Assembly: GCA_030068145.1 (NCBI GenBank) | Contig: JAPJBO010000008.1 | Span: 620,001-684,000, forward strand | Origin: Diplonema papillatum | Lineage: Eukaryota > Euglenozoa > Diplonemea > Diplonemida > Diplonemidae | DNA length: 64,000 nucleotides | Direction of reading: 5' to 3' | In this document: positions 1-64,000 of the stretch, piece by piece | Layout of the letters: each line of letters starts with the position of its first letter | Numbering within the stretch: position 1 is the stretch's first letter | Notes under the pieces: generated by a model | The model's database searches: none | What the model was told of the DNA's origin: nothing | Seen by the model: only the letters and a program-made list of their open reading frames with translations | Position numbers and translations under genes: made by a program

Positions 1-2657
1 TCCGTCAGGTGGCCCTTCTCCTGGAAGTTCAGGACCATTTCTCTCGCGCGCTTCGGGTTTGCTCCACCCCAGATCAGACCCATCACCGACGTCGTCAACC
101 GCTTCATCGCCACCTTCGACACCGGCGCGAAGGAGCAGCCTGATAGCGCTGCCGGCAACACATTCGACTGCACAATACGGACCCGCTTTTCGTACCGGAA
201 TGGCGCGTGGCGGAGGCCTTCCGCTAGGGCCGCCGCCCTCTCTACCCTCTTAGAGTCGGACCTCTCCTTTCTGTTCTTCGCCGTTGAGACTAGGGCCCCC
301 AGACACGTGACGGACTTGCTAAATCGAAGCAGCGCATTTCCGCTTCGGAGTCTGAGCGTCGACTGGTGCCTCTGCCTCGTCGAGAATGCGATGGTCTTCT
401 CGAGGTTTAGCTGCATTCCGGTGAGTGTGCAGAACTCGTCAACAATGTCGACTCCCTTTTGCAATGCGGCCTCTGACAGCCTGGACAGTAGTGTGGCATC
501 ATCCGCGTACGACTTAGGACTCACACCCTCAGCTTCTTTCTTGACCGCTTTCATCACTACCGACAGCAGGGCATTGATGAGTATGACGGACACAGGGCAC
601 CCTTGAAGGATACCGTTGGTCACACTAAACTCCCTGCCCACCCCTAGCGGCAACTTGAAGCGTCTCGCGAGCAGACTGTAAATCGCCCTCAGCGGCTTGA
701 GAACCCGACCGTGCAGTCCTAAGTCCTCAGCCAAGCGTAGCACTACCTCTCGCGGGACCATGTCGAAACACTTCCGGAAGTCCAGCGCCACTCCGTAGAG
801 CGGCTCTCCGTCCAGCAAGGCGTCCTCCACCTCGAGCCCTATCTCCATCAAGACGTCCTCGATCCGGTGGCCCGGCCGAAAGCCTTTCTGTCCTTCTTCG
901 ATCCACCCCTCCTGCCACAGGACAATGTCCGCAAGCCTGCGGCAGGCCCACAAGCGGTACACGGCGGATGTGACGGTTATCGGCCTCGTGTGCAGCGGGT
1001 CTTGGCTCTCATCTTTCGGCACCATCGACACCAGCGCAGTTGTCATGCTTGCCGGCCAGTCCCCAGTCGCTTCGACCAGGTTCATGACGTCTGCAAGTGC
1101 ATTCAGCAGGGGGAGCGGCAACTCCCGCAGTTCAGCCATACGCCAGCCATCCACCCCTGACGCGCTTTTCTTCGGCTTCTTCCTCAGCAGAATTCGCAGC
1201 TCCTCCCCCGTGATTGTTCCGGCTTCCATCAAGTGTGGGCCGATGTGATCCTGGAACCGATCCCGAAACGGCTCGTACTCCGGCTCTGGCCCGTCCTTGT
1301 ACTTACGCAGGATAGGGTCCCACGCAGTGTTCAGCGCCTCGTCCATCTCGTCAACATTTGCAGTCACACCCGCCCCCGTTCGCAACACCCCCGACGGCTC
1401 AGCGCGTCCGGCGCAGATGGTTGTCAGACATCGTCTGCTCGCATCGGCCCTCTCGTTCAGCTTGTCTCGGTACTTCGTAAACCTGGCCGCCGATCCTTCC
1501 CTTCCGAGCCTACTCGTCTCTTCCCGCAATGCCGTGAGAAGCTGCTTCGCCTCCTCATGATCCGGGAATCCTTCTGTCCATTGGCCACCTTTCATGCACG
1601 CCTGTGCCAGCCGTCTGCTGTTCTGCCAGCAACGGGATACTTCATGCGGAACTGCCTCCGGCCCGCGTCGCTGCGCAAGGTAGCTGCAGATGCGTTCCAT
1701 CCTGTGGATGGCCTTCCGGAGCCGTAGCTGTCTGCTGTTCGCCGCCCCCGACCCGTCGCTCGCAGTGCTTGCCGTGATACAGACTCTCTTAGGCGACGTC
1801 TTTATCCCCCGGCCGGTACTCCTTCCCCTTTCTTCCGCAGGGATTCCGAAGGCATCCTGCAAGTACTGCTCACTGACTCGTGACCACTCGAGCCAGGCCT
1901 CTTCCACTCGCTGTGCTGCCAGCCGTTCTGCGAAATCGGAGTTGGTCAGTCTCTGTACGGCTTCCCTGTTAGCTTCTGTGTCCGAGAGGCCCCACTTGGG
2001 TCCCCCCTCGGTAGGGATTTCCCGCGGTACTTTAAATCGCCACACGATTTGGCGCAGCGCCGCAATGTCCAGGGTCATTGTCACGAGCCGGTGTCCCGGC
2101 ACGTTCACCGCGGTGGTGACGCATTGACGGAAAGCTCCCGTCGTTATTCGGTTGAGGAGTATGCGGTCGATCCTCGTGCCTGTCGTCCGGGCGCTGGTAA
2201 AGGTCGGTGGTGGTGGTGTGTCACCGGTACGCGCATGGTGCAGTTCCGCTGCGTCGGACCATCCGTTCCTTAGTGCCTTCCGCAGCACAGGGGACCGGTC
2301 TTCTTCCGTGTTCAGGTCACCCATCACCATTATGGGGACGTCACCGAGGCTATCTGCCGCTGCGAAGAGGATCTTCTCCAGCATGTCCTCACGCTCCTCG
2401 CTCTCCGCTCTCCCGTTTCCGGAAGGGCAGTAGACATCGAACACGTGCACGAACGTGTTGCCTGCCCCTGTTGCTACTACCGTATGGCTCACTCGGTCCG
2501 GGGACCGTATTGCTGCGTGCGAGAGCGCCGTCATCGTATCGTACGCCGGTATCGGTCTTCGTACTAGAGTGGAGAGCCCTCCGTTCGCGGCGTTCACCGT
2601 CGAGCGACTACCGGAGTTTCTACAGAATCTTCCGGGAGGCGGCAGGCCCCAGTTCGT
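1..2657 (-). CDS. Non-LTR retrotransposon endonuclease/reverse transcriptase, 5'-truncated and cut by window edge
   Basis: One minus-strand frame stays open for about 885 codons. The N-terminal part is an APE-type endonuclease: GGLSTLVRRP, then VFDVYCPSG, then VMGDLNTEE at about 2305-2330. The middle and C-terminal part is a LINE reverse transcriptase: GFRPGHRIEDVL, VALDFRKCFDMVP, NGILQGCPVSV and the catalytic SYADDATLLS (YADD at 498-509). The same codon phase holds at the endonuclease motif and at YADD, so no frameshift separates them. A TGA at 2658-2660 opens the frame inside the endonuclease, so the first part of that domain (including its early catalytic Asn and Glu) and any ORF1 are gone, as expected for incomplete target-primed reverse transcription. 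The C-terminal end lies beyond position 1. A self-copying element, not a host gene; probably immobile now. Confidence 0.9.
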
Positions 2658-2820
2658 TCAGCATTGAGTTCTTTTAAGTACATGAACCACATGGATTAGC
2701 ATGCACTGCTCGTTTAGCAGCGGCTGCCGAATCATGCCGTGGCACCGTCCCTTTGTGCGTCTGCTTCGCAGAAAAAGTGTTGGAAAGGAGTCCAGGACTC
2801 CGTGGTTTGAAACCATATGG
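2658..2820. other. Intergenic flank between LINE and TIR element
   Basis: No gene. It holds a diverged copy of the dispersed repeat also seen at 27895-28060 and 57100-57300 (shared words around the CGGCTGCC...GTGGCACCG stretch). It ends in TGG at 2818-2820, the probable target duplication of the element that starts at 2821. Confidence 0.4.
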
Positions 2821-3010
2821 TACACGGTGAACTCCAGCCTCTGAGCTGGAGTGGATCGGGAGGTCCTAGGAGAGGGTGTGGTCACACCCGCAAAGGGCAT
2901 GTGCCACACCCGCAAAGGGCATGTGCCACACCCGCAAAGGGCATGTGACACCCGCAAAGCGGAGGGGATTTCGGTGGAAATACCTTGGTTCTCATCGGTA
3001 TTCTGGACCG
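2821..3010. repeat. Left terminal inverted repeat
   Basis: The outer part reads TACACGGTGAACTCCAGCCT, followed by three near-identical subterminal units at 2883-2946 and a unique inner part ending near the words CTCATCGGTATTCTGGACC. The same blocks occur in reverse order and strand at 8685-8876. Confidence 0.8.
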
Positions 3011-3460
3011 GCCTTGTTTCTTTTGGAATGCAACATGTTCCTTTTGAACCTCAACCCCCTCTGGATTATGTTTGTTGATTGAATTACCTCAGAATACGAC
3101 TCCCAGTGCCCTTCTCTCATGGGGTTGGGCCAGCTTCGCTTGTTACTGGGGCCATGGTTTTGTATTGGGGTTTTTTGCTGTGTCTACCTTTTCTTGATTG
3201 TTAGACTCTATGTAGTGCAACAGCAGTGAATCGGAACTTGACAGATCGTGGGGTTCCACCGTTATCCACCGTTGTGTGGACCCCCAAACTGCAGACTGTA
3301 GGGGATTTCTTGTGGCGGCGGTCTGGATTTTGCGTCAGCAGGTGGACAACAACAAGGAGAAAAAGAACTCGAGAACAACCGGCGATAAAACAAACATAGC
3401 ATAACTTTGTGGGAACTTACAAAGGAAGGAAGGACAGATCAAGTCTTCGATCAGAGCAAG
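3011..3460. other. Non-coding interior of TIR element
   Basis: About 450 bp between the left TIR and the stop of the transposase gene, probably its 3' untranslated region. I see no further ORF or repeat here. Confidence 0.3.
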
Positions 3461-5434
3461 TTATGTCATGTGCTGGCGGATGTGCCGTGTCCACGCACCC
3501 TTTGATCCAAGCTTTCTCCAGCACAGCTTGCATCGAAGAGGCTCATCGAAGAGAGCAGGATGCTTTTTTTGGACATGCTGACTCATTCCAGCTGCCTTTA
3601 CTTTTACACGACATGCAGGGCATTCAGCCATGCAGTGGCATTGAATGCGGTCGCGATGTGCTGCGTCGATATGGGCAGCCATCGAGGATTCCACAGCTTT
3701 TTTGCCACAAAAGTCGCACGGCAAATATGTTTCCGTTTCTTCTTCCTCTTCCTCTTCCTCTTCGTCTTCTTCTTCGTCTTCGTCTTCTTCGTCTTCGTCT
3801 TCTTCGTCGTCTGCTTTCTCCTCACACTCCTCTGCTGCATCGCTATCACCCGCTTCCTCCAATTCCTTCTGAGCTCTCTGCACGAGGTTCTTGGTGAGGT
3901 TCTTGTCTGGCACAAACAGCGGCAGTTGTGGGGGGGCTGTCGGCGCCTCGCAGTTGCACACACGAATCGTTCCAGTTCCACCCGCAAACCGGAACGCCGT
4001 ATAGGGCCCCCCACGAAAGACGAAGTTGGTTTTCATTGCGGCAAGCTGCTCACAAAGAACGATAAGGGCTAGATTGCTACGCGCATTGCGGTGCAGGCAA
4101 TCGCAAATCAAAACTGTTTGTTTTCCGCGAAAGCCTGTCTGGGACAGATCCGCAACCTTCCACGGAAGTCGGCGGGCTCTCCGTTTTTCCTCCGCGCATG
4201 CCAGATCTACCTCGCAGGTTTTTGGGCTGCTGATCATGGGCACGTCAGCTTTCCGCTCTCCGTTTTCTGCCTCCTCAGCTTCATCCGAACACTGCAATGG
4301 AAGGGCATCCATGCGATCCCACCAATGGCTGAGGCTGTGGCAATACGCATTCGTTGTTGAGCCCTTTCGCACGCTTTCCATGAGGTGGAGGAAGATGTGC
4401 GCAGATAAACGGGCACGCAAAAAGGGGATGCGGGCGGCAGTTTCTTTTTGACCCCAGTAACGCCAGGGTACGTCCGAATACCGGAATTCGGCAAGGTCGC
4501 TTAGGCTGATGAATAGCCAGCGAAATGTTGGTGATAGCTCTCGTTGCGCCATCATGGAGACTACCTTCCTCACGTGCGCTCCGGTAGCATTCTGGCTGAC
4601 ATCGATGTTCAAAGTGCTGCACAGGTCTCGAAGTGCCGACGTACTCTCAGCATCCAGCTCCTTGAACAACGCCAACCCCATACCCTTTATGTCGTGCAGG
4701 GCTGGAGAAACGTAGTGTGCTGATGGTGCCACTGCGCTCAGCAGCGATGTGTAGCCAGCTGCAGCCATTTGGGCAAGGCTGAGGTGAGGAAAGCGATGTA
4801 TGTACATGCTCCATTCGCTTGTTGGAACGGTGCATACTGCGCAGCGGTGGCCTCTTCCACCACACCCGTCAAGCCTCTGCCATCGGTCAAAGTGATCTCC
4901 GGTGATCTTTTCGATCCGAACCCGAGTCACACCGTGGCCGCGAACGATCTTTGCATTGTGAAGGCGCAAAATTGCATGGTTGAGAAACCGGTTCTCGAAA
5001 TGCTTAAATTGCGCTTTCTTCCGGTCGACGACAGTTACGGACGGGACAAAACCGCCGGTTTCTGGGTATACCAGGGACATCGACAGACGTGTGCGCGCGT
5101 TGCGCGATCTCAGCGAGTTTCTTGCTGTGTACCCGTCGGTATACAGTACGCCAACAAGCGGTACGGAAGACAATCTTGCGGATTCACGCCACCCCTCCTC
5201 TTCCAAGACCTTGAACGCACCTGCTAAGCCCCGTTGCAGTCTCTCCTTTACTCGAGAGCGCGACTCCTTCTCCACTTTTCTGCAGCGCTTCACGGACACC
5301 CCGATACTCATGCTAGTACGCCGCTTGTGCGACTTATTGACAAGGTCTAGCTTTCTCTGGGAGGTCCGTGTTGCATAACGCTCTTCGATGAGAGTTTTGC
5401 CCACTTCTAACACAGCAGCGTTTGCGGATTGCAT
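3461..5434 (-). CDS. Putative DDE-type transposase with C-terminal C2H2 zinc fingers (657 aa)
   Basis: Complete ORF starting at an ATG with an A-rich leader. Seen: a basic N-terminus; LYTDGYTARN with Asp100; KITGDHFDRW with Asp180; a CxxC pair at Cys198/Cys201 (RCAVCTV); ALHDIKGM at His247/Asp248; an acidic run at about 531-568 (encoded by a CTT/TTC tract at 3733-3815); then three zinc-finger-like Cys/His units from about 573 to 654. The order Asp, GD, CxxC, H-D resembles the core layout of RAG1/Transib transposases and is also shared in part by other DDE families; this is a pattern comparison only. The third catalytic acid is not assigned. Lying alone beside the left TIR in an element of matching ends, it is the best candidate for the enzyme that moves the 2821-8876 element. 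No known family could be assigned. Confidence 0.6.
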   Translation of the reverse strand: MQSANAAVLEVGKTLIEERYATRTSQRKLDLVNKSHKRRTSMSIGVSVKRCRKVEKESRSRVKERLQRGLAGAFKVLEEEGWRESARLSSVPLVGVLYTDGYTARNSLRSRNARTRLSMSLVYPETGGFVPSVTVVDRKKAQFKHFENRFLNHAILRLHNAKIVRGHGVTRVRIEKITGDHFDRWQRLDGCGGRGHRCAVCTVPTSEWSMYIHRFPHLSLAQMAAAGYTSLLSAVAPSAHYVSPALHDIKGMGLALFKELDAESTSALRDLCSTLNIDVSQNATGAHVRKVVSMMAQRELSPTFRWLFISLSDLAEFRYSDVPWRYWGQKETAARIPFLRARLSAHIFLHLMESVRKGSTTNAYCHSLSHWWDRMDALPLQCSDEAEEAENGERKADVPMISSPKTCEVDLACAEEKRRARRLPWKVADLSQTGFRGKQTVLICDCLHRNARSNLALIVLCEQLAAMKTNFVFRGGPYTAFRFAGGTGTIRVCNCEAPTAPPQLPLFVPDKNLTKNLVQRAQKELEEAGDSDAAEECEEKADDEEDEDEEDEDEEEDEEEEEEEEETETYLPCDFCGKKAVESSMAAHIDAAHRDRIQCHCMAECPACRVKVKAAGMSQHVQKKHPALFDEPLRCKLCWRKLGSKGAWTRHIRQHMT

Positions 5435-5517
5435 GGTTTAATTATTTGTCTTCCTGTGATGAATGAGTCCTTCGATATCGTCTCTGGGCCCCTTATCCAC
5501 GGACATGGTGTGACCAG

Positions 5518-5710
5518 ATGAATATTGCGGAAGCACTTGATCAGCGCCAGACTAAAAGGAAGCTCGCAGCAGAAAACGGAAAAATAGAGGCCAGAGTGAT
5601 GCTGCCGCCGTTATCTGCGGACCTCCACGGACATGATGACCTGATCAGCGCGGCAGTGAAGGGAAGCTCGCAGAAGAAAACAGAAAAAGAAAGGTCAAAG
5701 TGATGCTGCC
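5518..5710. repeat. Direct repeat, two ~75-bp units
   Basis: Units at about 5535-5604 and 5650-5710 share TGATCAGCGC, GGAAGCTCGCAG, GAAAAC(G/A)GAAAAA and GTGATGCTGCCG. They lie between the transposase start and the broken recombinase, where the 3' end of the nested retroelement should be, so they may be its remnant terminal repeats or part of the host element. Confidence 0.45.
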
Positions 5711-5731
5711 GAACACCGCCGCAGGAGGCCC

Positions 5732-6308
5732 TCACGAGCGGAAATTTACGGGTGACTGGTACGATGAGGCGGTGGGACGCAACACAAGGTTCTGGTCTCG
5801 AGGGCACAACAGGATGTGCTTCGTTTCGAGCCGGATCAGGTCGATCAGTCGAGCCCCGAGACTCCATTGCGTCGCCAGGGCGGCGCGATAGAGCCCGGAC
5901 ATCTCGCGGACCGCTTCCTCCACCTGCTGGTTGCCCACCAATGTGCGAGACGTACGAGCCCTGCGTTCGTACTCTCTTAGCTCGCGGCTCAGAGTTCTTC
6001 GGAACGCAGCCGTCGGGTCGATTGCAAGCATCCGACGATACGTCATGTACTGCCGGGCGGACTGCGTCTGGAGCTCTCCCTTTTCCAGCTTAAGCGGAGC
6101 CACATGAGGAAGATGTGACCAGAGAGGCGAAAGCCTCGCTGCGTGTCTGTACACTGGAGAGCGCAGCTGAGTTCGCATAGCACTGCGAAGCTCTTTCCAG
6201 AACTCTCCGGTGGAGATAAGGTATCTCGTCGGCAGAAATCTGTTCCCGTTTTCGGGAATTTGAAGCTGGGAGTGGAAGCCGGTAGCGGGTCGGAGCAGGT
6301 AGGTTGAG
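5732..6308 (-). pseudogene. Tyrosine recombinase fragment of a YR retroelement
   Basis: Directly follows the gag-like ORF on the minus strand. It aligns by eye with the complete recombinase at 30654-31574: FWKEL here and LWKEL there; KGELQTQSARQYMTYRRM against AGELTAESALQYATYFRM; ATQWSLGARLIDLIR against RFQWSTACRFVDLQR. The first catalytic Arg (in GARLIDL) is present, but the frame ends soon after it, so the Lys, HxxR, His and nucleophilic Tyr are missing. The reverse transcriptase half of the element is also absent. In this copy the recombinase frame is shifted by one base relative to gag. Confidence 0.75.
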
Positions 6309-7289
6309 TCACCCCCTTTTCGCCTTCTTTACACGGTTCTCCTTCTCCACCTCGTTTTTTGGCGACTGCGGGGTCTTTACCTGCAATAAGGCATTCTGGA
6401 GATTGGTGGCCCACCGGTCGTCCATTCCCCCGAACTTCACCTTTCGGGCCCTGCCCTCATAGAGCGAGGAGGACTCGCCGGAGCCACCAGTTCTGAACCG
6501 AAGGCGGTTCGACTCCATCCGGACGATGGTGGCCTGCATGGCCTGAAGCACGGGAGGGTTGTTGTGAGCAACAGGCAGAAGAGCCCACAGAGAGTCGTAA
6601 GACGACCTCAGCTCATGCCGGTACGCCTGCCCCGCCTCGTTCACCTCTAACGCCTCGCCAAACCGACGGGTGAGGTCATTGCGTAGGGAGAGCCGGCCCC
6701 CCGAAGTCTTCAGCAAGGGGGCCCACGTCTGGACTCGTCGCGCGTCTACTTCGGCATTCTCAGCAGCCTCTGCCTCCTGGCGGTCTCGGGCAGCATCTGC
6801 CTTGAGTTTCGACAGCTCAGACTGAGTGCCTGTGAGCTGGTGCAAAAGGAGAGAAAAGGGCGCCTTCCAGGGTCCATCTGGAAGATTCTCCAGGACCGCC
6901 TGTAGGGCTCCGCCCTCGTCCTCATCCTGCCCCGGCTGAGGAAACAGCCTCGGGAACTCGATTGGGCCCTCGAGGTCGTCGGCCATGGCTGCGTGCTTGT
7001 TTCGGTCAGCAAGGCAGCAACAGACTGGACAGCTCCAGTTGTCGTCCTTAATGCTTTCCAAGAAGCTCGCAGCGTCCGGTCCCAACTTCTTGGATACGCA
7101 TCCTGCAGATGCGATGTAACCGCAAGAAGCACACCTCGACGAGGTGTCCGGCCTGTGTGCAATGCTGCACGTCGCGAATATGCATTCGCTCTCCGCTTCA
7201 TCGTAATCCTCCCCGCGGGGGAGTTTCACGACGGGGATAGCACCCCATTCGACTTCTCCCTCGAGGATGTCAGTCCGAGTTAGTGCCAT
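6309..7289 (-). CDS. Gag-like protein of YR retroelement, with N-terminal zinc-binding region (326 aa)
   Basis: ATG at 7289. The N-terminal third has a Cys/His cluster (CIFATC, HRPDTSSRCASC, WSCPVC) of PHD/RING-like spacing. A charged middle part (ELSKLKADAARDRQEAE) may form a coiled coil, and the tail is basic (KKAKRG). It matches the architecture and local motifs of the 304-aa protein at 31620-32534: RRVQTWAPLL against RRVMTWVEGL; PVAHNNPPVLQAMQATIVRME against MPLAYRTPPILQVLHHIMVRLE. Both sit directly after a terminal repeat and directly before a tyrosine recombinase, hence the assignment as structural (gag) protein. A third N-terminal remnant lies at 57605-57684. Confidence 0.7.
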   Translation of the reverse strand: MALTRTDILEGEVEWGAIPVVKLPRGEDYDEAESECIFATCSIAHRPDTSSRCASCGYIASAGCVSKKLGPDAASFLESIKDDNWSCPVCCCLADRNKHAAMADDLEGPIEFPRLFPQPGQDEDEGGALQAVLENLPDGPWKAPFSLLLHQLTGTQSELSKLKADAARDRQEAEAAENAEVDARRVQTWAPLLKTSGGRLSLRNDLTRRFGEALEVNEAGQAYRHELRSSYDSLWALLPVAHNNPPVLQAMQATIVRMESNRLRFRTGGSGESSSLYEGRARKVKFGGMDDRWATNLQNALLQVKTPQSPKNEVEKENRVKKAKRG

Positions 7290-7400
7290 TGTTTTGTTTG
7301 TACGTGCCGGGAGAGGATTAGCCTGTTAGTGAGTGAATATGATCGGTAGGCTAAACTTTTCCAAACACGCTGCCAGCGTTCTCTTTCGTGTTTACAATTA
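7290..7400. repeat. Terminal repeat of YR retroelement, family 1
   Basis: The block TTTGTACGTGCCGGG...GAGGATTAGCCTG...CCAAACACGCTGCCAGCG lies immediately before the gag ATG. Copies occur at 11605-11705 (alone), 49122-49162 (short) and 57685-57800 (again next to a gag start). It is the analogue of the 113-bp repeat that flanks the full-length element at 28734-32662. Confidence 0.7.
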
Positions 7401-7605
7401 ATTGTTATTACGAAAAAAAAAAAAGTGAGCTGGCGGTGGCAGTCCGGCTTCGGTTGGGGCTTCCAATTGCGGCCGCGCCGGGGGAGTGCCGCCTTTGCGG
7501 GCAAAAAAGCACCCCCCATGAGGGGAATCGTCCACGCCGAGAACTGGCGAACAGAAGAGTTCTCAATACGAACTGCGGCCTGGAGGATGCTGAGGACACA
7601 GGACC

Positions 7606-8586
7606 CTACATGTCCTCAATGTCCTCTTCAATCAGCAGTGCCTGCTGTTCTTCCTCCTGGGGATCATTGTCGCCCGTCAGACCCAGCCCCATGATCTGGC
7701 GGTACTGCTCGTCCAGGTCCACGGCCGCCACTCCCTCGCCAGCAAGTGCTGCACCCTGCGCAATGGGGACCTTCACTTGCCACAAGCCAAGGTGGAGCTG
7801 TCTGCAGAGCACTGGCTTCTGGTCGTCAGCGGGCTCGTCGAGGACGTTGGTGGTTGGGTACAGACCCGATGGCACACTGCTGCCCGCGGGGACAACACGT
7901 ACGCACTCGAGAGTGACTGTTGTGCCCACCACCTTGTAATTAACCTGTGTAAACAGGCCTTCGACGAGGGTCACATGGAACCCTTGCTCTTTTGCACCCG
8001 GCGTCGTAATTGGGAAGGCGATGCGTATGGGCTTCGACGGCTCGTCCGCATCCGTGTTCTGGGCCTGCGTAATGGACGACAGAACGGCCAGGAGATCCGC
8101 TCCGCGGAACGTGGGCTTAGTGGCTTGAACCACTTTGTTGTACAGCGCGTGCTTAGCATGTGTCTGCTGTCTCCACGCCGTGATCGGCTTGCTTCTGAGC
8201 GTGACACCAACAACCTTCACATCTTGGACGTTGCGCACTTTGCTTTCAATGCGGTATTGATCCGGAAGGGTTCTCGCCTTCGTCATTGCTGTAACCTCCC
8301 CCGCTGTGAATTTCGGCGGCTTTATGAAGTCGGTGATGACCTGCATCAACAACGGCGACTTTTTGTGGAGTCTTACTCCTGTCACCTCGGAAACGAGCTG
8401 ACGCAGGCTGCTCAACCTTATCGCTGCTCCGACCTTCTTTACGAGGTATGCCTCAATAAAGTTGGAGACAACGTCGGAGGTCGCCGTGTTGTTGGCTTCG
8501 CAGTCGCTGCCATTGTCGCTGCCCTCGATCGTGCGCCTCCGCTTGTTGTCTTCAGGTGTTCGTGGCATACTTGAGGACAGTGGCAT
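7606..8586 (-). CDS. Companion ORF of the TIR element, unknown function (326 aa)
   Basis: Complete ORF, ATG at 8586, only ~290 bp inside the right end of the element. The N-terminus is polar and carries a basic patch (DNKRRRT) that could be a nuclear localisation signal; the middle (residues ~35-110) looks helical and basic; the C-terminus is acidic (EEEQQALLIEEDIEDM). I recognise no domain. It lies outside the nested retroelement, whose terminal repeat ends near 7400, so it belongs to the TIR element or is cargo. Two-gene transposons with a DNA-binding partner protein are known, and that is one possible role. Confidence 0.55.
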   Translation of the reverse strand: MPLSSSMPRTPEDNKRRRTIEGSDNGSDCEANNTATSDVVSNFIEAYLVKKVGAAIRLSSLRQLVSEVTGVRLHKKSPLLMQVITDFIKPPKFTAGEVTAMTKARTLPDQYRIESKVRNVQDVKVVGVTLRSKPITAWRQQTHAKHALYNKVVQATKPTFRGADLLAVLSSITQAQNTDADEPSKPIRIAFPITTPGAKEQGFHVTLVEGLFTQVNYKVVGTTVTLECVRVVPAGSSVPSGLYPTTNVLDEPADDQKPVLCRQLHLGLWQVKVPIAQGAALAGEGVAAVDLDEQYRQIMGLGLTGDNDPQEEEQQALLIEEDIEDM

Positions 8587-8684
8587 CGTTGTGTTTAAGA
8601 GTGTGTGAGTCGCTGGATGATGTTTTCTTGAGGTATCAACGAACAGGTATCTGAGAAATTGGGGGAAAAGGCAAAGTCAGTCCA

Positions 8685-8876
8685 GAATACTGATGAGAAC
8701 ACAGGTATTTACACACGAAAATCCAACTTTCACACCCGCTTTTTGGGTGTGGCACATGCCCTTTGCGGGTGTGGCACATGCCCTTTGCGGGTGTGGCACA
8801 TGTTTGCGGGTGTGGCACATGCCCTTTTCGGACCTCCCGATTTAACTCCATCTCAGAGGCTGGAGTTCACCGTGTA
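8685..8876. repeat. Right terminal inverted repeat
   Basis: Inverted counterpart of 2821-3010. It holds four CACATGCCCTTTGCGGGTGT-type units, one of them shortened, and ends GGAGTTCACCGTGTA. Confidence 0.8.
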
Positions 8877-8960
8877 TGGCTCCACTTCCTCCTACCTTCG
8901 TCCGTTCTTCTTTAAAAAAAAGGGGGGGGGGGTGATAGTGGTGAATCCCCCGTCACACAC

Positions 8961-9365
8961 CTCGTATACGCCGGCAGATAGGTGGACGCCCACACGGTCA
9001 CCTGTGGCCGCGTCCACGAACGAAAACGCGGCCCAGTTCCACGTAGTCAGACGGGCGGCCATGGACCTGGTCCAGTCGATCATGCCGAGCCCACTTTCAC
9101 GCGTCAGCAGCTCTTTCTCATCAACGCGCACTGTGGCCCGCGCCTCGAAGGCTCCCCCTTTGGTCACGATCACCGGACGCCTGCGCCCCAGCGGGTACAC
9201 GAAACTGAGCGTGTCATCCGTTCCGAGGTCCATTTCGAAGGATACCGAAAGCTTCCGCCCGCCTACCAAGAAGCCGTTGGCTTCGGCACGGAGCATGTGC
9301 GTCTCGGCCTGGTAGGCTTGCGTGATGTTTGTGCTTCCAAACGAAAACTCGGTACTGCCGTTTAC
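8961..9365 (-). CDS. DUF2804-like gene, exon 3 (catalytic unknown)
   Basis: Begins after an acceptor (AAACAG) at 9366-9371 in phase 0. The protein carries LSFVYPLGRRRPVIVTKGG, IDWTRSMAARLTTWNWAAF and GDRVGVHLSAG, which match my memory of DUF2804 signatures (Asp-Thr-x-G/S, T-x-W-x-W-A, G-x-x-x-G-x-x-L). A GTGTGT donor lies at 8960 after GVYE; read through, the frame would stop at 8892 inside a poly-C/A run. The last part of the domain is not seen; the 2821-8876 element inserted just downstream, so the final exon is either lost or beyond the window. Role of the family is unknown to me beyond the domain name. Confidence 0.55.
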
Positions 9366-9896
9366 CTGTTTCGCCCGGAGGTGGTTAATCAGTTTTATTT
9401 CCGCACATTTACATTACATAGTTACGAAAGATTCTTCAAGATATGTAAAATTGAGCGGCCGGAAACAATCTTCTTCTTTTCACTTTCGAAAATAGAAAGA
9501 CTTTTTCTTTTGCAAAATATAGCCTATTTTTTGGTGACTGCATAGATGTGAAAGAAAGCTCATAAAATGACAAATCGAGGTAAAAAGTGAGCAGCAAAAC
9601 TTACGATATTTGTGCGCCGATGGTTTTAGGATGAACGAGCTGAGTTTCATTGCGTCGAACGTGTTGATTTTGACGTTGAGCTTGTCACAATTATCGTCAA
9701 AGGCACCGTCTTCCTCGTGAACAATGTGGGGAAGCCCCGAAACACCAATGAATTCTTGGCGGCCCTGTTGGCTCAGTGAAAGCAGGCGACCTCGCAAGTT
9801 CGAACGGTGCTGTTCGGCATGTGTTGGGCCGCCTCTTTTGCAACGCTGAAAAAGCTGTCGCAGCGAAGGCAAATGTTCGTATTCCTCAGTAGACGG

Positions 9897-10380
9897 CTAC
9901 TGGAAGCGCTTCGTTGCAATGGCGTCCGGTGCAGATATGCTGGGTACAGCTTGGCCGGTCCGCCCCGGATTGCTGTCTACCGCGTCGGTAGCCGAGGAGC
10001 CTGCGAAAGCTGGAACAGAGCCCGGATCACCTTTTCCTTGGTGATCCAGGCTCTGTTCCAGCTTCTTCTTTTTCTTCGTTTCTGGAACTACGAGAAAGTC
10101 ACTGATCCTGTGCTGCTTGATTTCATGCCGAATCAAACGGTCACCAGCCTATCGGTCGTGGTTTGTCAGAAACTCAACCTCTCGCGCAACCTGCTCCAGA
10201 GCCTCCTTTCCCGCACGCTTCTTTCTTCCATGTCAATACTTGTAATACGCCTGAGCGTTTTCAGACATGTCGGCGACAGGCTTGTCTTCGTCTTCTTTGT
10301 CACTTGGCACGTCGTAGGTCCGGGTTCGAAGTCGCTCTCTTCGTCCTTCTACCTCACTTGCAGTGGACGTCTCTTAAGAA
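9897..10380 (-). pseudogene. Decayed ORF of unknown function
   Basis: One minus-strand frame reads plausibly as a charged, helical protein (VPSDKEDEDKPVADMSENA; EALEQVAREVEFLTNHDR; IRHEIKQHRISDFLVVPE; KKKKKLEQSLDHQ) but is broken by an in-frame TGA and an in-frame TAG. Composition between the stops is coding-like. No family recognised. Two different stop codons argue for decay rather than for an altered genetic code. Confidence 0.35.
10008..10063. other. 24-bp stem-loop
   Basis: Arms 10008-10031 and 10040-10063 pair over 24 bp with a single mismatch around an 8-nt loop (TTTTCCTT). Core of the arm: GCTGGAACAGAGCC. It lies inside the decayed ORF above. Confidence 0.7.
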
Positions 10381-11261
10381 GAGTCGCATCTTGGTCTCTT
10401 TGGCATGCTTGTCTTTCATAGTAAGCAAGGTGCCTGGCAGGTTTTGGTCTTCTGCAGACGCGTGGATACAGCGACTGGTCATGCCCTCCAACTGCGCGCG
10501 GTGTCCCTACCGTCGTCCGCGTGCACAAGCTTGGTCTAGAAAACAGACGGCAAATTTTACATAAAAAAAAGTCTTTTTTTTCCCCGAAAATTTGTCCTCT
10601 TCTACCTTTTAAGAAGGCCGCGAGAGTCGGCTGAGCCGGGAGCTACCGGAGAAGGTGTGTATGTGCTTATGTATTACAACCTGGTTCGATTGCGGGATAA
10701 TAAAACCTCGGGGATAAAAGACTGCGTGTTTTTTCCCGTTCAAGAAAAAAAGAACTATGATTTTAGCATTTGCAAAGGAAGAACATCAAGAGAAAGAATT
10801 GGGCTGTCCACCAGAGGAAAAAAGCAGTTCAGAGAGTTTGGGATTTTGGGGAGACACGCTTGTGTCGATCCTGTGATGTGCACGGGATCACCCCCCTCCC
10901 ATAGAGAGTGGCCACCATTAATCAGTATGCACGGTAAAGAATGGCACAGGGCGAGACTGGACTGGGGGGAGGCAAAGTTCGGGGCGAAGCTAAGTTCTGG
11001 TGAAGCAAAGTTCGGGCGAAGCTAAGTTCGGGTGAAGCGAAGTTCGAGTGATGCTAAGTTTGGCGCCAGTACTCGGGGCTTCGGCTCGTGAAGCAACTCC
11101 ACTCGAGCCGACACCGCTCCCGCGTGAAATACGGCTACAATATTGTCACTGAATAAATAGCTAGTTTTGTTTAGACAAAAGTCGGGTTGGCTCGAATAGA
11201 GGCTATTCACATTGCATGTTCACAGGACCTCCAGTCTCGAAATATGACACAGAATACACAC

Positions 11262-11381
11262 CGGTGAAGACGGTCGTCCGTCTTTCTGCAAGAACGTGGG
11301 GCCTAGCGTCCTTCCGAAGAACTTTAATTCCACGTCCAGTTTGTCGGTTTCCCCGGTCGCAACATCGTAGTAGTACATGAT
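11262..11381 (-). CDS. DUF2804-like gene, exon 2
   Basis: Exactly 40 codons between an acceptor (AAACAG at 11382-11387) and a GTGTGT donor, phase 0 on both sides. It encodes IMYYYDVATGETDKLDVELK and continues to LGPTFLQKDGRPSSP. The YDxxTGE segment is what DUF2804 proteins show after their N-terminal conserved block, so it fits between exons 1 and 3. Exon choice is by eye. Confidence 0.5.
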
Positions 11382-11604
11382 CTGTTTTCGGGTTGATTCC
11401 AGTAGTTGCAAATCCTGGAGGTGGCTTCACGTGCAAAATTGGCAAATTGGCAATCATAGTCAGCAGGTCCTACTACGGCGGTACAGTTTCCTCACACATT
11501 GCATGGGAGCCTGCCATGTCAAGATACTAAACGAAGGTCCTTCGCACACACGTTCGTGTGGCCAAGAAGGTGCACAGCTCTAAAAAGAATAGGCGCGATA
11601 TTTG

Positions 11605-11705
11605 TTTGTACGTGCCGGGGGAGGATTAGCCTGTTGGTGAGTGATAGTGAGTGAGTATGGTGGGATTGGCTAATCATCTCCCAAACACTGCCGTCGCGTT
11701 CTCCA
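11605..11705. repeat. Solo terminal repeat of YR retroelement family 1
   Basis: Same block as 7290-7400 and 57685-57800 without adjacent gag sequence: TTTGTACGTGCCGGGGGAGG, GAGTGAGTATGGTGGG, CTCCCAAACACTGCC. Inside the first intron of the DUF2804-like gene. Confidence 0.6.
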
Positions 11706-11868
11706 AGCCAAAAGCAGGACCGACCCCCCCGTTCGTGAGAAAAAACGAAGAATAAAAACACCTTCTTTCCATCTATCTTTGTCAAGAGCTGCAACTCAAC
11801 TATTCTTTTGGAGGAATTACTCGCACGTTTTCGCTAGCGGGAGACACTGCAGAGAAGCGGAAACACAC

Positions 11869-12243
11869 CCCGTGCGACGTGTAGCCGAGCTGCATCGTGG
11901 CGACGGCGACCAGGACCGATCCCGAAGAGAACGAAGACCAGTACCACTCCTTCAGCTGCACGTACTCCTGGAACGGGTTCAACCAGTGCAGGGAGGCGTC
12001 TCTCGGCGGCTGCGTGAACCGCCCGAAGTTGTACCAGCCCTTCTCCTCGTCCCAGACGGCCTCCCGCTGCCCCTGCTTGACCTTCAGGTACTCCTCGCGG
12101 CCGCCGGGCGCGAACGAAAGCCGGTCTTCCAGCGCCAGCTCCTCGTCCGGTAGCAGCAGCTGGTCCACTTTCGCCAGGTACCCCACTGTAATGCTCATCA
12201 CGGCAGTGGCCACCGAGAAGGCGCCGATCGTCGTTGTTTTCAT
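11869..12243 (-). CDS. DUF2804-like gene, exon 1 with N-terminal signal anchor
   Basis: ATG at 12243 in an A-rich context (CAACATGA). Residues about 7-24 (GAFSVATAVMSITVGYLA) form a signal peptide or anchor, so the protein probably enters the secretory pathway or a membrane. Later come WLNPFQEYVQLKEWYW and VLVAVATMQLGYTSHG, like the conserved DUF2804 N-terminal block. The exon is 125 codons and ends at a GTGTGT donor (11868), phase 0. Joined to exons 2 and 3 it gives about 300 residues of the domain. The same frame continues 23 codons past the donor if unspliced. Confidence 0.55.
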
Positions 12244-13480
12244 GTTGCTGTTTCTTTCCTTGGTCAACCGGCCTTCTTCGACTGCGTAACGGTCCTTCTC
12301 TCTTGTATATCTGACGATGAACGTCAGTCGGGTTTTGTTTGTTTTGTTTTCTTGTTCTTCTAGGCAAGAAGATGGTACAAGGTTTGGTGCTGGGCTGTGT
12401 ATCCTACTTTTCCTCTTGGTTGTGTTTTTTTTGTTTTGCCTGAATGTGGAGAGAATTGTGGGTTTTATGCGAGGTGCTAGAAGAAAAGCTGAGTTTTCAG
12501 GGGCTGTGTTGTCGACGTGGCGTTTCATCATCCATTTTCAGAACCGGTGCAATCGGAGGCTAGACACAAAGCGGGGTGACCCGACTCATGGACTTGCCGC
12601 AACCACACCCCAACTCATGGACTTGCCACTACCATCCTATTCTTGGCCTCGTGACGACCACATGGACGCTAACTTTTGGCAGTGCAGAGGGACCCGCATT
12701 TCAAGTAACGGTAGCCTTTGACAAAGCAAGCATTCCCCTGTGATACCTGCATTTCACAGTTCACACTGCATGATTCAGTAGTTTCCGGACGGTGGGCTTG
12801 GTTTGGGGTGTCCAGTGCTGCCAACCCTTCGTTTTTTCTCACGAACAGGGGTCGGTCCTGCTTTTGTAAGTTCTCCCGACTCCCCAATTCGTGGTTAGCA
12901 CAAACTCAAGACATCTATCCCCTGCAGGAATAGCATACTTTCAGAAAAAGAAGCAGAAGGGAAGCGCTGAAGCTGGAACGGGGGGGGGAGCGGGACGAGA
13001 TGAGCAAGGAGAGGGGGAGAGAGAGAGAGAGAGGGGGGGGAGAGTCCGGTGACAAGGAAGAGGGAGGAACTGCCTGGACGTTCCGTTCGTTCATACTGCA
13101 AAAGAAGACAAAGGGGGCGGGGAGGAGGAGGTGTGCTGCAATCACACGAATGCGCCGCGGAGAGACAAAAGGAATTGGCCCCAAAAAGGTTCGACTGCTG
13201 GCTGCCCCCTGGTCCCATGAAAAACGCCAACATTCCCCACCCGTCCCGGCTCGAGAGAATCGAGGACTCCACAGACACAGCCCTCACGACGCGATTCGAC
13301 AGTGCACTGTGTAGACAGAGGGAACACATCAAGATGCACTGTGAAGACACTCTGAGCGATTTGCACGTCAACACCGCAACGGACCTCCATCAGGGTTTCC
13401 CCTGGCTTCGTCCTATCCAGGCATACTTCACCATCTTTCGGTCCCAACAAGTGTACTTAACCTCAAATAACACGTCAAGA
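12244..13480. other. No gene seen
   Basis: AT-rich 5' side of the DUF2804-like gene, then a purine tract (GA-rich, about 12985-13040) and unremarkable sequence. Its open frames look like chance. Any promoter of the DUF2804-like gene would be near 12250-12400, but no motif is clear. Confidence 0.3.
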
Positions 13481-15320
13481 CAAGTCAGAAGGTGTCGGCC
13501 TCCACCGTCGGGTGGGCCGTGGTGAATCTCCCCCTGGGAATGGGATGGCTCCCAGGGAGCACGTGCCTGTAGGATACATGCGACTGGGAGGAGAGAGGGC
13601 CTCGGAACTGTTAAGGTCGCTACCGCGCTGACCTTTTTCGAGAGAAAAACGTGTTCCCATTGCAAGGACAAGGTCACCCATGGGGTTTCCAATCTCGGCA
13701 TGACTTCATCACGTACTACTACTGGCGGGCGCAAGTCGTTTCGTCGGGGGGCGGTGGCAGTGCCGGTGCGAGCGCATTTTTCTCTGTGAATCTTTTACTT
13801 TTTGGGACGGGGTTTGGCCAATGGCAGCAGCTGCCGAAGAAAGCTGAATGGATGGCGGCAAGGCTTGGTTGCTTACCTTTTCTTTACGTTTTGTTTTTTA
13901 TTTGTTTCCTCTTTTTTGTTAGATGGACCATTCTTTCCGGCTTCAGTCGACGTCTGGATGGTAAGAGAACCACCATTCGTAGTGCATAGCGCCGCGTCTC
14001 TAAAACACACAACGGCGCCGGCGTTTCGTGTGACTAACAGGCACGTTCCCTCCTTTTAGGATTTCCTACAGAGTAAGTGCTTATTCAAAGAAGAAATATG
14101 AAAAGAAAACGACGGACACGGGGTGGGAATAGTTGAGCTCTCAGCTGGGTTTTGTCTAGAAGTTTTCCGTGTTATTCTGCAAGTGCTTTGCTGTACTAGT
14201 GTCTAGGTTTTCGTACGCATTCTTAACCATGGTTAAGTGCGCAAATGGTGTCAGCCGAAGCTGGTGAAGTTTCGACGCCGCCCACAATATGCACGGTGGA
14301 GTCAAGTCAAGTAAAAAAGCTGGAGATAAAAAAGCTGGGTCACACCACTTTTCGAGTGTGCATTTGCACGCGTCTTGGCTGTAACGCACCCTTCCTAACT
14401 CCAAAAGTGCTTTTTTCCTCCCTTTTTCTCACGAGAAAGGCGAAGAATACGGGGTCGGTCTGTTTTAGGTCAGGTTCGGGTATCCGACTCCCGCTCGTGG
14501 GCAGCAAAGCGAATCATCAAAAGGTCGAGCCAACTATTCCCGTATGCGGTTTAGTTGCACACTTTTCAAAAGAGGATGTGTCCCGCATTCAAGCTGGCGT
14601 GCCCGTTGCGGGGATGAAATGGCGAGAACGGTTTTTCCGCCATGTCCTGGACTGAGAACGCTGGACTTGCTTGCAAAAAGGGTAGGTGAGTTCTTCGGGG
14701 AGAGGGCGGGGGGGAGAGAGAGACAGGCGGCCTACATACGAGGCGATGCCGAAAGGGGAAGGAAAAAAGGTTTGGGCAGTGCTGACACTTATGTTTGGGC
14801 CCTCAACGACGTTACGAGGGGTGTGATATGCGCGTTGTAACAGCTATGTTCTGATGATGCTACTGGAATTGTCCGTACGCCCGTACGACGAACTGGAGCG
14901 TGACAGAGCTGGTGAGTGGTCACTACGCAGACCTGGTGTGGTGTCTCCCACCCACTAAATACGGAGGTATGGACACCTACTATGGTCACCTGCAACATAC
15001 CCAATTCCGTACATACTTTCTGGAGTTGGGCAGAAAAAAACCTAGTCGATGTCTGCAGAAATCAGCCGGAGTGAGCTCATGCGGCTGCGGGGATCTTTCG
15101 AACGATGTATATTGTTATCGTCATTGTACGTTTGACGCACCATGGGTAGCGTTGTAGCACTTCCACGGGCAGGAGTTGTTCGCGTTTCAAGAAGACCTTG
15201 CGCGGAGGGGCATCAGCTTCCGGCACCGCGACTCACTAGAACAAGAAGACCCGGTGACTAATGCTGCTTTCAACCACAAACCCCCCCCCTTTATTATCGG
15301 GGTCAACTCCACACCTTGGC
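13481..15320. other. No gene seen; dispersed repeat fragments
   Basis: 13560-13620 is weakly like 20265-20320 (GGAGAG(A)GGCC...ACTG(T/C)TAAGG). 14160-14300 is a diverged copy of the repeat at 27940-28070 and 57100-57230 (CTTAACCATGG(T)...GCGCAAATGG(T/C)GTCAGCCGAAGCTGG). 14608-14690 is repeated at 15564-15640. Confidence 0.4.
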
Positions 15321-16380
15321 GCGTGAGCTAACGGCTCATCTGCGATGGGGTGAATCGGGCGTTATGCGCGCTCCGATAATGAATAGTCCGGTCTTTCAAA
15401 ACAAGCGGCTGCCTGGTCTGCAACGCCACGTATTCGGGATTACAGGTCCCATCCGCATCTGCTGGCTGCAAGCTGTTCGAAGATAAATAAAAAAGAAACA
15501 AAAGTTGCGTGAGAAGATGGCAGGTCCATTTCCCGATAGAGCGATCGAAGTGGTTTCCAGCGACCGTTGCGGGGATGAAGTGGCAAGGAACGCACTTTGC
15601 GCCATGTCCTGGACTGGAGCGCTGGATTTGGTTGTTTGTTTTGCGCAAGTCTGCGCGAAGTGATTGCTTTTCAGGGGGTGGAGGGGTGGGAGGCGGCTAA
15701 AATGGCAAGTAAACGGAAGCGTTGTTTGCTATTCGTTTCCGTCTCCGTACTCTCAGAAGGAAGACGGCTTCTAGTGCACCTGGGGGTGCGGAATTAAGGG
15801 GGCGCTTCTGTTTCCGTTTCCGCTTCCGATATTTGGAAAAGCGAATTCACGGTTTGTTAGAGTTCAAGTTCGCTTGAAATTCCGGGGGTTTAGGGTCTTC
15901 GTATGACCTTTCATGAATGGGTTCTCTTAGAGCAAGAAAGGGCTATATGGTTACGGGTTGTATATTTGGTGCACGCTTTCGTTATGGGTTACGGCTAGCC
16001 ATGTCCGGGACTGTTTGTGACCGACACCAAGTACATTCCTTCGTGGAGTGTAGTCTTGGGCCCCCCACGTTCTACTTTGTTGTGCGCACTCCTTCAAACC
16101 TGTTTTGTTCATCTAAAGGGAGTGAGGATAGTACGCTGCCCATCGATCGGTTTTTGTTCTTGACAAACTGCAGTTGTTAGAAACAAAAACCGTACACCGC
16201 GAGAGTAGGAGAAAGTAGAAGGGGAAACTAAAGTCATCGTTGACCGCACTACCCTGAGCCCAAATCCTGGACGTGGTTTTCAGGTGGCAAATTGGCAAAT
16301 GATCATGATCAGAAGGTCCTACTTGGGCGGTTCGGTTTCCTCACACATTGCATGTGGCTAAAAGAAACATGCGTAGTTTT
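15321..16380. other. Dispersed repeats; contains an empty insertion site
   Basis: 15850-15960 is the repeat GTTCGCTTGAAATTCCGGGG (others at 17980-18040, 18222-18290, 27365-27400, 44268-44360). 16070-16200 is the inverted, uninterrupted copy of the sequence that flanks the element at 38165-40084. 16260-16365 is repeated at 11415-11515. Confidence 0.5.
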
Positions 16381-16609
16381 GTTCAGTGAAAAAAACGGAT
16401 GGAAACTCGTTCACTTGCCATCATAGCCCTACACGGCGGACTCCCCCACGAGTTGGGGGAGGGATTTGCGGTCGTTTGTGCGGTCGGGGGCTTCTCCTCA
16501 TTTTTTTCATTGACACCCGCGATGCGGGAGTGGCACACCATTCATTCACACCCGCTGATGCGGGTGCGGTGCTCCCGCGTTTTGGTGCTGAGAACAGGCA
16601 AATTCGTTT

Positions 16610-17125
16610 TGACCTTGCGGATATACTCGAGGGACTACCTTGTGCTCATTTCGAAGGAGGCTAGAGGGGGAGAAAACAATACAACTACAAAGTGGGTCTT
16701 TTTTGTTGAACGCTTATGCCTGCCACTAAACCCAGATTCACCTGTGTTCGTGTGGGCTACAGCACATTTACCTCGTTTGATCTTGGAATATTGTTGCGAT
16801 AGTGGGGAGTCATCGGCATGCCGATGAGTACCACACTATTTACCTTTCCTTTGATCTTGCGCAACTGGCGGTCTCCTCAAGCATTTCCTACAAAGCGGGT
16901 ACTTATACAAAAATACTCGAGGGACTGCCTTGTGCTCATTTCAAAGGAGGCTGGAGGGGGAGAAAACGATATAACTACAAAGTGGGTATTTTTTGTTGAA
17001 CGCTTACGCCCGCCACTAAACCCAGATTTACCTGTGTTTCGTGTGGGCTACAGCACATTTACCTCCTTTGATCTATCGCAACTGGCAGTCTCCTCAAGCA
17101 TTTCCTACAAAGCAGGTACTTTTGT
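16610..17125. repeat. Dispersed ~210-bp repeat, two tandem copies
   Basis: Unit: ATACTCGAGGGACTGCCTTG ... AAGGAGGCTAGAGGGGGAGA ... TTTTTTGTTGAACGCTTACG ... CCACTAAACCCAGATT ... GTGTGGGCTACAGCACATTT ... CTCCTCAAGCATTTCCTACA. Further copies: 18090-18195, 22750-22810, 52400-52612, 55275-55375, 56250-56467, 56475-56690, 61495-61620. No coding signal. Confidence 0.8.
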
Positions 17126-17127
17126 TT

Positions 17128-17222
17128 GTGCGATTTTGATTTGGTTAACCCGCTGCCAACGTTCTTTTTAGCTGTAACAAATACTGTCTCCAGGGAAGCA
17201 GAAATTGGTTATCGCAAAAAAG
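17128..17222. repeat. Solo copy of YR retroelement terminal repeat, family 2
   Basis: Same sequence as the direct repeats at 28734-28846 and 32550-32662 (CCGCTGCCAACGTTCTTTTT, TACTGTCTCCAGGGAAGCAG), without internal genes. Confidence 0.75.
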
Positions 17223-17334
17223 TAGTAGGGCCGCACCTTTTCACTCCCGCATTCGCTCCCTCAACCCGTGGGGCCCGGGGGTGGGTTTCAGGAAGGGGGT
17301 GTGGATTGCAAGAACGTGTTTGGAATGGGTATGT

Positions 17335-17702
17335 GCTCAACACCGCACTGGTCCCGTCTGCGCCGTGTTTCGGTCCTTTAAGCCACGGACACATCAGGCG
17401 GACCATCATCAGCGCGGAACCTGAGTGTCTGCAGACAGGACCGCGGTGTGAATCTGGTTTGTCAGGCGGCTGTTCGTAGCTCGTCTCAGCCAGGACCACC
17501 CGTGCTACGAGAGCACAGGCAAATCCGTCACGGGGAGAAGGCCCCTACAACCGTGTCTGAGCAATCAGTCAAAAAACTCAGGGCTCTCACCCTGATTGTG
17601 ACTGCGACTCGCTAGGCAGCACTGACTTGTCTTCTTTTTACGGTGGCAAACTGCGAAGTAAACTCTGCAGAGCACAGTGGACATGGGGTTGCCGTGTGCA
17701 GG
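17335..17702. repeat. ~365-bp dispersed repeat
   Basis: Same-orientation copy at 62438-62793, highly similar, beginning CAACACCGCACTGGTCCCGT and ending ACATGGGGTTGCCGTGTGCA. Function unknown; no ORF conserved in both. Confidence 0.8.
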
Positions 17703-18349
17703 AAGGGGGGGTGGAGGGGCAAGGACCTGGTTGTACTGTATGCCAGCCCTCGGGCTACAAGACTCTGCGAAAGAGTCGCTATCGGTCCTCCCGTCGTGAT
17801 ACGACTCGTGACGGTCGCAGTGACGGTGCGTTGCTCAGGGTAGTCGAAAGCCTGACAAACCCACCAGTGCAACAAATTTACGACATGAGTGACGGTTGCA
17901 AACTTTGCCGGTGTTTGTAACTCGCAGCTAGCGTCCACCTCTGCAGTGTACACAAACCCCCCAGCCTTCTTCTTCAGAGTGAAAGTTCGCTTGAGACTCC
18001 GGGATTTTCAAGTCTCTGGCTGACCTTCAAAAATGGGCTCTTTCAGAGCAAATAAGTTACACGGGGGGGTGGTGGCAATTTTCTTTTTTGCTTCTTGAAC
18101 GCTCACGCCCGCCACTAAACCCAGATTTACCTGTGTTTCGTGTGGGCTACAGCACATTTACCTCCTTTGATCTATTGCAACTGGCAGTCTCCTTACTATT
18201 GTGAGAACTTTTCTGCGTTTTTAGAGTTAAAGTTCGCTTGAAATTCCGGGGGTTTAGGGTCTCCGTGTGACCGCTGATAAATGGGTTCTCTTGGTTTTTA
18301 GTCCCAACAACAATGCACTGGTAACTGGTAAACGCAAAAAGAGTCGGAA
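17703..18349. other. Repeat-derived spacer downstream of the BNR gene
   Basis: Contains two copies of the GTTCGCTTGA(A)A(C/T)TCC repeat and one copy of the 210-bp repeat (18090-18195). No gene. Confidence 0.4.
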
Positions 18350-19444
18350 TCAGTAGAAGAGGTAGATGGTGTGGTAGGCTTCGGCGGTGCTGACGTTGCC
18401 GAGGACGAAGTGCTTCTTCCACGTGTCGGAGGGCGAGTCCTTGCCGGCGATGAACGGGACGCCCAGCGTGCTCGTGCGCCCGGCCGCGACCGCGGCCGTG
18501 CCGAGCTTGTTGTTGTACACCATGCTGATCTGCTCGTCCGGGTAGAACGTCGCGAGCTCCGGCGTCCACACCTGCGTGGCCGGATCGTACACCAGCACCG
18601 CGTCGTGGTTGCCCACGACGGCCCTGCCGGCGATGGGGCCGGTGCCGTTGTTTTTCATGTTGACCTGGTAGGCGGACGAGCCGACGAATGCGTCGTCTCC
18701 TTTGACCACCTCACGGATGAAGGACTGTCCCTCGTCCATGGTCCGCCAGATCGCCGCTTTGTTGTCGTCGGCGATGCCTCCAATCCACAGCGACACATCC
18801 GTCACCGGGTGAATGTGATCAATGAGACGAGCTTCCGCGTGCACCGCAAAAGCCCAAGTCAACCCAGCGTCGGTCGTGTGGAAAGTGCAAGCCTTCCCGA
18901 CGGGGGAGCCGTGCTCGTATATGTACCCGCCGGCGAGCGCCTTGTAGCCTGAATACCACGCGACAGCCCCGGCGTGGATGGCAACCTGCGGTGAGGCTTC
19001 GGTGTATATAGTGGACGGTGCCCAGGTTAGCCCTCCGTCTTGCGTGCGAAGCAGGACGGCGGTGGTGGTCCCGTTCACTTTGTTCCACCCCGCGGCGATG
19101 GCAACGTCCCAGTTCATCCAGTCGATGTCGGTGTACGCCTCGAAGGGCCCCAGCTGGTGCACGACGGCCCAGTGGGCCCCCGAGTCGACCGTGCGGCGGA
19201 GCGCGACGCCCGCGGCGGGCGCCGCCGCGTCCGTCGAGTACGCGAAGCCGTGCGTGGCGTTCCACATGCGAGCAAACTGAATCGACACCGTGTTGTCGCT
19301 GCAGTCCCTCGGGTACCACGGGCCCAGCGGCTCGAACTGCTCAGCGGCGCACGCCTTCGCTGTCCCGAGGGCGATACCCACAGGCACTGCCGGCGCTGAA
19401 AGAGCAGCGTACGTCGACACAACCAGCAGCAGAGTAGACGGCAT
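18350..19444 (-). CDS. Secreted protein with four Asp-box (BNR) repeats (364 aa)
   Basis: Complete single-exon ORF, ATG at 19444 after an A-rich leader. Residues 1-26 form a signal peptide (STLLLVVSTYAALSAPAV). Four Asp-box motifs of the SxDxGxTW type follow: RRTVDSGAHW (83-92), RTQDGGLTW (133-141), HTTDAGLTW (189-197), RTMDEGQSF (234-242). Spacing of ~45-55 residues fits successive blades of a beta-propeller, as in sialidase/BNR or Ycf48/HCF136-like folds. Four possible N-glycosylation sites (N62, N124, N266, N350). I see no RIP motif or catalytic arginine triad, so sialidase activity is not supported. High G/C at third positions and a clean frame set it apart from its repeat surroundings: the best-preserved host gene here. 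Confidence 0.85.
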   Translation of the reverse strand: MPSTLLLVVSTYAALSAPAVPVGIALGTAKACAAEQFEPLGPWYPRDCSDNTVSIQFARMWNATHGFAYSTDAAAPAAGVALRRTVDSGAHWAVVHQLGPFEAYTDIDWMNWDVAIAAGWNKVNGTTTAVLLRTQDGGLTWAPSTIYTEASPQVAIHAGAVAWYSGYKALAGGYIYEHGSPVGKACTFHTTDAGLTWAFAVHAEARLIDHIHPVTDVSLWIGGIADDNKAAIWRTMDEGQSFIREVVKGDDAFVGSSAYQVNMKNNGTGPIAGRAVVGNHDAVLVYDPATQVWTPELATFYPDEQISMVYNNKLGTAAVAAGRTSTLGVPFIAGKDSPSDTWKKHFVLGNVSTAEAYHTIYLFY

Positions 19445-19808
19445 TTTTGTTGTCTTTTTTAGCTTTTTTCGAACTTTCCGGTGGTGTTGTGTTAAGGTTT
19501 TACCTAGGGTGGACGATCGGTTGGGGTGTTGCTTGTTGTTTTAGTAGAAATGTGGAAGCGGGTGTTTGCGAAAAAAGAGCTTTCAGATGGCGGTGGCGAG
19601 TCCACCATTGCCTTCGGTGGCTTTGATGGCATGACCTGCACGAATCAGTCGTCATGCACACAGGAAGCTTACGGTAGAGGGTGACCAAGTCAGCCTTCTC
19701 CTGGTGGATCCGTTCGTTTCTGTGTTCCAATCCCCAGTCGACGTCAACTCCGGAGCCGCCACTCACTGTAGCAGAGCTGCAATCTGCAGCGCGCCTCCGG
19801 AGCGACTC
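19445..19808. other. Upstream region of the BNR gene
   Basis: Should hold its promoter. No clear TATA or initiator could be picked out; no gene. Confidence 0.3.
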
Positions 19809-20790
<982 letters not shown>

Positions 20791-20794
20791 ACTG

Positions 20795-21440
20795 ACACCA
20801 GTGAACAGTGCAAGCCTTCAGGGCTTGAAGTCCCCGGTTCGAACCCGGCCGAGGACCTTTTTTTGGTTCTCCTTGGTCTTCGGTTATAGTCAATTCCCTC
20901 GCTCCGGGGTTTTCTTGATCCGTGATTTTGGCACCGGGTATTTGCATACTTCAGGCCCGGACGGAACTTAGCCTTACCAGAACTTAGCTTCGCCCGAACT
21001 TTGCTTTGCTTCGCCCGAACTTTGCTTTCACCAAAACTGGAACTTAGCCTCACCAGAAGTTTGCTTCGCCGAACTTAGCTTCGCCCGAACTTAGCTCACC
21101 AGAACTTAGCTTTGCTTCGCCCGAACTTTGGTTCACCAGAACTTAGCATCGCCCGAACTTTGCTTTGCTTCGCCCGAACTTTGCTTTCACCAGAACTTTG
21201 CTTTGACTTAGCTTCGCCCGAACTTTGTTTCGCCCGAACTTTGCTTTCACCAGAACTTAGCCTCCCAGAACTTAGCTTCACCCGAACTTTGCTTTGACTT
21301 TGCTTGACCAGAACTTTGCATCGCCCGAACTTTGCTTCGCCAGAACTTAGCTTCACCAGAACTTCGCTTTGCCCGCACTTTGCTTTCGCCCGAACTTTGC
21401 TTTGCTTCGCCCGAACTTTACTGTATCCCGAACTTTAACT
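20795..21440. repeat. Composite repeat: tRNA-like head plus CGAACTT tandem array
   Basis: A pol III B-box-like GGTTCGAACCC at about 20836-20846 is followed by ~450 bp of short irregular tandem units (TTCGCCCGAACTTTGCTT, CACCAGAACTTAGC) and the tail CCCGAACTTTAACTGCTGCC. The same three-part order is found at 43545-44225, and array units alone at 10940-11070 in inverse orientation. Confidence 0.7.
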
Positions 21441-21639
21441 GCTGCCTGGGCGCCGGTCTTTACCGGCGCAAAGGTACTTTTCCGGTAAACCATTTCGCTT
21501 TGGGAGCAGCCACGAACAACACCAAAGCAGAAGCACAACGGTAAGGGGAACATCGAGTGTGATGAACGACATGGTCAACCGTAGTGGGCTAACGAGAACA
21601 AGCGGGCAGGGGTCATGCTGTAGTACTCCAACCACCAGC

Positions 21640-21960
21640 TCTACACGTCCGTCCCGGGTACTGCGTATAGCTTTGGATCACGTACCCAGACGACGATGCC
21701 ACGTGGGGATAGCTATCGATGACTTGATTGCGGTATGAGCCGTCGCTTCTGCATCGCTGCCGGTTTTCATTTTTTGCTGCAGCAACAAGCATCTGGAGCC
21801 GGACCACCCCCTCTGATGGACAGGATTGACCATGACCGTGGCGCACCGTCGTGCACCGTGCTGACGGCGGACAATTCGATGCAGTTTCAGGGGATTAAAG
21901 GGATGGACCGGCTGGCACCTACACCGGCACGGGAAGGAGTGGTGTAGGCCACTACATATA
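21640..21960 (-). pseudogene. Degenerate copy of the methyltransferase-like exon
   Basis: Minus strand. It shares CTGCTGCAGCAA and the word around CGGCTCATACCGCAATCAAG (SYRNQVI) with 26773-27105, but the two blocks are now in different frames. Remnant only. Confidence 0.4.
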
Positions 21961-21961
21961 A

Positions 21962-22495
21962 GTCGAACTTCGAGTGCGTGGACCCCTCCGAAGAACGGCC
22001 CATCACACTTGCGGGAGTACTGCAACAGACCACACAGAGATTTCGAAGCAGCGAGATCCATGACCAGGCGGCCAAGAGGAGGGGAACGCGACCCAGAGAC
22101 CCGGACTAAATAGTCTGGAACCAGTGTGATTAGCCTTTCTTCGGAGGGGCCCACGCTCAAAGTTCGACCTATATGCGGGGGTACTGCAACAGACCAGCAA
22201 GATTTCGAAGCAGCAAGATTCAAGATCAGACGGCCAAGAGAAGGAGGGGGACGCGACCCAGAGACCCAGACTAAGTAGTCTGAAACCAGTGTGATAAGCC
22301 TTTCTTCGGAGGGGCCCACGCACTCAAAGTTTGACTTAAATGCGGGAGTACTGCAACAGACCAGCGAGATTCATGACCAAGCGGCTAAGAGCAGGAGGAG
22401 GACGCGACCAGAGACCCGGGCTAAGTAGTCTGGACAACCAGTGTGATCGGCCTTTCTTCAGAGGGGCCCACGCACTTAGAGGTCGGCTTAGTACT
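21962..22495. repeat. ~163-bp tandem repeat, about three copies
   Basis: GGGAGTACTGCAACAGACCA recurs at about 22014, 22178, 22343 and 22490; TTCTTC(G/A)GAGGGGCCCACGC marks the other end. A related single unit is at 60545-60680. Confidence 0.8.
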
Positions 22496-23357
22496 GCAAC
22501 AGCGGGCCCTACGCGTCCAATCTCTGGCGCTGCTACTACTTTAGTGTCCGGTAGGAACTGGAGCAAAGCGCATAGCAGGATGAGCACACCACCCGAGCCT
22601 ACAACAGGAGAATCGGGTGGGTTGAGGTGGGTCTTCTAAGACCAAATTCTTCTCAGATGCCTAAACCTCACGTAGGAGTGGTCTGTCAACTCCTACCAAA
22701 AGTATGCCCATCCTGCCGGGTAGTTGCCGAAACCTCTTGAGTGTGCGCAGCTCCTTTGCTCTATCGCAACTAGCAGTCTCCTCAAGCATTTCCTACAAAG
22801 CGGGTGCTTGTACAAAAAAACGTTACCGACCCTCTCTCCTTGCTGCCAGCCCGGCAGAATCTTGCCCTTCATGTACCGTAATCGGGATAACCGGGTAAAA
22901 CCTGGGACAGCGTCAGCACGCGTCTCGGCACCACCGAGGCACACGGGGGCAGCATCGAGGCAGCTGCTTGAACTGGCTGGGTTGCTTTGTCGCATCTCAC
23001 CTGGTGTTACCCACAATGCTGAATATAGAAGTTTGATAGAAGTTGTATTGAGTAGGGGGTGTCACTTTTTATTGTTACAATGATGGTGCACAACGCTGAC
23101 GTTTTCTTGAGCCAAACTCCCGTTTTCTGCGCGCAAGCTCAACTGCGGTTGTGGTTCGCGCTACACGGGGCCCTTTGGACCCATTTCGGGTGTGGTAAAG
23201 ACACTGGCCTTGCCAACACCTCCAGTACTTTCTGACCACCTGTGATGCTCATCTTGGCGAGAGACCAATGTGCAAGCGACCTTGCGTTTCTGGGATGATG
23301 CACTGGATGGCTCGCCTCGGCCTTTCCCTGCCACCAGCTCACAAGGGGGTTGTTCTG

Positions 23358-23487
23358 GCCGGCTGGCTGGGTGCCTGGCTGGGCGACTGGCTGGGCGACT
23401 GGCTGGGCGACTGGCTGGGCGACTGGCTGGGCGACTGGCTGGGCGACTGGCTGGGCGACTGGCTGGGCGACTGGCTGGGCGACTGGC
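23358..23487. repeat. 12-bp minisatellite, ~11 units
   Basis: Unit GGCTGGGCGACT in perfect tandem. The Pro-Ala-Ser-Arg runs read on the minus strand are by-products. Confidence 0.95.
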
Positions 23488-24505
23488 TCCGTTTTGCATC
23501 ACAGCCGCGCCAAAACGACGGGCCACGGCGTTGCTGACGTGGTCACCGTATTTCAAAACAGCCGCGGCACTCCCGCCATGCACTGCTCGTAAGCGCCCAG
23601 TGCTGTATGGGAGAGGACTGGTGCTTCCTTGTTTCGGCAGAACTTTGTTCACGATCATCCTGAACGTAAACGACATTGTTATGTGCAGACTTGTTCCTTC
23701 CCTGGTTCATCCATTTAACCCCTTAACTCCGGGCTCTCAACTGTTCCCTATTTATTTGGTCGAAATCCAAGCATAAAAGTTCGGCCCCCTCCTCGAGGCC
23801 CTTCGAGGGTGCATTTGAAGCTTGTGTGACATTTTTTTGCAACTGAGCTCTTCGCATTTGAGGGTTTTCCGTCTGGCATACACACGGTGGCTCAGGACAT
23901 GTCTGTCGAGCATCGAGCCCTGAGCTTCTGGATTGGCTAGGGCCTTTTGCCCACCCCCGGCCACCCGACCAGCATTTTAGCTAAAGGTGGCCAAGTACCA
24001 CCGCTAGCTCGGTAAGTCTGCTGAGGGTTGTTCTAAAATACGTCATTCCCAGAGAAGCAAGAGGAAGAGTACCGGGAGTTTCTGTGCACAGTTTCCGTCT
24101 CAGATCGCACTAACTGCGCCGGCTCTTTTTGTTTGGACGGTCGTCGCTTGCAGAAGTGAGAGTAAGATACGCTCACCTGAACTGTTTCCATAATGCGATG
24201 TCCGGCTCGTGCACAACCCTGTGGAACGCTCCACCTTCTGTGCCGTCTTGAAGAGTACCCGTTTCTTTTGCTGCCGGCTGGTATCAGGCGCACTAGCATC
24301 CCACCACCAAGATGCGATAATGCGTTGTATTCCTTGTATGGCCGAGGTTTTGCGGCTGTCAGCAGGCTCCTGAAGAATTATCTGCAACTGCATCAGAATT
24401 CTTGAATCGCAAAACGTTGCATGATCTCCTTCTCATTGTATTCCATGTCAACGAGCTGTTGCAAAACCATGCGGCAAAAACCCAGCTGGCAGTGTCGGAA
24501 CCTCG

Positions 24506-25231
24506 TTAAAGAATGCGTGTGGCATTGTTTCTCACCGCAGTCGTGGTCGGCACTTTGCCCGAATTTGCTACTTCCAGAGGGTATCGAGAGGCAGATGGGT
24601 TCTGCTCTGCCGAAAGGCACGCTGTGTAGCATCCGAAGCAGATACTTCTGGGGGGTGCACGGACAGGAGCGTTCACAACAAGCATCCAATTCGGACAGCT
24701 TGAAGGCGCCTGTCTAAGTAGTCTTTGCTGTCGCTGTTTGGAACCTTGCACCTTGCAGTCGTAGTTGTTGCTGCAGTCGTAGTCGTGTGCACTTCCTCCG
24801 AAAGGTGCGTGGCACCACCCTCCTGGAGGCACTTCAAACAAATGATTTGCTCTTGTACCAGTCTCTTCTTCACTTCGAGCACACGCGCCACGGGCTGAGG
24901 AAACGAAGCAACCTTTCTCCAGGTTTTCGCAGATTTTGCAGCATCCCTGTTCTTCATACCCGCCATCCCAGTTCTGAAGTGCGCTCTTGGGATCCGAGTG
25001 GTACTCTGACGATTTCGTGACCGATCTTTCCATTCCGTGTCTTCTCGGGAGCAACATGCACATATCACACGTATCACACGCGCTCCCGGTATAAGGGGGG
25101 TCATCTTTTTTTTCTAAACCCTCGGGAACAGAGAGACCGGGGACACCTGCGCTCATAGCATCAAAAATTGGTCGATGTAGTGAAGCCTTTGGTGACTGTG
25201 TGCGCTGCCGTAGGGTGGCCATTTTTGACAT
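24506..25231 (-). CDS. Cys-rich ORF inside the inverted-repeat element (241 aa), doubtful
   Basis: Starts with an ATG directly inside the right inner arm. It has clustered cysteines (CDTCDMC, GCCKICENLEKGC) that could bind zinc. A second minus-strand frame over 24673-25104 also looks protein-like, with CLKC and a Thr run, so one or more frameshifts may split an original gene. No transposase signature found. May be the decayed protein of the 22997-25313 element. Confidence 0.35.
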   Translation of the reverse strand: MSKMATLRQRTQSPKASLHRPIFDAMSAGVPGLSVPEGLEKKDDPPYTGSACDTCDMCMLLPRRHGMERSVTKSSEYHSDPKSALQNWDGGYEEQGCCKICENLEKGCFVSSARGACARSEEETGTRANHLFEVPPGGWCHAPFGGSAHDYDCSNNYDCKVQGSKQRQQRLLRQAPSSCPNWMLVVNAPVRAPPRSICFGCYTACLSAEQNPSASRYPLEVANSGKVPTTTAVRNNATRIL

Positions 25232-25313
25232 ATCAAAATAAAAAGTGACACACCCCCCCCCTGAATATAGAAGTTTAATAGAAGTTGTGTAGGTTTCTAG
25301 TGGGTAACACCAT

Positions 25314-25818
25314 CACCGAATGTTAAACTGTTTTGCACAGCTCCCACACGGCTTTTATCGCAGAGTACCCTCGCAGCACGGTACGCGCGGCCTAAGGCTC
25401 GCGTGCGAACTTGTTGATGATTTGGTTGCGGTATGATTATAGACGCTTCCCGAGTCGTGCTCTACATCGCACCGACGCAACGAGTGTTCGTCAACACGGG
25501 AAGGGGTGGAATCACCTTCTCAATGATGGGGACATCTCAAAATGCGGTGGAAACACCTTCTCGGTCGCTTCTCGGTCGCTGTCGGTGTCAGCAACCCATG
25601 GCCGCGTCGACAAGCGTTTCCAGCACGGGACTTGGTCAACCGTGATGAGGCAACTAAGCTAAAGTATACTTTAACAGCTTCCACTTCGGGAGCCGAGTAG
25701 TACTTCCCGGTCAAACCTGCAGAAGCCTTCACCTCTTCGCGTCCAACGACTTGTGCTGTGTCGACTGCCCAGCACACATCTGCGTACTACCGGCATACAA
25801 AGAACAGCGGGCACCGTA
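25314..25818 (-). pseudogene. 3' part of a methyltransferase-like gene, separated by the TIR element
   Basis: Continues the minus-strand gene at 26773-27105 across the inserted element. Near 25765-25800 the frame gives F-V-x-x-x-x-Y-A-D-V, like the F-[VI]-Y-x-D-G-S-H-Y-A-x-D-V block of Methyltransf_24 proteins, but with a stop and lost residues; REEVKASAGLTGKYY follows. 25360-25440 is a second, short copy of the exon words. Decayed. Confidence 0.35.
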
Positions 25819-25825
25819 CTCCACG

Positions 25826-26712
25826 CAGTGTGGCTCCTGCGCCAGCTGCGCCAGGCCGCGCCAGAAAACCCTGTTTTCTGGCGCGTTTGGCGCGCCCTTA
25901 GTGGTTTCACCAGGAATTGACAACTTTTTCATTTTGGGTTCATCATTCGTCCGTTTTCTCGGCGATCCCGGCGTGCGTTCCGACAAATCTTTTGTTCGAT
26001 GAGAAGATCGATGACGAAATCTTCCAGAGAACCTGTTCTCAGAGGGTGTCAACCTATTCTGGTGCCTTCCCACACCCCCTGTCCTTCCAGAGCCACTGGA
26101 AAACAAGCTTTTTCCAGGGGATCGATCCCTGCAAGCAGCCTTTTTGGACCGGTTTGGACGTGTTCGCCATGGTAATCCATGGTAGCCTGCGGCAATGCAA
26201 GGTCGACGAACCACAGGGATCGGGGTCTATTTGGCACCGTTCTCTTCATCCGAGAAAAAATCGAGCAAAAAGTCGTCGGGAAAAAGTTGCTACGTGGACC
26301 AGCGGGAAATTGTCACCTACCTGGGGACGATTCCTGTCCTTCCCGTGGTAAACCTGCCGCCCGGTGCTCTGCATCACGAACCACACACACACGTATGGGT
26401 CCCCGAGTCTATTTTGAACCGTTCTCTTCATCGGAGCTGAGGGCGAGCAAAACGTCGTTGAAACAGATCTGTTACGTGGACCAGCGCGAAAATATCACCA
26501 CAACTTTTGCCAAAACCAGATTCCACTGTTTGTGCATTGCAAAATGGCTCGGGAAAATTATCAATTCCCCCGAGGCACTCTTTTTGCCCCGTGCATGTGA
26601 CGAGGGAGCCTAAATTTCCTTGGGGCTACAGCGTGCGCCAAACGCGCCAGGTTTGGCGCGCTTGGCGCGCGCCGCGCCACACCAAACGCGCCATGCGCCA
26701 GGAGCCACACTG
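25826..26712. mobile_element. Non-autonomous TIR element, copy 1 (887 bp, 7-bp TSD)
   Basis: Ends CAGTGTGGCTCCTGCGCCA and its inverse. Exact 7-bp target duplication CTCCACG at 25819-25825 and 26713-26719. GC-rich palindromic words (TTTGGCGCGCC, GCGCGTTTGGCG) lie just inside each end. The middle carries a ~183-bp direct repeat (26213-26330 and 26396-26510). No intact transposase. The CAGTG terminus is hAT-like, but a 7-bp duplication is short for hAT (8 bp). Inserted into the methyltransferase-like pseudogene. Confidence 0.85.
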
Positions 26713-26772
26713 CTCCACGGCCGCGGTGGCAGGTTGAAACACTGCTTGAGCAGGCCGCTTTGTGTAGCTGCA

Positions 26773-27105
26773 TCACTTGACCTGCACTGTCTTGCAGATC
26801 TCCAACAGGGCTCTATCCGAGTACCCTTGCAGCACGGTGACGCGGCCAAGCCCCTCGTTGTGTAACCTGTTGATGACTTGATTCCGGTATGAATCGTCGG
26901 TTCTGGACTCAAGCTCCACATCGGCGTCAGTAATCCATTTCTGCAGCAGCAAGCAAGTCAGGACGGGACTGTCCCCTACAGACTCCTCAATCCATTGGAT
27001 GAGCCAAGGGGTCGTGTAGATCAAGCTGTAGAACTTCAGAAGCGTGCCCTCTACGTCCCACCTGCGCGCGGTTGTGTCGAATATTCCGGAAGTTACGTTT
27101 GACAC
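26773..27105 (-). pseudogene. Class I SAM methyltransferase-like fragment (110 aa)
   Basis: The open frame reads VLTCLLLQKWITDADVELES, then DDSYRNQVINRL, then GRVTVLQGYSDRALLEI. The last block fits the Methyltransf_24 pattern, where a strand-loop of the type V-x-x-x-x-G-x-S-x-x-x-L precedes the F-V-Y-x-D-G-S-H acidic loop. The motif I SAM-binding glycine loop is not seen. The frame stops at 26773, and the acidic loop appears only beyond the inserted TIR element, mutated. Family assignment is from motif memory. Confidence 0.4.
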
Positions 27106-28349
27106 GATTTATCAAACGCAAACGTTTGACAAACGTGCAAACGTGACGTTTGCCAATCGATGTCCAAAAACAATACACTTTTTTACTGGAGAAAAGTGGG
27201 GTTGGCTCGAATAGAGGCTATTCACATTGCATGTTCATAGGACGTCCAGTCTCGAAAATATGGGAACAAGACATCCTTCTGGTTCTCCTTGGACGTGCAC
27301 AGGGAGATACTAGCCTCCAGCAAGTGTTCCCTCCCACTTTGTGAGCCCGAGCCGTCTCTTTTCAGAGTTAAAGTTCGCTTGAATTCCGGGATTTCTGAAA
27401 GTCTCACGGATTTTCTAGCGTTTATTTCCGAGGGAATCTGCGAGGCTTGACGAACCTGTATAGGGTGTCTGTTCTGCGGGGGAAACATTTAGTTTTGGAG
27501 TGACCCCGCAGGGTGTGCTACCCCATCGTAACTTGTTATTCTGGAGTTCTTCATTCCTTTCCTCTCATTGCTGCTGCAATGCACAGCAGCAATGCCTGCA
27601 ACGTCCTACTGCAATGCCCAACACCGAGGCTAGCCGATAGTGATTCTCCGGGCAACCTTTGTCAAAACTGGTTTCTGCTAAAATCACGAACATACCCGAT
27701 CTCATCTTGAAGAGTGGTGGTGTGGATGTCTCCTTTGTAGATAATGCACCATCGCGCCCCGGGGAGAGGGTGCTGCTTGCCGGCATCAAAACGGCCAGAG
27801 TACGTCACAGCTTTCCAGTTCTGTATTGCGGTTGTTGCTTTTTTCAGGCCTGCATGCCCCATCAAAAGCAATCGAAAAGAAAACAAAAGAGCATTCTACC
27901 ACCTTGCGCGGTGTCACGGGATGTTTGGCAGCCGCTGTTAAACAAACATAACGTGCGCGGCGCCGAAGCTTTACCAGCTTCGGCTGACACCATTTGCGCA
28001 CTTAACCATGGTGAAGAAGACGACTGAAAGCACAGACACAAAGATAGCTCAAAGCATTTGCAAAATAACACGAAAATTTGGTGCGTTTGACAGGTCTGCG
28101 CTGCCAGTAACTGCCAGTAACAGCCAGTAACCGTCGGGTAGACTGCCATGGTACAGTGGGATTTCTGAAAAAAAACATTTTGTGTACTTAGCAACTTTTT
28201 GGCCCAGAACCCGAAAATTCTGCCCACACTCAAACACCACCACATGAAGTTTATTTGAGGTGCTAAACCCATTTTCTGGACATTTTTGCGTTTATTTTTA
28301 CTCAAATGTCAAAGGTTTCCCGTAAGAGAATCGCCTCTCTTCCCCCGCA
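27106..28349. other. Mosaic of dispersed repeats, no gene
   Basis: 27195-27260 is the 65-bp repeat CTCGAATAGAGGCTATTCAC (also 11195, 43415 and 44545). 27365-27400 is the GTTCGCTTGAATTCCGGG repeat. 27895-28070 is shared, inverted, with 57100-57300. 28095-28150 has CCAGTAACTGCCAGTAACAG units, longer at 35222-35300. Confidence 0.5.
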
Positions 28350-28733
28350 CAGTGTGGTGGCGCGTTTGGCGTGGCGCGGCGCGGCGCGGCGCGTTTGGCG
28401 CACCCTGTAGCCCCAAGGAAATTTAGGTTCCCACGTGGGCAAAAGTGTGCCTCGGCGGAATTGATACCCAGCCTGGGTCATTTTTCAATGGGCACAAACA
28501 GTGGACTCTGGTTTTGGCAAAGTGTGGTGATATTTTCCCGCTGGTCTACGTGGCAAATATTTTCCGACGACTTTTTGCTCGCTCGGTTCTCGGGTGAAGA
28601 GAACGATGCCAAATAGACCCGGAAACGTAGGCGGATTATTGTGGTTCGTCGGCATTTCATTGCTGCAGGGTACATTACACCCGCATTGCACCCGTCAAAA
28701 AACCGGTCCAAAAAGGCTGCTTGCAGGGATCGA

Positions 28734-28846
28734 TTTTTGTTTGTGCGATTTAACCTACGTGTGTTCTGGTTAAACCGCTGCCAACGTTCTTTTTAGCTGT
28801 AACAAATACTGTCTCCAGGGAAGCAGAAATTGGTTGTCGCATAAAA
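28734..28846. repeat. Downstream direct repeat of YR retroelement (family 2)
   Basis: 113 bp, same orientation and almost identical to 32550-32662. For a minus-strand element this is the 3' end. Confidence 0.85.
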
Positions 28847-29061
28847 GAACAGGCACCGGAGCACGAGCGGCCCCTATTCGGACCCCCCCTCCCCCCTCCT
28901 TCTCACCACCGTAAGCGACAGATAACCCGGGATGGGACCGGGCGGAAACTAAGCAAAAAAGCGGCTGATCGCCTGATATGATGAATTGCATGCCACACGG
29001 AGGAAAAACCAACCGACCCACTTGACGAGGACTCGACGAAGCGGGAAGTCGATGTTGGGCG

Positions 29062-30732
29062 CTAACATTGCGGACGATTCAGTCTTGTGTACTGATCCGC
29101 GATGTTCTGGAGCGACGGAACGTAGCTGATGTTCAGCCGGCTCCTGGATGAGGCCAAGCTCTTGTTGATCAGAGTTAGCAGCTGCATCGCATCCTGACGA
29201 AGCGTGTAGCCGCGGCGTACGCAGCCTATCACCGCCTTGTTGTCACAAAGCAGGTTGATGTCCATGCTCGACTGGGCGTGGACCGCGTGCTCTACGGCCC
29301 GAACGACGGCGTATAGCTCCTTCATGAAGATGTCCGCGTGGAGCAACTCCGAAGGAAAGCCCCCATAGACATGGAACCCGTCTGCCACGAATGCCCATGC
29401 CGACATGCTGGCGTCGGAGACGACATCAATCGAACGAGTGTAAACCGGTCTGCACCATTGCCGCCAGGCGTTACCCCGCATGTCGGAGCACTGGGCAGCG
29501 AGGCAGCTCTTGACCGCAGCTGGGCAAGGCGCGACGGAGTCCCAGAACGCGCTGTCGGTAGACGCGCGGCCGGAGGCCAGGGCGGACATCCAATGCAAGA
29601 GGGGAAGCACCTCGTGGAGAGGGTACCCCATCACGTGGCGACGCCAGAGCAGAGACCCGGTCAGTTTCCACCACACGCGGACGGGAGCCGCACTGAACTC
29701 CAGGATCTGGCCCATTACCGGTCCGGCCTTCATCGTCCAGGCTGGGTCCACGCGCCATCTCTTCGCTGCGAGGTCGAGATCCAGTCCCAGCAGCACCGCG
29801 CGGGTAGAAGGCTTGGACCAGCTCCCGATGGTCAAGCCGTACTTCGAAGTCAAAGCCTTGAAGCGAGCCGAGGCTTCCATAACTTCGGCCTCAGTGTCCG
29901 CCACGAAGATCACGTTGTCGATCCACGCGAGGACCTCAACGTCAACACCCTGGGCGGCGGCAACCGCAAGCTCCAGCGAGACCGCCTGGGCCGCCTGAGG
30001 CGCGGCACGGTAGCCCATCGGCAGGCGCGTCATCCACATCAGCCTGCCCTCAACACGGAAACAGAAATACTTCCTGACCTCTGGAGGCAGCGCAAACTGG
30101 AAGAAAAAGGAGCGGAAGTCGAACTCAGCCACCCACTTGCGGGACAGCACCGTAGTCACGATGGTGGCGTAGCTGGGCAGGTCGCAGGGGGGCAGAGGCA
30201 CGTGTGCCGTAGCCCGGTTGATGGATTCGCAGCTGAGGATGAAGCGCAGCTGACCGGGGGCCCGTTTGTCCACCGTAAACGCGCCGTGGAACCAGCGGGA
30301 AGACGCCGCTTTAGGGACCGGTGCAGCGACGTCCAACTCAAGCAAGCGATCGACGTGCGGCATCATTCGGGAGTTGCGGGGCCCCGGGCCGGATACGAAC
30401 GAGCCCGGCTTCAGCATGGTGGCGATAAACGCGGCGTCGAGGACCCACCTCATGTTGCTGCGGAGGCTGGGGAAATCCTGCAGAAGCGCTTCGTGATTGA
30501 ACGGCGGGGCGGTCGCAGCGATCTCTCCGTCATACGAGGCCTTCGTGACCCGTTTCCCGCTACTCGCGTCTAGCCAGCCGTTGGCGTAGTCATACCCCTG
30601 CAGGATCTTGTCGAGATGACGCGGCCACAGCGATTGTTTGGCGGGGCCGCTGTTCACCCAGTCCTTTGCAAGGCAGCTGTGCCCGGGGCTGAGAGCAGGA
30701 CCGGCTGCCAAAGGTGATGCGGAGTGTATAAG
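29062..30732 (-). CDS. Reverse transcriptase-RNase H of YR retroelement
   Basis: RT core: WFHGAFTVDKRAPGQLRFIL, then WVAEFDFRSFFFQFALP (first catalytic Asp), then RLPMGYRAAPQAAQ, then VLAWIDNVIFVADT. The last block stands where YxDD is expected, so the second Asp reads as Asn (29913-29928). RNase H follows with DVVSDASMSAWAFV (Asp), FMKELYAVVRAVEHA (Glu), NLLCDNKAVIG (Asp) and NIADQYTRLN (Asp). The frame is open far upstream, overlapping the recombinase in the -1 frame; I place the start near the region where protein-like sequence begins (PALSPGHSCLAKDW). No methylase-like domain of the DIRS type is visible after RNase H. Confidence 0.85.
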   Translation of the reverse strand, partial: LIHSASPLAAGPALSPGHSCLAKDWVNSGPAKQSLWPRHLDKILQGYDYANGWLDASSGKRVTKASYDGEIAATAPPFNHEALLQDFPSLRSNMRWVLDAAFIATMLKPGSFVSGPGPRNSRMMPHVDRLLELDVAAPVPKAASSRWFHGAFTVDKRAPGQLRFILSCESINRATAHVPLPPCDLPSYATIVTTVLSRKWVAEFDFRSFFFQFALPPEVRKYFCFRVEGRLMWMTRLPMGYRAAPQAAQAVSLELAVAAAQGVDVEVLAWIDNVIFVADTEAEVMEASARFKALTSKYGLTIGSWSKPSTRAVLLGLDLDLAAKRWRVDPAWTMKAGPVMGQILEFSAAPVRVWWKLTGSLLWRRHVMGYPLHEVLPLLHWMSALASGRASTDSAFWDSVAPCPAAVKSCLAAQCSDMRGNAWRQWCRPVYTRSIDVVSDASMSAWAFVADGFHVYGGFPSELLHADIFMKELYAVVRAVEHAVHAQSSMDINLLCDNKAVIGCVRRGYTLRQDAMQLLTLINKSLASSRSRLNISYVPSLQNIADQYTRLNRPQC

Positions 30733-31574
30733 CGCGTCGTCCTGGGATTCAGGTGTCGCCCCACGTTCATCGCCGTCTGCTCGCCCTCCAGGAGGGCCAC
30801 CCAGCTCAGCGCGGCATGTCTGATGCGGTGCGACGACACCCCCAGCTCCTCTTGTAGGAGACTGTTGTAGGCCTGTAGTGACAGGTTGGGGAACAGGGGC
30901 GCCTTGGTGCCCAGGGCCGGCCGATGGATCGTGATCCATTCCCAGAAAGGCGTCAGAAAAGGACCGCTTCGCGGTAGCAAGAGACCCTGGCCTCTTGAGG
31001 TAGGGTCGGTCTTCCCGCCGACGAACAGGATCATGACCTGTCCTGTGTCCACCGACCACATGTGGTCCAGCCGAATCCGCTGCAGATCCACGAACCTGCA
31101 AGCCGTCGACCACTGGAACCGGAGGGCCATGGCGTGCAAGGACGAGCCTCGTGAGACTACCAACTGTATCGCCGCCTTGGTCGGAGTCCGTCCGGCGTCG
31201 CGGGTGCGTCGGCCCTCGAACTGTTCCATGGTCAGCTTGACCGAACGGCGATAAGCACCCATCCAGTCCACCCGGGACATCCTGAAGTACGTTGCGTACT
31301 GGAGGGCAGATTCGGCAGTGAGCTCGCCGGCCATCATCTTCCGGTTCACCCACATGAGGAAAGCCTCCTCGTCGGACAATGCGGGGTAAAACCGGCGGGC
31401 CTCCACTGCGTACCTCTGAGCACGGCTCACCACCGACAGCATAGCAGGGGTGCTCTTGTAGCACTTCTGCAACGCGAGGAGTAGTGACTCCTGGTCCGTC
31501 CGGAACCGATCTTGATCGGGGCACGCGGAGTCCTTTTTCCGAGGTCGTGACCTCGCTGCCAACTCCTTCCACAA
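30654..31574 (-). CDS. Tyrosine recombinase of YR retroelement (306 aa)
   Basis: All six catalytic positions of the family are visible: Arg160 (STACRFVDLQ), Lys188 (VGGKTDP), His249-x-x-Arg252 (SSHRIRHAAL), His274 (VGRHLNP) and Tyr283 (TTRLYTPHH). It would integrate a circular DNA copy of the element. The frame is the same as gag and follows it after one TGA (31620-31622); the first codon given is TTG, and the first ATG is 45 codons in, so gag-stop readthrough or reinitiation is more likely than independent initiation. Its last ~25 codons overlap the reverse transcriptase frame (-1). Confidence 0.88.
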   Translation of the reverse strand: MWKELAARSRPRKKDSACPDQDRFRTDQESLLLALQKCYKSTPAMLSVVSRAQRYAVEARRFYPALSDEEAFLMWVNRKMMAGELTAESALQYATYFRMSRVDWMGAYRRSVKLTMEQFEGRRTRDAGRTPTKAAIQLVVSRGSSLHAMALRFQWSTACRFVDLQRIRLDHMWSVDTGQVMILFVGGKTDPTSRGQGLLLPRSGPFLTPFWEWITIHRPALGTKAPLFPNLSLQAYNSLLQEELGVSSHRIRHAALSWVALLEGEQTAMNVGRHLNPRTTRLYTPHHLWQPVLLSAPGTAALQRTG

Positions 31575-31619
31575 ACCCTCCGAAGGCAGGCCGGTGGGAA
31601 CAGAAGCGCTCGCCGCAAT

Positions 31620-32534
31620 TCACTTCCGCGGCCTCTTCGAGGGGTGCTCCCTCCTTTCGTCCCTCTGGTCCGCCTTTTTTGAGAGGTCGGCCATGGACTT
31701 TTGCGCCTGGACCAGAGCCGACTTCGTGAAGTCGGTGTAGTCCAAAGACCCGAACCGGGTCTCCCACGCAATCTGGAATTCGATCCCGTTCGCATGCAAG
31801 CACTTCAGCCGCAGGGCCTCCAGGCGGACCATGATGTGATGGAGCACCTGGAGGATGGGCGGGGTCCGGTACGCCAACGGCATCAGGGCGATAAGAGTGA
31901 CGAAGTGGGTCCGGCGCTCGTGGTCGACCACGCTCCCCGCGTCGTGGGGGTTCTCGGGAACCAAATGGTAGGCGTATCTGCCTTTTATTTCGGACAGGAT
32001 GACTTGGCGCCCCGGAGCCGTCGCCAACCCCTCCACCCAAGTCATGACTCGGCGTGGGTCCACCGCCTCGGTCATGACCGGTGCGGCCTGCGCAGCCATC
32101 GGGAGGCTTTGGAAGGCAGATTGGGCGAACAAAGCGAGGAGAGCGGTCTTGACCGGGCCCTCCTCAACGGCAGCGAGCAATGGCTCTTGAGCCAAGCTCG
32201 GCGGAGCGTCGTGCTCTTGAGCACGAGCGATCCGGACGCGGAACTCTTCTTGAAGAGTGGTGCCAGCCTGGTGCACCGCCACTATGCAGGCGGGGCAAAC
32301 CCACCCGTCCGCCGCTAAGTGGTCTACGAACAGGGGCGCGACTTCCCTTGGGAGCGCCGCTTTGAGGCAGGTGGCCAGACCCCGTTTCCCGCATCGGGCA
32401 CAGAACGCCCCCGCGGTGTGGATCTTTCCACAATCGACACAGCAGTCGACGTCTTCCTCCGCGGCCTCCCACTCGTCGGGGGCGCGGACAACCTGGATCG
32501 GGGACCAATCCACGGCCTTGAACTCACAAGCCAT
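31620..32534 (-). CDS. Gag-like protein of YR retroelement (304 aa)
   Basis: ATG at 32534, just 15 bp from the upstream direct repeat. N-terminal zinc-binding pattern (CCVDCGKIH, FCARCGKRG, WVCPACIVAVH), central LPMAAQ/RRVMTWVEGL region, and a basic tail ending in KRPRK before TGA. Homologous to 6309-7289. It should package the element RNA in the cytoplasm. The Cys/His cluster at the N-terminus, rather than a C-terminal CCHC knuckle, is unusual among gag proteins I know. Confidence 0.75.
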   Translation of the reverse strand: MACEFKAVDWSPIQVVRAPDEWEAAEEDVDCCVDCGKIHTAGAFCARCGKRGLATCLKAALPREVAPLFVDHLAADGWVCPACIVAVHQAGTTLQEEFRVRIARAQEHDAPPSLAQEPLLAAVEEGPVKTALLALFAQSAFQSLPMAAQAAPVMTEAVDPRRVMTWVEGLATAPGRQVILSEIKGRYAYHLVPENPHDAGSVVDHERRTHFVTLIALMPLAYRTPPILQVLHHIMVRLEALRLKCLHANGIEFQIAWETRFGSLDYTDFTKSALVQAQKSMADLSKKADQRDERREHPSKRPRK

Positions 32535-32549
32535 AGCACGAGCAATTAT

Positions 32550-32662
32550 TTTTTGTTTGTGCGATTTAACCTACGTGTGTTCTGGTTAAACCGCTGCCAA
32601 CGTTCTTTTTAGCTGTAACAAATACTGTCTCCAGGGAAGCAGAAATTGGTTGTCGCAAAAAA
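32550..32662. repeat. Upstream direct repeat of YR retroelement (family 2)
   Basis: 113-bp repeat, mate of 28734-28846; expected to hold the promoter of the minus-strand transcript. Solo copy at 17128-17222. Confidence 0.85.
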
Positions 32663-32959
32663 GCGTTGGTTTTCACTGGCCCTGGAAGGACAGGGGGTGT
32701 GGGAGGGCACCAGAATAGGTTGACACCCTCTGAGAACAGGTTTTCTGGAAGATTTCGTCATCTTTCTTCTCACCGGATCAAAGACTTGTCGGAACGCACG
32801 CCGGGATCGCCGAGAAAATGGACGAATGATGATCCCAAAGTGAAGAATTTGTCAATTCCTGGTGAAAACACTGAGGGCGCGCCAATCGCGCCAAACGCGC
32901 CATACAGGGTTTTCTGGCGCGGCCTGGTGCGGCTGGCGCAGGAGCCACACTGCCCCGCA

Positions 32960-33456
32960 CGCGTTACTACGGGGGGAAGGGAGTGAACCGTTCTAATACC
33001 GGCGTCAGATTTTGACTGTCTCCGGAGCGTCGTTCATCGGGTTGCCGCCGGAAGTTACTACGAGCCTGTGCAGTACTGCCCGCCCGATGAGGAGGTAGCA
33101 AGTGTGACGAGAAATCTGGCACTTGGACCGTCTGTTTTGGAAGGGATGCGCGGGAAGATGAAGAAGGTCCTCCAAATCGCTACTCATCCAAACGCGGGAC
33201 GAGCTCATTCGACAAAGGTCTGCTGCAAAGAAGGAGAGTTGCCTTCGGTTCCACCGTTGCCGAATCTGATTGTCAGTGCGTCTAGGTCGAGAAAGACTGT
33301 TGTGGAACAAGTCCCAGCAGGAGGAAGACCTGGTGGCTGGCAGAAAGAGGAAACGAGAAGGCCTGCTCGCATCGATTCGCTCCGATTCGACTGCACGAAG
33401 GAGTGGTCGAAAGTCCTGTTGCTGCAGCAGTGTCGTGCCAGGGGACAAAATCAACA
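32960..33456 (+). other. Possible decayed coding region upstream of the SAP-like ORF
   Basis: One plus frame from 33068 is open to 33487 (VASVTRNLALGPSVLEGMRG; SRSRKTVVEQVPAGGRPGG), but protein-like segments also appear in another frame. Not recognised. Confidence 0.25.
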
Positions 33457-33777
33457 ATGGGGCGCCTTCAGAAGAAAGATTTACTGACGTCGATAGGGTA
33501 TAAAAACATCGACTTTCTGAAAGCGTGTCTCCTCGAACATGAGCTTGATCCTCCGAGGAAGCACAAACGCAAACACTATCGGGCAGCTTTACAGAAGCAC
33601 GATGCGGAGATTCCATTACCCGATCCCGCCCCCGAAGCTGCGAAGAAAGGGGAAGACGAAGAAGTAGCTGCCGATCAAGTGCCTCAGCTCCTTGACAAAC
33701 CCGAGTTGTATTTCATTAAGAGACCATCACATTTCACGTCAGTTTTGTGTTCAGTCATGCATTTCTTGTTTTGCTGA
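33457..33777 (+). CDS. Small protein or exon with SAP-like motif (about 106 aa)
   Basis: ATG at 33457. LQKKDLLTSIGYKNIDFLKA followed by CLLEHELDPPRKHKRKHYRA and LQKHDAE resembles a SAP (DNA-binding helix-extended loop-helix) repeat: L-x-x-x-x-L-x-x-x-G-x-x ... L-x-x-x-L. A Pro/Glu-rich acidic part follows. The C-terminal codons after about 33700 look non-coding, so a splice donor may end the exon earlier. No upstream exon could be joined with confidence. Confidence 0.35.
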   Translation: MGRLQKKDLLTSIGYKNIDFLKACLLEHELDPPRKHKRKHYRAALQKHDAEIPLPDPAPEAAKKGEDEEVAADQVPQLLDKPELYFIKRPSHFTSVLCSVMHFLFC

Positions 33778-35600
33778 CACTGGTAACTCCTAGCCATTCT
33801 TCGCAGTACCGCAGATGTCCAGCGTTTTGGTTGTATTTGCCCTTGTTCCCCCGTCGCTTGCTTTCTTCTGCACGACTTGTTTGTTGACGAAGACGGCGCA
33901 AACAAGTAGACCGTTGAGGCAGCAGACCATGGAGACTCGTCCCATGACCTTTTCGCACCGCCGGACATCCAGAGCTCTATGCAGTACATTTTGAGCACAT
34001 CGCTACTGAACGTCCATTTAATTCTCCTTCGGTGCGGTTGCCTTCGGAGCCGTAGCGCCGCTCCGGTGTGCGAATTAAACTCATGTTGAATGCGCTGTTT
34101 TACGAAACGCACTTCGGCTACGTTCCTTGGCCGGACTGCTGACGCTACGGGATCCTCGGTTGTGCTCCTTAGCTGGATTGCTTGCTCGATGGGATGAGCT
34201 GGCCGGCGTGTGGGCACAGGCGAATGTGGCCGCCACATTGCGGCTGCGGTTGCGGGCCGCGCCGGCGCGACCGCGAGCAGACAGGCTGCGTGCGCGACCA
34301 CGTTGCAGCTGGCCTGCGCTGCCGTGGGCCCGATCGCGCCATTCACGCGGTACCATGGGATTGTCCCAATGACTCCTATCCCAATGGTTCTTTGCCAGCA
34401 GAGAAGAAGGCTGTGGGGTGAGGTGCGGACTGGAACGTCCCTCCTCCCGTTTACACTGGCCACACGCGCGGAAGCGCAGCTGGTGAAACAACGTCCTCCT
34501 TCAACCAGCTTGCGAGCTCCTTTTCCACCACACCTTGCTCAAGGACACGCCTCCGCGAACCGCCGCGAATCCCAGCGTCGTTTAGACGCTGTGGGAGCTT
34601 TTCCGGAAGCTGCTGGGAAGATTCACTGGGAGTGCCACCGCTTGCTGCTTCGTCGGGTACCTTTTTAAACCTTCCTTTGTTCCATTATGCAGCAAGAATT
34701 GCGGAATACATCACACTCGCCACGGTCATCTTTTCTAGCAACTCGGTGTCCATGGGGCTGAAGCAAGCCGGCTGATCGCGCTACGAACTTGGCTGGCATC
34801 CAGCTTGTCGGATGATCCAACGCCCAACTTCACAAAGATACACGAAAAGCGGGTACATGACGGTCTGGAAGGTTGCCCCGAGGAGGCATGAACTTCCCAA
34901 GCCATTGCAACTCTGAAAGAGGTTGTCGAGAACTTCGTCAAGATGGTGACGAAGACTGGTGGATGAGGATGAGTGCAAGACAGATGGTACGTTCAGCGAA
35001 ATGTGCGCCTGTTTTCGAGGAGCGCTTTTTTCAGAGCCTTTTGCTCGGGCAGATGCTACCACAAGGGAAAAAAAACGAGAGTATTTGTTGCCCCTCCTCC
35101 CTTCCAAACTCAGAAAACCCGAAACCTGGAGAAAACATCGCCGAACAAAAATGAAAAATCTGGGTGGAGGTCAAATTTTGCTAAGTACACCCAGCGTTTA
35201 AATCACGTACACCCCTGCTCTGCGCTGCCAGTAACTGCCAGTAACAGCCAGTAACTGCCAGTAACAGCCAGTAACAGCCAGTAACCGCCAGGTAGACTGC
35301 CATGGGACATAAGCTAAAATCAAACGCACCAGAAAAGCCTGTAGGCAAAACCCCGTTTTCACATTTCTTTTGGGTAAGGTGCCTTGGGGGACTAGTCCCC
35401 GTGGGAAATGTGCCCAACGGGGACTAGTCCCCGTGGGAAATTGTTTTCCTCGACTTTTGCCAGGAAAATGCACGTCCCAATTGGGCATATTTCCAACGGG
35501 ACTAGTCCCCTGAGGCACTTTTCCCTTTTTTTAGACGTTCTTGTAGTAAGCGGTCGGTTTTTTGAAGTCTCCGTTTGACTTGTGAGGCGGGGGGGGGGGT
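33778..35600. other. No gene assigned; palindromic and satellite pieces
   Basis: GC-rich 33.9-34.7 kb has overlapping open frames in both strands without recognisable motifs. 35222-35300 is a short CAGTAACTGC(CAGTAACAGC) satellite. 35385-35515 holds three near-palindromic GGGACTAGTCCCC(GTGG) units, with a relative at 41740-41800. Confidence 0.4.
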
Positions 35601-35601
35601 A

Positions 35602-36808
35602 GGGGGGGTCAAAAGCTGTCAAAATAGGTCATTTTTTTGGGAACCACATAGGGGCTCCTGAAAGGCAATAAAATTTGGTAAACCGCCCCAGAACCGTATA
35701 GAAATGCCTAAAACATGCTTTTTGGCTGCTGAAGTGCCCCGAAAAGGCCTTTTTACGACTGCCCAATTTTTGGACTCAGGGTGGACACCGTTTGGTACCG
35801 GTGTTCTTCTTTTTAGGTGACAACCCCAAAAATAGTGACAGCATGAACCGAAGAAGGAAAACAACACTGCTCAAACCTATGTATTTTTACTCAAAAGACT
35901 TTCCTGAGAGTTGGGGATGGTGGGGCTTCGTAGGAGGCATCGACAAGCGACTCAATGAGGTACGGCTTCGTAACGTGCCGCCCCCTCGAGTCCTTGACGT
36001 CAGCGCCAGCTTTCGTAGTGGCCTGTGTCGTGTAGCGTGCTACCGCAAGCTGCAGATACCCTGCCCTGAGCTGCTATGTCGTGGCAGCCCTATGAATCCA
36101 CCGCCGAACCTTTTCGTTCAAGTCCAGTTTTCTATTTTTGTTCAAGCTCAACGTGCGTTGGGGTTAGGTACCAGATACACCCCGGTGACCAGTATTGTCT
36201 TCCGTGCGTGTGCAATGCGACCCTTTCGGGGTGGTGTACGAAAGGCGAACTTGAATAAAAGACACTGTCGCGTGCATCCCTTCAACAAAAACGTTGGGAT
36301 CTGGAAAATCCCACTACGGATGAGAGCATCTCATTGTTTTTCTCGGAAAGACATCGAACTTTGTGAATATCGCCCCAGCAGAAGTTCGGGGAAGAGCTGC
36401 TGCCTGCGGTGTCAACAACACCTCAGCTTGCGCAAGACTCAGAGAGCCTTTTGGGACGTTGTTAACCATCCAGACGAGCAACGTTCATAGCTGCCTTCCT
36501 CCTGGGTGTCGTTTGCCCTTTTGTTGCTTCCATTTGTGGCTGCCTGCACGTGATTGTAGCCTCATCTTTGCATGGTATGAACAGTGAAGCACACACACAG
36601 GCAGCTAGCCGGTACCAAACGGTGTCCACCCTAAAACCATCAACTAATACACCCCCCCCTGGGCCATTTTCCATGAAACTTTCCCCAAAAACACGTTTCC
36701 GGGCATTTCTGAGGCGGGTTGCATGTTTTTTTAGCCTTAAACTGCCGTTAAGTCTACAGGCTGAAAATGTCACCATTTTGACGCAAAAAAAGACCTTTTG
36801 ACCCCCCC
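35602..36808. mobile_element. Inverted-repeat element of ~1.2 kb
   Basis: Ends GGGGGGGTCAAAAG and its inverse (36792-36807). Better conserved inner arms GGGTGGACACCGTTTGGTAC at about 35777 and its inverse at about 36615. The sequence between ends and inner arms is diverged. It encloses a 232-codon plus-strand ORF (35792-36490) of no recognised family, not clearly coding. Confidence 0.5.
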
Positions 36809-38113
36809 TAGGGCTAAGTTGGATGGAAACGCCGTTTCTTTTAGTTTTTTCGAAATATGGAAACGGAAACGGAAACGGAAACGGAAACGTTTCCGTTTCT
36901 TTTAAAAGAAACGCCGGAAGGCTCCTCATGCTGAGGGGTCCTATAGGATACCACTTCGCGGGTCCTTCTGTGTGTCCGTCGGGTGTCCGTTTCCAGCCAA
37001 ATTTTGGCTTTCCTTTCAGAGGGCGGGATCACCTTCTTCTTTTGATCTACCAGCGGGCACTTCTCTTCCTCCGTCTTCTGGCGGGCTCTCTGACTCTTCA
37101 GGGCCCTTCCTGGGCTGTTCTTCGACTTGGCTCGGCCCCTTCTTGTGTGTCGTCGCGGTCTCGTTTGTGCAGAGCAGTCGCTGATGCTCACCGCTTTCTT
37201 TCATCGGCGATCTGACACGAGCAAATAGGTAACCACAAGCTAATGATGCAGAATGTCGTCACATGCGGATGCTGAGGTTTTCTGACACCAGGTTCCACTC
37301 TTCTGTGCCTACCACTTCGTCCTCTGCTGCTTCCAACCCACGTTCTCATGTTTACTTGTATCGGCGGCCGTGCCGAGTGGGGCTTTTTGAATCTGCCGTC
37401 CTCTTCTGCATTGTCGGTGGGGTTCTTCCTGCCGTCGCTGTCTATGCTCCGACAACACCGCCCGATGGTGCCCCTTCCGGTGACGGTTGCCACCCGTCGT
37501 CGTATGCAAGGTGCACTGTGGCAATCGATGTTTAACACACACGTTACTGCGTGGCCATCGCTTTTCTGGCGGGTTCAACATTGCCCCGGCATATGTGTGC
37601 CCTTCTATGCTGATTGCACTCCCTCTTTGTCTTACACCGCTGAAAACCCCCGGTCTTGTAGCCTGTGGTGCGGCGGTGCTCCCGCTGTCCTGAATCAATA
37701 TCAAAATATCTGTATAGCCTATTATTGGAAGCGGATGTGCTTTCCCGATCGTCTTCAGCGCGCTGGCTAACGGCCTCGCATCAACGGAGCATCGTCGCCA
37801 CAACAGCCATTGGTATAAAGAGCTGCAGACCTCAAAGTCATCACAACCGGATGCGTGTGGTTGCGCGGTCGCAACTCTTATGGTTCTTTCCTCCCTCTTT
37901 TTCGGAGCCTCCTTGTCCATGGTTTCCCACTGGATTGCGGGGTCCGCCGTTCGGAACACATTTCCGGTCGGACCTTCAGCCAGTATACTAGTGGCATACC
38001 AGCCGTTTCTTTTGAAAAGAAACGGCGTTTCCATCCACCGCCAAAAAGAAGGAAACGGAAACGGAAACGGAAACGTTTCCAACGTTTCCATCCTACATAG
38101 CCCTAGGGGGGGG
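36802..38113. mobile_element. Inverted-repeat element with (GGAAAC)n arms
   Basis: Left arm CCCCCCCTAGGGCTAAGTTG then GATGGAAACGCCGTTTCTT; right arm is its inverse (CCATCCTACATAGCCCTAGG). Just inside each arm stands a short GGAAAC hexamer array (36858-36890; 38050-38083) ending in a GTTTCC inverse, so each end can fold on itself. A 260-codon minus ORF (37309-38091) fills much of the interior but its start lies in the hexamer array and no motif is seen. It abuts the previous element and shares its poly-C end. Confidence 0.6.
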
Positions 38114-38164
38114 GGGGGGGGGGGGTTTCCGTGCTGTTAGAGCAGTTTTTGTGTCTAACAAATG

Positions 38165-38610
38165 AGACGATGCCAAAACCCCCCCCCTTTGCACTAATAA
38201 AATATTTTTTGACGTCACTCCATACTGGCCCCGAACCCCCATCTGTGTGGCCCAAAACGGGTCCCAAACGGTTTTTGACGGGCTGAGTCGAGGTAAAGGG
38301 GTCTCTGAAGGCCCACGAATGGGCCCAGGTGGGCCCAGGTGGGCCCCGGAGCGGGCTCTCAGTGCGAGGGGGTGTGCCCCCAAAATGGGGTCATTTTCAA
38401 AGCCTCGCCACTACTCAAGCTAGTCAAACACCTTCTGGCCTCCAGCGGGAAACCCAGACTACACAACGACAAGATCGGCTGTGTTCCGCTGTAGATAGCC
38501 ACCAGCGGGTCCTCTTGAAGCCGAAGAGTGTTCTCAGGGGTCACAGATAGCCCTACTTGGCCACCCCGCCTGCAGCGCCTGCAGTGGGCAGGCACACATT
38601 GTAAATAGAG
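38165..38610. repeat. Left long TIR
   Basis: Inverse counterpart is 39640-40084. Confidence 0.8.
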
Positions 38611-38699
38611 TGGGTGCAGCAGGTGCACCCTGCCTTTACCAGCAGTACTAATTAAGAATACAGGTTGACCCAGGAAAACGGAAACTAAGAGAGGGGAAA

Positions 38700-39520
38700 A
38701 TGCCAAAGATCACGGGTCTGGAGTTCGTGGAGTCATCGGTGCGAGCAATGCAGAAGTTATCGCCGTTTCATGAGGAAACAAGACGTGGTCAGTCCATGCA
38801 GAGACGACTCGTAGCCAGCAGGACCTTTTGTGAAAAGGTCTCTGGTGACGACCTGATCGGTTTCTTTCTCGCCCTAATGACAGAGGAGGAGAAGGTTGAC
38901 ATCTGGACGCGCCTTCGCAGCACTTCGGAGCCATCAGCAGGAAACTGGAGATGGTGTCCAAGTCCACAGACATTCTGAACCTCGGGCAAGTTAAAAAAGC
39001 CATCGAACAGATCCGAAACACAACGGCGCCCAAGCTTTGCCTTCGCAGCCAGGTTGCTGAATTTGAGGTGCTCGACATACCGAACCTCATGATGATTTCT
39101 TCTTTCGTGCGAGACCCCCTGACAGGTGCCTTATCGGTACACGAGCACTCTGGCGACAATGGCTTTCTGCTCAAAAAGCGAGTCCACGTCATAAAGTTCA
39201 AGTTTGTTGCCAAGGTTTCGGACAAACTGCCACTGGGCGAGTCAGATACTGACTGCTCAAGGTGTTCAGACGACATTGGCTCAAGTGCTTCCAGTGATGA
39301 ACAGGAGACCGTGGCCGAGAAGATGCAGAAAAAGAGGACAAAGAAGAAAGAGATGTTTGCCAAGATGGCAGACCAGGAAATAAAAAACAGGGCCCGGGGA
39401 AAACATCCACCCAAGGAGAAGCCATCAGCAAAAGCCCAGGCCAAACCGCGTCCAAAGACATCCAAGTCCAGTGAACGGAGTTCAGATGCAGCCCCTCCAA
39501 GCAAGCGTCAGAAAAAGTGA
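38700..39520 (+). pseudogene. Gene carried by the long-TIR element, one frameshift (about 273 aa)
   Basis: Starts MPKITGLEFVESSVRAMQKL at 38700. The first frame is protein-like to IWTRLR near 38915; the second from QHFGAISRKLEMVSKS (about 38919) to a stop at 39518-39520. The two read as one protein with a single -1-type shift, or a very short intron. The N-terminal half is helical; the middle has FEVLDIPNLMMISSFVRDPL and RVHVIKFKFVAKVSD; the C-terminal ~90 residues are Ser/Lys/Pro rich with a nuclear-signal-like end (PPSKRQKK). No DDE, YR, HUH or zinc motif was recognised, so I cannot call it a transposase. Being the only gene in a recently duplicated-site element, it is the prime suspect or the cargo. 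Confidence 0.55.
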
Positions 39521-39639
39521 AGTCGCCATCTCCACCTCTTGGTTCTTTTGCATTTTTCCACCTTATATTCTGCGTTTTCCTGGTAAGCACTGTGTTCTCA
39601 AAAGCGGGTGAAGCCGGATTCTAGGCAGGGCGCACTTGC

Positions 39640-40084
39640 ACACCGCACATTCTAAGCGTGTGCCTGCCCACTGCAGGCGCTGCGCACATGGGGCTAACTG
39701 TGACCCCCGAGAGCATTCTTCGGCTTCAAGAGGACCCGCTGGTGGCTATCTACGGCGGAACACAGCCGATCTTGTCGTTTTGAAGTCTGGGTTTCCCGCT
39801 GGAGGCCAGAAAGTGTTTGACTAGCTTGAGTAGTGGCGAGGCCCGAAAATGACCCCATTTTGGGGACTCTCCCCCTCGCGCTCCAGGGGCCTACCTGGGC
39901 CTACCTGGGCCCACCTGGGCCTATTCGTGGGCCTTCAGAGACCCCTTTACCTCGACTCAGCCCGCCAAAAACCGTTTGGGAACCGTTTTGGGCCACACAG
40001 GTGGGGGTTCGGGGCCAGTATGGGGTGACATCAAAAAAAGTTTTATTAGTGCAAAGGGGGGGGGGGGGGGGTTTGGCATCGTAC
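39640..40084. repeat. Right long TIR
   Basis: Inverse counterpart of 38165-38610. Confidence 0.8.
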
Positions 40085-40090
40085 CAAATG

Positions 40091-40560
40091 CAATTTGTCA
40101 AGAACAAAAACAGATCGATGGCAGCGTACTATCCTCACTCCCGTTAGATGAACAAAACAGGTTTGAAGGAAGTGCGCACAAACAATTTTTAGGGGCACGG
40201 CAGCATCGAAGCAGTTTCGAGGTTCGTTGTGCGTGCGGGTTGTCGTTTTGTTTTCTCGCAAAGAGATCTCTTCCGCCTTGAACTCTGCGCAACAGTTGCT
40301 AAACGACTCTCGTTGTTGCCACGACTGAATGCTTGTAGTTCCTCCGCTTCCACGAAACCACATCTGACATACGAAGTAACGGACAATCAGCATCAACTGA
40401 CCAAGGGTGATGACAATCATGAGACAAAGGGTGCCTGTTCTTCGCGTTTGCATCCAACCGCCACCAAATCATGGAAGAAGATCCGCACGGCGCTTTCTAG
40501 CGTTATTTCTTTCTTTTTGCTAGTGCGCAGCAGTGCTCCCGCTAACCTCACTTTTAGTGA
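40091..40560. other. Flank repeat of the long-TIR insertion
   Basis: 40091-40190 is the inverted copy of 16070-16165 and continues the interrupted repeat. The rest shows no gene. Confidence 0.5.
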
Positions 40561-42100
40561 GGAAACCCAAAGACCTGGTTTAGGCTTTTGGGGGGGGTAT
40601 TTCCCTTCGAGCCAGCAAAACAAATTTAATTCCCTAACAGCCAGCAAAAACAAATTTAATTCCCTTGTAGCACTTGACCAGAACAGTCCACCAGCCTGGA
40701 CACCAGTCCCACCAGTCCGGACGCCTGGACAGGATGACCAGTTCTACCAGCCTGAGTGATTTCTCAGTTTGAAAGTACGAATCACAGGACGTGTAAAACA
40801 CCGCAACGGAGCAGGCGCCCGGCAGGCATTAGGCTCGGTCAGGACTGATCCCTCACACCGAAGTGATCACGGGTTGCCTTGTGAGCGCTAGATGCGCGGG
40901 GCTGAACTCAGGCTGCATGAGTGGGTTTTGTCAGGTAACGATGGGCCTCCACACCAGATCTCAAGAGTAAGCTTCGTTTCCAAATGTCGTGATCAAGTCT
41001 GTATACCCACAGAAGGCGCGAACTTAACGCAAGGACCCTTCAGACCTGGAACGCATTGGTCAGAAAGCAAACACCGCAACGGAGCAGGCGCCCGGCAGGC
41101 ATTAGGCTCGGTCAGGACTGATCCCTCACACCGAAGTGATCATGGGTTGCCTTGTGAGCGCTAGGTGCGCGGGGCTGAACTCAGGCTGCATAGTGGGTTT
41201 GCTGAACTGCCGTAGCATCGATCAGCGAGTAAACGTATCCATCCCTGGCCGTGGCGCTCGATGGCTTCGGTAAACCGCATCGCGTATACAGACGAGACTT
41301 GACTCCGTACTTAGAGAGCGAATTCTGTTGATCGTAGTGCAGATGACTTTACGCAGGATGATGCAATATTCCCCCCCCCTTCCCGCTTTGTCCTCCCAAA
41401 AAAAAAGGGGATACCTGCCAGGATGCATGCCTTTGACGAAACAATCATGGCTCACGAACGAAGCAAAGGGATGGATGGAAGGGATAAGCACACCCTGAAA
41501 AAGGATACACATGCGTGCAAAAGCAAGCCCGTACAGATGGAGGAACCGACCGGGTTATTGTGAAACACGCGAACATGCAATAGGAATAGGGCTGTCCCTA
41601 CATTTTACAGTGCCGTAGGGGGTTCGCGCGGACATGAATCCTTTCTGAATCAAACTGAGGCGCCTTGATTATACAGTGAGTTTGATTGACGGGTTTGCTG
41701 GAATAGTAAGAATACTGATTGCTCCTGGGGAGTGATCAGTGCTTCAGGGGACCAGTCCCTGTCAACTCCTGTAGGAAATTGTTTTCCTCAACTGTTGTCA
41801 GGGAGATGCACTTTGCAAATTATGAGCAAAATCTGGAGGCATTGGCAAAAATGGCCAACACTTGGCCAAAGTCTAAACCCGGAAACAGAGGCCAAAATAG
41901 GCCAAACTATGGGCAAATCGGTCAAAATGGCAAAAAATGGCCAAAATGGGTCAAAATAGGCCTACATCTGGAAAATGTGAAAATTCCAAAAAAAAGTGCT
42001 GTTGCTGGCTATAAGGGAATTAAATTTGTTTCTGCTGGCTGTTAGGGAATTTCAATTGTACCTGCTGGCTATAAGGTAAATTGCTCTTTTTTTTCTCCCC
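40561..42100. mobile_element. Inverted-repeat element with internal 135-bp direct repeat
   Basis: Arms at 40611-40670 and 42003-42056: CCAGCAAAAACAAATTTAAT against ATTAAATTTGTTTCTGCTGG, each present twice per end. Inside, CACCGCAACGGAGCAGGCGC and the following ~135 bp occur at 40798-40928 and 41070-41205 in the same orientation. No coding capacity. Exact ends not determined. Confidence 0.5.
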
Positions 42101-42346
42101 CGCTAGGCTCTCGCGTTTGGTACTACAGGCTATTAGCTTCTGTTGCAGGGGGGCACCCGCAACTTCACCCTCTGTCCTTGTCAGTTAAGGAATTCTGATC
42201 ACCCAATAAGACACGCTGACTACGTCTTTTAGCCTGCACAATACACTGAAGGGCAACCCGCAAGACTGTTCGTACGAAAAAGAAATGCGTAGTTTTGTTT
42301 TATTCTTTTACTTGTTAGCCATTCAGATGTAAATCTAAAGGACAAT
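42101..42346. repeat. Dispersed repeat, 3' flank of the GT71-like gene
   Basis: 42185-42285 (AAGGAATTCTGATCACCCA, GCCTGCACAATACACTGAAG) also occurs at 55430-55470 and 56740-56840. It overlaps where the 3' untranslated region of the GT71-like gene should be. Confidence 0.5.
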
Positions 42347-42991
42347 CTAAACGAAACGCTCGCCCGTGCATACGTTAGCGCCGTCTGCGTGGAAAGCTTG
42401 GTCGTCGCTGGCGTACGACGACTGGTGCTTGAGGTGCAGGGCTTGCATTTGGCCGACCCAGCGGCCCTCCGCGAAGTCTCGCCACCACCACTTGTTCGAG
42501 TTGTGGTGGACAGCGAGCGCCGCGCCGTTCCGGCTCTTGTGCAGGAACGACGTGCCGCAGACCAACCCCCTCTTGGGCAGCATGTTGCCCGCCAGCCCGG
42601 ACGGCGGCATCATGTGGAAGCGCTCTCGCAGGGCGTACCAAGCCAGCTGGAACGTATCCTTGTCGCCGACCCCTGGCACGGTATGCCCGTGGTTGCACTT
42701 GTTCCCGCGGCACTGCCGCTCGGCGAAGTGGCCCTGGTAGATGGCGGGGTAGTACACGGTGTTGTGGTAGTTGAAGTAGAAGGCGACGGCCAGCGGCTTG
42801 TAGCCGCCGCACGTCTTGCAGACCACCATCAGCCCGCTGTCCTGCGACGGGGCTATCTTCGAAGGGAACGGCCAGTCGCCCAGCGCTTCCCAAATCGCGG
42901 CGTCGTGCAACAGCGTCCAGTAGTCAGGCCAGAACAGCCCGCTGATGTCCCCGCGTTGCTGGAACACTTCTAGTGGGTCCACGATGGGTAG
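42347..42991 (-). CDS. GT71-like alpha-mannosyltransferase gene, last exon
   Basis: Acceptor CACAG at 42992-42996, then LPIVDPLEVFQQRGDISG in phase 0. Signatures of the MNN1-type Mannosyl_trans3 (GT71) family follow: DPxxxF, GLFWPDYW (pattern [GA]-x-x-FWPD-[FY]-W), an SGLMVV block (pattern ESGQ-x-[VL]-[IV]), NYHNTVYYPAIYQGH, and GDKDTFQLAWYAL (GDKDTF is the family's hallmark), then the C-terminal Cys/His-rich end. The enzyme would transfer a sugar, in fungi mannose, to glycoproteins in the Golgi lumen. The [LF]-D-[AS]-D sugar-nucleotide/metal site expected just upstream is on an exon I could not find. Confidence 0.75.
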   Translation of the reverse strand, partial: LPIVDPLEVFQQRGDISGLFWPDYWTLLHDAAIWEALGDWPFPSKIAPSQDSGLMVVCKTCGGYKPLAVAFYFNYHNTVYYPAIYQGHFAERQCRGNKCNHGHTVPGVGDKDTFQLAWYALRERFHMMPPSGLAGNMLPKRGLVCGTSFLHKSRNGAALAVHHNSNKWWWRDFAEGRWVGQMQALHLKHQSSYASDDQAFHADGANVCTGERFV

Positions 42992-42996
42992 CTGTG

Positions 42997-43540
42997 GATG
43001 TGTGATGTTGTAGTGTTATATGTTGTGTGGAGTGTGTGTTGTTGTGTGCGTGTGTGTTGTGTGTTGTTGTAGGGGTGTTGTCGAAGGGGGAGTACAAAAA
43101 GGGGGCAAACGGTGGGGCCTGCGTTTGTCAGTTTTTTGCTTACCCCTCCAACCTCGCTTTTGGAGGAGTTCGCTCAGAAACGTAAGGATTCCAACTTGAC
43201 GCGCCGAAGGCGCTCAAGCAAGCTTAGGTGTGTTGTGTGTATTGTGTTGTGTGTCGTGCCGTGGGGCCGCCCGATGCTCATTCGACGACGCCACCTGAGG
43301 CTCTGGGCTTGGTTCTATTAGGGCTGGAGCTGACACCGGGGCTGGCTCCTTTTTGAGACGCCACTGGAGGCGGCACGGGCCTTGCAGACAATTCCACAAT
43401 TTTTCGACTGGAGGTCCTATGAACATGCAATGTGAATAGCCTCTATTCGAGCCAACCCCACTTTTCTCTACACTCAAAAGTGTATTGTTTTTTTGGAGCT
43501 GGGGGATGTGCAACGCTAGCTTTTTTTCCCCCTGCCAAAA
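42997..43540. other. GT-rich tract and 65-bp repeat
   Basis: 43000-43080 is a TGTGTTGT-rich tract beside the last-exon acceptor (pyrimidine/AC-rich on the transcribed strand). 43400-43465 is the repeat CTATGAACATGCAATGTGAA shared with 11195, 27195 and 44545. Confidence 0.5.
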
Positions 43541-43544
43541 TGCA

Positions 43545-44225
43545 AACGGGGTGGCAGAGTGAGCGGGCGTCGGCGGTAGGCCCGGGTTCGAATCCCGCCC
43601 TTGACATTTTTCCGGTCGAAGATTGTTTTCGAGGTTTGTTGCGTTTCGGGGTCAAATGTGCCCGAAATTTGCGTTTTTGGCGGAGTTTCTCAGTATCTCG
43701 CGGTATTTGGGTCACCCCGGGAAACGGAGTCGGGCGGCCGAGCTTGCCATCACAGGCCAAACTTGCTACGAGAACCGAACTTTGCTTCACCAGAACTCAG
43801 GTTCGCGCGAACTTTGCTTGTCCGAACTCAGCTGCGCCCGAACTTTGCTTCACCAGAACTTAGCTCCGCCCGAACTTAGCATCACTCGAGCTTCACCAGA
43901 ACTTAGCTGCGCCCGAACTTTGCTTCGCCGGGGGGCGGCGGGGGGGGCGCCCACCCGGGTACCAGCGCCAAACTTTTCCAGCACTCGGTGGGTCGGGGGG
44001 GGTCCGGGGGGGGTTGTCCCCCCCAGGGCACGAGACCGACCTTGGCTTCACCCGGCCTTTACCACCGTGGCCGAACTTCGCTTCGTGCCCGAACTTTTTT
44101 TTAGTACCAGCGCAGCCTGAGCGCTTAGCAACGCCCGAACTTAGCACTCGAACTTAGCTTCACCAGTATTGCCCGAACTTAGCTTCGCCCGAACTTTACT
44201 GTTCCCCGAACTTTAACTGCTGCCT
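43545..44225. repeat. Composite repeat with tRNA-like head (SINE-like), second copy
   Basis: A-box-like TGGCAGAGTGAG at 43552-43563 and B box GGGTTCGAATCCC at 43584-43596, i.e. a pol III promoter, followed after ~150 bp by CGAACTT tandem units and the tail CCCGAACTTTAACTGCTGCC. Box spacing is shorter than in a real tRNA and no acceptor stem closes, so it is not a tRNA gene. Confidence 0.65.
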
Positions 44226-44267
44226 CCAGTCTCGCCACGCCGGCCTTAGCCGAGCGCACGTACTTCG

Positions 44268-44600
44268 TTTGAAGTTCGCTTGAAATTCCGGGGGTTTAGG
44301 GTCTCCGTGTGACCGTTCATGAATGGGTTCTCTTAGAGCAAGAAAGGGCTATGGTTACGGGTTGAAGTGGGAAAATAAGGGCACAATTTGTTTTGAGTGG
44401 GATAAGGGCATTCCCACCTATAATAATAACCGCGTGCAACTCAGTTCTTATCATAGTATTATTGTTTGTGCTCACTAGCGGAGCTCACCTGCTTTTGTAA
44501 GTTTCATGTAGTTCGCTGTCAACTACTTATCTTTCGAGACTGGAGGTCCTATGAACGTCCAATGTGAATAGCCTCTATTCGACTTTTGTCTACACATAAA
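44268..44600. repeat. Dispersed repeats
   Basis: 44268-44360 is the GTTCGCTTGAAATTCCGGGG repeat; 44530-44600 is the 65-bp CTGGAGGTCCTATGAACGTC repeat. Confidence 0.6.
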
Positions 44601-45634
44601 AAGTGTATTGTTGTTTTTTGGAGCTGGGGATTGTGCGAAGCTAGCTTTTTTTCCCCCGCCACAAGGGGGGCTCCTAGAACGTCGACTATTATCCCATTCA
44701 ACCGCGGTTCCTCCTATACTAGTTTTTCAGGTGTTCAGGGTTTGGCTCCTGAATGTAACTCCTACAGGGGGGGCTATATACAATTGTGCACAATTGTATT
44801 CCAAAGCACGCACGCCAATCCCTGCCCTGGCAGAACTTGACAGTTGTGAAATAGAATTGTCTTGGAATACAATTGTTTCTACAGAAGTCGCCTTGTCACG
44901 CGGCCAAGACGGAGACAGTCCGGCCAAGCTGCACGAGCCGATTCGTCCAAGGGCGCCCACCAAAGCGCCACCTACAAACGCTCCGCCGACGAATGCGTCA
45001 CCTTCCAAAATCACTCTACTTCTCCACTGATTTTGCGTAATCTTCTACGGCCGGCAGGCCGCAGCAGTAGATCTCGAGATAGTCGGCGACGCCACAGCAC
45101 GCGTCGCCCTTCGCCACCGCCGATCACTTACGACAAACCACGTCCCTGCCGGGTCATCACGCTACTTAGTGCGCTTGCGCAGTGACTCGTAATAGCCTAC
45201 AAAGATTTCACAACAGTCACTGACAACTTGAAAAACGTGACCACCGGTCTCCAGTCTACCGCAGTCCAGACCTGTTGTGGAGGGTCCACGATTAGATTGT
45301 AGCCCAGTCTCTGCAGAAAACGGCTGCACAGGTTGACCGTGTGGGTGCCAAAGTGGCCCGAAGACGATCGAGGGAGAGGCGGCTACCATAGAAAATGGGG
45401 TCGTTTACTCAAAAAGCGGCAGACTGCCGCTCCCAAGGCGCAGGCTAGCGGCATTTTCAAGGGCTCCCTCATTCGCGCAATTCGTCAAACGAATCACTGG
45501 CAAGACCGCGTCGAGATACAGCGGAGCGTCTATACGATGCTCGAACGAGGGCATTACCCAAGAGTGCTCTACCCTCCATGGCATGCATGGCTAACCGAAG
45601 AGTTCCAACGGCTACAACCAACTTAAACCTTTAG
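44601..45634. other. Unassigned stretch upstream of the LINE remnant
   Basis: Several open frames on both strands, none with a reverse transcriptase motif. It may be heavily decayed LINE sequence. Confidence 0.25.
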
Positions 45635-47930
45635 CACAGCTCGTTTCAAAAGCGGCAAACCACGAATCAGCGAGCCAGAAAAAAGATAAGAGTAGCCAAT
45701 CGCGCTGGTGAACGACACCGAGTACCCTGTCCAGCAAGGCAAGAAGCCGAAACGGCTCTGGAAAGGATCCTGTCGGGCGACAACGCGCCGGCGGGATCCC
45801 TCCACGAAAGATTACTGAGGGGGACAAATACCCTCCATGGCGACCAGCTGTCACGAGCGCCGACACCCCCCCCTGCCCGCAGGATCCCGCGGCAGGCCCA
45901 CCTGGCCCCACCAACGACGCGAATCTTGTCGCGTCGCGAGTGCAGCCTATCTTCGTTTATGCCGAGTCTTCGACTTGCAACTCTGTGCGAGAAGCTGGCG
46001 ACCTACCCGCAGTGGCGAGACTCCCTGATCCCCATGAACAAACACGACACGATCGTCGTTGACTACGGACTCCTCAAGAGGCGCGCGCGGACGGAAGGCG
46101 TCGACAGGCAGACCCGCTGGACCGACGGCTCTGTTGTTGAAGAAACCACAATGGAACCGGCGCTAACCGTCCTCAACGGCACAACGGAACCGACACTCAC
46201 GGAGACGAAATGGGGAGGAGCCGGGTTTGCCATCGAATCCGGAGAGAATAGGTCGAGACGGAGAAGCGCACGAGACGGTCTACCCTGGTGGGCGACAAGC
46301 TACCGGGCGGAACAGGTGGCGACGCAGAGGGCCCTGCGCGTCCTCGTGGGCAGTCTAAGCAAGGCGAGGAACGACGTACACCTGTGGATACTGACTGACT
46401 CGAGCTCGCTCCTCCAGGACCTCGACATCGCCAAGTCGAAGGAAAACCTCCGAGTGGCTCAGAGAAGTGCGCTACGCGCAGTGAGCAGCCTATCCAGCGC
46501 GACAAAGAACCAGTCACTCCACTACGAGACGAACTACGAGACGAACTGCGTCAGCCTGGACGAACTGCTAGAGAGCAGGCTAGCTGAACTGCTAGCTGAA
46601 CTGCTAGAGAGGCACAGAAGACTCCCAGAAATGGACCCGAGACGAGGAGAAGCGAACAAGCCGCCGCGGAGCAGCCGACCCAGGCCGCCAGAAACCAGCC
46701 TACCACACCACCCCCAAAGCGAGGGGGATGCAAACCCTCGCCCCCATAGAGGATCGCAGTGGCAGAGACGATGGCACGACTGCGGAAGCCGGAGGCACAC
46801 CCGACACACACACACAGGGACACCACGCTAGACCTCGTCCATTTCACAGAGGAGGTCCTGGAAATCGGAGGATCACACCCAGGGAAAACCTTAGTCCGCG
46901 AGATGGTGAACCGACTAGACGAGGCAACCCGAAGAGCCTACCAGGAGGTCGCCCGAACGCCGGGGGAGACGGAAGAAAGGGTCTGGGCGAAGCTACTCCG
47001 GCTTGCCGACAAGGATGTCAGAGTACACCTCCAGTTCGTGTACTCCCAAGTGGGGGTCCCGGAGAACGAACGAGCCGATAAGGAAGCCGACACTTCGAGA
47101 GACGCAACCACCACAGACACAACACCAATCTGGCTACTGGACGTCACGAACAAGGTGAGAGCCAGCATGCGAGCAAAGCGGAAAAGCGGGGAAACGAAGG
47201 AGAGCCACAGGGAAAGCCTGGTAGGCCTCACGAGCACCAAGCACGAAAGGTGCGCACCGCGCAACGACGGAAAGAGCAGCGAGAGCGAGAATTGGAGAGA
47301 CGCTTGACTTCGGGCCCCTACGGAGACGGATGGGCCTGGACAGGACAATGGCCTGCAGGTGGTGCCGACGAGACGAGCACGCCAGGACCGAAGCACAAGG
47401 GGGAGACAGCCCCCCGAGGTTCAGGCCAAAGAAGAGCGTCGTGTTCACGCAACCACAGAAGTGCGGCGAATGCCAGCAAACGCTGGCAAACGTCAAGAGC
47501 CTAGACGTCCCACTTCCAGAAGCGTACCGTTCGATCCGGCAAGCGAAGCCCGCGACGAAGACGGCACGCAAACCACCAAAAAGAGCGCCCGCGCAAGGCA
47601 AGCCGGCGAGAAAACCCCCAGGCAAGCCGGCGGCAAAGCCCCCAGCAAAACCGGCGACGAAGCCCCCAGGAAAGCCGGCGCAGAAACCAGCGCCGAAGGG
47701 AGCGAAACAACCCCCACCCGCCCTCGCCCCCCATGCGCAGGCAGAGACCCTCAGTCACCTGCTCAACGAATGCAGAGTGACGAGAAACCTGCGGCCGGAA
47801 GGTGTGTCCAACACACAACTTCTGAAGCGGGACGAGGAACTAGTGAAGTTCCTAGAGAGATGCCTGGAAAGGCTGCCGAAGGTCGGCGAAGGAGTGGGCC
47901 GGGGAGGTTGACCCCGTGGAATAAAAAAAA
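45635..47930 (+). pseudogene. LINE 3' remnant: RNase H and zinc-knuckle tail
   Basis: Frame 45635-46831 holds an RNase H start: TRWTDGSVV (Asp), KWGGAGFAIES, SYRAEQVATQRALRVL (Glu) and LWILTDSSSLL (Asp). The fold continues in another frame (46759-47307) with LQFVYSQVGVPENERADKEA, which has the final Asp but Tyr-Ser in place of the usual His. A third frame (47330-47911) gives the C-terminal CRWC...H...C..C and ETLSHLLNEC knuckle. Such RNase H plus knuckle tails are typical of I-clade-like non-LTR elements. Reading frames shift at least twice and 46510-46760 and 47560-47730 are low-complexity (PAKP) expansions. It ends near an A-run at 47923. Dead copy, unlike the LINE at 1-2657, whose window portion has no RNase H. 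Confidence 0.7.
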
Positions 47931-48059
47931 AAACCAAATGGCGAACGAGAGTTGAAAGCGAGAGAACATGAATCATATTTCCGCAACCATCATTATCATC
48001 GCAAACCCAACCGAGGTCCGATGCTCACCCGAGAAGGTACGGCTCGGAGGAAACAGCAT

Positions 48060-48780
48060 TGAAACATGAAAGCTGCACGCCGAAGAGGAAGGAATAGGAT
48101 GAGAAGGCAGGACAGACTGCGAGTCACGGTTTGACAGGTAGTGACAGGATCAGCTGCGGTAAGGAGAGCAGGAAATGTTCTACCAGAGGCCCCGCGCCGG
48201 CCGGGTTTCGAAGCGATCGCGGGAGCGCAGACCTTCGCGGCGGTCGGAGGAGAGAGGTGGTTCCGGGCGCTGCAGTATTGGCTGGATGGGATGTGCTGAG
48301 TGGTGGGTGACGTCTCGATGGCAGAGCTCGCCGTCGTCTTTGAAGTGTGCACCAAACTAGATCTTCCGGGCAGTGTCGTAGCGACGATGGACGGGACACC
48401 GTTGAGCATGCGTGCGAGGGTACGCATACCGCAAAACCTTTAAAACCCGTCGGGGATGCGCTGGAGCGAAACGGCGACGGACCGCTTCTGCCAGACAGAA
48501 AACTGGAGAAGATAGGGTCGCTGAGAACGGTGGGAGCCGTGCCTCACGGGGTACGAGATGAGGCCGATCTTCCGTGGTGGTACGGGGACGATGGAAGTGC
48601 TCGAGACACAGCTGACGACGGCACGAGTTCAGCGACGAGGCGTGGGGGATGGATCTTTTCCCTACGTTTGGAGGTGGAAGGGCAGAGCGTGCGGCGGTGT
48701 TCAACGCTCCGGAACACGAAAAGTGGAGTGAGCGGGTGTGCCACGAGCACCAGAAAGTGATGTGCGGCGTGTGAAAGCGC
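48060..48780 (+). pseudogene. Copy A of a Cys/His-motif gene
   Basis: Downstream frame reads HEFSDEAWGMDLFPTFGG and WSERVCHEHQKVMCGV then TGA at about 48773. It parallels copy B (DEVWGMDVFSTYG; ERVCTRHHKAKCEEC). The preceding DNA (48100-48180) is alike in both copies as well (TGACAGGATC, GAGAGCAGGAA, CCAGAGG). In copy A the second Cys pair is cut by TGA, one base from TGC. Probably inactive. Confidence 0.5.
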
Positions 48781-48808
48781 CCGGTGCGTGGCGTTTGAAA
48801 AAGTCCAC

Positions 48809-49032
48809 TACCTACCCCCCCCCGTGTTAGTGTCGCCTCCGTTTAGCCCTTGTCAGTGTCGCCTTTTCGCCTAAAAACGCGAGGCGACACTAACACGGGA
48901 CGAGTTCTCAATAGGGTTCCCTGTATTTGCATGAAGAATGTCTCATCCTCACCAACGGCTTCCCGTGTTAGTGTCGCCTTTTAGGAAAAGGTGCCTTTAG
49001 GTAGGCGACACTAACACGGGGGGAGGTAGGTA
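48809..49032. mobile_element. MITE, 224 bp, with fold-back ends
   Basis: Ends TACCTACCCCCCCCCGTGTT then AGTGTCGCC, and their inverse at 49003-49032. Two more inverted GTGTTAGTGTCGCC units sit inside (about 48880-48900 and 48963-48980), so four copies of one 14-bp word alternate in orientation. Lies between copies A and B of the duplicated gene. Confidence 0.75.
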
Positions 49033-49121
49033 CAAAAAAAAAGACACCCCAAGGTCAGTTCCCCGTAGTTCCCCCGTAGTTCCCCCTGGCTATACCGACC
49101 ACACCAATAGGCGTGTGTTTG

Positions 49122-49162
49122 TTTGTACGGGGGAGGAATAGCCTGCTAGTGGATAGTGAAGT
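49122..49162. repeat. Truncated YR retroelement terminal repeat (family 1)
   Basis: TTTGTTTGTACGGGGGAGGA and AATAGCCTGCTAGTG match 57685-57715. Confidence 0.5.
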
Positions 49163-49199
49163 TGCTCCGAGTTAAAGTTACTCCACCTGGTCCAGACGA

Positions 49200-49396
49200 A
49201 AATATCGGGGAGTATCGGGGAGTTTCGGGGAGTTTCGGGGAGTTTCGGGGAATTTCGGGGAATTTCGGGGAGTTTCGGGGAGTTTCGGGGAGTTTCGGGG
49301 AGTTTCGGGGAATTTCGGGGAGTTTCGGGGAATTTCGGGGAGTTTCGGGGAGTTTCGGGGAGTTTCGGGGAAATTCGGGGAGTTTCGGGGTATTTC
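49200..49396. repeat. 10-bp minisatellite (TTTCGGGGAG)n
   Basis: About 19 units, some with AATTTCGGGG variants. A shorter array of the same unit is at 51496-51560. Confidence 0.95.
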
Positions 49397-49639
49397 CTTT
49401 GTGGCGACCACTTTCCCTGCAGCCGGCCTTGGCGAAGGCGGGGAGGGGGCTACGCTATTATGGCCCTACCTTGCGCAGAGCGGTCCCGTGTTTGGCATGC
49501 CCCGGACAGATAGAGGCTGAGAAGGAAGGACAGACTGGGAGGTACAGGTTGGCACGGTTTGACACAGGTAGCGACAGGATCCGCTGCGGCAAGGAGAGCA
49601 GGAACTGTTCCACCAGAGGTCGTGCGGGTACAGAGACAA

Positions 49640-50351
49640 TGCTCGTGCTCGAGTCGCAGCTGGGGACGAACAGGCACGCCTTCAATGATGAGGTCTGGGG
49701 GATGGACGTATTTTCCACGTATGGGCGGACGTGCTGGTGGGACGCCTTCGAAGACGGCACCTCCGGCAAGAAGGGGCAGAAGAGGGTAAATTTAGTGGGC
49801 GGCGGAGACCCAGTGCATGGAGGTAGGCGTGCCCAGGCCACCACCAAGGACGAGAGAGTGTGTACGAGACATCACAAAGCGAAATGCGAAGAGTGCAAGC
49901 ATCGGCAAGCGTCGGTAGCGCGCTGCTGCCGAGGCACACCACGCGACAGGGGACGGCCTCGCCGTGAAGTATTGCGAGAAGCACAGGATGACGCAGTGCG
50001 GGACGTGCAAGACGATCGCGGAATGCTGCAGGAACTCACACCGCGGATGCCTGCCTGCAGCACGATATGCCGATGTGCGGAGTCGGCGGCAAAGAGACGG
50101 AAGCGCGGGCCTTCGCCCCTGGGGACGCCCGAAGCGACACCGAAGTCGAGACGCAGGCTGCGACCATCGGCCCAAAGCGCCACAAGGGAAGCGGCGGATG
50201 CCGGCGCCAACACCGCCATCGAGAACGCCGAAGACAAGGCGACGACACTAGGACGGCCGCTGCAACGAAGCGGCGGCGTAAGGACTCGCCATCATCGAAG
50301 ACAGAGACGTGCACTCCGCGGCGGGCAGAGGTCAAGATAAGGTACCAGTGA
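49640..50351 (+). CDS. Copy B of the Cys/His-motif gene, frame-disrupted
   Basis: Candidate ATG at 49640 (MLVLESQLGTNRHAFNDEVW), since the open frame upstream is only minisatellite. ERVCTRHHKAKCEECKHRQ near 49855-49915 is a CxxHxxxxCxxC motif; a second one, YCEKHRMTQCGTCKTIAECC, follows at 49965-50030 in the next frame; the basic tail (CRRQHRHRERRRQ; TKRRRKDSPSSK) is in the third. Either short introns or two frameshifts separate them. Tandem CxxHxxxxCxxC units suggest paired zinc ribbons, and the tail a nuclear signal. No family name known to me. Sits with copy A around a MITE, as a local duplication. Confidence 0.45.
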
Positions 50352-51340
50352 CGAAGAGAGGTAGCACGAAGAGGTAGTCACGAAAGAGAGCAGATGCAGA
50401 TTATCGCCACAGGCTCTTTGCATGCTAACCCTAACCACCAGGACCAGGGGCAGCTACGGTCGAAGACGGCAATTCGAGCGAGGAGTAAGGTTGATAACCA
50501 AAATGAGAGGCACGATGGCCATCCGAAAGCAGGGTTGCAGGATGATGCTTGGCCAAGGATACGGTTGCTATGGCGACTGGGACAGAGAGATAACGCAAGA
50601 TAGAGAGTCCTCCTTGTGGGGTGGTCACACCTTACCCACCTACATACGGTCGTCGACTGACAATTCCCGATACGAGTTGGAATGCGGGTACCATCTTTCC
50701 GGAGATTTCCGGTTCCTCCCGTACTCTACAACTCCCCACATAAGTGAACGTGGACTCCGAAGTGGACACTCCTTTCAACCGGGTGCACGAATTCAGAATT
50801 CCGGGATGGGTTGACCCACTGTTTCCGATGCGGCTTCCAATCATCGAAGGCTAAACTCGGGTGCAGGAGCGGTGCTCGTCGTTCGGGACCAGATGGGGGA
50901 CGACTGGGTCGTGGTCAGAAGTGGGAAGGTCATCAGGAGATGGCGGGCGCGAATACTTTTTGTCCAAACCAAAACCCAAGAGGGGATTGGAGAGTTTGAC
51001 ATAAGAATGGCAAACTCGTGGTACCGAAGGTTGCAACCGCAAACAGAAGAGTCAGATGATGGTTGAACCTGCGCACATGCACACGACGCGTCCTGTTCAG
51101 ACTCCTCCCTGTGTCCAAGGACTCAAAGGCAGGTCCTGCAGGTTTTCCAGCAACTGCTGGTTCGCCTTGAGGCCCTCCGAATCCGCAGGCTGAAGGGTGT
51201 GCCTCAACAACTGCCCAGGAGTCCAAGCTACAGTTGGTAGATGCATCCGGTTAGTAGAGGAAGAGGATCGGAGGAGGAGGAACACGGACGGCTCAAGAGA
51301 GCCGCGTCCGAAGCACACTAGCACACCTACCTGCACACCT
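50352..51340. other. No gene seen
   Basis: Plus-strand frames at 50422-50814 and around 50870-51066 (LVVRDQMGDDWVVVRSGKVI) look partly coding but end quickly. No motif. Confidence 0.25.
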
Positions 51341-51495
51341 CACCCACTTGCCCGCACCCGTCTACCCAACTACCCACCTGTTCACCCATCCACCGACCTG
51401 CCCACCACCATCCACCCATCTGTCCACTCAACTACCAACCTGTACACCTGCCCACCCACCGGCAGCCCCACTTTTTCCCACAAAAATCGGGCTGA

Positions 51496-51560
51496 GTATC
51501 GGGGAGTTTCGGGGAGTTGCGGGGAGTTTCGGGGAAGTGTCGGGGAGTTTCGGGGAACTT
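51496..51560. repeat. (TTTCGGGGAG)n minisatellite, short
   Basis: Same unit as 49200-49396, six copies; preceded by a CACC-rich stretch (51320-51470). Confidence 0.9.
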
Positions 51561-51609
51561 ACCAGGAGCCCGGACCAGGTGGCTACTACAAAAAAAAAGC
51601 CAAAAAGTG

Positions 51610-51983
51610 AAACAGCGGTTAGGAATATGCCTGAGGGCAACACTCATGTTGATGCGCACAAGCGGTGTCACTGTCACAAGCAAAGTATCCCAGAGCGAAG
51701 ACGCAGCATCGTGGACCTGCTCCTTCTGCTGAAGGAACTTCTGCCAGAGAATTTCACGCTGATGTCTGATCGGGACAAGGGGCTCATCGACGCAGTTAGA
51801 GCCGTGCTATCCAAAGTTGCCCTGCACCTCATATGCGTCAACCACGTTGCACAATGTGAGCAAGAGTTTCGGAAAAGGAAGCCGGCACCATGCTATATAC
51901 GACTAGCTCCGGATGAGCGAAGGGTTCAAGAACGCGAAACTCGCAAGAAGCGCCCGATACTGTCGAACCCTTTCGAAAGGTGA
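51610..51983 (+). pseudogene. MULE transposase fragment
   Basis: LLLLLKELLPENFTLMSDRD then KGLIDAVRAVL then LHLICVNHVAQCEQEF is the second-Asp block of Mutator-like transposases (pattern SDRDKGL-x-x-A-[IV] ... H-x-x-C-x-x-H). The first Asp and the Glu regions are missing. The frame runs into the GA-repeat at 51979. Fragment only; its terminal repeats were not found. Confidence 0.7.
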
Positions 51984-52110
51984 GAGAGAGAGAGAGAGAC
52001 GAGTTAGAGTGCAGGACCATCTCTCCGAGGAGTATCGCCAGACCCCCGCGCCGCCTTCTACACAACACGGCTACAACACGAGGATGCAGCCCTGCTTCGG
52101 TGTGCACTCA
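51979..52110. repeat. GAGAGA-CGAGTTAGAGT repeat
   Basis: A short GA run, then GACGAGTTAGAGTGCAGGAC and CATCTCTCCGAGGAGTATCG. Copies at 58203-58340 and 63748-63870 extend further (GGCGGGCGTAAGTCG, GGTGCGAGCTGCGGC). Confidence 0.7.
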
Positions 52111-52394
52111 GCCATTACAGAGCACCAGAGCTCGTCACTTTTGACCTGCCACAGCTGCCACCGTGGCTGCCGCAGCGGCAAGCTTCGCAATGGAGGCGCG
52201 CGCAGCAGAGTGTACGCAGGAAATTCCGTACAACGGCCGCACCCGACGCATTGATCCGAGAGCTCGCTAGGGGAGCTGCTCACCTGTCAGCCACACGACT
52301 GCTGCTTTCATACAACAATTGAGGGGTGGCTAATTACGATATTTTCGGGATAGCGACTGGGGTTAAGCTTGTACAAGTGGTAGACCGGGTGGAC

Positions 52395-52612
52395 AAGATA
52401 AATACTCGAGGGACTGCCTTGTGCTCATTTCGGAGGAGGCTAGAGGGGGAGAAACAATACAACTACAAAGCGGGTCTTTTTTGTTGAACGCTTACGCCCG
52501 CCACTAAACCCAGCTTTTACCTGTGTTTCGTGTGGGCTACAACACATTTCCCTCCTTTGATCTATCGCAACTGGTAGTCTCCTCAAGCATTTCCTACAAA
52601 GCAGGTGCTCAC
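52395..52612. repeat. 210-bp dispersed repeat, one copy
   Basis: See 16610-17125. It is the target into which the pogo-like element inserted; 55275-55375 on its far side is another copy. Confidence 0.75.
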
Positions 52613-52943
52613 CGTGTTCGGAAAAATATTGGACCGGAAAAATGTTTGGACCGGAAAACTTTTGGACTTTTCGGAGGTTCTGAAAAATTTGAACTTTTTC
52701 CGCTCAGACCAAGTTTTGGGGGTTCGCTTTTTTTTTTTTTTTTTTTGGTGGTAATTTGAAGTCTGACCCAGGCAACCTTTGCCACTCGTTTCTTCGTCAA
52801 GATGCACCAGTCTTCCTCGAATTTGATGATACAAGTATTGCGGCCGCACTTCGGAACATACACCGACTCTTGAACGAGGGCACCCGTACTGTCTGTTGTA
52901 ACATGTAGTTTCCGGGGGGAAAACGACTTTGACGACACATGTT

Positions 52944-54360
52944 GCTCATACCAGCTGGGTGGGGTTGAAACATTTAATCATGTCGCTCAAAAGGCTGATT
53001 GAAATGACAGACGCGCAGGCACCGAAAGATGAGCCCAACAGGAAGCGCGGGAAGTACGCTACATGGAGTGAAAAAGAACTCCTGGAGCTTGGTGCGCTTG
53101 TCGTGACGCTTGGCCCGCGAATGCACTGCAGAAGTGGAACGGCCGTGGGAAGAAAAAGGCGGGAAATGCGACAGCTGGACGGGCGCGTCGGTCGGTAAGC
53201 CGAAAAGAACAGCATCCTGGGCGCTCTTGGAGCTACGCCAGAGTCTCCAGACGAAGAAAAGCCAAAGAGAGGGCGCCCGCCTTGCTTGGGGAAGAAAGAA
53301 AGGGCCATTCTATTGGAGTTGGTCGAACGCAGGCGCTTGCAAGGTGTGGCCATAACCTACTCTTTGGTCAGCCTCCTCGCAAAGACAGTAGCTCGAACCA
53401 CCGAGCTTCGGGTGACTGAAGAGGAGCTTGGCACTGAGCGGGCTCGGAAGTGGTGTCAACAACAGCACAACTACGTGCGTCGGCGACCCACTACCAGCAG
53501 GATTCTGGACAATACACAGACAGAAAACAAGAACGAGCAGATGCGTTCGGACGTGTACAGAATCATGGACGAATACGACATACGGCAAGAGTGTGTGCTG
53601 AACTGTGACCACACAGCAGTGCTGTGCATGCCAAGCCCGAACACGACTCTCGCTCCAAAAGGCTCGCATGACGTGCGAATTGGATACATGGGAGACAAAG
53701 CGCTGCATCACAGCTGTCACTGGAGGAGCAGCCGACGGTACACGTATCCCGTACCAGGTGATATACGCTGGGAAAACAAGTCGCGTGCTACCCCATGTAG
53801 AGGACACCAAAGGATTCCATTCAACTCCAACGCCGAACAAATGGGCCAATGTCGATACCACGCGTGCCTACATCGACAACGTTCTGAAGCCGTTCCGCCT
53901 TCGTCGGATCGCTGAGCTGAGATTGCCGCAGTCGCAGAAGTTCTTTTTGCTCTTGGACCGGTTCAAGGGACAGACGGGTGAAGAAGTCCAGCAGCTCTTG
54001 GAAGAAGCCCACTTCAAGACGTACTACATTCCGGGTGGCTGGACGTCTGTCCTGCAGCCCATGGACTTGACAGTTCACGGCTGAAAGCCAGACTGCGCGA
54101 GAAGTTCACTGAGTGGTACTCAGGGCAACTTTCCTTGGCGCTCCGTAGGGAACGCCGCCGTCGCCAACGTGTTTTGCAGCGACAAGGAAATCCTCAAGCT
54201 GTCGCGGAAGTTGATATTGCACACGGGGCCTTGGGATCTGACGATACACGGACGGTGACACTACGGCCGCTTGTTCTCAAATGGCTGCTGGAGTTTGATC
54301 ACACCGCAGACGATCAATAGAACTGCAGGAAAAGAATGGCTTCCGCTTTCTTTTCCTGCA
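52944..54360 (+). pseudogene. pogo/Tigger-type (DDE_1) transposase, multiply frameshifted
   Basis: Segments in order: LIEMTDAQAPKDEPNRKRGK; a helix-turn-helix-like AILLELVERRRLQGVAITYS; RIMDEYDIRQECVLNCDHTA (first Asp); then, one frame away from about 53697, TAVTGGAADGTRIPYQVIYA, KFFLLLDRFKGQTGEEVQQL (second Asp), TYYIPGGWTSVLQPMDLTVH (P-x-x-[WST]-T-S-x-[LT]-Q-P-x-D), and in yet another frame LKARLREKFTEWYSG and a closing ITPQTINRTAGKEW block. These are the DDE_1 landmarks of pogo, Fot and Tigger elements. At least four frameshifts make it inactive. GC and repeats match its surroundings, so it is old. Confidence 0.75.
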
Positions 54361-54481
54361 GCTTTTCGTCTCGACACACAACGGAGCAGTGTCCGCCTGC
54401 GTTGCTATTGCTTGCCTTGTGGCTGTCACCCAGTTCACACTGTTGAAAACGACGCGCCTCCTTCTGTTGAGGTCATCGTAG

Positions 54482-55168
54482 TTGACAACGCCGATCCGGT
54501 TTTTAGGTGCTGATGTGGACATCGTAGAGCACGATGCACCTCTGGCTGCTGTCGAAACAATGGAAAGTGGCCCCGCACCACCATTTGATCCGGACACAGC
54601 GGAAATAGTCAGTGCGCACTCTGATGTAGGCGTCGACCCTGACGTGGATAACCAGCCAGCTGATCGATCGCCAGTTGCGATAGACGAGTCGCTTCGTGAA
54701 CCTCGCTGCGACAACAGTGTGGAAAACTTTGAAGGTGGCGAAGACACTGATCAATGCGAGTTGGTACCCGAGGCGGAACTTTCAAACGATCCTCTTGTGA
54801 AGATAAAATCGCAGAAGGTTAGTGATCATGACGTCGCAGAAATTATCCGGGCATTCCGTGTTTTGCAGATCGAAGGTGAGGGCGATAGCGACAGTAGCGA
54901 TCAGATGGCGTACGAGGAGACGGAGGACGAGAGCACCACCGATGCAAACAGCGACGAAAATGTGCGTGTTACCTCTTCTCGCACCGCAAAGCTGGAATGC
55001 ACCGAAGAAGGATGCAAACGGGCTATGCGTCGCGTTGTTAAGCCCAAGCAGGGACTGCACTGCTGCGACACAGCAATCCGAACCACGGTCGGTACTCGTC
55101 GTTGTGCACATTGCGACGTAAATTTGTGCGGTGCTTGCGTTGCTGACAAGTTGGCAAACAAAGATTAG
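54482..55168 (+). CDS. Acidic protein with C-terminal zinc-finger, carried by the pogo-like element (228 aa)
   Basis: An unbroken 228-codon frame inside the pogo-like element, after the broken transposase. It is strongly acidic (runs of Asp/Glu/Ser, e.g. GEGDSDSSDQMAYEETEDES) and ends in a Cys pattern: ECTEEGCKR ... LHCCDTA ... RRCAHCDVNLCGACV. The closing C-x-x-C-x-x-x-L-C-x-x-C is like the C-terminal cross-brace finger of PiggyBac transposases. It may be the C-terminal domain of the pogo-like protein joined by frameshift, or a separate gene. The ATG at 54482 is uncertain. Intact length next to a ruined transposase is odd. Confidence 0.45.
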   Translation: MTTPIRFLGADVDIVEHDAPLAAVETMESGPAPPFDPDTAEIVSAHSDVGVDPDVDNQPADRSPVAIDESLREPRCDNSVENFEGGEDTDQCELVPEAELSNDPLVKIKSQKVSDHDVAEIIRAFRVLQIEGEGDSDSSDQMAYEETEDESTTDANSDENVRVTSSRTAKLECTEEGCKRAMRRVVKPKQGLHCCDTAIRTTVGTRRCAHCDVNLCGACVADKLANKD

Positions 55169-55639
55169 TTATTGGTACCTTCACTCCGCGTCGCTGTGCT
55201 CACTGATTAGATCTGTAGCCTGCTTTTCATTGGGTATGGTCACTGTTCAGTCTCAAAAATCGTCATCTGCGACGAGCACCTGTGTTTCGTGTGGGCTACA
55301 GCACATTTACCTCCTCTCTGATCTTTTGCAGCTGGCACACTCCTCAAGGATTTCCTACAAAGCAGGTGCTTCGTTTGTGCGTGCCGGGTGATCGTTTTCC
55401 CACTTGTATTTACCCTGTGTTTATTCAGGTAAGGAATTCTGATCACCCACCAAAACACGCTGCTGCTCTTTTTCCACGTTCTCCTATACTCCTTTGGCTT
55501 TATTTCACACGGCATCCAACGAAACTAGTGTTGCCGGAAAAATACTTGGACCGGAAATTCTTTGGACTTTTCGGGGGTTTGAAAAAAATATTTGGACTTT
55601 TTTCCGGTCAAACATTTTTCCGAACACGGTATACAAAAA

Positions 55640-56240
55640 AAAAGAAGCCACAGACCGCGTCTGCGTCTAGGAACAGGACAACATCGAACGACGAAGCCAA
55701 AATGACCGCAGGCTTCAGCGCAAACATCTCCCTGTGCGTGGTTTGAATGCGTAACAGTGTCGGTCAGGGCCGCAAAGTAGCGCGGAGTCCCCCAGGGAGG
55801 ACACGTTGCCAGGGGTATTATGACCCTACAAGGACCCCAGCCTGAGTAAGGCAACCTAGAAGGAGGACCCCAAAATGACTCTAAAAGGACCCTGAAAAAG
55901 AACCCAGCGGGCTCACCTCTATTGAGCCGGTCCATCCCTTCTTGATAGACCGTGATAGACCGAAGAATACAGCACCGAATTCGATGCAGCTCTAGGGACT
56001 AGGGATGGACCTGATAGACCGTGGTGGACCGTGAAACACTGTGATAAACAGCGGCAGGCGCTTCGATGCAGGTTCAAGAGATAGGGACGGACCGGCTCAT
56101 CTATGTCCTTTCCCGCAACCTTGGCACCACTTTGTTCGGAAAAGAGTTCCGTTTTCATCTCCTCTTTTCCGAATCTTGAGGTATTCCACCGGCAAATGTG
56201 GAGCACTGCGTATCGCAGACCTCTGCGCGTCTACAGACAC
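55640..56240. other. No gene; decayed repeat
   Basis: 55960-56100 has two diverged GATGCAG(C/G)T(C/T)(C/T)A...AGGGA(T/C)GGACC blocks also found at 21875-21915. Otherwise featureless. Confidence 0.3.
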
Positions 56241-56840
56241 CGCTGCCCAAAATACTCGAGGGACTGCCTTGTGCTCATCTTTCGAAGGAGGCTAGAGGGG
56301 GAGAAAACAATACAACTACAAAGTGGGTCTTTTTTGTTGAACGCTTACGCCCGCCACTAAACCCAGATTCACCTGTGTTTCGTGTGGGCTGCAGCACATT
56401 TACCTCCTTTGATCTATCGCAACTGGCAGTCTCCTCAAGCATTTCCTACAAAGCAGGTGCTTATACAAAAAAAATACTCGAGGGGCTGCCTTGTGCTTAC
56501 TCCGAAGGAGGCTAGAGGGGGAGAAACAATACAACTACAAAGTGGGTCTTTTTTGTTGAACGCTTACGCCCGCCACTGAACCCAGATTCACCTGTGTGTT
56601 CGTGTGGGCTACAGCACATTTACCTCCTCTCTGATCTTTTGCAGCTGGCACGCTCCTCAAGGATTTCCTACAAAGCAGGTGCTTCGTTTGTGCGTGCCGG
56701 GTGATCGTTTTCCCACTTGTATTTACCCTGTGTTTATTCAGGTAAGGAATTCTGATCACCCACCAAAACACGCTGCCTACGTCTTTTTAGCCTGCACAAT
56801 ACAATGAAGGGCAACGCGCAAGATTGTTCGTACTTAAAAA
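56240..56840. repeat. Two tandem 210-bp repeats plus flanking repeat
   Basis: Copies 56250-56467 and 56475-56690 of the 16610-17125 family, then 56695-56840, a near-duplicate of 55385-55470 and 42185-42285. Confidence 0.75.
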
Positions 56841-56865
56841 GATCCCGAAAGAGACAAGATACGCA

Positions 56866-56987
56866 GCAGACGTTGTGGTCTTCGACTCCGCGTGCTTCGG
56901 TAGCGTGCGAAGAATGATGCCAAGCCGCTCGATGCCGTCGGTGAAAACTTCTTCCATGTGCGTTTCCTCGTCTCCGGTCCGCCATAT
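56866..56987 (-). CDS. Candidate internal exon (weak)
   Basis: After an acceptor CGCAAACAG (56988-56996) the minus strand reads IWRTGDEETHMEEVFTDGIE and RLGIILRTLPKHAESKTT in phase 0, coding-like in composition, with a possible GTATCT donor near 56864. It has the right strand and phase to belong to the GT71-like gene, but its sequence does not clearly match the family block expected there (LR-x-x-x-x-LPVE). Confidence 0.25.
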
Positions 56988-57099
56988 CTGTTTGCGGGGG
57001 ATAGCTTCTTGAGTTCAACGAGCGCGTGGTGGCTTGCAGGGGGGAGCCCGTATACCGCGAGAGTAGGAGAAAATGTGAAAACGGGTTTTTGCCTACAGG

Positions 57100-57300
57100 C
57101 TTTTCGTGGTATTTTGCAAATGCTTTGAGCTATCTTTGTGTCTGTGCTTTCAGTCGTCTTCTTCACCATGGTTAAGTGCGCAAATGGCGTCAGCCGAAGC
57201 TGGTAAAGCTTCGGCGCCGCCCACGTTATGTTTGTTTAACAGCGGCTGCCAAACATCCCGTGACACCGCGCAAGGTGGTAGAACGCTCTTTTGTTTGAAA
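57100..57300. repeat. Dispersed repeat
   Basis: Inverted copy of 27895-28070: GCGCAAATGGCGTCAGCCGA, GTTTAACAGCGGCTGCCAAA. Confidence 0.7.
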
Positions 57301-57604
57301 AAAGAAAGGAAACTAGAGAGACGCGCATGAATGGGCCAACAAGATTCCTTCTGTCCCTACTTACTAAAACACGAAACAGCAGCCAAGGGAACGGACTTGA
57401 AACTGTCAGCGGGGAAAGAAGACCCTTTTGAGTTTGACTCCTGTCTGACCTTTGTGCAGGAGGTGTAGAATAGATGTGTGGCGCGCAACAATGAAACACC
57501 ACTACTCTTATTGTCGCTTTACGTATCCAATGATGGGAAGACGGCAGCTGCTCCCTTGTGGGGGTTAGGGTCTTCGGATCCGTAGCGTATTCGTTTCCAG
57601 CTCT

Positions 57605-57800
57605 CACTTATCGGCATGCTGATAGACTGTGCCCCAGTTGACTTCATCCTCGAGAATATCAGTCCGAGTAATTCCAACCATTTTTGTTTGAACGTGCCGG
57701 GGGAGGATTAGCCTGCTAGTGAATGACAGTGAATGAATGTGTTCGTTAGGCTAATCTTCTCCCAAACACGCTGCCAGCGTTCTCTTTCGTGTTTACAACG
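57605..57800 (-). pseudogene. YR retroelement 5' remnant: gag start plus terminal repeat (family 1)
   Basis: Minus strand: terminal repeat at 57685-57800, then an ATG at about 57684 reading MVGITRTDILEDEVNWGTV, close to MALTRTDILEGEVEWGAI of 6309-7289. The gag frame ends after ~25 codons at a TAA near 57605. Shows that this terminal repeat belongs directly before gag. Confidence 0.7.
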
Positions 57801-57917
57801 CATAGTTTCTACGAAATAAATGGCGGACCTCGACGGGGACATTCGAATGGAAGTGCTCTCGCAAGAACGAGACCGTGGCAATGGCCTGTGGCAAGGTACC
57901 CGACGATCCGGCCATGC

Positions 57918-58190
57918 TGTGTGGGGATGTGTGAGTGCAAATGGCGTCAACTATCTAGCAGTAACTTGCTGAGTGGATGTGCGAGTGCAAATGGCATCAC
58001 CTGTCTAGGAATTTTCTGCGTGGACGTGCGAGTGCAAATGGCTAACTTGCTGTGTGGATGTGTGAGTGCAACAAATGGCGTCAACTGGCTAGTAACTTGC
58101 TGAGTGGATGTGCGAGCGCAAATGGCGTCACCTATCTAGTAATTTGCTGCGTGGACGTGTGAGTGCAAATGGCGTCAACTAGGTAGTAAC
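57918..58190. repeat. ~53-bp minisatellite, five to six units
   Basis: Unit GTGGATGTGCGAGTGCAAAT, GGCGTCAC(C)TATCTAGTAA, CTTGCT; units differ by small indels. Confidence 0.85.
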
Positions 58191-58202
58191 AAGCTCGTAC
58201 AA

Positions 58203-58340
58203 TTAAGAGAGAGAGAGAGACGAGTTAGAGTGCTGGGACCATCTTTCTGGGGAGTATCCGGTCGCCCCACTACTGTCCCGTACTACTTCGGCGGGCGTAA
58301 GTCGTTACGTCGTGGGCGCGGTGCGAGCTGCGGCCCTGTC
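58203..58340. repeat. GAGAGA-CGAGTTAGAGT repeat, copy 2
   Basis: See 51979-52110; longest match is with 63748-63870. Confidence 0.7.
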
Positions 58341-58618
58341 ATAGATGATGATTGCACCGATGGTGACGCAGCCGGGGGCGTTCTGACCGACGGGCGAGAC
58401 CGCCTGGCAGGCGTGTGTCGACACGTTGTGTCGCGGGCTCTCCTTCTCTTGGCAATAGCCCACCTAGCATCTTGACGGAGAATCTCAACTCCCACTGAAC
58501 AAAGGATACGTCGTGCGGATACTCACGGCATCGTTCCATCTGCTACGGGCGCAAACTGTTTCCAGCTTGCCCAACATCAAGATGGATCGGAACCTGAATT
58601 CTCGCTTTGTGTACTCAC

Positions 58619-59167
58619 AACGCGGGCGGTCTCTCCCTCGGGTGCTTCAACACGAGACAAGGGCGCGTATTCGTTAAGAATGCAAGGGGCATACATGACG
58701 ATGCCTTTGCCGCACCATTGGTCGGAAACGTCGGAAAGAGGCGGAAGACTCTTTGCAAACTCTTTGTACTGGGTCAACGTGTCCTTGGTGGGCGGCAGCT
58801 TCAGGGACAGCGAGGCTAAGGTTTCGATGATGTCGACGCCCCCCGATCCCGCCTGCTGGGATTTAGCGTGGCTGGCGGACATGTAGTCCTCGGCCTGCTC
58901 CTTGCAGGCGACGTCGCACGACAGCCGCTTGCACCTAATGTGGTACTTTGTTTTGCCGCTGGACCCTCGACACAGGCACGCCGCGGTTTCAACCAGTGTG
59001 CTGCAAGTGGCGTCGGGTATCGGGTCTCCGTTGCACGTCTTTGCCTCCTCCACGCCCTCGCATGTTTGATCAACGGACATCGTTTGTCGCTGGTCCACCG
59101 CGTGCAAGACACGCGCGATACCTGTGCGACCCACGTGCACTGCGCACCTGCCGTCCGTTGTCACATC
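58619..59167 (-). CDS. GT71-like gene, Cys-rich stem and start of catalytic domain (exon)
   Basis: Acceptor CTACGCAG just before 59167 and a strong GTGAGT donor at 58618 give exactly 183 codons, phase 0 on both sides. First residues DVTTDGRCAVHVGRTG; eleven cysteines in between (DQTCEGVEE, KTCNGD, TAACLCRGSS, IRCKRLSCDVAC); then WCGKGIVMYAPCILN. W-x-G-[KR]-GIV is how GT71 catalytic domains begin, which links this exon to 42347-42991. An alternative donor GTATGC at 58694 would end the exon right after GKGIV. The Cys-rich part is extracellular in type but unnamed. Confidence 0.5.
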
Positions 59168-59702
59168 CTGCGTAGAGAATTAGAGTGTCCTTCTCTTGTT
59201 TCCGACGATAAACGTCGCCCGTTTCCCTGTTGACCCCATTTTTGGAAAACATGGAGAATTTTCCTCGAAACAAATGTGTGCCCTTATATCCCGTTCGGGA
59301 TATAAGGGCACAAACTTGTTGGTGAGTGAAATATGCAGTGGCTTCACATTACTTCGCTTTTGTGTTCCAACGACGTGCGTCAGTATCTCAACGTACGTGT
59401 ATGCGTGAAAGAGACATCTTTGGATCTTCAGTATGATGCTGTATGTAAGGGGGCAAATACAATACAAACACAATCTGATTTGTTCTTCGCTTACACCACC
59501 GTGTGTTGTTTTCGCACTCAGGACTTTTGACCTGTTGTGTTTGTGTGCTTTGTCGTGTAGGGGTAGACCCGCATGACCCCACGTCCGTTCAACACGTGGT
59601 TCCGTAGTTACAGCACTTGGGATCCCTTCTGTTCTTTGTCGGGCAGCATCGCCGAGCATTTCCTTTCGAGCTGGCGCTTATGTAAAAGTAAAAGGAGCGT
59701 AC
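59168..59702 (-). other. Inferred intron of the GT71-like gene
   Basis: GTACGC donor at 59702 to CTACGCAG acceptor at 59168, phase 0. AT-rich; 59280-59315 has a short CCTTATATCCCGTTCGGGAT palindrome. No gene inside. Confidence 0.35.
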
Positions 59703-60051
59703 CGTGTGGCGAGCTCGTCCGTGGCGGAACGGGAAGACGCACCGCTGGCCCGACCGCGTCATGCGGAGCGCGTTCTCGTTGCGCACGGCGCACCGCCGGA
59801 AGCCGTTCGCGCCCGGGACGGGCAGCACTTGCTTGCGCGCAACCGCCCCGGTCCCGGAAATTTCGCCCGCGCTGCCGGAGGGCGGCTGCTGCTGCTGCTG
59901 CTGCTCATTCAGCTGCTGCTGCTGCTGCTCATTCATCTGCTCCTGCTGCTGCTGCTGCAGCTGCTGCTGCTGCTGCTGCGGCTGCTCGGGGTGCTTCGGG
60001 TCCGCAACGTGGGAGGCATCCTCTCCTCCCTCCTCGCCTGCTCGCCCACTC
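59703..60051 (-). CDS. GT71-like gene, Gln-rich stem exon (tentative)
   Basis: Acceptor CGGCAG before 60051 and GTACGC donor at 59702, phase 0. Encodes SGRAGEEGGEDASHVADPKH, two to four Gln runs from a CTG/CAG tract (59889-59987), then GQRCVFPFRHGRARHT. Joined to DVTTDGRCAV of the next exon the junction resembles a fibronectin type II module (C-x-FPF ... H-T-x-x-TTDGR ... C-A), which supports the splice. Low complexity makes independent proof difficult. Confidence 0.4.
59885..59990. repeat. CTG/CAG trinucleotide tract
   Basis: Runs of GCTGCTGCTG with CATTCAGCTG and CTCCTG interruptions; reads as Gln on the minus strand inside the exon above. Confidence 0.95.
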
Positions 60052-60089
60052 TGCCGGTTGGTGATTGTTTGAGCACACGAATCCAGCGC

Positions 60090-60290
60090 TAATTTGTGGA
60101 TGAGAAGGTCGGTATTTTTGAAATGTCTCCGGTCGACCGTAGGGGCTTGGGTAAGGAAGGGGGGTTGAGAGGGTTGAAAAGGCGTGTGCTTGCTTGTACG
60201 TGCCGGAAAAGTGAGAGGGTGCAGCTCGTTTCGGGTGATGTCTCGCTCCGTTGTGAAACCTTGTGAAGTCCCCTAACGCGTTCGGGCCGG
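60090..60290. repeat. Dispersed repeat, copy 1
   Basis: GGATGAGAAGGTCGGTATTT ... GGTGCAGCTCGTTTCGGGTG ... TTGTGAAACCTTGTGAAGTC. Copy 2 at 61150-61305. Confidence 0.8.
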
Positions 60291-61495
60291 GAAGCTCGGG
60301 ATATCGACGTCTCCGCGGGACCTTTGTTGAACGGGTTTTCTTGGAACAAGTAAGGGCTGGGTTGTTTCTTTGGCGTACACTTTCATTGTGAGTGATGACT
60401 AGGGCTAGTCATGTTCGGGAGTGTTTGTAACCGGTCACGTCAAGGACCCGCACCTGACCCGCGTCGGGTGGCACAAACCGAAGAAGCCCGTGCGGCAGGG
60501 TGTGGAGACGAGGTGATGCAAGACGAAGGGGAAGCGCGAAGCGGCCAGCCCGGACGGACCAACAAGACGCAAGACCAGGCGACCAAGAGAAGGAGGGGGA
60601 CGCGTAAGTAGCCTCGAACTAGTTTGATGGACCTTTTTCTTCGGAGGGGCTCACGCACTCAAAGTTCGACTTATACGCACCGGACCCGCACACTCACCTA
60701 AGCCAGGTGCCACGATCATCATCAGGACGTTTTATTCCGCACTAGATGTTCAACCCATGTAATCCAGTCAAAGAGGGGACAGCAGAAGCATTAACAAAGA
60801 AGGAAGAGAGAACGATTCTGTCGAGTGTGCTGGGGAGACACGCTTCTGTCGGTCCTGTGATGTGCACGGGGCCACCCCCCCTCCCTTTGCGGTCTTCCAG
60901 CACAGCGGGCTGTGGTTCGGTCTGCAGCACTGCGAGCTGCGGGTACGTTCTGCAGCACTGCGGGCTGCTGCAGCACTGTAGGCTGCCTTCTCAGCTCAGC
61001 GGGCTGAGGTTTTACAGCGCAGCGGGCTGTCTTCCCGGTACAGCGAGTTGTCTTCCCGGCACAGCGGGCTGTCTTCCCGGCACAGCGGGCCGAGGCTTTC
61101 GTTTGCCATTACCAGCATCAGCGGGCTGGCGTGCCTGTACTTCTTAGCGTTATTTGTGGATTAGAAGGTCGGTATTTTAAAGTCTCCGGTTGACCGCAGA
61201 GGCTAGGGTATGGAGGGGGGGTTGAGAAAAGTAAGAGGGTGCAGCTCGTTTCGGGTGATGTGTCACTCCGTTGTGAAACCTTGTAAAGTCCCCTAACGCG
61301 CTTAGAGGGTGTTTGGGATTGGGTAGGGTGTGGTCGTTCTGCTACGGCGTGAAAAGCCAGGAAGCTTCGACGCTAATCTTCTTGTTCGGATACTAAACTA
61401 CACACAAAAAGCTCGCTGTGGCTCGGTTTTTGCTTCTTCAGAACCTGCGTGTCTGCGGACAAGACAGCGGTGTGAGTCTGGTAGGGTGTGGATGG
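60291..61495. other. Intron interior of GT71-like gene with repeats
   Basis: 60545-60680 single unit of the 21962-22495 repeat; 60825-60890 shared with 10850-10910; 60900-61100 a loose CACAGCGGGCTGTCTTCCCG minisatellite; 61150-61305 copy 2 of the repeat above. No gene. Confidence 0.5.
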
Positions 61496-61720
61496 GCGAC
61501 AACGGAATACTTTTGAGGGGCTGCGTTGTGCTTACTTCGAAGGAGGCTGGAGGGGGGGAAACAATCCAACTACAGAGTGAGCGGTCTTTTTTGGTCGAAA
61601 GCTGATTACCGTGTGTTATTTTCTCACTCAGGACTTTGGCCTGTTGTGATGGTGCGCCTTGTCGTGAAGGGGGTCGCCCGCATGACCTCACGTCCGTTCA
61701 ACACGTGGTTGGTAGGTACA
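61495..61720. repeat. 210-bp repeat fragment and a 50-bp duplicate
   Basis: 61497-61600 belongs to the 16610-17125 family; 61605-61715 (GTGTGTTATTTTCTCACTCA, CGTCCGTTCAACACGTGGTT) repeats 59500-59605. Confidence 0.6.
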
Positions 61721-61774
61721 GCACTTGGGATGCTTAGATTATTTTTCTGTGGCCCTGGGCCGCCCCACGTGCAT

Positions 61775-62378
61775 AGGGGTTGCCATGTAGCCCGTATCGG
61801 TCTAAGTCAGCACTGTTACTTTCATGGGATGTTCACCGGGGAAAACTTAGTTTAATGTTTAGGCAGAATACTGCCTCGCACACATGTTTGATGCTAGCAT
61901 CAAGTCTTCGTCGAAGAAAGTGTAAAATACAATAGGGGAAAGGGAAAAAAGGGTCGCGGGGAGTGTAAGACTCCGCAGGTAGGGTCTAGAACCTTGAGGG
62001 ACTATTCCTCTTTATTCTTTTTTTCACCGCGGTGTTGAGCAGGGGTTGCCATGTAGCCCGTATCGGTCCAAGTCAACACTGTTACGTTCATGGGATGTTC
62101 ACCGGGGAAAACTTAGTTTAATGTTTAGGCAGAATACTGCCTCGCACACATGTTTGATGCTAGCATCAAGTCTTCGTCGAAGAAAGTGTAAAATACAATA
62201 GGGGAAAGGGAAAAAGGGTCGCGGGGAGTGTAAGACTCCGCAGGTAGGGTCTAGAACCTTGAGGGACTATTCCTCTTTATTCTTTTTTTCACCGCGGTGT
62301 TGAGCAGGGGTTGCCATGTAGCCCGTATCGGTCTAAGTCAACGCTGTTACTTTCATGGGATGTTCACCGGGGAAGGGT
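61775..62378. repeat. 266-bp tandem repeat, 2.3 copies
   Basis: AGGGGTTGCCATGTAGCCCG starts at 61775, 62041 and 62306 (periods 266 and 265). Copies are almost identical. Each contains palindromes GATGCTAGCATC and GGCAGAATACTGCC. No ORF; no snRNA or 5S RNA recognised. Confidence 0.9.
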
Positions 62379-62437
62379 CCGACCTAACCGGTAGTCACAC
62401 CAACGTCGAAAAGACAGTAAAGGGGGATTGAAAGAAC

Positions 62438-62793
62438 GTGCTTCAACACCGCACTGGTCCCGTCTGCGCCGTGTTTCGGTCCTTTAAGCCAACGGACACA
62501 TAAGGCGGACCACCATCAGCGCGGAACCTGAGTGTCTGCAGACAGGGGTGTGAGTCTGGTTTGTCAGGCGGCTGTTCGTAGCAGGACCACCCGTGCTACT
62601 AGAGCACAGGCGAATCCGTCACGGGGAGAAGGCCCCTGCAACCGTGTCTGAGAAATCAGTTAAAAAACTCAGGGCACTCGCCCTGGTTGTGACTGCGACT
62701 CGCTAGGCAGCACTGACTTGTCTTCTTTTTACGGTGGCAATCTGCGAAGTAAACTCCGCAGAGCACAGTGGACATGGGGTTGCCGTGTGCAGC
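62438..62793. repeat. ~360-bp dispersed repeat, copy 2
   Basis: Same orientation as 17335-17702. Confidence 0.8.
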
Positions 62794-62981
62794 ACCAATG
62801 GTGGAAGTACCAAAAGGAAAAAGAGTGCGAGGAAGTAAACCTGCGTAACAGCAACGTCGAAAAGGGGGAGGGGGAAAGAAGATAGAAAATGGGTGGGATT
62901 GAACAGCAGCTTTTGTCCAATCTTTCCTTCCAAGCCGGACGCTTATGCAAAAAGATTATGACGAGGGAAGGTGGCTGGTAC

Positions 62982-63323
62982 CTGGCGCTGCGCTGCTTGC
63001 TGCGCCTCCGATGAGAGAGAGCTCGTATGCCGCTGTGGCTTCACGCTCGGCCGCACCCAGTTGTCAGGGAGCACGGCGTCGTCTCTGCTGTCGACGACAC
63101 CGGCGTTGATGATGTTGTTGTTGTTGTTGTTGTTGTTGTTCTTGTGGTTGAAGTTGTTGGCGTTGTCGTTCCTGCTGCGCGTTTGGCGTTGCATACGGTC
63201 CGCGTGAGTCACTCGGCTCCGGGACAGCATGGACTGATGCGACACGTGGATCAGAATAATGGTCGAGACCACCACGGCGACGAGGAGCTGTCGTTGGTGC
63301 AAGTTTGTGTGCGGGCATGCCAA
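62982..63323 (-). CDS. GT71-like gene, N-terminal exon with membrane anchor (tentative)
   Basis: Minus frame LHQRQLLVAVVVSTIILIHV gives one membrane segment near the N-terminus, followed by a basic Ser/Arg-rich part, an Asn run from a TTG tract (63111-63140), and a hydrophilic stem (DNWVRPSVKPQRHTSSLSSE) to a GTACCA donor at 62981, phase 0. A type II anchor plus low-complexity stem is the usual N-terminus of a Golgi glycosyltransferase. The only ATG in frame is after the membrane segment; a non-ATG start or an upstream exon is needed, so the start is unsolved. An overlapping frame from an ATG at 63348 reads through the tract as Gln and is the alternative. Confidence 0.35.
63111..63140. repeat. 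(TTG)n microsatellite
   Basis: Ten perfect trinucleotide units inside the exon above. Confidence 0.95.
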
Positions 63324-64000
63324 GGGGAGGGGGGTCGAATAATAACATCTGGGAACGTGTCAGTTAGACGTTGGCGGACGATGTCCCATGCCGGGGACGG
63401 GGGTTTTGGGCCTAATTTTTTTTATGGTTTGCCCAGTGTGCGCGCGATCAGCCTGCTTGCCGGCTGATTAAATTTCGAGCCTTTTCTTTTCTTACCGGCA
63501 GACCTCGCGCAAAATCAGCCGATTTTCAACAGGTGTAAGCTTTGGCTATGCCCACGGAGGGGAATCAGCTTGGCGCACAAACCGGGTAAGTTGTGAATCA
63601 AGATGTTGTCGCAAAATCGTCTGATCGGCAGACCTTCCAAAAATCAGTTTTTCAAGTATTTATCTTTCGGCTGAAATCAGCCGCTTTGGCCCTTAGCGCG
63701 AGCACTGGGTTTGCCAGGCTGCCATGATAATATATAATTATGAGGAGAGAAAGAGAGAGAGAGACGAGTTAGAGTATCTCTCCGGGGGGTTTCTGGTCTC
63801 CTCACTTCTCTTCGCACTGCTACGGCGGGCGTAAGTCGCTCCGGAGGCGCGCTGCAGGTTGCGGCTCTGCTACAGTGAGTGGTTATGATGAGGAGTGGCT
63901 ACGGCCGGTTATTACCACCAACAATGCATTGTCAACACGAAGGATGCATACCGCTTTAGCAACCTCGAGTACCGCCGTCGATCGCGACCTCCCTTTTCGC
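63324..64000. other. No gene; fold-back words and a dispersed repeat
   Basis: 63455-63690 has scattered inverted GGCTGATT / AATCAGCC words. 63748-63870 is copy 3 of the GAGAGA-CGAGTTAGAGT repeat. Confidence 0.4.

Follow-up and report, generated by a model that had tools for sequence, protein, structure and literature searches.

Most Ngaro, PAT-like and DIRS-like elements carry the tyrosine recombinase (YR) gene last, after the reverse transcriptase (RT), and Ngaro, DIRS1 and PAT-like elements combine YR with RT and RNase H (RT/RH) and have no DDE integrase. DIRS1 has inverted repeats and Ngaro and PAT have split direct repeats, as described in parts of PMC4157794; an ALOG-containing DIRS1-like element of Ectocarpus has terminal direct repeats of 159 bp, and codes for Gag, RT plus RNase H, a methylase and YR in little over 9 kb (PMC3537659, in part). 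The order gag, YR, RT/RH is that of VIPER (Trypanosoma cruzi, Crithidia and Bodo; the VIPER-like group of Ribeiro et al. 2019) and of TATE (Leishmania braziliensis, Bodo and others). VIPER-like elements are stated in a portion of PMC12278014 to make no target site duplication, and an excerpt of PMC6681497 places TATE of L. braziliensis in telomeric hexamers, with split repeats in one copy.

The window analysed here, a stretch of 64,000 nucleotides, comes from Diplonema papillatum, a diplonemid and free-living marine flagellate whose genome paper already mentions and counts TATE-like ORFs (PMC10161547, in part). It contains a ~3.9 kb element on the minus strand (28734..32663), delimited by direct repeats, whose two flanks adjoin each other at a paralogous site that lacks the element. 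As the earlier note had proposed, gag, YR and RT-RNase H lie on the minus strand between near-identical direct repeats; the three genes are intact and the repeats are 114 bp long. Like Ngaro, DIRS1 and PAT-like elements it pairs RT/RH and YR without a DDE integrase, but its YR gene is not last, and the order is the one shared with VIPER and TATE. The evidence supports a recent diplonemid gag-YR-RT/RH element, outside the kinetoplastids and not a rearrangement, and by gene order it is best read as of the VIPER/TATE-type lineage, its kinship with VIPER-like elements proper being unproven.

The terminal repeats, here called A, were located by direct-repeat search and by comparing junctions across copies. 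The left repeat A1 (32550..32663, minus strand) reads C, T6, then GCGACAACC..., and the right repeat A2 (28734..28847, minus strand) reads CTTTTATGCGACAACC...; they are identical at 113 of 114 bases, with one mismatch, and repeat tests rule out a chance origin. Near the right end of A1 is a hairpin with 11-bp arms and a 12-nt spacer (32561..32594, minus strand; z -2.18), present also in A2 (28745-28778, minus strand), and three related sequences of a second family have a hairpin at the equivalent place (z -2.50 to -3.02). A 22-nt polypurine run lies 35 nt before A2 (28883..28904, minus strand), a length reached in 0 of 300 shuffles; the window copy alone was examined for it. A 9-mer occurring three times, GCTCGTGCT, was dropped as a signal because 102 of 300 shuffles contain such a triple. 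Searches for repeats of at least 20 nt found no DIRS-type inverted terminal repeats or internal complementary region, and the two weak inverted pairs both lie in the coding part. The Ectocarpus element shares terminal direct repeats with this one and differs in gene list and size; no methyltransferase is among the Pfam hits of the D. papillatum element.

The gag-like ORF (31620..32534, minus strand; 304 aa on translation) has a Cys-rich motif ending WxCPxC. The CH-box CX2CX4HX4C, a feature of VIPER-like Gag although not of all members, was not seen on inspection of the translation by eye, where CX2CX3H and the WxCPxC end are present instead. The YR ORF (30654..31619, minus strand) shares the frame of gag, from which a single TGA separates it, with its first ATG at 31442, and the RT-RNase H coding region (29062..30699, minus strand) is in the -1 frame relative to YR, in a frame open from 32163; VIPER, too, has YR and RT in distinct frames, overlapping or adjoining. 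All six YR catalytic residues claimed at the outset are present (R160, K188, H249, R252, H274 and Y283), and they are invariant in five aligned sequences. By sequence, a YR profile compared with the PDB returned no recombinase and weak matches such as Rap1; the fold search settled the identity, matching the predicted fold to Xer, Cre and lambda-type recombinases. The ORF is thus assigned as a tyrosine recombinase by R-K-H-R-H-Y on a predicted Cre/Xer-like fold.

The expected RNase H acids are likewise found, at D429, E461, D486 and D535, which we take to be catalytic. The RT matches Pfam RVT_1 (E 2.7e-8); a structure model of it was set aside (pLDDT 45). Its motif C, previously described as xxDD, proved to be WIDN, with Asn in place of the second Asp of YxDD, and IDN is found in all eight sequences that reach motif C (the window copy, P0005-P0010 and L001). 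The Ty1 RT mutant D211N, as reported in parts of PMC2148107, keeps polymerisation in vitro at a much lower rate and loses transposition, of which RNase H suppressors restore 5-10%. The Asn at this second Asp is a mutation in Ty1 and the natural residue in the D. papillatum element, whose RT is a naturally occurring case of Asn at a position where Asp is considered necessary.

The same genome contains at least 81 RT matches, a 68% subfamily among them, with 44 full-length copies among the matches listed, six of which (the window copy included) are 100% identical in protein and free of stops. The earlier note had suggested searching the host genome for other full copies, and the gag-YR-RT/RH order is kept in 21 of 21 copies examined, ruling out that the window element is a rearranged copy. 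In a distant relative, P0009 (RT 41% identical), the YR gene is hidden in the +1 frame upstream of RT, in the same order; an ungapped test for it is weak and the gapped profile version is clear. Relatives were absent from scans of viral contigs, phages and one genome-contig set, and a second genome-contig scan found the relative L001. The window also holds remnants of a second, related family on the minus strand, with a gag ORF (6309..7289; 27% identity over 322 columns) and the 5' half of a truncated YR (5736..6308) that is followed by no RT match.

The ends of these copies are plain terminal repeats. The split arrangement A1...B1-A2-B2 expected earlier does not hold, as there is no B repeat in the 19 copies tested; comparison of the 300 nt before A2 with the 700 nt after it gave a best match of 12 nt (E 0.025). 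Left ends are constant: in 20 of 20 the outer GCGACA is preceded by a run of 6 to 17 T. At the same point the inner repeat A2 reads TTTTAT in 15 of 19 copies, and in each of these 15 the run in A1 is at least T6. Right ends vary and fall between positions 88 and 114 of A, or +7, +13, +23 or +239 nt into the leader: L037, L038, L040 and L047 extend past A into a second leader copy, and L033 and L048 terminate before A2. Within copies the A cores (positions 7-108) show 0.41 differences (n 17), compared with 2.05 for A cores of different copies (n 190 pairs), and subfamily variants are common to A1 and A2 of one copy.

Pre-insertion sequence was recovered for six copies, and a T-tract of T4 to T15 lies at the insertion point in all six: T5 for the window copy (in two paralogs), T15 for L040, T9 for L041 and T7 for L043, and, in tandem arrays, T5 for L032 and T4 for L035. 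For comparison, T5 ends at 404 of 128,000 positions of the window. Among the sequences examined, independent empty sites were found for two of 16 copies tried, L040 and the window copy. One for the latter is a dispersed repeat without the element, with T5 at the insertion point (25825..26648, plus strand); the right flank of the window copy is part of the empty site, and the copy is without ~8 bp of it. The T-run of A1 probably derives from the target. Flank duplications above controls are lacking in 15 of 18 copies, the three positives being L041 (42-43 nt), L043 (33-34 nt) and L035. Those of L041 and L043 exceed all 306 cross-copy controls, and L041 sits amid diverged repeats (73-76%) while its 43-nt duplication has one mismatch; the flank repeats of L032 and L035 are not counted as target duplications because both copies lie in tandem arrays, and L035 is accordingly ambiguous. 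The element, likened to VIPER by gene layout, thus differs from it in having no B repeats, T-tract targets, two target duplications and a diplonemid host, and, unlike L. braziliensis TATE in its telomeric hexamers, it sits at dispersed T-tracts.

These junctions do not support YR-type integration. In a standard VIPER or Ngaro element a circle would be integrated by YR crossover, giving A1...B1-A2-B2 and no target duplication, and the complete YR with its six residues and Cre-like predicted fold, the gene order of VIPER and TATE, and the T-rich likeness of A's left edge to the targets, which could be a crossover core, are all in keeping with this. We nevertheless consider it quite unlikely in view of the junctions of 20 copies: B repeats are missing from the 19 copies tested, two copies have target duplications, the right ends vary, and a one-A circle opened at a T core would leave the right end without a complete A. 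A canonical YR core site formed by inverted arms in A is itself disfavoured because the hairpin loop, 12 nt in one family, is longer in the other.

Replication in the manner of LTR elements, with A as a short LTR and linear cDNA joined by host end joining into breaks in T-rich DNA, would account for an A at both ends that is homogenised within copies, for the polypurine run that precedes A2 in the window copy, and for targets showing deletion or duplication. In such a cycle A2 would serve as template for the left edge of A1, but the 15 copies whose A2 reads TTTTAT all carry at least T6 in A1; this, the right ends reaching beyond A into the leader in four copies, and a TGG-type primer site not seen by eye after A1 make it doubtful. 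Host LINE machinery might instead mobilise the element RNA by TPRT at T-tracts with target duplications, and the T-tracts and the duplications of 34 and 43 nt agree with this, as do the LINE-1, SLACS, R2 and jockey-like genes reported from the host genome (PMC10161547, in part). It leaves the homogenised A cores unexplained, and since it is the sense 5' end that is constant and faces the T-tract, antisense RNA would be required, so that we regard it as rather improbable.

We favour, with a probability of about 0.5, a reading in which copying of a template, either circular or head-to-tail, is primed at the target by its T-tract, and the YR acts elsewhere. In its favour are the gene order, the T-runs of the left ends set against TTTTAT in most inner repeats, the A cores homogenised within copies, the T-tracts of the recovered pre-insertion sequences, the duplications in L041 and L043, the variable right ends and the retained IDN motif. 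The RT would make a minus-strand template, circular or head-to-tail, with one A per unit; a target T-tract with a free 3'-OH would pair with CTTTTAT, a site on the left edge of A, and prime plus-strand copying through gag, YR, RT and 3' UTR, and then A again. Copying would often halt about a dozen bases or less past the hairpin of A, which would leave A at both ends. The YR would be dispensable for the observed junctions, and its role may lie in forming or resolving the circle, or in recombination between A repeats. It weighs against this reading that the minus-strand template would have to be either DNA or antisense RNA, and that one mismatch in the proposed T6/TTTTAT pairing must be tolerated. 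Alternatively, an RNA reaching from A1 to A2, with no regeneration step, could let A1 simply keep the T6 it already had, although the homogenised A core argues otherwise. Also counting against priming by the target are the 15 copies without a duplication above controls, the loss of ~8 bp at the window copy instead, and a solo A repeat (17120..17222, minus strand; 88% over 113 columns) in which the hairpin is lost (z -0.59).

The earlier suggestion that a VIPER-like order outside kinetoplastids widens the group stands as to the diplonemid host; as diplonemids are the sister group of kinetoplastids, the widening is one step within Euglenozoa and not across eukaryotes. The YR-in-middle order is suggested to predate the diplonemid/kinetoplastid split, unless it was transferred. 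To our knowledge the integration mode of VIPER and TATE elements has not been shown by experiment, and dozens of full copies with junctions, empty sites and target duplications make this question testable. Put tentatively, the D. papillatum element may be a retrotransposon that enters the genome without its recombinase, a poly-T target priming a circular one-repeat template with a hairpin stop, by way of an RT with a natural Asn in motif C; its terminal repeats would then be a re-copied stretch, neither LTRs nor split repeats. If this is true, and kinetoplastid VIPER and TATE do likewise, the integration model of the group would have to be rewritten.

The element on the minus strand at window 28734–32663, with gag, YR and RT-RNase H genes between terminal repeats A1 (left, 32550–32663) and A2 (right, 28734–28847), has numerous relatives in its own genome. 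The assembly (271 Mb in 2910 contigs) contains at least 81 RT matches, falling into subfamilies of about 100, 98, 90, 83 and 68% identity; by our own tally 44 of these extend from query residue 1 or 2 to residue 552 or beyond, and 41 of the 44 have no internal stop. The order gag–YR–RT is present in 21/21 copies, comprising the window copy and 20 copies with flanks taken from the other 80 matches, with partial gag genes in L035 and L047. The central position of the YR gene is thus not the product of a rearranged copy.

The same YR-to-RT linkage is seen in related proteins. P0007 is a single record in which part of the YR is joined to the RT, and the first 335 residues of the distant relative P0009 (RT 41% identical) conceal, in the +1 frame, a YR gene that scores 60.5 against shuffle maxima of 14.5 (n = 60) and 15.6 (n = 200), with no signal in the other frame or in three decoys. 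In a contig from a Ramlibacter MAG (L001, JAUYOG010000072.1), probably contaminating protist sequence, one ORF combines a weak match to YR with RT/RH downstream of it. This contig has an additional ORF upstream and two repeat pairs, one of 115 bp with its members separated by 6.7 kb, the other of 118 bp.

The closest YR and RT relatives in protein searches are the Diplonema papillatum proteins P0001 (99%) and P0006 (98% across 85% of the query). Motif C of the RT reads WIDN in the window copy, and P0005–P0010 and L001 likewise carry IDN (8/8 sequences in total); the term YXDN occurs in none of the papers listed by a literature search that included it. The equivalent change in Ty1, D211N, is reported to retain polymerisation in vitro and to abolish transposition, which RNase H suppressors partly restore (PMC2148107). 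The gag stop codon, TGA (31622–31620), is in frame with YR, and a heptamer, CCCGGGC (30687–30681), lies in the YR frame just upstream of the YR stop; both are possible recoding sites, but gag and YR occupy different frames in a second, distant family.

The boundaries can be read from two paralogous empty sites (window 25825–26648 and another locus, L024), in which the two flanks of the element are contiguous. The right boundary of the window copy can be fixed to within roughly one base, and the insertion lacks about 8 bp that the empty site has. The split-repeat map that the earlier note suggested looking for (A1 ... B1-A2-B2) is not borne out, as no B repeat is found in 19 copies when 300 nt upstream of A2 are compared with 700 nt downstream (best match 12 nt, E 0.025). 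This differs from VIPER of T. cruzi and C. fasciculata, for which Ribeiro et al. 2019 (PMC6681497) give the split map, as they do for one L. braziliensis TATE copy; the repeats of Bodo elements follow other patterns there, and those of the remaining elements are incomplete. Gene order and the published descriptions of VIPER and TATE are the basis for a putative kinship with them. Diplonemids, the euglenozoan group of D. papillatum, are placed as sister to kinetoplastids in the genome paper, which counts over 60 ORFs similar to DNA transposons, TATE among them, and whose main text lacks the terms 'VIPER', 'DIRS' and 'tyrosine recombinase' (PMC10161547). No diplonemid element of this kind was found described in the titles or abstracts listed by literature searches; PMC8004069 contains the words diplonemid, VIPER and retrotransposon once each.

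The left ends are constant, with at least six T residues ahead of GCGACA in 20/20 readable cases (exactly six in nine, maximum 17; the left end of L047 falls outside the fetched stretch), whereas A2 carries CTTTTATGCGACA in 15/19 copies and T6 in 4/19. Pre-insertion sequence was recovered for six copies, all with a T-tract at the insertion point: T5 for the window copy (seen in two paralogs), T15 for L040 (seen in the L046 flank), T9 for L041, T7 for L043, and T5 and T4 for L032 and L035, both in tandem arrays. The right ends vary, lying at positions 88 to 114 within A, or past A into a leader copy by +7 (L040), +13 (L019 and L047, at one place), +23 (L038) or +239 nt (L037), and L033 and L048 end short of A2. 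In L026 and L027 the sequence 3' of A2 is similar to the end of the 3' UTR in another copy, so these two may have inserted into an older element. In 3/18 copies the two flanks are more alike than in any of 306 cross-copy controls, a comparison repeated using the true right ends; since L035 sits in a tandem array, L041 (43 nt) and L043 (34 nt) remain as target duplications. The L032 flank repeat (529 nt, 95%) was likewise set aside as a tandem array.

The pattern seen, with left ends fixed on T-tracts, right ends that vary and target duplications in some copies, is what target-primed copying from the left would leave. We infer both this direction and the template, which would be a unit joined head-to-tail via one A, either a circle or a concatemer. 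Recombination at A could account for such sharing, as could copying round a circle; the YR, although intact, is not needed for the junctions seen. Most of the observed stops come after a hairpin near the right end of A; a hairpin of different sequence occupies the same place in a second, distant family (three sequences, not independent), and the hairpin is not retained in the solo A at 17120–17222 (z −0.59).

This second family is represented in the window at 5736–7427 (minus strand) by an A-like leader, a gag ORF that is intact (27% identity) and a YR gene of which the first half is present, with no RT match. Further leader fragments are at 57625–57820 and 11601–11703. The fragment is enclosed by what looks like a DNA transposon, a stretch of about 6 kb between inverted repeats (2821–8876; repeat pieces 77–97%, 22-bp units) with ORFs of 658 aa with C2H2 fingers (5437–3461) and 356 aa (8676–7606). 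The window also contains a 415-bp TC dinucleotide array (19810–20224) and a 74-nt eukaryotic LSU rRNA fragment (13345–13418), about 3600 such 28S pieces being reported in the genome (PMC10161547).

Differences in the A core (7–108) come to 0.41 within copies (n = 17) versus 2.05 between copies (n = 190 pairs), and subfamily variants of A are common to both ends of a copy, which argues that A is regenerated from one template in each cycle. Its first bases are an exception and seem to be target-derived. In the window copy, A1 and A2 have one mismatch in 114 bases, at a position that also differs between ends in copies with TTTTAT in A2, and the RT proteins of six copies are identical; together these point to recent activity, and the earlier suggestion that the window copy is recent stands.
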